Assembly: GCA_958430865.1 (NCBI GenBank)
Contig: CAUDNR010000413.1
Location: forward strand, 1-58,911
Direction: 5' to 3'
Source: Entrophospora sp. SA101
Lineage: Eukaryota; Glomeromycota; Glomeromycetes; Entrophosporales; Entrophosporaceae
Length of the DNA: 58,911 nt
Shown here: positions 1-58,911 of the stretch, one piece after another
How the letters are laid out: the number at the start of each line of letters is the position of its first letter
Position numbering within the stretch: the stretch's first letter is position 1
Program-made: the position numbers and the translations under genes
Notes under the pieces: model-generated
Seen by the model: the letters and a program-made list of their open reading frames with translations, nothing else
Database searches by the model: none
What the model was told of the DNA's origin: nothing

Positions 1-163
1 GCATATTACTAAATGTAATTTTTGTCAAAATTCTAGATGTTTATTAACACAATTTCTAAAAATTTATTGTAAACACATAATCATTTTGGATTTTTTCTGT
101 GGCCATTCTGTTTCCAGAGTAATAAAATTTTTGAGAAATTCTATTAAAATTGATATTAGTATA

Positions 164-867
164 CAGTCAGACCTCCATAAATACACCCCCTTGGGACCAA
201 GAGACAGTGTGCATTTATGGAGGGTATGCATTTATGGAGAGATGCAATTTCATTGGTCACAAATGATACACAATATTTTAAATACAGTAATACTAAAATA
301 ACTATCCATTGTAGTTTGTTTTGATGAATTGACTTTTTTTATATTGATTTATCTTTCAATTTTATTAACCAATTTTATTTGTTTGTAGTATTATTTTTCT
401 TGCTGTAATAAAAATGAATGTACAGTTTCAAGACCTTTAATGCTTCCTCAAGGCTTAATGTCATCTTCTCAAAATTGTCAGCAGATACATTCATTTTATT
501 TTTATATATGCAAGCAAGTTCTTTGATTATTTTATCATCATCTGGAACCTCACAGGTAATATTTTCTTCAGGGATATTCAAAAATTCATCAACTTGCATT
601 TTATGAAAACATTTAGTGACACAAAGTCATGAAATTGGATTGCATTACATATTAGAAATTATCCAATCAAAACAAAAAATTTGCCGATGATTTCTAAATT
701 TATCCTACACGATGAATTTTATACATTAGTCACGTGGGGTGCATTTATGGAGGGAGTGAGTAGGACTAAAAAAATACCATGCAGTGCAGAGTATGTAGGG
801 TGTGCATTTATCACTAAGTCCTGAGGTTGGGATCAAGACATAGTGTGCATTTATGGAGGTCTGCCTG
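164..867. mobile_element. pogo/Tigger-like DNA transposon remnant
   Basis: Both ends carry the same inverted motif: CAGTCAGACCTCCATAAAT at the left and ATTTATGGAGGTCTGCCTG at the right, each followed outwards by TA (162-163 and 868-869). Inverted ends starting CAGT and a TA target duplication are typical of pogo/Tigger (Tc1/mariner superfamily) elements. Sub-terminal copies of the GCATTTATGGAGG motif recur inside. The interior is mostly non-coding; one short minus-strand frame (375-599) looks like an eroded transposase tail. Probably inactive. Confidence 0.7.
375..599 (-). pseudogene. Tigger-type transposase C-terminal tail, fragment
   Basis: A 74-residue frame lies inside the pogo-like element at 164-867. 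It has the pattern of the acidic tail of fungal Tigger transposases: an acidic VPDDDKIIKEL stretch, then a spacer, then LSLEEALKVLKLYIHFY, a helix that usually closes these proteins. The DNA-binding and DDE catalytic parts are absent, so no activity is expected. The assignment comes from remembered family pattern and from position inside a pogo-like element. It could also be an unrelated fortuitous frame. Confidence 0.45.
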
Positions 868-877
868 TATATACAAA

Positions 878-1121
878 TAAGGTTTCTGGTCCAAACTGTT
901 TTCTCAAAGCCCAAACTAGTTTGGGCAATTTGGGCTTCTCAACATTTTCTATAAGCATGAACATTAAAAAACTATATGAATCAACTTGTTTTAACTTAAA
1001 CAACTTTAAAATAATTTTGCTAATAACAAAAAGTAGTTTGGGCTTATAAAAAAATAATTTTTGCCCAAAGTATTTGGGCAATTTTGGCTACTAATAGAAG
1101 CAGTTTCGACCAGAAACCTTA
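878..1121. mobile_element. hAT-type MITE, family A, complete
   Basis: A 244 bp element starts TAAGGTTTCTGGTCCAAACTG and ends CAGTTTCGACCAGAAACCTTA (inverted termini with few mismatches). It is flanked by a perfect 8 bp duplication, TATACAAA (870-877 and 1122-1129). It contains the self-complementary motif CCCAAACTAGTTTGGG and has no ORF. The 8 bp duplication is characteristic of hAT transposition. It inserted directly beside the TA end of the pogo-like element. A relative lies at 4059-4476 and its mirror at 17859-18276. Confidence 0.85.
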
Positions 1122-1659
1122 TATACAAAAGAAAATTAAATTTAATAAAAATTTGATCTGCATGTTTACATGACACGAAATCCTTACTATTTGATTTTAT
1201 TATTTGGTTTCCCCTATATTTGTAATTATACTAATATCTAACACCCCATTTAGACATCCTAAATACATCAATTATGCAAAAAAATAACATAATAATTGTA
1301 CAAAAAAATTTACCAGCTTGTATCTAATGTACTGGAATCTCTGCATATAAAGTTCTAGATTTCTAGACTTGAGCATCAAAAATAAAAAAGTTGATCATTT
1401 TGAAAATTAATCATGTAAAATTCTAAACCTCTTATTATTAAGATCATGCAACCTTCTTGTGTAGATCAATATTTGCAAACCAGTTTTTTCACTATAGTTT
1501 GAATAATTCTAATTTTAGTAAACCAAGAATTTTACTAATTTTGGTTTTTGAATTCCCTCCTTTATAAAGACCAACAACCAAAGTAACAAAATTAATTATT
1601 TCACAATAAAAGCTATTTGTTTTATTTTTTGATTTTTATGCATGGTTTCTATTCATAAT
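1122..1659. other. non-coding AT-rich stretch
   Basis: No credible gene, RNA or repeat was recognised between the family A MITE and the low-complexity tract. Confidence 0.5.
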
Positions 1660-1935
1660 ACAAATTGAATTATTTTATTCGAGTTGTTATTATTCTCTTT
1701 CATTCAAGTTATTCACTTTATTTGCTTTTATTCAAATTACTATTATTTGCTTTATTTGCTTTATTTTATTATTCATTTTATTTGAATCTGTTTGCTTTAT
1801 TTGCTTTATTTGCTTTATTTGAATTTATTCATTTTGCTTGGTTTTATTCATTTTATTCACTTTATTCAAATTTTTCATTTTATTTGCTTTATTTGCTTTA
1901 TTTGTTTCATTTGAATTATTTGTTTTATGAATAAA
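1660..1935. repeat. TTTGCTTTA/TTCACTTTA-type degenerate tandem tract
   Basis: Imperfect 9-10 bp units such as TTATTTGCT, TTATTCACT and TTATTCAAA follow each other for about 270 bp. The open frame across it encodes only Phe, Tyr, Leu and Ser repeats and is an artefact of the repeat. Related TTATTCGAATTATT-type sequence appears as an insertion in the F-box pseudogene near 20010-20250, and similar ATTTGAATTA units occur at 58114-58220. Confidence 0.8.
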
Positions 1936-2525
1936 CCTTATTCAAGATTATGATATTATTTTAGTACAAAGAGCTTTAGAAATATTTAACCAAATAACTT
2001 AATTTCAATATAAAAAAGCTATTGGTTTATTAAATTAAGCCATTAATTAACTAAAAAATAGGATTAATTTCAAAAGAATACCTGGTAAATATTGCTTTCA
2101 ATATTTATTAATATGCTTTTAGGCTATATAAATACTAAGAATATCAGTATGTCAATCATGCAGAAATGAAACTTTTAATAATGCATGTCTACCCAGATCT
2201 CTGGGATTCACAAGAATAAAATTATTTTTCCTGATTATCAATTATAGTTCCTTATGAATAATAAGCCTGATATTGATTACAGTCGGGTGTCAGAATTTTC
2301 CTGTCACAAACATGCAACATGGTGTTTCCACACACCTCATACTGTGGAATCTTCTTCACAGGCTAGGTTCCACACATGTTGGAAGGCTTTGGACAAAACA
2401 TTCCCTTATCTTCCTCTCAGACCAGGCTTGGCTGTTGCTATATGGGAATTGATTGCTGATGAGAGTGGGTATTTGTGATGCTTGCTTTGTGTTATCTTAA
2501 CCTATAAAATAAAGTTGGTGCTAAG
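1936..2525. other. non-coding stretch left of the inverted duplication
   Basis: Unique sequence reaching the outer left breakpoint of the large inverted duplication. A 74-codon frame (2254-2478) has no recognisable features, and I do not call it a gene. Confidence 0.4.
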
Positions 2526-2533
2526 ACTGGTAC

Positions 2534-2666
2534 TAAAGACTAGTGCCGTAAATTATGATGATGGTAGTAATTGTATTTACGGCATATAAAAAGTGGTTGC
2601 AATTACCTTTGCGACCACTTTTGCAACCATACTTTTTCCTTTTTTGGATTACGGCACTAGTCTTTA
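2534..2666. mobile_element. hAT-type MITE, family B, with 8 bp target duplication
   Basis: A 133 bp element has perfect 18 bp inverted termini, TAAAGACTAGTGCCGTAA and its complement, and an 8 bp duplication, ACTGGTAC, on both sides (2526-2533 and 2667-2674). The interior is itself imperfectly palindromic (TGGTTGCAA and TTGCAACC motifs). The mirror copy is 19670-19802, where only the inner target duplication survives. A diverged relative may lie near 43569-43690. Confidence 0.9.
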
Positions 2667-2810
2667 ACTGGTACAAAATTCTGCAACTCAGAGGGTTGCA
2701 ACCCAAGTTGCTGTTTTGGATTTTCCTTGAATTCAGAGTTTGAGTCCTAGGTTGCTGTCTTGTTTGTGGCATGGCTGCTCACCAACAACTCTACCCAAAT
2801 TTAAATATCA

Positions 2811-3175
2811 AGTTCAATTGGTCAAATAAAAATTAAAGAGAAACAGAGAATTTATGAAAATGATTAATTTATAGCATACCAAACAAAATTTAAACCATTT
2901 TATTTTACAGCTTTCTCCTTGATACCAGTGATCATGGTGACTATCACAATAGGAATAAGCAGAGTTGAACTGCCACCTTTGTACTTGTAAGATACATGCT
3001 CTCATCGAGATACACTCCTTTAACCTAGGGCGGGTTGTATAGGCAAAAGCCCCATTTAAAAATAACAAATTCAGTTGGTCAAATAAACATTAAAGAAACA
3101 GAAAATTTATGGAAATGATTAATTAATATATAACATACCAAAATCCAAACCATTGTATGACTTTTTTCTTGTTGG
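2811..3175. repeat. imperfect direct repeat flanking a tRNA-like unit
   Basis: Two diverged copies of about 115 bp, beginning near 2811 (TTCAATTGGTCAAATAAAAA) and near 3068 (TTCAGTTGGTCAAATAAACA), both run on to a block ending ACCATT. They flank the tRNA-like sequence at 2951-3019. A fainter third version starts near 4520. This arrangement suggests a SINE-like or composite element, duplicated again in the right arm (about 19161-19525). Confidence 0.55.
2951..3019 (-). pseudogene. tRNA-Val(UAC)-like sequence, probably tRNA-derived SINE
   Basis: On the minus strand the 69 nt can be folded like a tRNA. A 7 bp acceptor pairs AGGAGTG with TATTCCT. A CTC/GAG D-stem follows, then a five-pair anticodon stem with loop CTTACAA (anticodon TAC, Val). 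A T-arm resembles the B-box (GCAGTTCAACTCTGC). The D-loop is only about three bases and lacks the usual GG, so a functional tRNA is unlikely. The surrounding direct repeats favour a SINE or tRNA pseudogene. An identical copy is at 19317-19385. Confidence 0.5.
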
Positions 3176-3693
3176 CCATAAGGATGTGTATAAACATGTG
3201 ATAATTTTAACTACTGTAAGATTGTAAACTGTGGACCAACCAATTTCCCGTTAATATTGACCAATTAGAATGAACTTACTATGGAAGTCACACAATGCGC
3301 TAAATATTACATCACAATTAACAATCATCTTTCTATATTTATTGTAATTATTAATCAAATTATTTGTATTGCTCAGTTGACCCAAATATTTAGTAACATT
3401 AGTAATTAGCAATTGGTAAGCTAGTAATACAGAAAATAGGATTAATAAGCATATTTTATTGGGCAAAGTATTGTAAAGGTCATGTTATTTGTAATAGCTC
3501 AAGAGGTACAAAAAGGCTTGGTTTTAGACCAAGTGAAATTGTGTGGATCATGTTAATAACATTCATAATGATCTATAACAATTGAATAAATACCTCCCCC
3601 CATTGTTAATAATTAAATAAACACATTTTACCTTATTATGAATTTTTACATAGTTAACAGGAAAAGCCATTGTGAATTGTTCCATGGTCCTCT

Positions 3694-3726
3694 CTAATGA
3701 TTAGTGGTCTGGCCACTAATCATTAG
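3694..3726. repeat. perfect 14 bp hairpin
   Basis: CTAATGATTAGTGG and its exact reverse complement are separated by the 5-base loop TCTGG. It is followed by a poly-C tract that is 8 bases here and 9 in the mirror copy. The hairpin lies in non-coding sequence with no adjacent gene, so it may be a MITE remnant rather than a terminator. Confidence 0.7.
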
Positions 3727-4058
3727 TTAGAAACCTCCCCCCCCGGTTTGATTGTTCTATGCTGCTTGTAGGGATGCCTCAAGTAAATATTTCTTGTATA
3801 TATATATTCTTTTTATTTTATTATCTTAGGCTAGTGCCAACAGTACTTAGCATTAGTACTGTAGAGTGAGAATTGTGCAATAGAATATTAAGTAGGCTCT
3901 GAGCTGTGCGTGGATACAGAGGCCTGGTATAGAGTATTGAGAACCCTGAGCTGTGTGCAGATACAGGGAGATTTATATATTGGACTTTTACATTTATTTT
4001 ATCTTATATATTTATTGGGCACATCACAAGCTGTATTTTACATGCTTGCACTACTGAT

Positions 4059-4476
4059 TAAGGTTTCCAGTCTGAACTGTTTTCTCAAAGCCCAAACTAG
4101 TTTGGGCAATTTGGGCTTCTCAGCATTTTTTATAAACATGAACTATACATGCAGCCCAAAGTATTTTGACACTGTCATAAAGGAGGTTACACATGTAGTA
4201 AAGGGGTGTTACACTTATGTTTTTAATAGTGAATGCCGTAATTAATTTCTACTTTCTACCATCAAAATCACCAAACCAATTTGGGCTGCATGTATAACAT
4301 GAACATTAAAAAACTATACGTACCAATCAACTTATTTTAACTTAAACAACTTTAAAGTAATTTCACCCAATTTCAGTTAATAACAAAAAATAGTTGGGCT
4401 TATAAAAAAGTAATTTTACCCAAAGTGTTTCAGCAATTTTGACTATTAATAAAGAGAGTTTCGGCCAGAAACCTTA
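4059..4476. mobile_element. hAT-type MITE, family A, interrupted by another MITE
   Basis: Starts TAAGGTTTCCAGTCTGAACTG and ends GTTTCGGCCAGAAACCTTA, matching the element at 878-1121 along its length, including the CCCAAACTAGTTTGGG core. It is split at 4143 by a 153 bp element (4144-4296). No convincing target duplication is visible (CTACTGAT versus GGAACGAT), so it is older or rearranged. Confidence 0.85.
4144..4296. mobile_element. hAT-type MITE, family C, nested in a family A MITE
   Basis: Inverted termini TATACATGCAGCCCAAA and TTTGGGCTGCATGTATA are perfect over 17 bp. The 8 bp duplication ACATGAAC (4136-4143 and 4297-4304) lies inside the host MITE and matches single-copy sequence in the uninterrupted family A element at 878-1121. 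This proves insertion order: family C jumped after family A. The element has no coding capacity. Confidence 0.92.
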
Positions 4477-5319
4477 GGAACGATTGGGTAAAACCCCCTA
4501 CCCAAAATTATAAATTAGTTAGGATTAAAGAAACAATTTAGGGAAATAAATATACAAAACAAACACTATTTTACAACTTTCCTCTTAACAAATGCAATTT
4601 CAGGGTCACCAACCTGCTTTGAAATGCAACCTCCTGAGCTTGAAATGAGTTGCAGATTCTCATTGCTTTGATAGATCTGGATGTTTACATGGCACTACCA
4701 TTCATCAACAGAGTTGCAAGTTGATCACAGAGCCATCCTTACCTTAGAGGTAGATCATTGCAGATGACTTTTTGGCTAACATTTCAGTAGCCTTCTCTGG
4801 TCGGGTACTGTGAGGGAAGATTAGTGGAAGTGTCATTGACAATTGATGCAGTCTCAGTAAACTCTGGGGCCAAACATCCCTCTCCTGGAATTCTGTTGCA
4901 TCATTGTATATATCATCAAGGATGCCTCGGTCAGATTAGCCTTGTGAACATGAAGAATGTGTGAGAATGGCTGTAAGTGTTCATGGTAGCATGCATGCTT
5001 CAACATCTGCCAATTTCTGATAATCAAATATTTCATATTTGAATTGCGGCTTAATAAGATTTTGGAAATTGTTGATGGAAAATCCGAATTATTTAATCAA
5101 ATTAGTAAACCTAATGAAATTATTTTGTATTTCAGTCATGCTACCTTGACATACAATTATATATTTATAATAAATAATATTAATATTGTAGTCCAAAATT
5201 AATACAAATATTAAATGTTTTTGATTAAAAATATATAGTACATATTTTTTAAAAATATAATTTGTAATTTAATAATAGATAATAAAAATTATATATATAA
5301 TATAATTGGATATGTATTA
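4477..5319. other. non-coding stretch in the left arm
   Basis: No gene, RNA or clear repeat was recognised here. A 60-codon minus-strand frame (4854-5036) shows no recognisable features. The same sequence is mirrored near 17016-17858. Confidence 0.4.
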
Positions 5320-5455
5320 CTTTACCAACAATCATTTTACCAACAGTTCATTTTACCAACAACACATGGCACACCACTTCAGCATTTTATTAGTTGTTTG
5401 ATTATGTGGAGGTTAAATGTAACCCCCTGAGTTGTTGGTAAAATGAATGCCTCCT
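5320..5455. repeat. ATTTTACCAACA repeats with an inverted partner
   Basis: The unit TTTACCAACA occurs three times in direct orientation between about 5322 and 5370, and once inverted (GTTGTTGGTAAAATGAATGC) near 5434-5453. This resembles the sub-terminal layout of a small TIR element, but no target duplication was found. It is mirrored near 16880-17015. Confidence 0.5.
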
Positions 5456-5486
5456 GTATAATTGTGATGTTAATTTTGCTAGATTT

Positions 5487-5532
5487 TTGATCTCTGAAAT
5501 CCTGACTTAAATGTTCACTTTGTCTGGTTTGT
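5487..5532 (-). repeat. dispersed repeat R1, copy
   Basis: On the minus strand this reads CCAGACAAAGTGAACATT and then GATTTCAGAGATCAA, the core of a dispersed family with other copies at 16803-16848 (mirror), 32892-33025, 34285-34335, 36935-37006, 44195-44337 and 48465-48520. Confidence 0.7.
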
Positions 5533-5785
5533 GTTACAGTATTCACCATATAACATTGATTATTATCAAATTGGGTAAAGATATTTAGAGTCCCTTATTA
5601 CATCATGCAAGATGCAATTTTTCACTATTTTAGACTAAACAATTTTGCAAAGGAACTGGGTAATATTTGCATGGTTTCCATTAACTAGTTTTTACTTCAA
5701 TGTTTATAATTTTTCATGAGCATAAAAAATAACTCATACAGACATTTTTTCTAACCTTAGGTCCAAGACTACACCAATTGTACTA

Positions 5786-6082
5786 CAGTCAACCCCCTAA
5801 ATTCACCTCCATAAATGCATGCCCTCTCTAAATGCACGCACTCACTCATTCCCAAGCTTGAGACTTAAGAGATAAGTGCACCCCTCTATACCTGCACTGC
5901 ACAGTCTTTTTTCATTCCCAACCATATAAAACCAACCTCCCCAAATGCATGCCTGTGACCTTCACATGATATGTACAATGAAAATCATGCAACATTATTT
6001 TGTCATAAGTTAGTATTAGTATTATTATTATTCCAAATCATCTATCCTCAGAAAGTGCAAGTTTAGAGGAGGGGGTTGATTG
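5786..6082. mobile_element. pogo-like MITE
   Basis: Starts CAGTCAACCCCCTAAA and ends TTTAGAGGAGGGGGTTGATTG, with TA on both sides (5784-5785 and 6083-6084). Sub-terminal copies of ATAAATGCATGCCCTCTCTA-type sequence relate it to the larger pogo-like element at 164-867. It has no ORF. The mirror copy is 16253-16549. Confidence 0.75.
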
Positions 6083-6291
6083 TACATTGGAGAACTCGGT
6101 TTAAATAATAAGGTTCAATTATAAATAGAATTAAATGTCTGAATTCACAAGACCATTTCCAATATTTTTAATTCCGCCAACAAATAAAATAAATTATAAT
6201 AAACTATCAGGAGGAAATTAAAAAATTACAATTAATTAATTAAAAATATTTTTTGTATAATACAAAAATAAAATATTAAAGCATCCAGGGA

Positions 6292-6311
6292 AATCTATTA
6301 TTATTATTATA

Positions 6312-6342
<31 letters not shown>

Positions 6343-6363
6343 TATTATTATTATTATATTATA
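6292..6363. repeat. (TTA)n microsatellite abutting a stop codon
   Basis: An ATT/TTA trinucleotide run ends next to the TAA stop of the CRT10-like gene (stop at 6364-6366 on the minus strand), so it forms the start of its 3' untranslated region. It is mirrored at 15972-16043. Confidence 0.85.
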
Positions 6364-9300
6364 TTATATGAAGATATTATCTAATCTTAAAGGATTTGAT
6401 TTTCCTGATTTACGTATCTCATAACAATACATACTACCATCATAATACATTAAATATAGAAAATAATGAAATAGTGATGGGTCTTGTAAATGATTATTCT
6501 TTACTATAAACATGCCTAAAAGACAATTTTAAATAACACGTTAATAGAATTATCAAATACAACAATTAATTAAAATAATGGCCTATAATTATTACCTAAT
6601 AATGATGCATTGGGTAAATTGGTTTCAGGCAAAAACTTTTCCTTTACAAAAGAATATTTTTTTTTGTCATTATTTGCAGCACTCCTACAATAATAATAAA
6701 AATAAATATTTAAAATATTTATAAAGTTTTCAGAAATTGCAATATGCGCAAATTCTAAATACATACATAACCAATCTCACCAATGCTACTTTTCCTTTTT
6801 GACTAGCCACAACAGCCAATGAAAATTCTGGGATCCACTAATCATCATAAATACAAAAAAATTTATTAAAAATAATTTTTTAGGGGAAAATTTTTATTTA
6901 TTTCTTATCTATTACCTCGACCATATTTAATCGATCAAAATCATTCAAACCAATAATATTCCTAGAATCACGACTTGAACAAATATTTTTCTCGTATAAA
7001 AGAATTTTCAAACCAGATATTGGATCTAAAAGAAACAAATCATTTTGAGAAGTGAAAAGCACAAGATGATCAATTGGCAATTCATTTTCTGTTTTAGCAT
7101 CCGATGATGATGATAATTGTAGCTGTGATTTAGACGATGTGGATAATATTTTGTTTTTATTGTTTCTAGTTGTTGTTGAATTTCTAATACTATTACTACT
7201 GCTAATACTATTATTGTCATTATTATCATTATTATTATCGTCTTGGTCTGATAATCTAATTGAATCGAACGGAATCATAAATGGCGAAGTTGGTGAACGT
7301 GTTGATCGCATATGTATAGTTTCAGCTTGATCATTTTGTACTGGATCAATTAGGATTCTAGGCCGTGATCGTCGCATAAGATTTGATTCGGCTTGATCAT
7401 TTTGATCTGGATCTATATCAATTGATCTGTATTCGCTAATACCCTCTTGCATTTGTACCCAAGATGGAATTGTGTGCATTATTTCACTACGAGGTGATCG
7501 TGGTATTAGTGGTGATTGTGATGATGATGGTAGTGGTGGTGGCAGAGGTGCTAGATCTGAATAATAATTTATTTCAGGCAAAAAATTATTACGATTATTG
7601 TTATTATTATTTTCTGTATTGCTTGTTGTCGCACTTAAACCTCCTAAAAATTTTAATAAATTTAAAATTAATTATATAAAAAATATTTAAGATTTGAATA
7701 GTTCTAGAAGATGGAGAATTTACCTGTAAATGAGGAATCGGGTGGAAGGTTAGTTGGCGGCGGTAATTCTGGAATTGGCGTGTGAATATATACTAGTTCA
7801 TCATTTATATCTGTATATACCCTGGGTGGTGATAACTCCAAGTTTAATATTTGCGAATTACCTGTAGATGCTATATATAATATACATGTATAATTTTAAT
7901 TTAAAATTTATTGTATATTTTATATATAAAGTTTTATAGAAATAATAATCATATACCATCAGAAGAACGTTCTGAAATTGATAATGACGCTTCTTCGTCA
8001 ATAGTGCCGTTGCTTATTTCACCACCATAAATATCATCGTCGTCATTCATTGCTTCATCGTCATGAAACCAACCTTATTCAAATTGAAAGTGAATTATAA
8101 TTAAACTTTAAATTGGGGGGGGGGGGGTTTGATAAAAAAAAAGGTATCAACGTAATATAAATTATCATTATTACCCCCGGTTCTTCTTTCCTCTTCCACT
8201 TCCACTTCCACTTCCACTTCCACTTCCAACTCTTCTTCACCTTCGTCATTTTGACTCTCTGATATTTGACTCTCGTCATCATTTTCATGCGTATTGTCAT
8301 AATACCCGTCTTCATATTCTGTTTCTGAAGAAGCCATAATATCTTGGTAGGCATGAATATTATTTAAAAGTTGAATTGCAACACGAGGATTACGAATTAT
8401 AATATTACCATTCCTTAGATTTTGTAGAATATCTGAAGTACGCGAATCGTCACGAATTGGTGATGCTGGGTTGTATTGTGGCGATGTTGGTGAATAATGT
8501 GTTGGTGATGTTGGGTCATAATGTGGCGATGTTGGCGAATATAATGGTGATGTTGGTGAATATGACGGCGATATTGGTGGTGAATATGTTGGTATTGTTG
8601 GCGCAAAATGAGGCGGTGATGTCGCTGAATAATGTGGCAATGTTTGTGCATGTTGTTGTGTTGGTATCGGTGGTGGATATTGTGGTGACCAATTTGGAGA
8701 CCAAGGTGATACACCTACAACTCTTCTGTTTCTTCTTAATTCAAATGGATCTTTGATAAATTCGATGTTAGAATTTACTTTTACAAAAGAATGTGTTGAT
8801 ACAAAACATGCCGACCATCCCCTTTACATAATTATGAATAAAAAAATAATAATAAAGATAATCATTACTATTATTGATAAATAATAATAGTACAGACACT
8901 AAGCAATCAATTACACACACACACATATATATCTTACCCATGACTACTAACTTTTCTTGTGCTGATTACCTCACCAGTTTTAACATTCCAAACTCTACAT
9001 GTTCGATCAAGACTGCAAGAAACTAAAAATCGACCACAATTACTAAATGAAATATTTGGAATATTGTGATTATGGCCTTTTAATATATATTTAGCCTCAT
9101 CATTTCCAAATTTATTTTGTAATGATGATAGTTCTGTTGTCGTTGTTGCGTATCTCATCTTCACTCTCCTTCCTCTTGATTGTTGTGAACCATCTAAACT
9201 ATCATCAGAATCATCATGATTTTTTTCAATTTGATCGTCATTATTTTCATCTGAATATATTGAATTCCCACCTTTTAGATCAAAAATGGTTATTTCATGG

Positions 9301-10128
9301 GAATTTGCACTAACTGCTAATAAACGTTTTGGTCCATTCAATGCTATACCCCAAGTCGATGTATTATGACTTTATTTATGATGTTATATGCAATGTATAA
9401 ATCATTTCCTTATTTCCTTGATAAATAAATACTTGATTAATTGATTTAAAAAGGTTGTATGTACCTGAAGTGTAATGGTCTCCTATCAAGATTTGATGTG
9501 TACCAAACCACAATATCACCAGGTTCATTAACGCTAACAAGAACTTCTTCGTAACCAATTTTTCCAACTTTTATAGCATTAATGACATGCCTCTTGAATT
9601 AAAATCAAAAAATAAGTTAATATTAAATGTATAAATAAAGGAAAATTTCATCATTTAATAAAATTTTCACCTCATTTTCTTCAGTTTCATCAGTATTATT
9701 GTTATTATTATCATAATCATAATCATCATCATTATTGTTGTTGTTGTTGTTGGGTCTTGTTAGTATTTTAATTGGATCCGTAAAAGGTTTTTCATTTAAC
9801 AAATTTAACCGATAAACATGAATTGTATCCTTAACAGCTAGATAAAAAATATTTTTTTGACATTCTGATACAGCCATCAAGTTCATTTTCTACATATTTT
9901 GACAAAAAAGTTTTTTGTTTAATAATTGTTTATATTGGGCAAAGAAGACTATATGTTATCAACATACCCAAAGTCGTAAATTCCTAACTGGAAATATTTC
10001 TCTCTCAAATATTGATCGTATCTATTGATCTCATAAAAATATATATAATTATTGTACCTGTCCACTATCAAAATAATTGATTTGATTAATAAAATATTTT
10101 TTACCTCTAAATGATGATATTCGTTCAT
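6364..10128 (-). CDS. CRT10-like WD40 protein, 12 exons, 935 codons
   Basis: Twelve exons with GT-AG introns keep one frame throughout: 10105-10128, 9968-10021, 9671-9889, 9465-9592, 8938-9369, 8175-8821, 7957-8073, 7724-7870, 6916-7643, 6767-6837, 6596-6684 and 6364-6515, totalling 2808 nt. WD40-like signatures include [35 protein letters not shown] and, near residues 240-278, [17 protein letters not shown]. Exon 10 adds [20 protein letters not shown]. This pattern fits the CRT10 family, whose yeast member regulates ribonucleotide reductase genes; the family name is recalled, not searched. Residues about 349-408 contain RNA polymerase II CTD-like heptads ([14 protein letters not shown]), followed by an acidic Val-Glu repeat and Asn-rich tracts. 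The start ATG at 10128 is the only good one, although exons 1 and 2 are short and less certain. A 5'-truncated mirror copy lies at 12617-15971. Confidence 0.8.
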
Positions 10129-10532
10129 CTTGTAATATTTCAATTTAATAAATTCTGTGATAATTTAAACAAAGGAAAAATTGGTTATATTTTTCAATTT
10201 ACTTTTAAATCAAATATAATTAAAATTATAAATTTAACCTTTCCAATAAATAAATTTATAAATCAATTAAATCAGTGCGTGTGCATGTACGTATTTTTAA
10301 ATTGAAATGAAATAAAAACATTCATTCTTATAAATAAATATATGTAAATTTTTTTACTTTACTAATTTTCGATTCAAATTAAACAGATCTAATTCTTTCT
10401 CGGTTCAAACGAAAAGCAAAAATCTATAATCAACTAACCTGTAAAAAAGTTTTGAGTTTAGAAAGAAATCGAAACAAATTGCGTTTACTAAAATACAAAT
10501 TGAAGCGACTAATTAATCAATTAACTATAAAG

Positions 10533-10585
10533 ATTTCTTTTAATATTGATGAATAATAAATATGATATGAGGTTTAATTTTTCAA
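10533..10585. repeat. 53 bp sequence also present inside the right arm
   Basis: These 53 bases occur again, identical and in the same orientation, at 12864-12916, where they replace about 13 bases of intron 4 of the CRT10-like gene. They lie about 0.4 kb upstream of the gene's start codon. Confidence 0.95.
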
Positions 10586-11911
10586 TTTTTTATCGTGTAG
10601 CACAATAAAGTGGGAAGACACTCATTTATAAATAAAAAACAATGAAATTCTCCCAATCATTTTTGTTTCCATCTTTTCTAATTCTTTATTATTTCATCGA
10701 ATAACTTTGCATTCCAAATTTAATTTCATCCAATTTTCTTCTAATATTATTATAGGCATAAATTCCTCAACTGATGACTCGTAAAGATTGATTGTATTCT
10801 CTTGAATCCATTCATGATTAAAGAAAGCTGTTAATTGTCAATTAATTCGTTAAAACATAACTCACGCATCATTCTGGATCTAGACCACAGTCCCGTAGAG
10901 CGAGTTTATTAATTTCACACATATTGGCGTGCTTTTTTTTGCACTAGTAATTTTTAAAAGGAAATTTTATGGAAAAACATCCGGCAACTCTTTTCCAGAA
11001 GTTAATAATAATAATAAAAGAAAATCCGGATTTTTAAAGTACTATTCCTAATATGTTAAAAAACAAACCATTTAATATTAATGATATATGTAATGCTATT
11101 TCCAAGTTTCAGTAAGAAGGTGACTTTCATCAATACAAAACACCAATTCATAACTAAACACACTCATGTCGAAAGAATTTTTTATAAGAACATAGTAATA
11201 TTAGTAGTGCAACACAGAAAATTGGTAGATGTAGATAATTCTAATGAGAAACTCTTCTAGATGTGTCCGAATTGTTATACATTTCACGAACTAAATCATC
11301 ATCACTCAAAATATATTCCAAGCAATATTATTCTCAAAGTGAATTAAAAAATAGATCTTTTGATCTTCCATTTTTTATTTAACTTCTTTATTGTTGATCA
11401 GGGTTGGGACCCTTGGTTGAACTATTGGTGATGTGTTAAGTCAACTTTAGCAAAACAATCATTTACTAATTTGGAGTTTTATTCTTTTACACCAGCAGCC
11501 ACTTTGTAAATACAACTTCTGATTTTTATATATGGTAAAATTTTGTATTTTTAAAAATCTTGAGGGAAATCAAAAAAATTAATGTTGCGAGCGTGCAATC
11601 CGAGTTTCCTAGTTAATAGGTTGTTTATAGCTCAACACACAGCCTACCCGCTGACTTACGGTCAAAGTTTAATAAAAATATAACTTTTATCTTTTCAGAT
11701 AAAAGGGTCCCTAGGATCTATATAGGTAATGATATACCAAAGGCGTCCCCTTGAGATGTTTCTCAATAATTAGAATGTTGGCTATTTGCTAGGTGCAGCA
11801 AAGGTTTCCCCTTTGTGATTTGTTAATTAATTAGATTATTATTATTTTTTTGGGTAAAATATGTTATGTGTTTTATTTAGCGATAATAATATTATTACAA
11901 TGTGTTAGGAA

Positions 11912-12296
11912 GTATGGTTGGCTCAGTCTAAAAACCTCCTATTGCTGTGCCATGCGGCCAAATTTCAAAATATCAATTTTGTAATTCGTTCAAAAATGTT
12001 TCAAAAAATAGGACTTCACGTGATTTTAGTTTTCTTACTGCCAAATTTAGATACGATAGTCAAGAGCTAGTCTAAATTTGGTAATATTTTTCCTAAATTT
12101 AGAAATGATCTTAGTGGAAAATTCCTCGCGAGCATAGTAAAGTACATGTTTTAAAAAGAATAGAACTCTACAACAAATAATTTTTTTTGAGAAAAACTAA
12201 TAGAGCTATTTTTTTAAAAGGTAGGACAGAAAGTGACTTCTATACTTTTAAAATTTGCTCAAAATTTAGGAGGTCTTTAAACCAAGCCAACTATAC
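11912..12296. mobile_element. candidate TIR element in the spacer
   Basis: GTATGGTTGGCTCAGTC with following AACCTCCT at the left end matches the reverse complement of the right end, AGGAGGTC with GCCAACTATAC, over about 29 bp at roughly 80%. Inside are TAAATTTGG/CCAAATTTAG inverted motifs. No target duplication was recognised, and there is no ORF. Confidence 0.5.
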
Positions 12297-12545
12297 AGAA
12301 AATTATACACCTTTTCATATTAAATCATCATATTAATATACAATATTTCAAAAATGTTTGCAAAAGTTCATGGAAGAAATTAGGCTAATAAAATTTTTTC
12401 ATTTGTTATTTTTTTATAAAAATATTAACATTAATATATATTTTAATATTTTGTGTAATAAACTCGTTACCTTTTTTGGATAATCTTATGCTCAAATTGA
12501 ATGTCGATCATATTGTAAAAAGGGAGTGCTACAGTGCGGATCATC

Positions 12546-12606
12546 TATACTCAAAAGTTAAAATTTTTGAAATATTATGTGATCCACACATCGGATTTTA
12601 AAAAAC
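12546..12606. repeat. dispersed repeat R3 ending at the assembly gap
   Basis: TATACTCAAAAGTTAAAA followed by TTTGAAATATTATGTGATCC matches 33630-33692 with a few changes. The contig ends in this repeat, so the repeat is a likely reason the assembly broke here. Confidence 0.75.
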
Positions 12607-12616
12607 NNNNNNNNNN
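12607..12616. other. assembly gap (10 N)
   Basis: Ten Ns lie exactly where the inner end of the right arm begins. A placeholder of fixed length is used at all three gaps, so the true distance and orientation across it are unknown. Confidence 0.99.
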
Positions 12617-15600
12617 AAATGAGGTGAAAATTTTATTAAATGATGAAATTTTCCTTTATTTATACATTTAATATTAACTTATTTTTTGATTTTAATTCAA
12701 GAGGCATGTCATTAATGCTATAAAAGTTGGAAAAATTGGTTACGAAGAAGTTCTTGTTAGCGTTAATGAACCTGGTGATATTGTGGTTTGGTACACATCA
12801 AATCTTGATAGGAGACCATTACACTTCAGGTACATACAACCTTTTTAAATCAATTAATCAAGTATTTCTTTTAATATTGATGAATAATAAATATGATATG
12901 AGGTTTAATTTTTCAAGGAAATAAGGAAATGATTTATACATTGCATATAACATCATAAATAAAGTCATAATACATCGACTTGGGGTATAGCATTGAATGG
13001 ACCAAAACGTTTATTAGCAGTTAGTGCAAATTCCCATGAAATAACCATTTTTGATCTAAAAGGTGGGAATTCAATATATTCAGATGAAAATAATGACGAT
13101 CAAATTGAAAAAAATCATGATGATTCTGATGATAGTTTAGATGGTTCACAACAATCAAGAGGAAGGAGAGTGAAGATGAGATACGCAACAACGACAACAG
13201 AACTATCATCATTACAAAATAAATTTGGAAATGATGAGGCTAAATATATATTAAAAGGCCATAATCACAATATTCCAAATATTTCATTTAGTAATTGTGG
13301 TCGATTTTTAGTTTCTTGCAGTCTTGATCGAACATGTAGAGTTTGGAATGTTAAAACTGGTGAGGTAATCAGCACAAGAAAAGTTAGTAGTCATGGGTAA
13401 GATATATATGTGTGTGTGTGTAATTGATTGCTTAGTGTCTGTACTATTATTATTTATCAATAATAGTAATGATTATCTTTATTATTATTTTTTTATTCAT
13501 AATTATGTAAAGGGGATGGTCGGCATGTTTTGTATCAACACATTCTTTTGTAAAAGTAAATTCTAACATCGAATTTATCAAAGATCCATTTGAATTAAGA
13601 AGAAACAGAAGAGTTGTAGGTGTATCACCTTGGTCTCCAAATTGGTCACCACAATATCCACCACCGATACCAACACAACAACATGCACAAACATTGCCAC
13701 ATTATTCAGCGACATCACCGCCTCATTTTGCGCCAACAATACCAACATATTCACCACCAATATCGCCGTCATATTCACCAACATCACCATTATATTCGCC
13801 AACATCGCCACATTATGACCCAACATCACCAACACATTATTCACCAACATCGCCACAATACAACCCAGCATCACCAATTCGTGACGATTCGCGTACTTCA
13901 GATATTCTACAAAATCTAAGGAATGGTAATATTATAATTCGTAATCCTCGTGTTGCAATTCAACTTTTAAATAATATTCATGCCTACCAAGATATTATGG
14001 CTTCTTCAGAAACAGAATATGAAGACGGGTATTATGACAATACGCATGAAAATGATGACGAGAGTCAAATATCAGAGAGTCAAAATGACGAAGGTGAAGA
14101 AGAGTTGGAAGTGGAAGTGGAAGTGGAAGTGGAAGTGGAAGAGGAAAGAAGAACCGGGGGTAATAATGATAATTTATATTACGTTGATACCTTTTTTTTT
14201 ATCAAACCCCCCCCCCCCCCAATTTAAAGTTTAATTATAATTCACTTTCAATTTGAATAAGGTTGGTTTCATGACGATGAAGCAATGAATGACGACGATG
14301 ATATTTATGGTGGTGAAATAAGCAACGGCACTATTGACGAAGAAGCGTCATTATCAATTTCAGAACGTTCTTCTGATGGTATATGATTATTATTTCTATA
14401 AAACTTTATATATAAAATATACAATAAATTTTAAATTAAAATTATACATGTATATTATATATAGCATCTACAGGTAATTCGCAAATATTAAACTTGGAGT
14501 TATCACCACCCAGGGTATATACAGATATAAATGATGAACTAGTATATATTCACACGCCAATTCCAGAATTACCGCCGCCAACTAACCTTCCACCCGATTC
14601 CTCATTTACAGGTAAATTCTCCATCTTCTAGAACTATTCAAATCTTAAATATTTTTTATATAATTAATTTTAAATTTATTAAAATTTTTAGGAGGTTTAA
14701 GTGCGACAACAAGCAATACAGAAAATAATAATAACAATAATCGTAATAATTTTTTGCCTGAAATAAATTATTATTCAGATCTAGCACCTCTGCCACCACC
14801 ACTACCATCATCATCACAATCACCACTAATACCACGATCACCTCGTAGTGAAATAATGCACACAATTCCATCTTGGGTACAAATGCAAGAGGGTATTAGC
14901 GAATACAGATCAATTGATATAGATCCAGATCAAAATGATCAAGCCGAATCAAATCTTATGCGACGATCACGGCCTAGAATCCTAATTGATCCAGTACAAA
15001 ATGATCAAGCTGAAACTATACATATGCGATCAACACGTTCACCAACTTCGCCATTTATGATTCCGTTCGATTCAATTAGATTATCAGACCAAGACGATAA
15101 TAATAATGATAATAATGACAATAATAGTATTAGCAGTAGTAATAGTATTAGAAATTCAACAACAACTAGAAACAATAAAAACAAAATATTATCCACATCG
15201 TCTAAATCACAGCTACAATTATCATCATCATCGGATGCTAAAACAGAAAATGAATTGCCAATTGATCATCTTGTGCTTTTCACTTCTCAAAATGATTTGT
15301 TTCTTTTAGATCCAATATCTGGTTTGAAAATTCTTTTATACGAGAAAAATATTTGTTCAAGTCGTGATTCTAGGAATATTATTGGTTTGAATGATTTTGA
15401 TCGATTAAATATGGTCGAGGTAATAGATAAGAAATAAATAAAAATTTTCCCCTAAAAAATTATTTTTAATAAATTTTTTTGTATTTATGATGATTAGTGG
15501 ATCCCAGAATTTTCATTGGCTGTTGTGGCTAGTCAAAAAGGAAAAGTAGCATTGGTGAGATTGGTTATGTATGTATTTAGAATTTGCGCATATTGCAATT

Positions 15601-15971
15601 TCTGAAAACTTTATAAATATTTTAAATATTTATTTTTATTATTATTGTAGGAGTGCTGCAAATAATGACAAAAAAAAATATTCTTTTGTAAAGGAAAAGT
15701 TTTTGCCTGAAACCAATTTACCCAATGCATCATTATTAGGTAATAATTATAGGCCATTATTTTAATTAATTGTTGTATTTGATAATTCTATTAACGTGTT
15801 ATTTAAAATTGTCTTTTAGGCATGTTTATAGTAAAGAATAATCATTTACAAGACCCATCACTATTTCATTATTTTCTATATTTAATGTATTATGATGGTA
15901 GTATGTATTGTTATGAGATACGTAAATCAGGAAAATCAAATCCTTTAAGATTAGATAATATCTTCATATAA
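12617..15971 (+). pseudogene. 5'-truncated copy of the CRT10-like WD40 gene
   Basis: Exons 4-12 of the gene at 6364-10128 are repeated here: 12702-12829, 12965-13396, 13513-14159, 14262-14378, 14465-14611, 14692-15419, 15498-15568, 15651-15739 and 15820-15971. All splice sites and the stop are kept. Exons 1-2 and nearly all of exon 3 are missing because the copy starts at the gap. Intron 4 is 135 nt instead of 95 because of the 53 bp patch, and intron 6 has one extra C. If the arm is an assembly duplicate, this is not a second gene; if it is real, it lacks its promoter and N-terminus. Confidence 0.85.
12864..12916 (+). repeat. 53 bp patch in intron 4, copied from 10533-10585
   Basis: Left-arm intron 4 lacks this sequence. 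The junctions show short shared bases with the resident sequence (ATTT at the left, TCAA at the right), as expected for template switching or microhomology-mediated repair, or for a chimeric read. Confidence 0.9.
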
Positions 15972-15992
15972 TATAATATAATAATAATAATA

Positions 15993-16023
<31 letters not shown>

Positions 16024-16043
16024 TATAATAATAATAATAGATT
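15972..16043. repeat. (TAA)n microsatellite, mirror of 6292-6363
   Basis: Trinucleotide run directly after the stop codon of the truncated CRT10-like copy. Confidence 0.85.
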
Positions 16044-16252
16044 TCCCTGGATGCTTTAATATTTTATTTTTGTATTATACAAAAAATATTTTTAATTAAT
16101 TAATTGTAATTTTTTAATTTCCTCCTGATAGTTTATTATAATTTATTTTATTTGTTGGCGGAATTAAAAATATTGGAAATGGTCTTGTGAATTCAGACAT
16201 TTAATTCTATTTATAATTGAACCTTATTATTTAAACCGAGTTCTCCAATGTA

Positions 16253-16549
16253 CAATCAACCCCCTCCTCTAAACTTGCACTTTCTGAGGATAGATGATTT
16301 GGAATAATAATAATACTAATACTAACTTATGACAAAATAATGTTGCATGATTTTCATTGTACATATCATGTGAAGGTCACAGGCATGCATTTGGGGAGGT
16401 TGGTTTTATATGGTTGGGAATGAAAAAAGACTGTGCAGTGCAGGTATAGAGGGGTGCACTTATCTCTTAAGTCTCAAGCTTGGGAATGAGTGAGTGCGTG
16501 CATTTAGAGAGGGCATGCATTTATGGAGGTGAATTTAGGGGGTTGACTG
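16253..16549. mobile_element. pogo-like MITE, mirror copy
   Basis: Mirror of 5786-6082 within the right arm, with the same TA flanks and CAGTCAA/TTGATTG ends. Confidence 0.75.
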
Positions 16550-16802
16550 TAGTACAATTGGTGTAGTCTTGGACCTAAGGTTAGAAAAAATGTCTGTATG
16601 AGTTATTTTTTATGCTCATGAAAAATTATAAACATTGAAGTAAAAACTAGTTAATGGAAACCATGCAAATATTACCCAGTTCCTTTGCAAAATTGTTTAG
16701 TCTAAAATAGTGAAAAATTGCATCTTGCATGATGTAATAAGGGACTCTAAATATCTTTACCCAATTTGATAATAATCAATGTTATATGGTGAATACTGTA
16801 AC

Positions 16803-16848
16803 ACAAACCAGACAAAGTGAACATTTAAGTCAGGATTTCAGAGATCAA
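16803..16848 (+). repeat. dispersed repeat R1, mirror copy
   Basis: Mirror of 5487-5532 within the right arm; reads CCAGACAAAGTGAACATT on the plus strand. Confidence 0.7.
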
Positions 16849-17858
16849 AAATCTAGCAAAATTAACATCACAATTATACAGGAGGCATTCATTTTACCAA
16901 CAACTCAGGGGGTTACATTTAACCTCCACATAATCAAACAACTAATAAAATGCTGAAGTGGTGTGCCATGTGTTGTTGGTAAAATGAACTGTTGGTAAAA
17001 TGATTGTTGGTAAAGTAATACATATCCAATTATATTATATATATAATTTTTATTATCTATTATTAAATTACAAATTATATTTTTAAAAAATATGTACTAT
17101 ATATTTTTAATCAAAAACATTTAATATTTGTATTAATTTTGGACTACAATATTAATATTATTTATTATAAATATATAATTGTATGTCAAGGTAGCATGAC
17201 TGAAATACAAAATAATTTCATTAGGTTTACTAATTTGATTAAATAATTCGGATTTTCCATCAACAATTTCCAAAATCTTATTAAGCCGCAATTCAAATAT
17301 GAAATATTTGATTATCAGAAATTGGCAGATGTTGAAGCATGCATGCTACCATGAACACTTACAGCCATTCTCACACATTCTTCATGTTCACAAGGCTAAT
17401 CTGACCGAGGCATCCTTGATGATATATACAATGATGCAACAGAATTCCAGGAGAGGGATGTTTGGCCCCAGAGTTTACTGAGACTGCATCAATTGTCAAT
17501 GACACTTCCACTAATCTTCCCTCACAGTACCCGACCAGAGAAGGCTACTGAAATGTTAGCCAAAAAGTCATCTGCAATGATCTACCTCTAAGGTAAGGAT
17601 GGCTCTGTGATCAACTTGCAACTCTGTTGATGAATGGTAGTGCCATGTAAACATCCAGATCTATCAAAGCAATGAGAATCTGCAACTCATTTCAAGCTCA
17701 GGAGGTTGCATTTCAAAGCAGGTTGGTGACCCTGAAATTGCATTTGTTAAGAGGAAAGTTGTAAAATAGTGTTTGTTTTGTATATTTATTTCCCTAAATT
17801 GTTTCTTTAATCCTAACTAATTTATAATTTTGGGTAGGGGGTTTTACCCAATCGTTCC

Positions 17859-18276
17859 TAAGGTTTCTGGCCGAAACTCTCTTTATTAATAGTCAAAATT
17901 GCTGAAACACTTTGGGTAAAATTACTTTTTTATAAGCCCAACTATTTTTTGTTATTAACTGAAATTGGGTGAAATTACTTTAAAGTTGTTTAAGTTAAAA
18001 TAAGTTGATTGGTACGTATAGTTTTTTAATGTTCATGTTATACATGCAGCCCAAATTGGTTTGGTGATTTTGATGGTAGAAAGTAGAAATTAATTACGGC
18101 ATTCACTATTAAAAACATAAGTGTAACACCCCTTTACTACATGTGTAACCTCCTTTATGACAGTGTCAAAATACTTTGGGCTGCATGTATAGTTCATGTT
18201 TATAAAAAATGCTGAGAAGCCCAAATTGCCCAAACTAGTTTGGGCTTTGAGAAAACAGTTCAGACTGGAAACCTTA
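17859..18276. mobile_element. family A MITE with nested family C MITE, mirror copy
   Basis: Mirror of 4059-4476. The nested family C element occupies 18039-18191. Both copies share the same nested insertion, so that insertion predates the inverted duplication (or the duplication is an assembly artefact). Confidence 0.85.
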
Positions 18277-19316
18277 ATCAGTAGTGCAAGCATGTAAAAT
18301 ACAGCTTGTGATGTGCCCAATAAATATATAAGATAAAATAAATGTAAAAGTCCAATATATAAATCTCCCTGTATCTGCACACAGCTCAGGGTTCTCAATA
18401 CTCTATACCAGGCCTCTGTATCCACGCACAGCTCAGAGCCTACTTAATATTCTATTGCACAATTCTCACTCTACAGTACTAATGCTAAGTACTGTTGGCA
18501 CTAGCCTAAGATAATAAAATAAAAAGAATATATATATACAAGAAATATTTACTTGAGGCATCCCTACAAGCAGCATAGAACAATCAAACCGGGGGGGGGA
18601 GGTTTCTAACTAATGATTAGTGGCCAGACCACTAATCATTAGAGAGGACCATGGAACAATTCACAATGGCTTTTCCTGTTAACTATGTAAAAATTCATAA
18701 TAAGGTAAAATGTGTTTATTTAATTATTAACAATGGGGGGAGGTATTTATTCAATTGTTATAGATCATTATGAATGTTATTAACATGATCCACACAATTT
18801 CACTTGGTCTAAAACCAAGCCTTTTTGTACCTCTTGAGCTATTACAAATAACATGACCTTTACAATACTTTGCCCAATAAAATATGCTTATTAATCCTAT
18901 TTTCTGTATTACTAGCTTACCAATTGCTAATTACTAATGTTACTAAATATTTGGGTCAACTGAGCAATACAAATAATTTGATTAATAATTACAATAAATA
19001 TAGAAAGATGATTGTTAATTGTGATGTAATATTTAGCGCATTGTGTGACTTCCATAGTAAGTTCATTCTAATTGGTCAATATTAACGGGAAATTGGTTGG
19101 TCCACAGTTTACAATCTTACAGTAGTTAAAATTATCACATGTTTATACACATCCTTATGGCCAACAAGAAAAAAGTCATACAATGGTTTGGATTTTGGTA
19201 TGTTATATATTAATTAATCATTTCCATAAATTTTCTGTTTCTTTAATGTTTATTTGACCAACTGAATTTGTTATTTTTAAATGGGGCTTTTGCCTATACA
19301 ACCCGCCCTAGGTTAA

Positions 19317-19385
19317 AGGAGTGTATCTCGATGAGAGCATGTATCTTACAAGTACAAAGGTGGCAGTTCAACTCTGCTTATTCCT
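19317..19385 (+). pseudogene. tRNA-Val(UAC)-like sequence, mirror copy
   Basis: Identical to 2951-3019 on the opposite strand, with the same shortened D-loop and SINE-like flanks. Confidence 0.5.
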
Positions 19386-19669
19386 ATTGTGATAGTCACC
19401 ATGATCACTGGTATCAAGGAGAAAGCTGTAAAATAAAATGGTTTAAATTTTGTTTGGTATGCTATAAATTAATCATTTTCATAAATTCTCTGTTTCTCTT
19501 TAATTTTTATTTGACCAATTGAACTTGATATTTAAATTTGGGTAGAGTTGTTGGTGAGCAGCCATGCCACAAACAAGACAGCAACCTAGGACTCAAACTC
19601 TGAATTCAAGGAAAATCCAAAACAGCAACTTGGGTTGCAACCCTCTGAGTTGCAGAATTTTGTACCAGT

Positions 19670-19802
19670 TAAAGACTAGTGCCGTAATCCAAAAAAGGAA
19701 AAAGTATGGTTGCAAAAGTGGTCGCAAAGGTAATTGCAACCACTTTTTATATGCCGTAAATACAATTACTACCATCATCATAATTTACGGCACTAGTCTT
19801 TA
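19670..19802. mobile_element. family B MITE at the outer breakpoint
   Basis: Mirror of 2534-2666. The inner flank keeps the target duplication (GTACCAGT, 19662-19669). The outer flank starts ACCCATGT instead of a second GTACCAGT. The duplication therefore ends precisely at the element's tip. Confidence 0.9.
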
Positions 19803-19803
19803 A

Positions 19804-21671
19804 CCCATGTAATACTTTCTAATTTAATACAGTTATTGAATATTTTTGTTAACTCCTGGTTTACTTCATCATTATGAAATATTGATAAGTCTACTAGATT
19901 TTTATTGTGCAATTGATTGAAATAGCTTTCCTAAAAATTCAATATCATTTTGAGTACCATAAACATTCAGATATTTAAGAGTTTTTCCATTGATACTAAT
20001 AAATTTGTCTTATAACTTACCCCAATTTAGGGTTTCATTCGTAATACAAATTCTTATTCGAATTATTCGTAATGCGGCCAATCTTTAATTCGAATTAAAA
20101 AATTTATTCATTTTATTTGTTTTATTCACTTTATCCGTTTTATTCAAATTGCTAGTTTATTCATTTATAAAATATAGGTCTTATTTCTTTAACAAGATAA
20201 TATAAACAATAATTATATTTATAATCTATGTTACTACTATAATTGCTAGAGAAAAGTCTGATAGAAATGGTTAGCTACGAATGCATAACTACACAGATTC
20301 AATATTTGGCTGTGAAATACTTTTCAACCATTTTACTCTGTCACCATAATAAAGATGAGCAGATTTAAATCTTAATTTTAAAGTCTTCAAATTTTTAAGT
20401 GCTGGTAATAATATTTGATCTATATTGTTTGATCCATTACTTGAATAATAAATTATTGATTGAGAATATACATGGGATGGTAATTGCCTAATTACTATAA
20501 GTACGTAATACGCAATCATCGTAATTAATTACCATTTTCCTCTTTTAAAAAACGCAATTACGAAATCAATTACCGTATTACGGCCGACGAAATTAATTAC
20601 GGGCGACGAAACTAATTACGAATAACAACGAATTAATTATCGGAAATATCATAATACAAGCCACTCCCGTTATAAAAACACTCTCCGTACAAGCAAAAAA
20701 ATGTCAGTATGACGAGAATGTCATTATAACGGGAGTTCATATAGAAGTCATATGAGAATCATTATCATGTGATTTTGTATTATTTTTATTATATTTTTTT
20801 TTTATTTCATTCATGTTATTATTATAACAGAATAAATTCTATAATTCTAAAAAAAAGTTGACAAATTATGTCATTATATTAGTATAACGAGATAAGTAAA
20901 TGCGTCATTTAATTTCGTCGCGCGTAATTAATTTCGTAAATAATTTCGTAAATTACGTATTACGTATTACGTTTTTGGCAAATCAATTACCATCCCAAGT
21001 ATAATTGAGAATGTGTAAGAATTGCTTTTTTTAAATTATCTGATGAATTAAAGTTTAAATCAAAATAAATGATTAATTGCTTTATTTGATTCTGTGCTTT
21101 GATTAGTTGAGCCAGACTATTTTTAAATTTATTATTACATCTACCAAATATACTTAATGATTGAATATGTTTGCAAATATTTGCTAATTTTTCAATAAAT
21201 TCATTACTAATATTACGATAACAAACTAATTTATTAAGATTCCAAAACTATTATCAAATTTACCAGATAAGAAGTTGTATTGAAAGTGCAAAATTTTCTA
21301 ATAACTGCTGAATCTAAAATAAAATTTGCTAATCTATATTGTAAAATATCTAATTTGGAAGTATTTGTCAGCAATTGATAACAATGATGAATAAATATAG
21401 TGCAAAATCTAGCATAATTATATAATGGTGGCTTATCCAATAGCTTAAAAGTCAATTTGATGCTATTTCTTGTTAAGAAATCCTTATCTTCCTCCAACAA
21501 ACAATTAATTATTATCTTGATGCTGTTTTTAGAATAAAATGTATTTTTCCATAAAATTGGAATATTAATATTGTGCCATTGTTTATTGAAAAGAATGCAA
21601 GAATATAATGTTTTGTAATCATAGTCATTGTATTTAAATATTGCAGTTAAAATTTCAAGTGGTAAAGTCAT
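19804..21671 (-). pseudogene. F-box/LRR-type gene, broken copy
   Basis: The sequence is collinear with the intact F-box gene at 21782-23281. The N-terminal exon-like block (from ATG at 21671, MTLPLEILTAIFKYNDYDYK) matches the F-box. Fragments at 21004-21235, 20250-20466 and 19808-20010 match downstream LRR-like parts. It is frameshifted near 21240, where the frame leaves homology. It is interrupted by a 537 bp hAT-like element (20467-21003) and by an AT-rich insertion with TTCGAATTATTCG motifs (about 20011-20250). It is cut at 19803 by the MITE/inverted-duplication breakpoint. Non-functional. Confidence 0.85.
20467..21003. mobile_element. hAT-like non-autonomous element in the F-box pseudogene
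   Basis: Inverted ends TATACATGGGATGGTAATTG and CAATTACCATCCCAAGTATA, with an 8 bp duplication ATTGAGAA (20459-20466 and 21004-21011). The empty site is visible in the paralogous F-box gene near 22396-22410. Many short CGTAATTA/TTACGTATTACG sub-terminal motifs lie inside. No transposase is encoded. Confidence 0.9.
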
Positions 21672-21781
21672 TGTTAGTATAAAGAAAAATTTTAATTTTT
21701 GTTGCACAACAAAATTATTTTTTTTTCCAAACCAATTAATAAAAATTTACAATAATTTAGTTTAAAACCCTAAGTTTTTTA

Positions 21782-23281
21782 TTAATTCACTAATTTTTGA
21801 TAATCCTTGAACTTTATTGTAAAAGGTTTAGGTCCACTCCAATTCTTTGTTAGGTTATCAAAAGAATTGACATTGATAGTAGAAAAATTACAACAAAACA
21901 TTATTGACTTTAATTTTTTTGGTAATATTTGATTTAGTACTGAAAATATTTTATCATCATTAAATATATACATTAAAAAAAATCTAAATGTAATACTTTC
22001 TAATTTAATACAATTATTAAATACTTTTGTTAACTCCTGGCCTACTTCATTATTATAAAATATTGATAATTCTACTAGATTGTTGCACCATTGTGAAATT
22101 GATTGAAATAGCTTTCCCAAAAATTCAATATCATGTGGACTACCATCAACATCCAAATATTTAAGAGTTTTTCCATTGATGCTAATAAAATCAGACAAGA
22201 CTGATAGAAATGGTTGCCCATAAATGTCTAACATTACATATTCAATGTTTGGAAATGTAATATTTTTCAACAATTTTACTCCATCACCATAACCAAAATA
22301 GCGTAATGTTAATTTTAAAGTCTTTAAATTGTTAAATGTTGGTAGTAATGTCTGATTTATATCGTTTGATCCATTACTTGAATAATAAATTATTGATTGT
22401 GAATGTGTGAGAATTGCTTTTTTTAAATTATCTGATAAATCAAGGTTTAAACTAAAATGAATGCTTAATTGCTTTATTTGATTTTGTGCTTTGATTAGTT
22501 GAGCCAGACTATCTTCAAATTTATTATTGCATCTACCATGTATACTTAATGATTGAATATGTTTGCAAATATTTGCCAACTCATCAATAAATTTATTACT
22601 AACAAGATCATAACTATAGCAAATTAATTTATTAAGATTTACAAATTTACAATGAATTACCAGATAAGAAGCTATCTTGGTAGTACTAAACTCTCTAATG
22701 ACTGCTGAATGATCTAAAACAAAATTTAATAATCTATTTTTCAAAATATTTAATTTGGAAGCATTTGTCAGCAATTTAGAACTAAAATGATTGAAATGAA
22801 ATCTAGTGCAAAATCTAGCATAATTATATAATGGTGGCTTATTCAATAGCTTAAAAGTCAATTTAATGCTATTTCTTGTTAAGAAATCCTTATCTTTTTC
22901 CAACAAACAATTAATTATTATTTTGGTACTGTTTTCAGAATAAAATGGATTTTTCCATAAAATTGGAATATTAAGATTGTGCCATTGTTTATTGACAAGA
23001 ATGCAAGAATATAATGTTTTGCAATCATAGTCATTGTATTTAAATATTTCGGTTAAAAGTTCAAGTGGTAAAGTCATTGGGGTGCGCGACATTCTAAGAA
23101 AATCAAAACTAATTAATGTCATATATTGATTGGTTATATGTGGTTTTTTTTTGTGATCTACAGGATTTCTGAAATTTACGTAAAGAATATTGTTTTCAAA
23201 ACACAACTCCTCCTCTGTTTTCAAAGATATAGGCATCAAGTTTCCATAAAAGGTAGTATATACATTATAATTTAGAGGCAT
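21782..23281 (-). CDS. F-box protein with LRR-like repeats, 499 codons
   Basis: A single-exon frame with an F-box near residues 69-110 (LPLELLTEIFKYNDYDCK, then CILVNKQWH and IPILWKNPF). About 380 residues follow that look like the divergent leucine-rich repeats typical of the expanded Glomeromycotan F-box families. Such proteins act as substrate receptors of SCF ubiquitin ligases by binding Skp1; the substrate is unknown. The first ATG is at 23281, but most relatives start close to the F-box, so Met64 or Met69 (about 23092 or 23077) is an alternative. The first 35 residues lie in a tandemly duplicated block (23177-23868) that keeps frame in the second copy except for a TAG. A decayed paralogue lies directly downstream. 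Confidence 0.85.
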   Translation of the reverse strand: MPLNYNVYTTFYGNLMPISLKTEEELCFENNILYVNFRNPVDHKKKPHITNQYMTLISFDFLRMSRTPMTLPLELLTEIFKYNDYDCKTLYSCILVNKQWHNLNIPILWKNPFYSENSTKIIINCLLEKDKDFLTRNSIKLTFKLLNKPPLYNYARFCTRFHFNHFSSKLLTNASKLNILKNRLLNFVLDHSAVIREFSTTKIASYLVIHCKFVNLNKLICYSYDLVSNKFIDELANICKHIQSLSIHGRCNNKFEDSLAQLIKAQNQIKQLSIHFSLNLDLSDNLKKAILTHSQSIIYYSSNGSNDINQTLLPTFNNLKTLKLTLRYFGYGDGVKLLKNITFPNIEYVMLDIYGQPFLSVLSDFISINGKTLKYLDVDGSPHDIEFLGKLFQSISQWCNNLVELSIFYNNEVGQELTKVFNNCIKLESITFRFFLMYIFNDDKIFSVLNQILPKKLKSIMFCCNFSTINVNSFDNLTKNWSGPKPFTIKFKDYQKLVN

Positions 23282-23868
23282 GGAAAAATTTAATGGATTA
23301 AAAATATCAATGGCTAAATAAACCCATTCGAAATACAGAAAATTTCTTTTTTTGTTGTAGTACTTCTATATATTGCAACTTCTGAAAAAATTGTATGAAA
23401 TAAAGATCTTCTCTCCATAGCACTGCTCTACAAATGTATCCTGATTAAAAACCTCTGATAATTTTATAAATGTAATGATTTTCCAGAAGCCTTAGCGATT
23501 GAAAGTTCGTAATACTAATAAAACGCTAATAAAACATGCTGTTTTCAAACCACTACTCCTCATCTGTTTTCAAATATATAGACATCAAATTATCGTACAA
23601 GATAGTATATGTAATATAGATTAGAGCTATGGAAAGATTTAATGGATGTAAAAATACCAATGGCATAAAAAAGCTCATTTGAAATACAGAAAATTTCTTC
23701 TTTATCATAATACTTCTACCTATCACAACTTCCGAAAAAATTGTATGGAATAAAAATTAACTCTCCATAGCACTGTTCTACAAATGTATTTTGATGAAAA
23801 TCTTATAAATTTAACGATTTTCCAAAAGCCTTAGCGATTGAAAGTTCGTAATACTAATAACGTAATAA
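23177..23868. repeat. tandem duplication of the F-box gene 5' region
   Basis: About 345 bp (23177-23521) are repeated at 23535-23868. Shared landmarks are CTCTCCATAGCACTG and CCTTAGCGATTGAAAGTTCG. The first copy contains the start of the F-box gene. The second retains its N-terminal codons without indels but with an in-frame TAG, and looks like the remnant of another gene copy. Confidence 0.8.
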
Positions 23869-23951
23869 TAGTCAAACGATTTGTCACATTAAACGATTGG
23901 GAAGTGTATTTTCCGAAATTTTTTGGTGATCAACGTCGAAATTCTATTAAT

Positions 23952-23961
23952 NNNNNNNNNN
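23952..23961. other. assembly gap (10 N)
   Basis: Separates fungal F-box sequence from the segment with TGA=Trp genes. It truncates the coiled-coil gene at its 3' end. Confidence 0.99.
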
Positions 23962-24651
23962 AGGTTTATCTAGGTAAATTTTCAAACTGTTTTGTTTTTC
24001 TTCTACTAGTCTTTCATTAAGATTTTTCAAAGCTTGTTCATCCTCCTCTGATTGCTCTACCAACTTCATATTTTTTACCTTTTCTTCAGCAAGTCTTCTA
24101 ACAAAATCAAGCAACATGGTTTTGTTGTTATCAAGTTCTCCTACCAAGCTCTCTATTTTGTTTGCATGCTTTTCATTGCATCAATCCTCACAAACTCCCA
24201 CAGCATCTAAATGGCAACTAGCACTTACCTTTTCAAATTTGAGTTCTTTTTCTAATTTTTGATTGGTTTTTTCTAGAATAGTATTCTTTTCTTTTAGTTC
24301 TTTATTTTCTTGGTAGGTAAAACTAAAAGCTTCTTCATAATTTTGGGCTTCCTTACCAAAACTTTTAACAATATTTTCAGGAGTGAATCCATTGTTGAAA
24401 ACAACTCTTCCGATTTCAAGTCCATTCTTTTCGGGATAACTTATTCAACCATTTTCAGGTCAAGTAAATCTTTCTAAGGTTTTCAAAGTTACACCAGTAT
24501 ATTCTTCTATATTTTCAGTAAGACCATGAACCGCATTTCAAATTCTTAGTTTAAAATTCTCTTCCTTATCAGTTAATTGCTTTTCTAAATTGGCAATTTT
24601 GTCTGATAGTTCTTTGTTTCTTTCTTGGAGATTTGTTATTATGTTTGTCAT
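23962..24651 (-). CDS. coiled-coil protein using TGA as Trp, 3' end lost in gap
   Basis: From ATG at 24651 the frame runs 230 codons into the gap if TGA is read as Trp. In-frame TGA codons lie at 24538-24540, 24460-24462, 24445-24447 and 24181-24183, in contexts such as LRI-W-NAVHG, RFT-W-PENG-W-ISYPE and CED-W-CNEK. No TAA or TAG interrupts it. Residues 1-35 and much of 105-230 are charged heptad-rich coiled coil; the middle block is more globular. Code 4 usage is that of Mollicutes, including the Mycoplasma-related endobacteria of these fungi. I do not recognise the family. In the standard code it would be a pseudogene with four stops. Confidence 0.65.
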
Positions 24652-24841
24652 GATTTTCTTCTTTTAATATACTTATATCCTTAGGGTATGTTAAGTATAT
24701 AATTATTTTAGTACTTTTTTGCTTTAAAAGTGGAAAAAGCTAACAATATTTGTCAAAAGATTAAAACTTATTAAACATAATGACAGTAAGGGATAAATTA
24801 ACAAGTGACAAAGTCATAGAGGTGATTTTATCCTAAATATT

Positions 24842-26595
24842 TTATTTGTTGCCAGTATAGAATGGTCTTGGACAAGTAATATCTTTGTATTCATCTTTCA
24901 CAAATGGGCGAATATTATGATAAAGGTATTCTTGCCTTTTATAATCCAAAGGAGGAGGTGTTAACACTAAAATAGATAAAGCTCTAATTTCTTTAAAAAT
25001 ATCTGCTTTCTTGGTTTTCAATAAATTGAATTCAGCAAAAGGTCCATTAGCAACTTCTTGAACTTTCACTGTACCAAGGTTAGATGCTTCAAAAAGAAAA
25101 TGTTGATATCTCTGGATGCCTGGTAATTTCTTAAAATAAATTCCCAAAATGGCTTTAAGATCTAAGTATTGAAAACCTTTTCCACTCTCGTAACATTGAG
25201 CTTGATTCAATCCTGCTGGACTAGACTTTTTTATCAACTCAACCACATGATCCAGACAATCTACTCTGGTTCTTCTATACAGTTTTTTAATCAGGCCAAA
25301 ATTACCATCACATTTGAATTTGGTATGTCCTGGGATCATGAAATTCAATTTAATACTTTCATAATATCCACAAATTGCCAAATATAAATAAAATCAAATA
25401 GTGGTGTTATTTTTATTTCGTCCACCAGCATTATCACAAGTAATCTTTAAATGCTTTTCACCTTTATTCAATTTCCTAATTCCATCAAAAATCATACTAA
25501 GAGTACCATTAGGTCCTTTTCCTATAACTTCATCTTTATTAAGAACATAATTAATTTGTTTCCTTATTGCTTCATCTTGAATACCAAATAAATGAACTTT
25601 ACATGGACTAAGGTAGTAAATTTTACTTACTTGTTGAACTAAATGTGGCACATGAACATTTTGAGCTCAATCATAACTATAATGTGCAGTAGCATCAATG
25701 CTGCAATATTGTGTTTTACTCTTTGAATAATCTTGATTAATTAATTTTCTTTGTTCTTCTGCTAATTTGGTGTTTTTATTGTAATAATTCCTTTCTAATT
25801 TGGCTTTAGACAGATGTTCTTTAAATCTTTTGAGCAAATCTTTAGCTTCTTCCTCTTGGCAAGCATTGTAATGTAAACCATCTCTAAAATGTTGACAAGT
25901 ATCACACAAATTAGTCCTGGGACTCATAATTTGAATTTCTGGTGTCAATTGATGTCACAATTTTCTGAAAGCATCATACTTCAAAGATTTCGAATTACTA
26001 TCTTCTTCTAGACCAGCTAGAAAATCTCTGTGCACCGACTTATAACTCATTTCAACTGGTAAGAATACAATTGATTGAGTTATTTTATTGTTACTTCTTC
26101 CTGGACTTGGCAAACCATGGACTTCTGCATAATTTTCTAGAAAATTCTTTGCTACTTCTGCAACATTTTTATCAATCACCATTTTAGTTTTTCATTGAGG
26201 CATCCTTTTAATATTATCATGAACTCTTACTAAAAGACCATTGTTTATTAGATGATTTCTGATATTTTCAAAATAAGTTCTGCCAACTCCCAACATATTA
26301 AGATAAGTTTCTTGACAAAGAAGTGTATTGTGATTCCAATGATAGAAAGTTCTTTTATTAGATCTGGTTTTCTTTTTAAGGCATATGCTAGTTCTTGTTG
26401 ATCCACCATCCATTGCTTTCAGCTGGGCCATTAAAAATGTGTCTTGCTCTGTTTTAGAAAGGATTCTCTTAATTCTGCAAATTGTTTTTTGTGAATTCTT
26501 GAAGAGCAACCAAAACCACAACCACAACCTTTTTCTAAAAAATCAATTGCTTTTTGATATTCATTAGAACCATTGTATTCATTATTACTTTTCAT
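24842..26595 (-). pseudogene. DUF7869-like transposon-type gene with four TGA=Trp codons and one frameshift
   Basis: Five consecutive open segments are in one frame, separated only by TGA at 26192-26194, 25955-25957, 25667-25669 and 25394-25396. At two of these sites the family, as I recall it, has Trp (FRKL-W-HQLTPEI before the CDTCQHF motif, and NTTI-W-FYLYLAI after CDNAGGRNKNN); RMPQ-W and YSYD-W-AQNV are compatible with Trp. Hallmarks are CGCGFGC near the N-terminus, MLGVGRTYFENIRNHL, CDNAGGRNKNN, and GHTKFKCDGNFGLIKK. The start is ATG at 26595 (MKSNNEYNGS), but a one-base frameshift is needed near 26470. One Trp is TGG. The DUF7869 assignment is from memory. If read with code 4 the gene has a single lesion, possibly a sequencing error. 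Confidence 0.65.
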
Positions 26596-26884
26596 ATACA
26601 CTTATCCCTATATATAATTTATGTTCACTTTGTAGGTTTTTGAGAAGTTTAAAATTTGTCAAACTATAACATTGTAAAATAATGAACAACCAAACATTCA
26701 CATTTATTTATATTTTTACTATTTTAATTATTAAAATAAGTATATCATCATATAATTATGTTAAGGAAATAGACTTCTATTTTATTCTATCACTTTTTTC
26801 AAATCATTTATATTACAATACATTTATATAATGAATTTGAACCTATTTTTTTATTAAATTTATATAATCTTTAAACACTTTCTT
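26596..26884. other. short intergenic stretch
   Basis: Very AT-rich sequence; no feature recognised. Confidence 0.4.
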
Positions 26885-28192
26885 AATATATAAACCTTTC
26901 TTCCTTTAAGCAAGCAACATATTGTATCACTATTTTGTTAATCCAATCATTGAATTTTACTGATTCATCTTTTTTTTTTGGTTATATACATATGGTTGTT
27001 TTCTAAAGTTGTTAAATAAATAATCAGGAACAATAAAATAAAGTTGTGCTTTATTATCTTGTGATATTTGAAACTTCTCCAAGAGTTGTCTGAATCCTGC
27101 TTGAAGAATTGGATGTTTTTCTGCTACAGTGATTTGAAAAAAAATGTTTGGGGCTATTACAGCATCAACTGATTCAAAATTTTTGTTAATCGGATGACAA
27201 TACATTCCATTTTCAATTTCATCAATTGTTTTGAAGGTCATCGATGTTAATTGTCCAAAAGAAATAATTTCATCAGATGTTTCTCTTTCAAGACATCAAA
27301 TCTTAACTGAACAATTTTTAGGAACTATTTTGTGTGCAATTGATTCCAGCAGATGTCCTCTCAAGGCATCTTCAACAGGATATAATGGTGGGTGTTGGAT
27401 AAATTGCCATAATAAGGAATGGTATTGTTCTTCTAAATAATCAAGCACTTCATCACCAACATATTTTGATGCAAAATATAAAGTTGATTGTGTATAAGGT
27501 GGTAGTTGTATATAAATATTTGGATTGGTGGTATACTCAACAAGCTCTTCATTGACATTAAAAGGAAGGTTAATATGAATATGAACCAGCCAATGACTGA
27601 ATTTGTCACCCTCAGACTTCCAATGTAATTTAGAATGTCATTGCTACATTTTTTGATACATAAATTAATTGTTGCTTTTATTTTTCTATGGAATACATGT
27701 TGATCGTTCTTGGTATTCCACCACACATCAAGAATTTTTTTTGGTATCCCTCTTTTGTCCTTCCACTAAGGTTCAAATCCATGATTTCATCTTCATCCCA
27801 AGTAGGCATATAAAGGGTGCTGACTACAAATTCTCCTGGTTTTGTGAAATTTTTGACAAATGCTTCCTATGGTGATGACACCATTAAAATTTTGCACCAT
27901 TGATAATCATGATTAACAGGAGGCTTAATGCCACCAATAATGATCCATGCTGATTTATTACCAAAAATATACATTGTAAACACTTCTTCAGTGATTTTTT
28001 CACCTTTTCCAGCCTCAAAACACAAGTACCAAATAAGGTTTTCCCAATCCCTGGGTTTCCAGTAATAAGGAATCTCATATGTGTTGTATCATTCTTGATA
28101 ATTTTTTGAAGATCTTGATAACAACTTCTAATAAAAATTCTATGGGACTGAAAATTTGGAAGAAGTGGAAGCTCCAAGTGTGATTTTCCCAA
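26885..28192 (-). pseudogene. crinkler/RHS-type P-loop NTPase, decayed
   Basis: The order of motifs matches the NTPase and C-terminal part of Glomeromycotan crinkler (CRN)/retrotransposon-hot-spot-like proteins. ELPLLPNFQSHRIFIRSCYQ comes first, then the Walker A motif RFLITGNPGIGKT (about 28038-28070), YIFGNKSAWIIIGGIKPP, MPTWDEDEIMDLNLSGR, and near the C-terminus FFQITVAEKHPILQAGF and LYFIVPDYLFNNF. Lesions are a frameshift after Walker A (about 28010), TAG at 27867-27869, two frameshifts about 27600-27670, TGA at 27296-27298 (family residue uncertain, possibly Arg) and a frameshift in a poly-A run near 26970. CRN proteins can be secreted effectors, but here no intact product is possible. 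Confidence 0.75.
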
Positions 28193-28495
28193 TCAATTTC
28201 ATGTGAAGCTTTTATAAACTTGTTGACTGCTCTTGGTAGTGACTTGTCTCTAGTTTTAATTTTTTGTTATGTTGTATTTTATCATCTATCAAAGTGCAAA
28301 AGCATTTAATTAATAATGTATTATGAAAAGAGTGAACAAAAGAAGGAAAAAAATACAAAATTTTAAACTTGAATTTTTAAGCAAACATGTTATAGAGATG
28401 AATAAAATGGATAATAAGTTAATTGAAATTGTAAAACACTCAAATAAATAAATAAATGAAATGGAATGAATGAAAAATAATTTTTTGCATACTTT

Positions 28496-28747
28496 TTACG
28501 CAATTTGTTCATTACCTTCTTTGCCAAGTCCAACTAGTGCTTTCTGCAAATCCACCACCTGATCTCCCTGCTTCTTCTTCTCTCTTTCCAACTCTTCTTC
28601 TTTTCTTTCCAAGATTTCTTTCTCGCCGGCATACTTTTCTTCTTCACCTTCTCTTAACTTTTCCAACCTCTCCAACAACTTCTCCGCCTTCCCTAATCTC
28701 GCCTTTGCATCATTTAACTCTTTTCTAATCTCTTCGATATTTGCCAT
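28496..28747 (-). CDS. small highly charged coiled-coil protein, 83 codons
   Basis: A complete frame from ATG (28747) to TAA, predicted as almost one continuous helix rich in Glu, Lys, Arg and Leu (RLGKAEKLLERLEKLREGEE, KEILERKEEELEREKKKQGD). Its base composition is clearly richer in G and C than its surroundings, and the opposite strand is also open because of this bias. The family is not recognised. It could be a structural or oligomerisation fragment, or an older insertion. No TGA=Trp is needed here. Confidence 0.5.
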   Translation of the reverse strand: MANIEEIRKELNDAKARLGKAEKLLERLEKLREGEEEKYAGEKEILERKEEELEREKKKQGDQVVDLQKALVGLGKEGNEQIA

Positions 28748-29591
28748 TTTGTTAAAAAAAAAATCGTAAAATTTTTTTTTTATTGATTTGGATCGTAATT
28801 GTTACAATTAATTGTTTCCATAAATAATTTGGACCAATGATAAATTAGTGGGCACATGACTTGGAATTTATTTTTACAATGATTTAACGACAAAAGAAAA
28901 TTATTTTTATTTTAATTCAACTAATAATAGAAAAATACATAAATAATTTATAAAAATATAAGTTAAAGGATTGTCAAAGGATTGTATTGGAGGAAAATAC
29001 TCAGACCCAAAGCCATTTGTAAGTATTACCTATTCTTTGGGCACTACTAACAATTTACCACGCGATTCCTCCTATCCTTAAATTGATCTCTATAAGCCGA
29101 TTTTATTAAACCAAAGATTTTTTTTTTTTTTTGACTTCGGTTTACGAGTTCTGACTGTAATTTTTTTTATTTTATGGTATAAAAAAATAAACACCTACAA
29201 AAATATTGATCATGGAAATTCCGAGAATAACAAAAAAATCATCTCAAGAAATGAGTGAGTGTATATACAATTAATTTCAAATAATTAATATTTATCAATC
29301 AACTTCCAATAATTAATATTACATGATTACCTTGACGAAACTTCATATGTGAAAATACAGTTATGTGAATTTGAAATTCACTATATTTAGCGAATTAAAA
29401 GTAATTTCACACTCACAAAACCATGACTTTCATTTGATAATTACTACAATCTGTTAGTACTAGTACGTATCCAAGAAATCACTGATTACATAACAATTTG
29501 GAATTATCATTTATCAAATGATTTTATCACTTTTTGATATATTAATATTAATTATTAATACACTGTAAAAAATCACTTCACGAAAGAAAGA
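28748..29591. promoter_or_regulatory. divergent intergenic region
   Basis: 844 bp between the minus-strand coiled-coil gene and the plus-strand ubiquitin-like fusion gene. It is AT-rich with poly-T runs near 28765-28780 and 29120-29135 and presumably contains both promoters. No specific element was recognised. Confidence 0.35.
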
Positions 29592-31729
29592 ATGCGTTTA
29601 ATTCCTGTGCCAGACCTTCCTCCAGTTTTTTCTATTCGTGTTAAATATCCCCAGGGATCTACATACAAAGCACATGTGACATCGGACACTACTATAGAGC
29701 TATTGCTGAAGTCCGCTAAAGAATATCTTGAAGAAGAACAAAAAAATTATGACTATAAGCTTGTAAATAGTAAGCAGGCCATGCAATATACTGATACTCT
29801 TAAGAAGCTAGAATTAAAAGTGGGTGTTTATATACAAAAATATTTCTGAAATGAATTTTATTATAAAAAAGATTTGTTTATAGAAGGGAAAGAAAAATAC
29901 ATACACGCAATATCAATCAATAATTTTTATTATTATTAGGAAGGGGATTTAGTTGAAATGAAATTGATTCCATTTGAAATTTATGCAAAAATGCAAACTG
30001 GTAAAATTATAAAACTTCATGTGACTGCCAGAAACACTGTTTCTGATATTAAAAAAATGATTGAGGATAGTGAAGGTATTTCTCCTGGTCAACAATGTCT
30101 TACTTTTGCTGGCAAGAAACTAAGAAATGGGTGTACCTTGAGTGATTGCAATATTCAAAATGAGTCCATAGTGAATCTTGTGCCTAGATCACATAGAAGT
30201 GGGAGCATGAAAATTTTTGTGAAAATAACTGGGAAAACTCTTACTCTGTATGTAGAACCAAGTGACACCATTGATAGTGTAACAGAAATGATAGAAGATA
30301 AACAAGGTATTCCTTCTGATCAACAACGGCTTATTTTTGCTGGCAAGGCAATGTTAAGTGGACGTACCTTGAGTGATTACAATGTTCAAAAGGAGTCCAC
30401 ATTGCATCTTATACATAGATTATGTGGAGGAATGTTTCAGGAAACCAGTGGACGCCTAGAATTCAGTGTATTACCGCCACTTACACAATACCTGCAGCTG
30501 CAAGCTCCTGAAATACATATGCAAGGTAGATCTCATGTTGGTATTGTTTGTAATCATTGTGGTAAAAAAGAATGGAAAGGTGCAAGGTAAAGTAATTAAT
30601 TAGATTAGCCAATTTTTGTTACAAACCATCAAAATATTTATTTTATTTCATCGATGCAATTTATTTAGGTTTAACTGTTCAACATGCCTTGATTATGACT
30701 TGTGTTATGAGTGTATCAAAATGGCCAACTTGCTTCATGATAAGCAACATAATTTTGTGGAATACTTGTATCCAGTAAATGAAAAAGATACTCCAAAAAA
30801 AGATATCACAACTAATCCTATTACTGTATTACCAATACTTCCAACAACAAAAGAAGAGATGTTGAATTATTACATGAGGAGGAAAAGCGAAGAATGTCAC
30901 CAGAAATGCAACAACAATATTACAAAGTTGGAAGCGATCCCACATCTGGCAAGGACTGGATGGATGTCACTGATCAAATGCAACATGAGTTAGTTCGAGA
31001 GTTTGGTTACTCGGATGAAGCTGTGCAATTATTAAGACGTGCTCCACAACTTTATCAAGGTGAAAAGACATTCTCCTTTTTTTTTGTCATTGTATTATTC
31101 TTAGCACTATTCATTAATTTTCTTTATTTTTTCCAGATGATCCTGAATTTTATAATACTCAATTATATGTTCGCAACAACATTGCTTCTGTTGGAGACCT
31201 CAAAGAAGGAATGCCAGCACCTGATTGCCCACTGGTTTCCTTAAACACTACAACAATGAATGTTGAAACTATCAGTTCACCACCAAAAATAACTCAATTG
31301 CACTCTCTTTATAAGCAAGGACGACCTTTTGTTCTTCTTGGTGGATCACATACTTGTCCTTTATATCGTTACATATCTCATGTGCTTAATGACATTTATG
31401 AGAAATATCAAGGATATGCAGATTTCTACATGATTCAAATTCGTGAAGCACATGCCAGTGATGTTTGGCCTATTGGTAATATTGTTGATGTTAAAGAGCA
31501 CCGTACATTGGAAGAACGATTAGCAGCTGCACGTGAAATGGTTAAAGCTACTGATCTGAAGATTCCTGTGCTTGCTGATACAATGGATAATAATTTTTTG
31601 AAGTTGTATTCACCTTGGCCATTCCGATTTTTTGTAATTGTAGATGGTATTTTGAAACTTGTTGGAATGCCAAAAGAAGCACGATATGATACAACAGATC
31701 TAGTCAATTGCTTGGACACTCTTATTTAA
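29592..31729 (+). CDS. ubiquitin-like / ZZ zinc finger / deiodinase-like fusion protein
   Basis: Four exons: 29592-29819, 29940-30586, 30669-31059 and 31137-31729. Residues 1-76 form a poorly defined ubiquitin-fold-like domain. Two ubiquitin-like domains follow at about 83-160 and 166-240 ([20 protein letters not shown], then [16 protein letters not shown], ending RLCGG). A ZZ-type zinc finger at about 281-315 is split by intron 2 ([13 protein letters not shown], then [17 protein letters not shown]). The C-terminal 170 residues resemble iodothyronine deiodinases in a thioredoxin fold: GSHTCPLY with Cys where animals have selenocysteine, then [12 protein letters not shown] and [14 protein letters not shown]. 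Near 30860-30880 the frame must shift by one base (LNYY versus [14 protein letters not shown]), so the gene is either damaged or mis-sequenced there. The function is unknown; redox chemistry on a ubiquitin-binding or ZZ-ligand partner is possible. Confidence 0.8.
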
Positions 31730-32590
31730 AAATTATCCAGTTGGTTCTCAATTTAATTGTTAAAAATAAATAAATAAAAAAAATGATTTCATCATATCTG
31801 TTTATATTATATATTAATGAATATATTGTAAGTTATATTTATTTACTTCTTGATTCAAATATCATGTGATCCATTTATTGGTATTTAGAAACTTTTTATG
31901 GTACAGAAGCTTTATGAAGCTTTGCCATTGTAAATTCTCCTACAAATAATATATGATTTCCTTTGAATTTTATAGTAATAGAATATAAGGGCATTAAATA
32001 TAATGTAATATATTTTTACTTTAGATTACCATGAGAATCAAAAATATTACTTGACCTTCTTGCTTTCTTCTTCAACAATTTCAGTGAATGATATTCGTGA
32101 TTTTTTATTATTCTTTCTATGATTATTGACGTGCGTAGCGCATTTTTTTAATGCTTGTTTTTGAATAATTCTATAGCTGAAGACCATTTGTCATTTCATT
32201 TACTCCGGCTTGTTATGGAATTAATAATATAATCATAACCATAATGCAATTATAAACACAAATAAAATCATTTTATGGTCCTAAGGTTGGAAACCAATGG
32301 ATCAATGTTTAAATAAAAAAATAATAAACCATTTTTATATGATATAAATAGAGTAACGAGTTGCATCACTAATTACTACGACCATTGAAAAGATTTTCTT
32401 ACATGATCAACTGGTATTAATAATATAATTGTTTTCTTGTGATTCATTTATAGCGTTAATTATTGTCGAAGACATCATCTATTTGCATTGAAAATAATAA
32501 AATCTTTTAGGTTTATCTTCGACTGATCAGCAAACAAAAAAAGATACTAGGATCTTGTTGATATTTCATTTTTTTCCGAATTCTCGCTAG
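31730..32590. other. intergenic region
   Basis: The fusion gene's 3' region contains AATAAATAAATAAA at about 31766-31779, a plausible polyadenylation signal. On the minus strand at 32046-32150 a short open end (SFTEIVEEESKKVK, then TAA) preceded by a possible splice acceptor may be a terminal exon remnant; I could not extend it. Confidence 0.4.
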
Positions 32591-32952
32591 TCAATACTTC
32601 TGTTGATAATATATTTGTTGTTGGTTTTCTTCACATGAAAAATGGAAAAGAAAAATATTGATTATAATTGAAACAATCAAACCAAAAATGGCACCACAGA
32701 ATATCGATAATAATAACAATCCATAATTCCACTTTCTGAATTTTCGCCAATAGTTATTGTTACTACCGCAAAATTACCCGAATTTTTTGATAATTGCTTC
32801 ATATTTGATATATTAATATTAATATTAATATTAATATTGTGCGGCGAATTCGAATTATCAAAACACGTGATTTCACAAAGGAAAATATTATCAAAGTGAA
32901 CATTGGTATTACTAGAATACAGGGATCCATATTGTTTGTTTAACATCACCAA
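32591..32952 (-). pseudogene. small single-pass membrane protein-like frame, disrupted
   Basis: The upstream frame has cysteines, polar residues and an Asn-Ile run coded by an ATATTA microsatellite. A frame offset by one base, starting near 32715, then encodes a strong hydrophobic segment (GLLLLSIFCGAIFGLIVSII) and a short polar tail ending at TGA (32591-32593). Joining them requires a frameshift or an unrecognised intron. The first 20 codons overlap dispersed repeat R1. Possibly a chance arrangement. Confidence 0.3.
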
Positions 32953-33025
32953 TGTAACATGATCATGATATTTGTCTAGACAAAAATAGTTAATATGAAA
33001 CTCATTTACTATATACTATGGAACC
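32892..33025 (+). repeat. dispersed repeat R1, long copy
   Basis: Contains CAAAGTGAACATTGGTATTA, then about 60 bp, CATGATATTTGTCTAGACAA, ATATGAAACTCATTTAC and ATGGAACC, in the same order as 44214-44343. The ORF that follows ATGGAACC at 44338 is missing here. Confidence 0.75.
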
Positions 33026-33629
33026 AATTTTATAAATCAAAAAATTGATCGAATAATTGATAAAATAGAACCAAGAAACGTCAATTCAAAAATAAATCAG
33101 ACAAACTTACTAGTGATAAACAATATTCACAAGAAATAGAAAATTTATGGAAGGATTTCAAACAATTATTTGACAAAAAAGACTGAACCGAATCCAAATT
33201 TTTCATCAAGTAAAATGACCATTGAAAATCGTGAATTACTTGGAGAAGGAAAAAGTCCACAATAAAAAATTTCTACCAACGAAAAACAAATCCTAGAAGG
33301 AAAACAATAGAAGTAATTCAGGAATGGGTCAACAAAGAAAAGAAGTGGAGAGTGAAATTGACGAAGATAATGAAGAAAATATTAGTAATAATGAAAGTTG
33401 AATTTTTGTCAGAGTAGTTCAATTGTGTAACATAATCTTGAACTTTAAATTTCTGTCAAATAACGAGAATATATATACAAAGAGAAATTGTTACTATGAA
33501 ATGAATTACCTCCACTAGGAATGTGTTACACCTCTTTAGAGATCTCTAGAAACTTGAATGTATTTTGCATAGAATTCAAAAAATTATTTGAGCAATGATT
33601 TATCACGTGATTCCCATACCCTTAATCGG
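33026..33629. other. non-coding stretch with broken frames
   Basis: Short acidic and lysine-rich fragments on the plus strand (around 33130-33410) are interrupted repeatedly. No gene can be supported. Confidence 0.3.
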
Positions 33630-33692
33630 TATACTCAAAAGTTAAAAATTTTTGAAATATTATGTAATCCACATGTTGGATTTTAAAAAAAC
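33630..33692. repeat. dispersed repeat R3, second copy
   Basis: Matches 12546-12606, including TTTTGAAATATTATG and TTGGATTTTAAAAAA. Here the repeat continues into ACCACCACC without a gap. Confidence 0.75.
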
Positions 33693-33809
33693 CACCACCA
33701 TTCAATTCAGCTTTTAAAAGGAGTCAATTAATGTAAAAAAAAATTTGTCTTGAAAAATTTTTTTTTATGGATTTTTTAAATTTGAGAATTATACTCATAA
33801 CTGCAATTA

Positions 33810-34085
33810 TAGATGGATGTCTAAATTGTTTTTGGGTTGTCTAAAGTCAAAATAGTATTTAGACAAAAATGTCTAAATGTCTAAATTAATATAGATAGTA
33901 ATTATTTGCTTTAAATACAACTAAAAGTCATGTGTACATAACTCAAAATCCACAAAGTTCAGTAAATTATTCAATAAAAAATTCAATTTCAGCATTTTAG
34001 ACAATTGAGACCATGATTGTCTAAATGTCTAAATTAATTTATATTTTAGACATTCTCTAAATAATTTAGTTTAGACACCCATCTA
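33810..34085. mobile_element. mariner/Stowaway-like MITE
   Basis: Inverted ends TAGATGGATGTCTAAA and TTTAGACACCCATCTA with TA on each side (33808-33809, 34086-34087). Internal direct and inverted copies of TTAGACA/TGTCTAA occur about eight times. The 276 bp element has no ORF. Confidence 0.75.
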
Positions 34086-34284
34086 TAGTTGGGATTAGGT
34101 CTTTTTTAGTGGATTTATTGATTTTTTGATTTTTTTTGATGGTAAATTTTCAGTATCAGAGATTGATCTTTTTACAGAAGACATTTTTAAGCAAAATTGG
34201 AGTTTTTTTTAATAATTTTATGAATAGTGTGAGTTCAGTTAATTAATGGATCAAAAAAAATGGTATTATTTATATGGGGCATGC

Positions 34285-34335
34285 TGCAACAAAACCAGAC
34301 AAAGTGAACATTGGTATTACTATGAATTTCAGGGC
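34285..34335 (+). repeat. dispersed repeat R1, short copy
   Basis: GCAACAAAACCAGACAAAGT, then GAACATTGGTATTAC and AATTTCAGGG, nearly identical to 44205-44253. Confidence 0.75.
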
Positions 34336-34459
34336 TTGAATTTCAGTTCTCAATCAATGGATTCTACAAATGTAGAAATTATGGTAAAAAAAAATTTATT
34401 ATTTTATAACTAGGTTGTATTGTAGTATTATAATAGGAAAAAAAATATATTATCCTAAG

Positions 34460-35839
34460 TTATATAAATCATTAATTTTTTTTGTTATTTTATAAAATTC
34501 AAATTCCTCTATCAAATGAACATTACTGACATTTTTAAGATTCAAATTATTTTCATAAGAATCTTGGCAATAATAACAATAAGTTTCATTATTATATGAT
34601 AATTGTAAATCATCAAAATCTACAATCACTTCATGAAATTTTATATTATCAATAATGAGATCAATAGACTGTTCAGATGAAATATTGAATGTTTGAAAGA
34701 TTTAACTCTACTTAATATTGAATTATTTAGTTGATTTTCATCAATTTTGAAAATAAAACTTTGTTTTGTTTCAATATAATAACTATCATTTGAAGATTTT
34801 TCCTTTATGTTATGGCAAACTGGGTTGTAACCACCTACTGATTCACCAATTAGCCCGAATTGAGCGATTCCGCCCAGTCTGGATAATCGTCATTAATCTC
34901 TACTAAATAAAGTTAAATAAATATGAATGTGCTACGGATTAAAAATAAAAATAAGAATAGATTAATAATAATAAAAATAAAAATAAAAAATAGAAATAAA
35001 ATTTAATTTGACCCGAAATTAAAGGATTCGGCCAAATTATCTTCGTCATCGTCTAATTCTGGTAACAATATTATAGCACTTTTCCTCAAAAATTAATCTC
35101 CCAAATCCATCTCAAGTGCCTTGCAAAATTAATTGAAAATTATAAGGTATTTCATCTTCTTTATAATTGTATTCTTTCAAATCAATCCAACTGGATATTA
35201 AATATTTCATTCTTGAGTTTAATAAACTTCCCTCTTTTATTCTTATATGTTTTGATCATCTTCACTGAAAAGATCCATAATTGTCTTATTTCCAGTATCA
35301 ATAATGAAACAAATGAATTAAACTGGTAGAATACAATTGCATATTAGTTCGTGGTCATGCTAACAACTCTATGAAACATATCTCAAATAATCAGACACCC
35401 ACCTTTCATATGGTAAATCCTTAGCATATTCATACAATATGTCTTCTACATACTTATTTGAAGGTAATTTCCATTTCTTATCAGAACACATCTTTAGATA
35501 ATTTGATTTAAACTTCTGTTTCATTTCATTGATTGCTCAATCATTGGATATATTTCAGGAGAGAATTACTGTATATACCTTGTCATTATCATCTATTGTA
35601 TTGAAACCTTCCAATTTTATAATTGTTTCATCAGTATAGTCGTCATCCTCTTCATAAAAATTATTATTATTAAAATGAGAAAAATGTTCTGTAAAATATT
35701 CATTAACTACTATACCTTCATCATCATTCTTTTTATTAATGCTTTCAGTCATAATATGTAACTTTTTAACTGGTTCCACATCAAGTTCATCGAGAATACC
35801 ATTGGTTTGTTGTTTGTATGCTGCATCAAACACATTCAA
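34460..35839 (-). pseudogene. lineage-specific hypothetical gene, decayed
   Basis: Fragments of one or two ORFs in changing frames: an N-terminal acidic part (35555-35839), a middle piece with SDKKWKLPSNKYVEDILYEY (about 35390-35530), and a C-terminal piece with EVIVDFDDLQLSYNNETYCY and CQDSYEN (about 34470-34660). The middle phrase is of a kind I associate with unnamed Rhizophagus protein families. Function unknown. Multiple frame breaks and stops make an intact product unlikely. Confidence 0.4.
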
Positions 35840-36773
35840 TGCTGTAATTTGACTTTTGCACTTGGAAGCCGTCTTTAAGAATAGACAATTTAAAATACTG
35901 CATCAAATTATCCATACAACAACCATTAAAATCACAATAACTACCTTTTTGAGTGATAATTTTTCATCAAGTTTAACTAATTCCATGAGTTCCTTCACCG
36001 AAGGCGATTTTTTCTAAGATGAAAAAAAAATATAAAAGCTTATGTTTTGAAAAAAACCCTGAACGTATGTTGCACGAGGAACGACACCCCCCTAAGGCTG
36101 TGCAAACCCCTGGTTCAGGTAAAAAAAGAATAGAAACAGTAATGATCTGTTGTATGAGAAAATTGCCATGTTTCGTCGCTCTTCATCTTTATCTTTATCT
36201 TGAATATTTTTTAGTAACGCTATATATCTCTACTTCATGATCGCGAGTAAATCATCAGGTAGATTAGTGGTAGACCAGAAAGCCTTCACTGCCAGCAGAA
36301 AACCAGGAAACGACCATGAAATATGAGGTGTTTCTTCAAAGTAGTAGATTGCCACCGAATCTAAATATTTTGAAATTTTCAGTAAACGTCGAGTTACTTA
36401 ACAGTTAACGAATAAAACAGTAAATGAGTTCAGACGTATCAAAAAATTTTTTTAGTAGGACTGTTCATTTCAAAGCTACTCAATAAATTTGTTATTAAAA
36501 AAAAATTTTTTTTATATATATGCGTGTTTATTCGTGTCAAAATAAAATTTGGTTTTTTTTCTAAGATTAGAAAAGTGTAACGTTGATCATAGCAAACAAA
36601 AAAAAATTATTATTACCAAAAATAGGGTTGGCTTGCTTACAAAAATTTATTTTATATATATTTGCGAAAAAAAGTTATTTGACCATCCAAATATTCCTTG
36701 TGCTAAGTAGAAAAGAATTGAAAAAGAATCAAAGCAATGGATGAGTAGCACACCTTTATTCTGCTTTCTTTTC

Positions 36774-36917
36774 TTAACGTTTAAATTTCATAGGTAATTC
36801 TTTCTTTTTCTTAGATAAGCTTGCTTCCAGTGTCCGAGTATCATTTATTTTGAAAATATAGGGCGCAATTTTCTCGTCTTGTTCTTTCTTCAAAATGCTT
36901 CTAATTGTACTATAATT
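36774..36917 (-). pseudogene. decayed copy of the small R1-linked ORF
   Basis: A 47-codon stretch is clearly related to the ORF at 44338-44547, sharing NYSTIRSILKKEQ, EKIAPYIFKINDT and LEA. It loses the shared C-terminus by frame slippage and ends at TAA. As at 44338, a copy of repeat R1 lies directly upstream (36935-37006), so the ORF and R1 travel together. Confidence 0.65.
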
Positions 36918-36934
36918 CTTGTGTGATAATCCTA

Positions 36935-37006
36935 TAAATATCATGATCACATTACATTTGTGATGACTAAATTTGATCCCTGAAATACCAATATTCGCTT
37001 TGTCTA
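36935..37006 (-). repeat. dispersed repeat R1, copy linked to decayed ORF
   Basis: Minus strand: AGACAAAGCGAATATTGGTA, TTTCAGGGATCAAA and ATGTGATCATGATATTT, in the same order as the R1 copy at 44195-44337. Confidence 0.65.
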
Positions 37007-37759
37007 TATAAAGATGTTATTTATTTTATGGGATTCTTATCAATAACGAACCTTCCATCTTTATATGTGATTTTTTATTTGCGTTTACTAAGATTATAAG
37101 GAGAAATCAATTATGATTATATAAAAAAAGTGAAGTTGTTATAGAGATTTCGTTATAGAGAGTGTGAACCGTATATACAAGTATGCATATTTTATTTCTT
37201 CAATATAAAGCTTTACTATTATGTATCAAAGGATATTTAAGATTCAAATTTTAAATAATAAATTCAAATACGTATATTTGTACATCATGCAAAAAGAAAA
37301 ACACAAAAAAACTCTTTTAAAGTTGTAATGACAAAGATCTTTTACTAAAATGTAAATGTGATAATTGCAAATGTTGATCAAAGTAGAATTTCCATTATGC
37401 TGACTAAGTGACTTGTTAATTTAAAGAAATCTAATCAATGTGGTACGAAATACTTACTAATTTACTAATTTGATTTTATTTGATTATATTAATATACTAT
37501 ATATATAATATCTAACATATTTGTAAGTATCACAATAATTAAAAATCGAGATCTACGTTGATTTATAATAAAAATTTTATTCCTAATCATTACTAATGCA
37601 TCTTTCATTAGAAAAAAATTTATATATAAACGATGTCTTCTTCGATTTTTAAAAAAAGTTTTTTAATTAAAATAACAACAACAACAATTAAATAACAATA
37701 AACAAAGAATTGATATATATTTCATCTAATTACATCCAATTCAAATTAAAACTGAAAAA
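37007..37759. promoter_or_regulatory. upstream region of the LUD gene
   Basis: AT-rich non-coding sequence; a relic similar to the GTTATAGAGAGTG element at 56646-56759 lies at about 37137-37170. No specific promoter motif was recognised. Confidence 0.35.
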
Positions 37760-38554
37760 ATGACAATTGTAAACAATCATACCGATCAAACTGCCAGTTC
37801 ATTGCTTAAGAGCGATCCCAAACTTTCGTCTGGCGAAGTAAAAGTCGATACGAATAAATATGGAAAATTAGCAACCGAAGAAACAATAGCAAAAACCAAG
37901 GAGGCATTAGAAACCAAAGGTCATCAAGTTACTGTGTTGAATACAAGTGAAGAAGCATATGAATTTTTGAAAAAATTGATTCCTGCAAATGCCTCGGTTA
38001 ATAACGGACATTCCACCACATTGGAAGAAATTGGATTTATCGAATATTTGAAAACAGCAAAAGAATGGGTTAACGTTCATGCAGAAATTTTGGCTGAAAA
38101 AGATTTTGCAAAGCAAAGTGAAATACGTAGACTCAAAGGTTACAACGTTGATTATTATTTGTCTTCTGCTTCTGCTATTACTGAAGATGGTGTAATTGTA
38201 AGTATATTTATATAAATGATCATTATTATGGAAAATTATTATTCATATATTATTATTGTTATCATTTTAAAACAGATTGGGGTTGATGCAAGCGGTAGCC
38301 GTGTTGCAGCATGGGTAGATACAGCCAAAACTCTTGTGATTGTAAGTGGTACAAATAAAATCGTAAAAGATGCTAATGAAGCAGAAGAACGTGTAACAAA
38401 ATACTCTTTTGAACTTGAATCAGCACGTGCGAGATTAGCTTATGGAGTTCCTGGCAGTCAAATTTCTAATTATGTCTCGATTAGGTCTGCAAATCCTTTC
38501 AGTCCAACAAAACGTGTCCATGTTGTCTTAATTAAAGAAGTCTTGGGATACTAA
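37760..38554 (+). CDS. LUD-domain (LutC/YkgG-like) protein, two exons, 238 residues
   Basis: Exon 1 is 37760-38197 and exon 2 is 38276-38554; the intron begins GTAAGT and ends ACAG, phase 0. The frame gives a complete LUD (DUF162) domain: KTKEALETKGHQVTVL, then NGHSTTLEEIGF, YYLSSASAITEDG, and after the intron IGVDASGSRVAAW, VSGTNKIVKD and a basic C-terminus with SPTKRVHVVLIKEVLGY. Bacterial LutC takes part in lactate oxidation. Eukaryotic stand-alone members are of unknown role, so a metabolic or redox function is only inferred. AATAAAAAT about 105 bp after the stop may be the polyadenylation signal. It is the most ordinary and intact gene of the window. Confidence 0.88.
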
Positions 38555-38989
38555 AAGGAAGAAAGAAATTTACATATTCTAATTGTTTTGTTATTTTAGC
38601 TGTTGATTTTAGATCAATATTTATTGGTTATTTAAAATTATTTGTTATTTATTGTAAAGAATAAAAATATTTTGGTACACAAAAATTTATATTTAATGGT
38701 TTTGGGTATTATGCATATAAAATTTCATGCTTCGATTAAAAAATATAAATTACGTTCAAACTACCATGCATTCACATAGATGTTGAGTAATTTTTATACA
38801 TATATAATATACCTTCAGAACTTTCTTCAGGTTATATACTGACTCTATTCCCTCGTGGAGAAAATATCAAATATAAACTGTTTCTTTAACTTAAAACCTA
38901 CTCTTTGAGCGGTCTCCGGTTAAACTATCTTCGCTACGACTTTTTACATTCACGTCATTGAAAAATCAAAAACAACAAAATTTAAAGTA
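38555..38989. other. 3' region and intergenic DNA
   Basis: No gene recognised. The distal part (from about 38830) may belong to the C-terminal end of the adjacent Tc1/mariner pseudogene. Confidence 0.35.
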
Positions 38990-39400
38990 TCCAAACCTCT
39001 TCTAATTCTTCAAATTTTTTGCTCAATTAGGTTTTTCGAAAACGAGTCTCTACAGTGTTCAATCGAATTAAGGTCAGGGGGACTGGCTTGGCCAACTTTT
39101 GGTTTTAACCATTCTTTAACTTTTTAGAGTCATAAATCGATCAGATTATCTCGATTATTAGAGATTAAGAGATAAGGTTGGAATATTTCAACGTAAATCG
39201 TGATTATTCATTTTTCCAGGAAGCAGTACCAAAACATTACATTACCACTTCCGCATTTAAGTCAATATTAAACCTTGCTCCAAGTACAAGTATCACCTAA
39301 ACACGACCTGGACCATTATTTCTAAACGAGGCGAATTTACTTTCATCACTCCGTATTAAAATTTTCCCATGTTCCTATTCTCCATTTTTTTTTTATTACA
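38990..39400 (-). pseudogene. Tc1/mariner transposase, degraded
   Basis: On the minus strand, in different frames, the sequence shows RSDESKFASFRNNGPGR (first catalytic Asp region, about 39315-39350) and KEWLKPKVGQASPPDLNSIEH (39030-39090). The latter is the family signature around the second catalytic Asp (usually SPDLNPIEHLW). Stops and frameshifts lie between. The terminal repeats of the original element were not found. Confidence 0.75.
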
Positions 39401-39747
39401 CTCAAACGATTTTTATTAATTAGAGGTTTAGAAGGCTTCTTTTTTGGTTGTGAATAAAAGCTTGCAAGCCCGTTTTCTGATTGAATTTGTTTTTTACTTC
39501 AGCTGGCTCATGGTTGTTTTCATTTCCTATTTGCCTCGAGGTAAGTTTGAAACATTGCCTTTCTATTTATAATTCTGTATATTTAGAACCATTATAGTTC
39601 TAGAAAAGCAAAGAATTTTTACTTTTGACTTATCACCTTTATGGAAACCAATAATCTGACTACATCCAACTTCAGTTAAATTTTATTAGAAAAAAGTAAA
39701 GCAAAATCACGTTAAAAAAAGAATTATATCTTGAGGATCAGATCATA

Positions 39748-39955
39748 GGGATGGGGACGGTTTATGTCACGTTCGGCGACGAATAATATTTTTAATAATT
39801 GATCCGTGACGATTAACTACTAAATTATAAGTGACAATTAACTTGTCTTGTTTTGGCAATATAAATGTCACCTGTAATTTAGTATATTAATCGTCACGGA
39901 TCAATTATTAAAAATATTATTCATCGCCGGACGTGACATAAACCGTCCCCATCCC
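39748..39955. mobile_element. long-hairpin MITE with TA target duplication
   Basis: The element is almost entirely an inverted repeat. About 90 bp at the left, starting GGGATGGGGACGGTTTATGT, pair with the right end ACATAAACCGTCCCCATCCC with few mismatches around a loop of about 25 bp. TA lies on both sides (39746-39747, 39956-39957). It has no coding capacity. The hairpin could produce double-stranded RNA if transcribed. Confidence 0.85.
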
Positions 39956-40253
39956 TAGGTAGAGGTATGACTATCTTATACTAAAGAGGAGTGACAAAGC
40001 GCTTTTTAGTGTACCCAGGAGTGTTGTGATACACTCTTAAGCAGCGGATGTATATATATACCTCTAATATAGTTGTTTCGGGTTCTTCATCAGCAATTAA
40101 GGAACCTCATTTTGGGGCACTCCACAAAGAAGTGTTTAAAATCGCCAGATCGCAACACCTTCTACCCAATCATATTCCTCCGTTAATCCAGCTTTCAAAA
40201 AAGAAATATATTTTTCATTTTTTGGAATACTAACTTTATAAATAAATCAAATA

Positions 40254-40263
40254 NNNNNNNNNN
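40254..40263. other. assembly gap (10 N)
   Basis: Scaffold join in non-coding sequence. The right side begins with a repetitive block of GAAACC/GCGAAAC motifs. Confidence 0.99.
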
Positions 40264-40540
40264 TGAAACCATGGCAAAACTATATTAAATCCTATCAAAA
40301 ATCCTGTTGAAACCATGCCGAAATGGCGAAACCTCAAAATGCGAAACTCTCCCGAAACTCTAATAAACAGGAAAATTAATATAAATTGAAAAAAGAAAAT
40401 TGAATTATTTAAAGATCAACTTCATTTCTGGTGATGGGTTTATCGTGATTCAACAATAAAAGAATTTCAGCATTACTTGTTTCTATTTTTACCCACATTT
40501 AAATCTTCAAAATTAAAACTCTGTACTAAAACCTGTCTTA

Positions 40541-40655
40541 TCTAAAGGTCGTTCGTTCTACATACCAATATTGATAAACCTATTTTACTTCAAACTCAGG
40601 CACTAAAGCGCGTTTTATTAATACTATTGCGTGTTACTATTATTACGCGTAGTTA
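40541..40655 (+). repeat. dispersed repeat R2, copy 1
   Basis: Shares GTCGTTC, ACCAATATTGA, TTCAAACTCA, GCGCGTTTTA and ACTATTATTACGC in order with the reverse complement of 54425-54540. A weaker tandem relative follows at 40707-40800. Confidence 0.6.
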
Positions 40656-40706
40656 ACAACTTAAAAGTCAAAATTTGAAAAAACATAAATTGACATAACT
40701 TGTATG

Positions 40707-40800
40707 TATGTAAAAGTTCTTCTACATACCAACATTGACTTGTCTATGTGTGTTTTAAATTCAAGCATTAAAGACAATTCGAACGCGTTTTGATTTTTTT
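40707..40800 (+). repeat. dispersed repeat R2, copy 2
   Basis: TTCTTCTACATACCAACATT, AAATTCAAGCATTAAAG and GAACGCGTTTT follow the order seen at 40541-40655. Confidence 0.5.
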
Positions 40801-41741
40801 TCATTTTATGAAATGTAATAATAAAAGAAGAAATAATAGTAATAGTTTTAATTCGTAAAAAAAGAATATGCATTTATTTTGAAAGAAAATACACGGAAAA
40901 TTTTTTAATTAGTCGAACTTCTCTTTATTCGCTTAACGATCCAGAATAACCAATATCTAGCACCCACCATAATTGGATATAAAGTAATTTTATTTCGTAA
41001 ATCAATCAAGATGATTACGTACAATATACAAATTAAAAATGTCAAATAAATATACAGACAGTCTAACCCCAAAGGAAACATACCAGTCGTAAAAACAATC
41101 GGCTTGTCATGTATATAACACTAAAATCATACTTACTGGTCTGATTATCTGAAGGTGATAACAAGCCCAAAGTTGTAATCTACTAATTTATCAAATTAAA
41201 TCACCAAACAATCCTCCTCTTCCGGAGTGGTGACTTATCATTGTATTATTTTCTCCCTATCTAATTTCCAAAAATGTAACTCGCTTAGGAATGGAAATGA
41301 TTGGTTTTTTTTAATACATATCCAAAAAAAAAGAATATACTAAAGATGTGAAATTTTGCATATATAATTTGATGACCAATATTTTTTATTTAATTATTAT
41401 TAAGCATGTTTTTGTGCAAATTTTGTTTAATAATGCGCCCGACTTTTTGTTTTTGTCCAGGGATTATGCATTATGCATTACATTTTCTCTCAACTAAATA
41501 TCAAATATGAATAGGAATGTGCGCATGCAAGGAAATATATGACATATCATTAATAGTTTCAATCAGTTCATTTCTATAACAATGTTTTCCATATTGCACA
41601 ATTAACGTTTTTTGAATATTATCTATAACAAGAGGTGAGATTAAAGTAACATCATTGTGTATATGTGTATATATATTATAGACACTCAGCAAAGTATCCT
41701 CTTTACTATAAATTAATTTACACATTATCCTCTTTCTTTAG
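40801..41741. other. non-coding stretch
   Basis: No gene recognised; two short frames on the minus strand have no recognisable content. Confidence 0.35.
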
Positions 41742-41937
41742 TGGTGTCAAAATAACCTTTGTTGATTTACGAATTTATATGCAAGATCTAACCACTACAG
41801 GACGTTTTATTTACATTGATGATGAAGTACCACTACAAGAACTAACTGACGAAGAAATTATTAGAGCAGTGAAGCCAAACCTTGAGGTTAACAATTCTGA
41901 TGAGGAGGAAGAAGCGGAAATGGTACATAGTTCTTAG
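41742..41937 (+). pseudogene. Tigger-type transposase C-terminal fragment
   Basis: After a possible splice acceptor (TTTAG) the frame reads ITFVDLRIYMQDL, TGRFIYIDDEVPLQELTDEE and an acidic SDEEEEAE stretch before the stop. The layout resembles the acidic C-terminal linker of Tigger/pogo transposases in these fungi. No DDE domain is present. Confidence 0.4.
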
Positions 41938-44194
41938 ATAGTTTAGACACAATTAGTTACCAAGAATTAAAAACAATTTATAGTTTAAAATCAAAAATTC
42001 ATAAACGCGTTCAAGATAATGAAAACAACTTACACTAGACAGTTTATATACATATATGTGTGTGTGTGTTGTGCATGAATTTGTATAAAAAATTCATCTC
42101 GTTATAAGGGACTTTTCAATTTATTTATAGTAAAGAGATTTTTCTTTATAGTAGAACTGAGTGACCACTATAACTGTAATTATTATGATGCACCGTGCCT
42201 ACTACATTATTACTATTACATTTATATTAACGTGTCCAATTTTTTACAAAAGTGTAAAAATATTCAGGCGTTCTATATTAAAACTACTATGTGTGACGTA
42301 GGTCAATTGGGAAGGCCATAATTATACTGTATATCTACTCTTTAAAATATTTCTTCAATTATGCGAAACATGGTGGCACTTAATCCATGTGGCCGTTAAT
42401 AATGACGATTTTGTATGTGGAAATGAAATCTATACGCGAAAAATTAAATTGACAAATCAAAAGGAATTTATTATCATAATATTAAAAAACCCATTTATGA
42501 GGAATGATCATCAAGGATATTATTATCATTCATTTTTTTTTTTTGAGAGATTGAATAGAATTAATATTTTTGTTTAGGGATTATTATTATTAAAAAATAT
42601 ATCGATCAAAAATATAGGTGAGTTTACTGATGTCCGTTTTGAACATAAAGATTAACTCCAGTCCCAGTCCCGGAGAGTATGATGAGAGAAAAAGCACAGA
42701 ATGGTAACGGGGACTAGAGCTTCTCTTATCCTGCATCTGAGCCTTTTTGATTCTCAAGGTAAGTTGTTTACTTTATTCTTGGTATTTTGTTTTATTTTGC
42801 TATGTGCATTTGTCAATCATAGAGGAGGGCTCGATTGAAGTTTCGCAAATATATGATAGATACAGTTGTCATATACATTTCGTGTCGCTTGAATCCTGGG
42901 TTTCAAGATTTTTCAATCTTTCTAACCAGGGAGTTGCTGTGGTAATGAGATGGACAATTTAATAATTCTGACACCTATATCAATCCATTATTAAATTTTT
43001 TTTTTTTTAAACACTGGAATTCATTTCCCTGTTGATAGGAATTCATGCTATTGCCTTGAATTTTTCAGGTGAATTTACAGGCCCATCCATACCTCCTTCA
43101 CGTAGTAATAGAATGACCTTTTCTATATTGAGCATGTTGGATTCTTCTGGATGGTCTTTGCTTTAGAAACATGGGAGATGCAATTTTTTGTTTTTTAGAA
43201 TTAAAAAAAATTATATAAAGAAGAAATCATGTCTAGTAAATAATACGCGACATAATTATTGTACTGCGGGTTTGATATATCTCATTAATTTAATTAATAA
43301 AAAAATCTTTAATGATATTCAAGCAAAGGAATTTGGAGCAGTCATCTTAGTTGCTCTTGTATTTCAAAAATGGCGAATTTTATATCATCTATGAAGCTGT
43401 AAATTACTCTGTTGTTATGTTGTGTAATCCTACGAAACAGACTTAGTCCTGATGGTTCTCTTGGACGTTTTCTTAAAATATGTCGGCCTGGAACTATAAT
43501 AATAAATTTCATGGAAAACAACTCTATAAACAGGTTATGGCATAAATTTCAACAAATAAAATAGTGTTCGTATCGCAATCCAAAAAGGAGACAAAGTGGT
43601 CGCAATCAGATGTCACAATCATTTTTATACGACACAAAGGTAATTGCAACCATCATCAAAAGTTGCAGCCAAGTATTCTTGAACCAATCACATGTTTTAC
43701 AAAATCCTTGTTTATTTTTTGATATAAATAAATTCAATTTGGGAAAATAACTTGCATGATAAATTTATATATAAAAATAATAAATTTTCACGTTACCTTT
43801 TTACTACTACCAATTGGGAAGGTAACTATTCTGAATTTCTGTTGAAAAAAAAAAGTATTTCAAATTTCTAGAACCCGTAACTACAATACTTAACTAATAC
43901 TTATTGAGCCCAGAACGGTCTAAATAACGCTGTGTTTATTATTATTATGTAAAAATGATATAATTGATTAATAGTCTCCTGATTTGTCAACTACCAATTA
44001 TAGCCCTTATATAAACAAAATAGCGTGTGTAACTAACTAATCAATATTAATATTAACATATTAACATATAACGATTGTTTTGATTCAACGTTAACTACAA
44101 CATACTACTTTAATATCAACGTATCACAAAAAAGTAGTTAACTTGTTTATGCAATTCCAAAAAAATCTTTAATAAAAAAAAATGATAATAATAT
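41938..44194. other. gene-poor stretch
   Basis: No supported gene. Sequences like TTATAGTAAAGAG near 42120-42160 recall the pogo-like MITE at 56646. A diverged family B MITE relative (AATCCAAAAAGGAGACAAAG, then GGTAATTGCAACCATCATC) lies at about 43569-43690. Confidence 0.4.
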
Positions 44195-44337
44195 ATGGGC
44201 ATTCTGCAACAAAACCAGACAAAGTGAACATTGGTGTTACCAAGAATTTCAGGGATCAATAGTATTACTGGTGTAATGTGTCATGATATTTGTCCAGACA
44301 AAAATACCTAATATGAAACTCATACATTAGGTCTACC
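44195..44337 (+). repeat. dispersed repeat R1, most complete copy
   Basis: ATGGGCATTCTGCAACAAAA, CCAGACAAAGTGAACATTGG, AATTTCAGGGATCAA, TCATGATATTTGTCCAGACA and ATATGAAACTCAT are followed directly by the ATG of a 69-codon ORF. This copy defines the order used for the family. Confidence 0.75.
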
Positions 44338-44547
44338 ATGGAACCCAAAAATTACAGCACCATTAGAAGCATTTTGAAAAAAGAACAAGGTGAAAAAATT
44401 GCTCCTTATATTTTCAAAATAAATGATACTCAGGCACTAGAAGCTTATCTAAGAAAAGAAAGGATTACCTATGAAATTTACCAAGAAGAAAGAAAAATAA
44501 TGAATGTTAGCTTGCATTATTACCCAATAAAAAGCAAAAATCTTTAA
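44338..44547 (+). CDS. small ORF linked to repeat R1, 69 codons
   Basis: Starts ATGGAACCC and ends TAA. The product (IRSILKKEQGEKIAPYIFKI, then QALEAYLRKERITYEIYQEE) is lysine- and glutamate-rich and likely helical. A decayed relative is at 36774-36917, also next to R1, so the frame has been duplicated with its upstream sequence. Residue-level conservation between the copies (NYSTIRSILKKEQ, APYIFKINDT) suggests it was coding. It is convergent, 72 bp away, with the TGA=Trp gene at 44620-45232. Family and function unknown; no Trp codons, so its genetic code cannot be told. Confidence 0.5.
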   Translation: MEPKNYSTIRSILKKEQGEKIAPYIFKINDTQALEAYLRKERITYEIYQEERKIMNVSLHYYPIKSKNL

Positions 44548-44619
44548 AAGGAAAATAACTACCATTTTATTTGATAGTTAGAATGAATTTTAATTTACAG
44601 AGAGGAAAACAACCAAAAA

Positions 44620-45232
44620 TTACTTTCTTATTTTCAATCAAGATCATCTCTTAGGTTCTTCAACTTCAATTTGAGCAATTTGACCATTCTGTTGATCTTT
44701 CAATTTCCTGTTTTCTTCTTCTAGTTGTTTAATTTTTTCTTCTAAACTCTTTATCTTATCCAACAGTTCTTGCTTTTGTCTTTTACTTCACTCCTCAGAT
44801 TTCTCTTGAAACTTGATTACTTCTTCCCTTTCAATGTCAAGTAACAGTTAACTCTTCTCATAAAGAGTTTATTTGCCATTCATAAAAAGCAGGCTGACTT
44901 ATTTCTTCATCAGGTAAGAGGTGAAGTTCCTTTTCTTCCATATCTTCTTTGTATTTGACACAAAAACAAATATATTTACCATTAAGTACATCAAGGTAAT
45001 GTCTAGTTTGTAATCTACCGCACCTATTACACTTTAACAATTCATCCTTTTCAAATTTTTCCTTACAATTTTCACAAACTACATCATCTGCAACATATTT
45101 GCCATTCATTTTAATACGACCCACTATTTGATTAACAGACTTATTATCCTCTCCATAAAGATTAGAGCAAAAATCACAAGTTTTTCAACTTGTTCTTTCT
45201 AAATCTAAAAGCATGCAAGTTAGTTCTCTCAT
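44620..45232 (-). CDS. zinc-ribbon plus coiled-coil protein using TGA as Trp, one frameshift
   Basis: From ATG at 45232 (MRELTCMLLDLERTS) the frame has TGA at 45185-45187, immediately before KTCDFC, then several CxxC pairs (CDFC, CENC, CNRC) with CFC nearby, which suggests zinc binding. TGA at 44858-44860 follows YEWQINSL. A one-base shift near 44845 leads to a coiled coil (KSLEEKIKQLEEENRKLKDQ) with TGA at 44788, 44644 and 44638, and a genuine TAA at 44620. Five TGA and no internal TAA/TAG indicate genetic code 4. One Trp is TGG. No assembly gap lies between here and 40263 or the window end. Family unknown. Confidence 0.6.
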
Positions 45233-45544
45233 TAATTATCTGTTTACCTCTATTCTATATAGTTCAAATTGCATTATTGAGATATAATAACTTTTTTTTT
45301 ATAAACACAGAGACATGTTAAAATCACACAAATCAGGATCTATTTATACAGCATATACACATGCAAAAAAATAATTGCCTGAAATATGGACAAACCAACA
45401 AATACTTTTATTTTATAATTATTTTGCACAAGCATATAATAAACTCCATATTAAGCATTTATTTATACATAAAAATCTGTAATCCAGTAGTCCATTTTGA
45501 ATAAAAGAAAAATCTCAAAACCTATTGGAAAAGCCAAGATGCAA

Positions 45545-47510
45545 TTAATCTCTTTCTGCTTTTGGAGTTAATATAGAAATCAGTTTGATGGATTTCCTAG
45601 CCTGACAGGCCACTTGCATGTTTTCTGCATCCTCTCTAAAAATTTGTGCATTTGTAATAGCCATTTTACTTAGATGGCTAGTCCTGTTAAGAAGATTATA
45701 CAAAGGCATCCTTGGTCAGAAGTAAAGACAAAACAGTAAAAAATAGATGAAAAGGAAAAACCTACTCAGTGGATTAAAAATTTTTTACATAAAAACATTG
45801 CAGTAGCAACGTTGTCTTCTTTTTTTGGTAAGTCATTAGAGGACCATTCCCATATACCAGGGTTGGCAAATGTGCAGTCCATTGATAGTCATTGGTGGTC
45901 CATTGGGTCCATTAGTGTAAACCTTTAACCATATTTAGTATTTTATTAATGGAAATGGACCAGTCCAAAATCCATCTGTTCTCAATGGACCAGTCAATTT
46001 GCCAACCCTGCCATATACCATACAAGTCACCATCAATTTGGATTAAAATATAAAATTGGATCTTCATTCCGATAACTTGAAAGAAGGGAATTGATACAAG
46101 CTTCAATGCATCCTGGATAACTGATGGGAGTGGATTGCTTCCACTTTCTTCTATACACTTTGTTTGGAAACTGGTGTGTTGCAATTGGATGACTTTTATG
46201 ATTTCTACAAAATTTGTGATGCTTTTCTTGTGGTGATCTTTATGCATGGGACCAGTGTTCTCACCAATACCAATCTCATGGCCATTCTCCTATAGATTTG
46301 TTATATATAATCAGTTGACATCATGTGTTCATCAAATGTCAAGCAAAACAATTTATCCAAAAAATAAAATCAAGGCTTTTCCAGTTCATTCCAAGGATGA
46401 TCAAGAAGTCTTTTCATCTCTATCTGCATTTGAATGACTTTCTCCACTACAAAGCAAAAAAAATCATTGATTATTTTAATAGTATAGACTTAATAGGGAG
46501 AACAGAATAAACAAAGAAATAGATTCTTACTATATAAATTTTACACCAGGAGTTTTTGAAAAAGGACCAATAAGATGCATATCAACAGTTCCTTCTATAT
46601 GAGTCTCACCATTGTATACATGTACCCATTCACCACTATAATGATAGTGTTCATGAGTATGCATGCAATAAAAAAGAATGTCAACAGGTGTAATCAATAC
46701 TATGATTAAAAAACTTACAAAGCATCCAGACTCTCACCAATATACTGTGTATCTTGATCATATATGTTCACCTTGTTGAGACTTTTATCGCCAATTCGAA
46801 GTAAAGAACAAATGCCTTTGATCCCTCAAGCTCACTTTTCCTTACTAATTTTTTTCAAATTGAAAGTGCTTGATCATAGTATCTCTAGCAGTTCCATAGC
46901 AGACAGGTTCAACTTTGATTCATTGTTTACAATTTCGATGGCTGATTGTTGCAGTCTTTGCACTTCAATATCTGAAAAAAATTCATTGGCACAAGGATGA
47001 TTGAGACTTTCTTCACCCTGAGATCAATGACACCCCAACACAAAGGGCTAATGAATGTGTTAGTGAGTGTGGGTTCAAAAGGTGCAAAAGATTAATTGAA
47101 ATCAAGAGTACATACTTTGTTAGACAAGCTGTCTTGCCTTCTTGTGCAACATTTATTCCTGTTATCACCTTTTCATATGAGATCAAATCACTTTTTCAAA
47201 GTCTGAAAGCAATTGCTTCTGGACATTCTTGAGAAATGATGAGAAAAAGCCAATGATTAAGAAGAGAAGATTTTCATAACTGATCTTGATATAAAGTCCT
47301 GCCATTTTTATCTTTCCTTCATCATATCTTTGGTTTTTTTTCACTGTTATAGATTTTGTACTAATGGTTCATTTGTTAACTCCAACAGATCCAACTACAG
47401 TACTGTCCATAATTGTTGGTTGATGGAAATAAACTGATGGTCCACTGACTGAATTACACATCTTGTGTTTTTTCTTCCAATTTCATGCTATTCTATGATT
47501 AGGACGTTCA
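45545..47510 (-). pseudogene. unnamed gene rich in in-frame TGA, interrupted by a MITE
   Basis: Discontinuous frames read in order: RIA-(TGA)-NWKKKHKM, VGVNK-(TGA)-TIS, AIAFRL-(TGA)-KSDLISYEK, EIL-(TGA)-SSTF, KEK-(TGA)-A-(TGA)-GIKGI, GEWVHVYNGETHIEGTVDMH, HKDHHKKSITNFVEI, CIEESGSNPLPSVIQDALKL, IDGDLYGIWEWSSND and a C-terminus ending PKAERD. Frame changes near 47265, 46720 and 46420 could be introns or lesions. TAA/TAG occur only where homology is doubtful. A hAT-type MITE (45858-46010) sits within the WEWSSND codons. I do not recognise a domain; it looks like a repeated protein family of these fungi. Confidence 0.5.
45858..46010. mobile_element. hAT-type MITE with CAGGG ends
   Basis: Ends CAGGGTTGGCAAATGTGCAG and CAATTTGCCAACCCTG, with an 8 bp duplication CCATATAC on each side (45850-45857, 46011-46018). 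CAGGG termini with an 8 bp duplication are a textbook hAT signature. The interior repeats GGTCCATTG/CAATGGACC. It interrupts the frame of the pseudogene at 45545-47510. Confidence 0.93.
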
Positions 47511-47517
47511 CCCTAAA

Positions 47518-47540
47518 CCAAAAAAAAAAAAAAAAAAAAA
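47518..47540. repeat. poly-A tract
   Basis: About 21 consecutive A bases immediately beyond the pseudogene's upstream end on the plus strand; possibly a retro-insertion scar or simple slippage. Confidence 0.8.
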
Positions 47541-49277
47541 CCATTAATGATATTTTCAATTGGTACTTTCACATGTCACCTGGATTAATAATATGGATTA
47601 ATAATATGAATTTATCATAAAGAATTAATTTTCAGTCTTATTTTTATCATTTTTATCCCGTCCGGTTGGCCTCGAAGGATTAAACACCAGATGAACTCGA
47701 AGTTACCTGGTGCCCCAACACACTGGCTTTGTGGCTCAACTCAAAGTCTTGAATGATAAGAATTCTCAAAGAACCTTACCACGCCACTTGTGTTTCCAAC
47801 AAATAAAGGCTCATACTTATCTCCCTATAATTATGCAGCAGTAATTGTGCTTTGTGGCGTTGCTTCTTGCTTTCTCCTATGTTAGCGATAGTCTCAAGTG
47901 ATGTAATATAAGATTCTATTTTGCGGTAATGCCACATTTTTCCAGAAATCGGTAATGACCTTTCGAAATATTCGTGTATCTGTTTTTAGGCATAAGTGAA
48001 AAGTCTGAAATTTATGATTATGCATAAAAAAATCGAAAAGTTCATCCGTAATACTACTACTTTAGTTTTATGAGAGTTCCATTTGAAAAAATTGTTTTCG
48101 CAAAGAAAATGCATAAATGTATTATGACACGAGTTTATTAATCGAATTAGTATTAGGGTATCAACCAGGGGATTTACTAATTGAAGGAAATAATCGACTG
48201 TGTTTGTAAGATTTGTTATACAACATACAAAATTTATATATATCACACAAAATTTTTATGCAAAACAATAGAATAAATGTCAAAAAACATGAATTTGTAT
48301 ATAGTAGTGAATGGGTTCTTTATTTTTCGTATGTTAAATTTGTGACGAAGCCGTCGTTTTGAATAATAAGAAATTTACTATGAAATTAGCCCCTATACTT
48401 TTATAAAAAATTCCCCTGGTTGATAAAAGAACTGCGAATTAATGATATATACAATAATGATATTAAACCCTAAAATTCTTGGTAATACAAATGTTCACTT
48501 TTGTCTGGTATGCTCCATATAGATTTAATTGAAAGCTTCACTTCGGCTGATATACAAAATTAGGAAGGGCCAATTCTTTGATTACTCTATTTAGAAAGAA
48601 TTTCAATCCCTCAAATAGAAATCTTCCGATAATGAATAATAGAAATGAGTGATCGATTATAGTAGAGACAAGTTGAAAGATTTTTGCCTATAACTCTTTT
48701 CTATTCTACTCTCGTGAATGTGAATTTTTAAAGCTTTCATGACAGATAATAAAATATACAGCCTCAAAATAAACCAAAGATTTATCGCGCATTAGGAAAA
48801 TAACGTAATAGCTGATGGGAATTCAAAAGGCTGCGTATGAGATACGTTTTTTTTTAAAGGTAAAAAGATTAAATTTAAATAATCATTCTTGAACCAGAAA
48901 GAAACACAAGGAAACAAAAGTAAACTATACAATATTATTGTATTTTCAATATTTGGATAAGCGGATGGAGCAACTAAAACTACCTAAAAAAGAAAGACAT
49001 GCATAATCTTACGATTAGAATTTCATTATTGACCTTTTATATTGTTGACAAACTTGTCGCCACAATACAACAATTTTTCATAACATTCAAAAGTTTCGAT
49101 ATAAATTTAAAAAACATGAATAATTATTTTATAGAAGCGAACCATGCTTTCTCCATTTAGACGCATTCCATCCATGTAGAATGCATTTGACTTTGACTTT
49201 GGAAACCCAAAATTACACTAAATTCAAAACGAAAAAGTATTTGTCTAATCTATTATTAAGCATCTAAGCCACAATTA
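47541..49277. other. non-coding stretch
   Basis: No gene supported; a degenerate copy of repeat R1 lies at 48465-48520. The segment near 47650-47770 is less AT-rich than its surroundings but has no coding or tRNA fold that I could find. Confidence 0.4.
48465..48520 (-). repeat. dispersed repeat R1, copy
   Basis: Minus strand reads CATACCAGACAAAAGTGAAC, ATTTGTATTACCAAGAATTT and TAGGG, matching the core of R1 with one inserted A. Confidence 0.65.
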
Positions 49278-49729
49278 TTAAAAACTCCCTCTTCGTTGAA
49301 GATGTTCCCTTGCAGAAGTTCTGTACGGATAACCATTATTCTTTTCGTTCATCACCAACAAAAGAAAAAAAATATTAATTATACTAAAAACAAACTAAAA
49401 AAACAAATTTAAATTTTATACTTACTCTTTTTGATTCATAATCGGCAATTTTATTTAACGGAATCAAAATCAATAAAAACAAAAGACTTAAACCAACCAA
49501 AACATAAAGTAAATTAATCTTTTTTTCCCCAAAACAAATTTATTAGTAAAAAAATTTTTTTTTTTGAACAGCAAACATAGAAATAGAAAATAAGAAAATA
49601 GGAGGAAACCTTGTTTGTAGTAGAAGGTATATCGTTAAATCCTTCGTATAATTTAGTCATTAAATTATAATGACTTGCCAAATATCCGATTCCAAAAGAG
49701 GATAATGTGCCCAAGAGATAGGCGTACAT
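49278..49729 (-). CDS. small membrane protein, three exons, about 91 residues
   Basis: Proposed exons: 49610-49729, 49426-49518 and 49278-49340, all phase 0, with donors GTTTCC and GTAAGT. It starts MYAYLLGTLSSFGIGYLASH (a hydrophobic N-terminal segment). Exon 2 encodes a clear transmembrane helix (LLYVLVGLSLLFLLILIPLN), and exon 3 a short basic tail (NGYPYRTSAREHLQRRGSF). An earlier acceptor in intron 2 would add a second hydrophobic stretch, so the last junction is uncertain. The family is not recognised; length and layout suit a small organelle or ER membrane protein. Confidence 0.55.
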
Positions 49730-50030
49730 ATGTATTTTGATTATTTTTCTTTTGGGAATGCAAAAAAAAAATATTTTTTAAAAATAAAATATTTGAGTTA
49801 AATTTATAATGTAAATAGATTAGTATCACACAATGAACTTTATTCGTTCTCATTCTTTAAAAAAATTTTATTTTTAAAATATTATTAATTTTTATATATG
49901 TTTATGATACAATATATGGGATATTATGATATATTATGATATTATGATATTATAAATTTTATATACAAAAAATAACAAAAAAAAAATTTTTATAAAAAAA
50001 AAGTATAACTAAAAACCACAATAAAAAAAA

Positions 50031-51152
50031 TCATTCTTCGGAAATTTCATAAGCAATTATTTCTTCGAATTGTTCAATTAATCTTGGATAAGGATTTAAT
50101 ATATTATAAATTGACTCTTCCCATTCAATGTCTGTCATTTCATTCCTTGATTTTAACAAAATATTTTTAAACTCTTCGTAAGGAGTTTTTTCCTCCTGTT
50201 CAACATTATTACTATTATTGGTAGATTTTTTGTCCAATGTTTGTTTTAAATTTACGAAAAATTGTGGATAAGAAGATTCGAAATTTTCTAAAATTTTTGG
50301 GAAATCACGAATTAATGTCACGTCAATAAAATTATTATTCTGATAATAATAATTATCTTTATAAAATTGATCAAGATAAGCGTTGTCACGATATATGTTG
50401 TCATCATTTACTAATGTATCATTAATTACATCATCGTCATCATCGTCATCATCGTCATAATATCCAACAATTTCTTTAAACTTAACCAAAAATAGAGGAT
50501 TTTCCTTCAAATAACTCTCGATACATTTCATCCATTTTTTATCGGAAATTTCTTCACGCTTGGAATACAAAAGATTTAAAAACTCTTGCCAAGTATTACA
50601 AGTAGCACCGTTGTTATCAGAAATAAATTGTTTGACCCCATCAAAATAATCTTTATTAATAATAAATAACTCCTTCATTTCCGTGTCACGTTCCAATAAT
50701 GACACACGTATTTCATCGGAATTGTTTAGTAACTTTGCCGATATATCAATAGAATTAAAATTTTCTGCTAAAGAATCATATTCATCAGAGCTATTATCAC
50801 CACCATCTTCAATGCTCATCTCGACATCGTCATCGTATTCAATAAAAGATTTGTTATTATGAAAATTCTTATTATCTTCTGGAATATTAAAAGAAACCGA
50901 CCGTTTTTCAAATAATGTTGTATAATCAGGTGGTGTAAGTGGTAATGAGTTATTGTTACTAATATTGATGCCGTCGACAGTATTGGAGTTTTTGATAAGA
51001 ATACTTCTAATGATTGGTTCTGATGGTGGAGTCAAAATAGGAGACGACGTCGATGACGACGACGATAACGATGTCAATGATGATGAACCCAAAGTATCAA
51101 CAGAGTTGTTGGCATTAGTTTTTGAAAAAGGAATAGCGCGAAAATTTGACAT
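50031..51152 (-). CDS. acidic protein with a duplicated helical domain, 373 residues
   Basis: A single-exon frame. The open frame extends further upstream, but the first ATG is at 51152 (MSNFRAIPFSKTNANN). The N-terminal 170 residues are Ser/Thr/Asn-rich and probably disordered (LTSLSSSSSTSSPILTPPSE). Two related domains follow, at about 186-250 and 290-370. Each has an aromatic start, then FLNLLYSKREEISDKKW or FKNILLKSRNEMTDIEW, a second helix with a conserved Pro, and FKEIVGY or FEEIIAY. They are separated by an Asp run and an Asn/Tyr-rich linker. No named family comes to mind. Codon quality and intactness suggest a functional gene; the upstream region to 51600 would hold its promoter. Confidence 0.75.
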   Translation of the reverse strand: MSNFRAIPFSKTNANNSVDTLGSSSLTSLSSSSSTSSPILTPPSEPIIRSILIKNSNTVDGINISNNNSLPLTPPDYTTLFEKRSVSFNIPEDNKNFHNNKSFIEYDDDVEMSIEDGGDNSSDEYDSLAENFNSIDISAKLLNNSDEIRVSLLERDTEMKELFIINKDYFDGVKQFISDNNGATCNTWQEFLNLLYSKREEISDKKWMKCIESYLKENPLFLVKFKEIVGYYDDDDDDDDDVINDTLVNDDNIYRDNAYLDQFYKDNYYYQNNNFIDVTLIRDFPKILENFESSYPQFFVNLKQTLDKKSTNNSNNVEQEEKTPYEEFKNILLKSRNEMTDIEWEESIYNILNPYPRLIEQFEEIIAYEISEE

Positions 51153-53321
51153 TTTTAAAAGAATTTTTTGTTTGTTTTTTTTTAAATAGGAACAAGACAG
51201 AAAAAAAGAATTTTTATTAAAAGGGAAAATGATTGATAAAATGAAGGACAAAATATCGTGTATATATATTTTTAGTTTTTTTTTTATGTATTATATATTA
51301 TATTGTAACTATGCAATTTTACATCACATCTATTTTCTTTGAAAGAAACTATGTGTACCACTTATTGTTATTTAACTTTGTAGAACAGTTCCATCATCGT
51401 CATAAGCGCCCAGAAATTTTTAATTAATTTTATTCATCGAAACTAAAGATAATACACACGCACACCTTTTGGTAAATTATGACATGATAGAACATTTAGA
51501 CTAAACCAAACCAATTAGTCAATTATTTCATGGGGCGTAATTTTTAATTAAACTAACTTTGTTCATTCATATTGTTTATAAATTAAGTTTTTTTGTTTTC
51601 TTTTTTATTTATCAAATTTTATCATTTTTTTTTTTCGGAAAATTCAAATTAATTTACTCCACACTTTTGAAAAATTTGTAATTAAAAAGCTCATCCAAAA
51701 ATTAGAAGCTATGAAACTATTATACAATCTCGTGCTTATCTTGATCAAATCACTCAATCAATCTCAATCAATTAATAAGTTGTACACAAAGCATTCTCTT
51801 GCAGAAACACATTCACAAATAAGGAAATCGGGATTTATTTTGTGAATATCAAAAACCATCACATGGTTATTAATTGTATATAATAAAAATAAATAAATAA
51901 TCCTGAATAGGTTAAAAATATTTTTTTTTTCATTGATTATGATAGATAAATGAGACAAGTGTACATATTTTTCCGCAGCATATTATTGGTGATTAAATTG
52001 GCGATCACGGAAGCATCGTGATAAAAATAGAAATAGTAATAGAGAGAAATAAGAAATATAAAAATGGTGGTGATGGTGATGGCAATACCCAAAATTTTTT
52101 TTCTCTGTTTCCAGAGAATTCAAAATGACTTTTCTTTGAATTTTTTTGTTATCAACAGGAAATGGTCATTGCAAACCCTTTTGAAGAAACAAAACTAATA
52201 GAAGATCCGTTATAATGAAAATCTTTTTTTGTAGAAATCCTGCAACTGGATGTTATTACACTATACTTTTTTTGGTAATTAAAATGCCCAATTGCTAATA
52301 CGGTTTTATGCACATGGTTATCATCATCATTATTGACAAAGTGAACATAGCGAGCGCCATTGGTGGTGGTATAAAAATAATGAACCTCCCATATTAATAT
52401 TCTTTATCCCATCTTATTTATGAATATAGTAAAAAAGTGCTGATTATTAAACAAATGGTAAAAGAGAAGTTGGACATCTTCTTACAAACTTTATTGTATG
52501 ATCATAAGAACAAAATCCATTAGCAGGAGCACAATAGACAATAATAGAACAATTAGAACAATTAGAGTTCATGATAAGGATTATTTACTTGAACTTTGAG
52601 AAAATGCAAACCTAAAAATAACCAATAAATTGAAAGATAATAAATAACTTCGTTGAAGAAGGACTTTCATTACACTATTATTTGATCATTGTCACAATGC
52701 AAAGGTTCCTGGTTAAAAGTTTTGGTGTTCAGATTACACAACGTCTCGATTTAGTATCATAATTAATGGGCTTTAACGGATTTCCCGGATATTTCTTACT
52801 AATATGGCGCGGGAAGTCTATAGCTACCATTTTTACACACGAATTTTTGTTTCCGTGTGACCATTTTAAAAAAAACTGTCAGATATATATCTTTTCAAAA
52901 ATATTGATTGTTTTGATTGTAAATATGTTTTAAAATTCAGGCAAGATTGTGTAACCCATTATACAAATAACGCGTCAAGAAATTGCCTTTTTTTAAATTA
53001 CATTGCATTCATTATATTTTTTTTAAAAAAAAAGAAATCGTTCAACTTGGACTAGCTATACTTGAAAAGAATTAACCTGGTCTATTCAATAGCTATCTAT
53101 TAATAAAAGTATTTTCTCAAATAGAAAGTCTTTGATTTTTGTCCCAAAAATTGAAGATGATAAAATTGTTCAGATAGTGACTCTGGTGATGATGATTTGG
53201 AGCAATGAAACTTTAGATGATGCCATCAGAGACTTGGATACTCCAATTTTGAATCATCTATTGATATATGCTTGTATATACATACAGAAAATTCAGAGAC
53301 AACTGTTTGTCGTAAAATGGC
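51153..53321. other. non-coding stretch
   Basis: Upstream region of the 50031-51152 gene, then AT-rich sequence without a supported gene. GACAAAGTGAACAT at about 52337 is a minimal trace of repeat R1. Confidence 0.4.
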
Positions 53322-53489
53322 CAGGGCTGGCAACGTAAAGGGGTTAAAATTCTACTAAACTTGATTTAACATATTACTAAATAGCTTAGTCAGTTTTAGC
53401 CAAGTGCTCATTCGAGTTACGCGTAAGGCTCCACATGAGCCAGCTCGCAAGCTAGCTTGTGAGGAGCTTTAGCTACGCAACTAGCCCTG
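53322..53489. mobile_element. hAT-type MITE, second CAGGG family
   Basis: Ends CAGGGCTGGCAACGTAAAGG and TTAGCTACGCAACTAGCCCTG. Flanks AAAATGGC and AAAACCCA are only partly alike, so the target duplication has decayed. The interior contains the hairpin-like GCTCGCAAGCTAGCTTGTGAG. No ORF. Confidence 0.65.
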
Positions 53490-55916
53490 AAAACCCACAA
53501 GGCAACTGCAAATACAACTAAATTGACAAGTTTTTTTCGAAAAAAAAATAAAACATATGTTAGTAAATGTGAATAATAAAAATTTCAAGTTCTTGAATAT
53601 GATAACAAACTTGGTGAGTATGATATTGATATCTACAAAGATTTAATTCTTGAAGATGACTTAAATAAAAGAGGTTCTATTATCAAACAATACCTTAATA
53701 TATGTTTAGTGGGAACAAAAAAACAATGGAAGCAAGTTTGATACTTTTCAAGAATGTTGGAGGTGGAGAATACCATTATTGTATAGTTCAAAAGAATTTA
53801 TTTTAAATATGTCATAATTCTAGATTCTTCTCATGGAAAACATCCAAAAAATAAAATCGTTTCTTTGGCATGAGGATGTAAAAAAATTTCATTATCATCA
53901 AAAAAGTTAGTATGTTTTCAGATTTTATGTAATCAAAAAAAATTTTCTTAATAAAAAAATTAATTACAGACCTTTCAATAACGAATAAATTCCTTTTCCT
54001 TTCGTGTTTTGGAAATGTCAATCTAGGTGTACCATCGCCTTCTGCAAAATATGTGAATTAATTGACTCCAAATAATATTTTTCCAACAATATTCACGTTG
54101 CCTGTATTTAATTTAAAAAATCAACAAAATAATGAAACCCACAAAGTATGAATTATTTAATGCAGTTCTCCTTCTCGCGCCAGTCTCTTATTACCGCTTA
54201 AACCTTTTCTTCTTTCTTCATTGGTTGTAGGAATTGGAGTCTGTCATAATTTCAAAAAAAAAAAAGATGGCCGGTCACCCATAAAAATTTTTGTGCATAA
54301 ATTTTAAAGAAAAAGGAATTTAAAAGCGAATTTATCTTAATTGGAATTAACAAGCAAAAAAGATGAAAATAAGAAAACTGAGTAGCATGTCAATATTAAT
54401 ATGTAGGGTTTATTTTTTTCGATTTTTGTCTTTGAAGTTAATTGTGCGTAATAGTAATACGCAAAAATAAAAACGCGTTTTAATGTATGAGTTTGAACAC
54501 ACAACCTGGTCGATATTGGTAGAACGACTTTTACATAATATATAGGTACAAGTTTTCGAAAAGTGATAAAAAATAGAAAACAATTAAAAAAAAATCCTTT
54601 TATCACTAAAATAATGCAATTTTTATTTTTCATTATTTAACTATTAAAGTCCTCCCAATTAATATAATAATAATAAAAAGTTAAAATCAAATTAAAACGG
54701 AATGTGAGAATAAGATTTTATAGTTTTGGAATATTATTAAGTAACTAATAAACTCGCAAATAAAAATGGACATTTTTTTTTCTTACAAACATACTAATAC
54801 TAATACTAATAGGAAAATACATTATTAGTATTGGATAATCTGCATTTTATTATTATAAAATTTTGTTTTGACGCGCCCAATTGCAAGCATAAGTAAAAAT
54901 AAATGTAAATAAATATTTATAGTTTAAATTTTTCTTTTGAATTTATTCCTACATAAATAATAACGATTAAAATAATTAAATAATATGAGCAAGCAACAAA
55001 TTGTTAAAAAGAAGAGAAATGTAAGGAAATGTTTAATATTATTATGAAAGTGCATCAACGAATTGTGATTTAAAATCAATATTAAATAACTACATATTAG
55101 CTATAAATAAGTTTTGAATATAGAATTCAGGCTTTCTTTTGAATCTCTAAGATCACTAAATTCGATCAAGTCTTACAAAAATATATGGTAATAGATAAAG
55201 AGCTATTACGTTTTGAATTTAAATATTACTCTGACCATTTAAGGGATAATATATATTAATATTATTAATACTATCATTATTAAATAGATAATGAATGGTA
55301 ATTATAATATATAATATTATAATTGGGATGTCCTCCAACAATATGGGATTTGAGGCCCCTGGCCAAAATTGAGTTTTTTGCGTAATGTATATCTATATCG
55401 TAAGGATTATAGCTGGTGAAAATTTTAAACCATGTTAGTACAATAATGAGATATATGGCTTGAAATATTTACTTTACATATCAAAAACATATAACCAATT
55501 TTGATTTGATGGATTACACAAAACAATTTAATAGTCTCAAGTAATTATTAATGCAAGTAATGAATGAATCACAAAGATACCATGCTAAATATGATAAAAT
55601 TTACTAATAAACAAAATAGAGAAAATCTTTCCATGATTTTATTATATAGTAAAAAAAAAGATTTATAAGGATTTAAAATCGTGCGATTTTTATTATTAAA
55701 AATTTTTTCCTTTTAAAGAAACTGCTATTAAAAAAGAATCGTAAGATTTTGATAACATTGAAAAAATCCGCCACAGAAAAATTCAGGGATCAAACACTAA
55801 TATTCTAAATACTTTATTACTGTTATGGAAATTTATTATGAAAATTAATTTTAAAATAGTATTAGAATTCATTTTATCGATTCTAGTAATAGGTTGATAT
55901 AAATAGTAAGTAATTA
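53490..55916. other. gene-poor stretch with a decayed ORF and repeat R2
   Basis: Around 53590-53800 (plus strand) a broken frame reads LGEYDIDIYKDLILEDDLNK and IIKQYLNICLVGTKKQWKQV, then TGA. It may be a fragment of a lineage-specific protein. 54425-54540 is an R2 copy. The rest shows nothing that I can support. Confidence 0.35.
54425..54540 (-). repeat. dispersed repeat R2, copy 3
   Basis: Reverse-complement relative of 40541-40655, including AAAGTCGTTCTACCAATATC, TTCAAACTCATACATTAAAA and ACTATTACGCACAATTAAC. Confidence 0.6.
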
Positions 55917-56159
55917 TTATAAAGTTGTTTTCTTTGTCTTGGGTTTTGCCTTTTGTTGTCTCACCAAGTCAACTAATCTTGATTTTGTTGAGTCTGTTTT
56001 AATTTGATTACTTTTTCTTGTCTTTGGTTTTCTTGTTGGATATCTACTTGTTGGAGTAATTGAATCAATTAATCTTGATTTTTTTGGCTCTGTGTTAACT
56101 TTCCGAGACTGCTTATTTTTCTTAAGAAGTTCCACATTATTGACAAGCACATCTTGCAT
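55917..56159 (-). CDS. small basic protein, 80 codons
   Basis: Complete frame ATG to TAA. The product is rich in Lys, Arg, Thr and Pro with an internal repeat: KKSRLIDSITPTSRYPTRKP and TKSRLVDLVRQQKAKPKTKK share the pattern (K)SRL(I/V)D. This suits a nucleic-acid-binding or disordered tail, or the last exon of a larger gene whose upstream exons I could not find. Family not recognised. Confidence 0.4.
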   Translation of the reverse strand: MQDVLVNNVELLKKNKQSRKVNTEPKKSRLIDSITPTSRYPTRKPKTRKSNQIKTDSTKSRLVDLVRQQKAKPKTKKTTL

Positions 56160-56645
56160 ATTCCAACATTATAACAAATATAATAAATAGCCGTAACACA
56201 CACAATATTTCTTTAGAATAAATAAAAGACTAATAATTTGTTTAAAATCTTGTCCATTTCTTTGTAATAAAAATAAATACCAAAAGAAAATTGCCTATTT
56301 TTAATCAAGATAAGTGATATTAGTTTTACTTGCGTAATTTGGATCATTAAAACATTTAAAAATAGAATTTTTTTAAAACAACTATATAGACGAGTTGATG
56401 ATGGTAGTGGAAGTCAATAACAAGATAGCAATATATCTCCACCTACTCTACATACACTATTTGTTCTATATACCTATTCTTCGTAGAAGTTATATCAAAT
56501 TTTCTTTTACTTTAAACAAAAACGTGGGAGCTTCCTGTAATTTTACTTGGTATTTTTGAAATAATTAATATAATTAATACGTTATTTGTAATATAATTAA
56601 CTAACATCATAATTTATTTATAAATAAGGAACATGAGAAGATATA
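56160..56645. other. non-coding stretch
   Basis: No feature recognised. Confidence 0.35.
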
Positions 56646-56759
56646 CAGTTCATTATAAAGTGTGTGTTCACTAAGATGTTCGTTATAGAGAGAGAAATTA
56701 ATTAAAAGGGAAGTTCATTATAGAGATTTTACTTAGTGTTTGTTATAGAGAGTGAACTG
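56646..56759. mobile_element. short pogo-like MITE
   Basis: CAGTTCATTATAAAGTG at the left and TTATAGAGAGTGAACTG at the right, with TA on both sides (56644-56645, 56760-56761). Inside, TTCATTATAGAGA-type units repeat. Relics of similar units occur near 37137, 42120 and 20665-20740. Confidence 0.75.
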
Positions 56760-56761
56760 TA

Positions 56762-58113
56762 GCTTTATTTTATTTTTTTTTGTTTGCTAAAGGATGTCAT
56801 AGAAGAAAAGGATAATGTTATATTAAATATTTAATATTAATTATCGGTCATTCTTTTACAAATAAAATAAAAATGATCCGTGTATAATAATAATGTTATC
56901 ATGCATAATATTTTAATGATTCGCAGTCAAAAAATTATCTACTGTATCATAGTAAATTTCATGTTACCTACACTCTACCCTTAACTTGTAGCTTGATTAT
57001 TTATGGCCTCAAAGGTTGTTGAAGCTAAATCAAAAGGATGGAATTATTTATTAAAAAACTTGATCGTTTTAGAATTATTTTATTATATAATTTATGACAT
57101 AAGAAAATGATCATCACTGTAAAAAATTTATCCTTTCAGTTGTTATGAAAAATCGCATGACTACACTCTACCCTTAAGAAGCAAAGGCAAGTGTTTTAAG
57201 GATGGTGGTGGTGGTTATCGCCGCTTGTTGTCACTCTAGTTTATATATAAAGATTGGTGGTTATTGCAATCGTTGCCACTAGTCATCACTCCAGTTAATT
57301 ATAAACTTTTTTTTTTATTAGTGAAGAAAATAAAGAAAATGAGAAGGTATTTATTTCAATCAAATATTATTTTAGTATTCAATATTGTAAACACTAATTC
57401 AACATAAAATAATTTTTATATATAATTATTCTCTGCACAAATAATCATCCTTTTTAGAGTTGGAAAAAGAAGGCAGAGGAATTGGAGTTGGAGGTGGAAT
57501 GATTGAAAAGAAGATTAAAAAATATTGAAGGCAAAGATCTCAAATGTAAATGTTGGGTTATACATTGAAGGTTGATAAATATTCTAGTTATTATAAAAAA
57601 TGTCAATCATTCACTGATTCATAGGTGAACCACCAATATACAAAAAATTATTTTCCATTCATTACATTTTGTTTATTTATTAGTTTGATAAATTATTTTT
57701 GATTGTTTATTTGTTTATTTGAATAAGTATTTGATATATATACTATTTACAATTTTAATTGACTTATGCTCTTTATTTTTTCATTATTATACTCCAATAT
57801 TTATGTTTTATTAAAAGAAGGTAAGAATTGTTGTGGATATTATACAAATAATAATAATGTAAATGTCATTATTCATTATTCATTATTGTTTTTTTTATTA
57901 TAGTTGTATCTGATCAAAAGAAGTGCAATATGAAGGTAAATTTTATTTAACATGGATTACAAGAAATCCTCTTTATACTCTTATTCATTTTTTCACCATT
58001 CATAAAACTCATTATTAGAAGAATCAGAAGATATTAATCTGGCTGGCCATCTTAAAATGCTTAAAACTAGGGCTTCAAATTATTTGTAATACAGTTGACC
58101 TTTAATTCAAATT
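56762..58113. other. non-coding stretch
   Basis: Short direct repeats of ACACTCTACCCTTAA (about 56972 and 57165) and of TGGTTAT(C/T)GC...CGTTG/GCTTG...ACTC (57213-57300) are present. No gene supported. Confidence 0.4.
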
Positions 58114-58220
58114 AATTATTTGAATAAAAATTTATTTGAATTAAAAAAATTCATTTGAATTAAAAAAATTCATTTGAATTAAAAAATTTATTTGAATTAA
58201 AAAGTTTTATTTGAATTAAA
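58114..58220. repeat. ATTTGAATTAAAAA tandem repeat
   Basis: About five units of roughly 19 bp with core TTTGAATTAAAAAATT follow one another with small length changes. Confidence 0.85.
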
Positions 58221-58407
58221 ATTTTAATTCACAATCAATCAGGAATTCCTTTATATTATCTTCAATTCCTTTCATTGTTCTATGAAATATATAGCCATCC
58301 AATATCTTTACATAGATTTGAATACCACAAAAACTGATTTATAGGAATCTAAAGGAGTTCATTAAAAAATTAGTAAATTCATTTTCTTATTGTTTGTATT
58401 ATGTATA

Positions 58408-58436
58408 TACACACACACACACACACTCTCTCTCTA
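58408..58436. repeat. (AC)n(TC)n microsatellite
   Basis: A run of about ten AC units passes directly into about four CT units. Confidence 0.9.
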
Positions 58437-58512
58437 CCCAGGCAAAAGTTTGTGAACAATGTTTTTTGTTAATTATGCAAAATGCTACATATTAACAACA
58501 CATAAAATTTTA

Positions 58513-58911
58513 ATATTATACAGCCTAGGTTCTTGTTCATTTTCATATGAAATTTGATGTATTTTGTATTTCTAGTACTTTATTAATTAAAAAAAAAAAT
58601 AAAAGTTGATTAAATTTTAAAATGTTTACAGTATTTTTGTGTTTTCTCAAAAATTCTCATAATAAAAATATTTAAAATTATATCATATAAAAGCTATAAT
58701 TTTGGTGAATAAATTATATGATTTTAAATACTTTAATGCATCTAGATTTTATTTCTTTGTTATTTTTTTTCTAAATCATGATTTGCAAAAAAAATTCAAT
58801 TTTAACTTTTTGATGATCTTTTCAAAAAAAAGTATTAATTAATAAAGTACTAGAAATACAAAATACATCAAATTTTATACAAAAACGAACAAGAACATAG
58901 GCCATATAATG
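58513..58911. mobile_element. TIR element cut by the window end
   Basis: About 70 bp at 58517-58595 (GTTCTTGTTCATTTTCATAT, then AATTTGATGTATTTTGTATT and TCTAGTACTTTATTAATTAA) recur inverted at 58834-58905 with few mismatches. The interior is about 240 bp of AT-rich DNA. The outer flank on the right is nearly outside the window, so the target duplication cannot be judged. Confidence 0.75.

Follow-up and report, generated by a model that had tools for sequence, protein, structure and literature searches.

How can a gene on a fungal contig be open only when TGA is read as tryptophan, and which ribosomes would translate it? This question is raised by a 58,911-nucleotide stretch of an Entrophospora sp. 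SA101 contig (CAUDNR010000413.1, here C382). The whole stretch is called the window hereafter, and the contig belongs to a 101.3-Mb assembly of 2123 contigs. Two neighboring genes of this window, encoding a coiled-coil protein (gene A) and a protein with a DUF7869 domain (gene B), are interrupted solely by TGA codons.

Organization of the Window

Gene B extends from 26595 to 24842 on the minus strand. Its four in-frame TGA codons are located at 26192–26194, 25955–25957, 25667–25669 and 25394–25396, and TAA and TAG are absent between 26461 and 24845. Gene A also contains four in-frame TGA codons (24538–24540, 24460–24462, 24445–24447 and 24181–24183) and no TGG, TAA or TAG. The initial annotation had correctly noted that TGA alone interrupts both genes. 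It had also described the segments of gene B as exactly in frame, which is true from 26461 on. The initial ~50 codons of the gene (26595..26440) belong to a different frame, and the window copy contains two frame-changing indels. The parts of the element found in the window are as follows:

23952..23961, no strand: ten-N gap, through which the window copy lacks its 3′ part, including gene C and the last portion of gene A; fuller copies go on with gene C and the right end
24651..23962, minus strand: gene A, coiled-coil protein, open only with TGA as Trp and truncated in 3′ by the N gap
24842..26461, minus strand: gene B, main frame, putative DDE-type transposase with a DUF7869 domain (PF25273, predicted fold, four TGA as Trp)
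26440..26595, minus strand: start of gene B (~50 codons), out of frame with the rest through a frameshift in the window copy, located by tblastn with residues 4–53 of protein P0003
26621..26633, minus strand: left terminal motif ACAAAGTGAACAT, 25 nt ahead of the gene B ATG
34276..34334, minus strand: right end of a third copy or derivative, adjoining ATAT, with an opposing degenerate end near 36991
44197..44259, minus strand: right end of a second copy (64-nt terminal repeat, 96.8% over 63 nt), adjoining ATAT
44623..45178, minus strand: gene C relic of the second copy, with a C-terminal KRWSWLKI in which both Trp are encoded by TGA
48468..48501, plus strand: opposite end of the second copy, facing 44197; the two ends bound a ~4.3-kb region

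Runs of N occur in the window only at 12607, 23952 and 40254, and no gap is present at the junction between the element and the right-hand sequence. Pfam matches were obtained for a ubiquitin-like gene (29940–30590), a deiodinase-like gene (31118–31729) and a LUD-domain gene (37730–38215), the ubiquitin-like and iodothyronine-deiodinase-like genes adjoining on the plus strand (29940–31729). Minus-strand ORFs at 26957–27643 and 35369–36013 are likewise open only in code 4 (two and three TGA, respectively); they gave no Pfam match at E 0.001 and may be broken fungal genes. Near-identical ORFs are carried by both arms of a long inverted duplication (6898–9371 and 12963–15437) around the N gap at 12607, for which a real palindrome and an assembly artifact are both possible.

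Copies and Architecture of the Element

A DNA search of the assembly with gene B returned at least 42 matches in 39 contigs, namely the window and 41 others at 86–90% identity. Scoring covered 40 of the 714 candidate places, which makes this count a lower bound, and a single copy may account for more than one match. The 20 loci ranking next after the window were fetched with 7.5 kb of surrounding sequence. In readable copies the gene order is B, A, C, with all three genes on the same strand. The gene C protein contains Cys pairs and a coiled coil, and ends with K[RK]W[SP]WLK; gene A matched no Pfam family above its cut-off. Gene B is conserved while genes A and C are variable. For gene C, the other matches among those listed in this genome are 28–89% identical to the query, with a second piece at 93%, a pattern that would fit diversifying pressure on A and C.

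The motif ACAAAGTGAACAT, located upstream of gene B, returns in inverted orientation after gene C, inside a 64-nt end which closes with CATGCCCC; it is mainly this motif that the left end has in common with it. Repeated ends, as looked for with a DDE transposase, are present, the 64-nt end being found in 13 of the 20 fetched loci and, near full length, at two places of the window. A genome search with this end gave at least 40 matches at 97–100%, query included (40 scored of 1356 candidates). ATAT lies beside it in 9 of the 13 loci, two of which have one common flank. Inspection by eye revealed an 8-bp repeat, ATATTAAA, on both sides of one copy (L019), and no flanking repeat of this kind in the other copies inspected in the same way.

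A 2.4-kb stretch found upstream of several copies was considered as a part of the element and rejected, as it is a separate repeat. This 2–2.4 kb repeat (L025:100-2500) often lies just upstream of gene B and also occurs alone in many contigs; on its opposite strand, a short exon-like start ahead of GTAAGT was noticed by eye. Shine-Dalgarno motifs, also sought by eye ahead of the gene starts, were weak and inconsistent. One locus, L014 (contig C1028), is a mosaic: its left flank is 100% identical to L016 (C204), its right flank 100% identical to L025 (C1574), and part of its inside is identical to L017 (C964). It is probably a repeat-collapse chimera, or possibly a real cassette exchange. Chimeras of this kind are thus probably present in the assembly, and not every copy counts as independent.

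Gene B Encodes a Putative DDE Transposase

The assignment of gene B to the DUF7869 family, proposed in the initial annotation, is well supported by PF25273, with scores of 58.7 bits for the window gene and 62.6 bits for P0003 against a curated cut-off of 26. The gene B protein is predicted to fold like a DDE transposase, with an RNase H-like fold and three conserved acids, D313, D392 and D434 (P0003 numbering). Among solved structures, no convincing sequence match to gene B was obtained (best E 0.26).

TGA Codons at Tryptophan Positions

In order to follow individual codons, 21 gene B copies (the 20 fetched loci and the window) were projected onto the codons of the L025 copy, with reading continued beyond frame-changing indels. 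All 105 cells in the five Trp columns are either TGA (58) or TGG (47), with no other codon. The remaining 12,039 covered codons contain one TGA, six TAA and no TAG. Chance is excluded, since the other copies give TGA or TGG at every one of these Trp cells.

Two columns, 218 and 314, are TGA in all 21 copies. This uniformity is not special in itself, 77 of 163 other two-fold columns being also monomorphic. Both are Trp in the 11 standard-code rows of the arbuscular mycorrhizal (AM) fungal clade (10/11 at column 218, the other row being gapped, and 11/11 at column 314), Trp 218 being found in two metazoan rows as well. Two of the four TGA codons of the window gene (25955–25957 and 25667–25669) therefore fall on old Trp positions, which bears out the earlier proposal that at least two of them stand where the family has Trp. 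In the same 11 rows, columns 91, 139 and 405 are not Trp (F/Y, N and F, respectively).

A wider protein search with gene B, of which 77 matches are listed, gave 247 TGA, 27 TAG and 79 TAA in frame. Among these matches, 41 contain TGA only and 36 contain TAA or TAG; none has TAA or TAG without TGA, and 74 of the 106 TAA/TAG are concentrated in 11 matches. The other genes follow the same usage: 11 gene A ORFs from other copies (2773 codons) contain 56 TGA and 12 TGG, and 11 gene C ORFs (2194 codons) 34 TGA and 15 TGG, although the selection of these ORFs for being open in code 4 means that they cannot show the absence of TAA or TAG. One gene A holds seven TGA, and in the C-terminal motif of gene C (16 copies) 30 of 32 Trp codons are TGA. 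By comparison, five standard-code DUF7869 relatives in this genome have a single TGA among 39 TGA and TGG codons, at a terminal position. Collectively, these data show that the gene family uses code 4 (TGA = Trp) in all three genes.

Selection on Gene B

Under code 4, the dN/dS ratio of gene B has a median of 0.146 (range 0.088–0.240; 210 pairs), with median dN and dS of 0.051 and 0.356, and it is still 0.09–0.24 between nearest neighbors. The 21 copies contain six TAA or TAG against 162–236 expected if the tip branches were neutral, an expectation derived from an assumed, approximate 0.144 substitutions per site. L014, L016 and L017 contain three of the six TAA. Frame-changing indels are found in 16 of the 21 copies, and none in the five others. 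Gene B has thus recently been under purifying selection in code 4.

Repeat-induced point mutation (RIP) or decay would be expected to turn TGG into TAG as well as TGA and to leave dN/dS near 1, in contrast to the values found (TAG in 0 of 105 Trp cells; dN/dS 0.15). RIP fails as an explanation because a RIP-like change would give TAG, which is absent at the Trp columns. The view of the initial annotation that the TGA codons result neither from random decay nor from RIP is supported by these counts.

Residence on Fungal Contigs

Nine flanking ORFs from 6 of the 20 fetched copies were given to Pfam. Eight of them matched a family at E up to 0.001, and seven of these passed the curated cut-off; protein kinases, kinesin and Tc1-type transposases are represented. 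In four loci (L012, L018, L020 and L027), the sequence between the eukaryotic-type flanking gene and the element is free of N; in L022 a ten-N gap separates them. The element is thus a dispersed family on fungal contigs.

Its composition is also distinctive. The observed/expected CpG ratio is 0.02–0.16 in the 21 gene B copies, 0.23–0.39 in five standard-code DUF7869 stretches of the same genome, and 0.93–1.13 in four bacterial stretches. Since five other genes of the window range from 0.28 to 1.50, low CpG characterizes repeats and is not a general mark of nuclear DNA. The depletion extends to codon choice, with NCG codons representing 4/1821 in the element, 4/418 in standard DUF7869 genes and 69/454 in five bacterial ORFs, and CGN representing 49/578, 32/77 and 91/118 of the Arg codons, respectively. 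Across the 21 copies, CpG is present in any copy at only 22 alignment columns and fixed in none, so that its loss is common to the copies. Transposons of R. irregularis are described as CpG-methylated (PMC8647823). We read the low CpG of the element as long residence among fungal repeats, and not as loss after recent insertion.

Endobacterial Contigs in the Same Assembly

Code-4 bacteria, which the initial annotation had invoked as context, are indeed represented in this assembly. One bacterial contig (C293) uses code 4 and encodes an EF-Tu with TGA and a topoisomerase IV subunit A with eight TGA; another (C72) carries a further EF-Tu. A third (C1735) encodes a tRNA(UCA), an AP endonuclease and an AAA protein with seven TGA, and a fourth (C792) two tRNA(UCA) and TGA-bearing ORFs. 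C1643, C2074 and C2028 were classed as bacterial only by a tRNA-Trp(CCA) with an encoded CCA end. The two different EF-Tu genes suggest at least two bacterial lineages. A miss with DnaA (PF00308), which had first suggested an absence of bacteria (the DnaA control was found in 13 of 14 genomes), proved misleading as EF-Tu is present, and was consequently not used as evidence. Endobacterial contigs are known from Mucoromycota assemblies, for which a lack of co-phylogeny is mentioned (PMC11423566).

A TTCA tRNA pattern gave 38 matches versus 17 for a reversed control. Eight were read and three are tRNA genes (tRNA-SeC with anticodon tca according to ARAGORN); these three tRNA(UCA) genes all sit on bacterial contigs. 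With a TCCA pattern, 17 matches were obtained versus 9 for the control; among the eight read, three are tRNA-Trp, and each of these has its CCA end encoded. The matches read revealed no nuclear tRNA-Trp gene, the patterns being such as would miss an intron-bearing one, and the tRNA-Trp of baker's yeast as a DNA query had no match in the assembly, which is uninformative. Trp codon choice (TGA:TGG) is 24:0 in five bacterial ORFs and 7:3, 5:3 and 5:1 in others; given the latter ratios, it is a weak contrast between element and bacteria and was dropped.

Gene B, gene C, the Moeniiplasma protein described below and the element end had no match, among those listed, on the seven recognized bacterial contigs (~591 kb). 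Among the matches listed, the element thus does not behave as a chromosomal gene of the Mollicutes-related endobacteria (MRE), and its CpG content is also unlike theirs. The initial annotation had suggested that the segment is endobacterial DNA; this part of it is not supported, the element being dispersed on fungal contigs, without a listed match on the seven bacterial ones, and unlike them in CpG and Arg codons.

Relatives of the Element

A protein search with P0003 retrieved 157 proteins, and named relatives include proteins from Ambispora leptoticha, Geosiphon pyriformis, Diversispora eburnea and Gigaspora rosea. The closest named non-fungal relative is protein I3273_02745 (P0038) of a Candidatus Moeniiplasma glomeromycotorum MAG, in line with the comparison proposed at the outset. 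It is 54% identical and lies inside the clade of TGA copies but, unlike the element, it is 329 aa long, lacks the N-terminal part and is known here from the protein alone.

A 48-row tree with midpoint rooting separates two clades of AM-fungal proteins, one in standard code (100/97) and the other containing the TGA copies (100/99). Inside the latter, the sister group (97/93) of the element clade (100/99) consists of the Moeniiplasma protein, one protein from Ambispora and two from metagenomes. The five copies of this assembly included in the tree form a single clade (96/89). As judged from sequence comparison, the element shares common ancestry with the protein labelled Moeniiplasma. End branches are as short as 0.03–0.08 for Ambispora P0010, Geosiphon P0021 and Diversispora P0018, and 0.24 for two other Ambispora rows. 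Diversispora belongs to a different order from Ambispora and Geosiphon. Such short branches across fungal orders would point to horizontal spread of the element, with shared contamination as the alternative.

Gene models of other AM fungi appear to be affected by the same codons. In 15 chosen models, residues are missing at 38 of 61 Trp cells versus 1613 of 6722 other cells, as if annotation had stepped around TGA. In the Geosiphon model P0074, a kinase is joined to gene B and the model ends immediately ahead of Trp 218, and Geosiphon gene models with similar breaks are located on contigs of up to 1.19 Mb.

For genes C and A, 110 and 64 relatives were found; almost all stem from metagenome contigs only a few kilobases long, and those with a fungal name are from Entrophospora candida and Funneliformis caledonium. 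Searches of 50,697 phage and 72,556 plasmid records with P0003 were negative, and no relative of it was confirmed in genome contigs or viral contigs. Two DUF7869 proteins labelled Thioglobus and Beggiatoa (P0055 and P0063) cluster with metagenome proteins in a part of the tree remote from the AM-fungal clade; their bacterial labels may reflect contamination or transfer.

Where Could the Element Be Translated?

As a best explanation, put forward tentatively, the element would be a nuclear-resident, three-gene DDE transposon kept functional in code 4 and most likely translated by endobacteria. Gene B would be the transposase and A and C accessory coiled-coil proteins, the repeated ends completing the element. 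It would reside in the nuclear genome of an AM fungus, its genes being kept functional in code 4, and ribosomes that decode UGA as Trp would make its proteins, the likeliest being those of Mollicutes-related endobacteria sharing the cytoplasm. Translation is placed there because these bacteria read UGA as Trp, have tRNA(UCA), and lend their label to a related protein. DNA or RNA of the element would have to reach the endobacteria, and the transposase made there would in turn have to work on the DNA of the nucleus; transport of the element from one fungus to another by the endobacteria is also possible. The absence of listed matches on the recognized bacterial contigs speaks against a bacterial stage in this host. 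The full scenario of a transposon stored and copied in the nucleus, translatable only by the endosymbiont and spread between fungal orders by this symbiont, is possible but rather doubtful.

Less probable, and unlikely in our view, is that an unsampled endobacterial lineage, plasmid or phage, poor in CpG, forms the source pool, the nuclear copies being recent dead insertions. Low dN/dS even between the nearest copies and the few disabling changes fit recent insertion from a selected pool, and a Moeniiplasma homologue exists. Against such a pool stand the CpG depletion, which the 21 copies have in common and which is realized in synonymous codon choice (NCG 4/1821), in contrast to the bacterial genes read, the single clade formed by the five assembly copies in the tree (96/89), the lack of a P0003 match in phage or plasmid records and of a confirmed one in genome or viral contigs, and the absence of a listed match on the recognized bacterial contigs. 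The fungal cytosol itself could read UGA as Trp, by a suppressor or near-cognate tRNA or by efficient readthrough, in agreement with the position on fungal contigs, the CpG signature of fungal repeats and the need for a transposase to act in the nucleus. This is improbable: of the five standard DUF7869 genes that were read, one is terminated by TGA, the pattern search (8 of 38 matches read) located its three tRNA(UCA) genes on bacterial contigs, and seven TGA in one gene A would make leaky readthrough inefficient.

Fungal mitochondria also read UGA as Trp, and the code would fit translation in this compartment, as for mitoviruses. We regard this as very unlikely in view of the homology to fungal transposon-type proteins and to the Moeniiplasma protein, and of the large fungal contigs on which the copies read are located. 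Ordinary decay (pseudogenes, RIP), or a chimeric assembly of endobacterial DNA, would account for the TAA or TAG in 36 of the 77 listed protein matches, for the frame-changing indels in 16 of 21 copies and for at least one mosaic contig, but is hardly tenable: no Trp cell among 105 is TAG or another codon, dN/dS is 0.15, similar breaks occur in Geosiphon models on contigs of up to 1.19 Mb, and CpG is unlike that of the bacterial contigs.

Relation to Known Systems and Implications

The closest standard-code counterparts of the element are AM-fungal DUF7869 proteins such as R. irregularis P0026, which have the same domain, the three acids and Trp 218 and 314. P0026 is 39% identical to P0003 and differs in using the standard code; long open standard-code DUF7869 genes are also present in this genome. 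Mariner/Tc1 elements, IS21 (IstA) and retroviral integrases differ from it in their N- and C-terminal parts as well as in their accessory genes. Mitoviruses and the nuclear copies derived from them are likewise fungal genetic elements in which TGA encodes Trp, unlike in the nucleus, but mitoviruses are RNA viruses with a polymerase, whereas the element is a DNA transposon with a putative DDE transposase. Gene transfer from fungus to endobacterium was reportedly the subject of work by Torres-Cortes in 2015. A literature search of titles and abstract openings retrieved no description of such an element, and the term DUF7869 was absent from the papers of the collection searched.

One would expect a nuclear gene to use the nuclear code, yet this multi-copy transposon, located on fungal contigs, has been under selection in another code, which is that of bacteria in the same assembly. 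The case also cautions against taking every TGA-bearing ORF on a fungal contig for contamination. If confirmed, the proposed mechanism would explain the broken DUF7869 gene models in several AM-fungal annotations, would make TGA at Trp positions a mark for tracing such traffic in any fungal assembly, and would mean that the translation system of an endosymbiont can support a parasite of the host genome.
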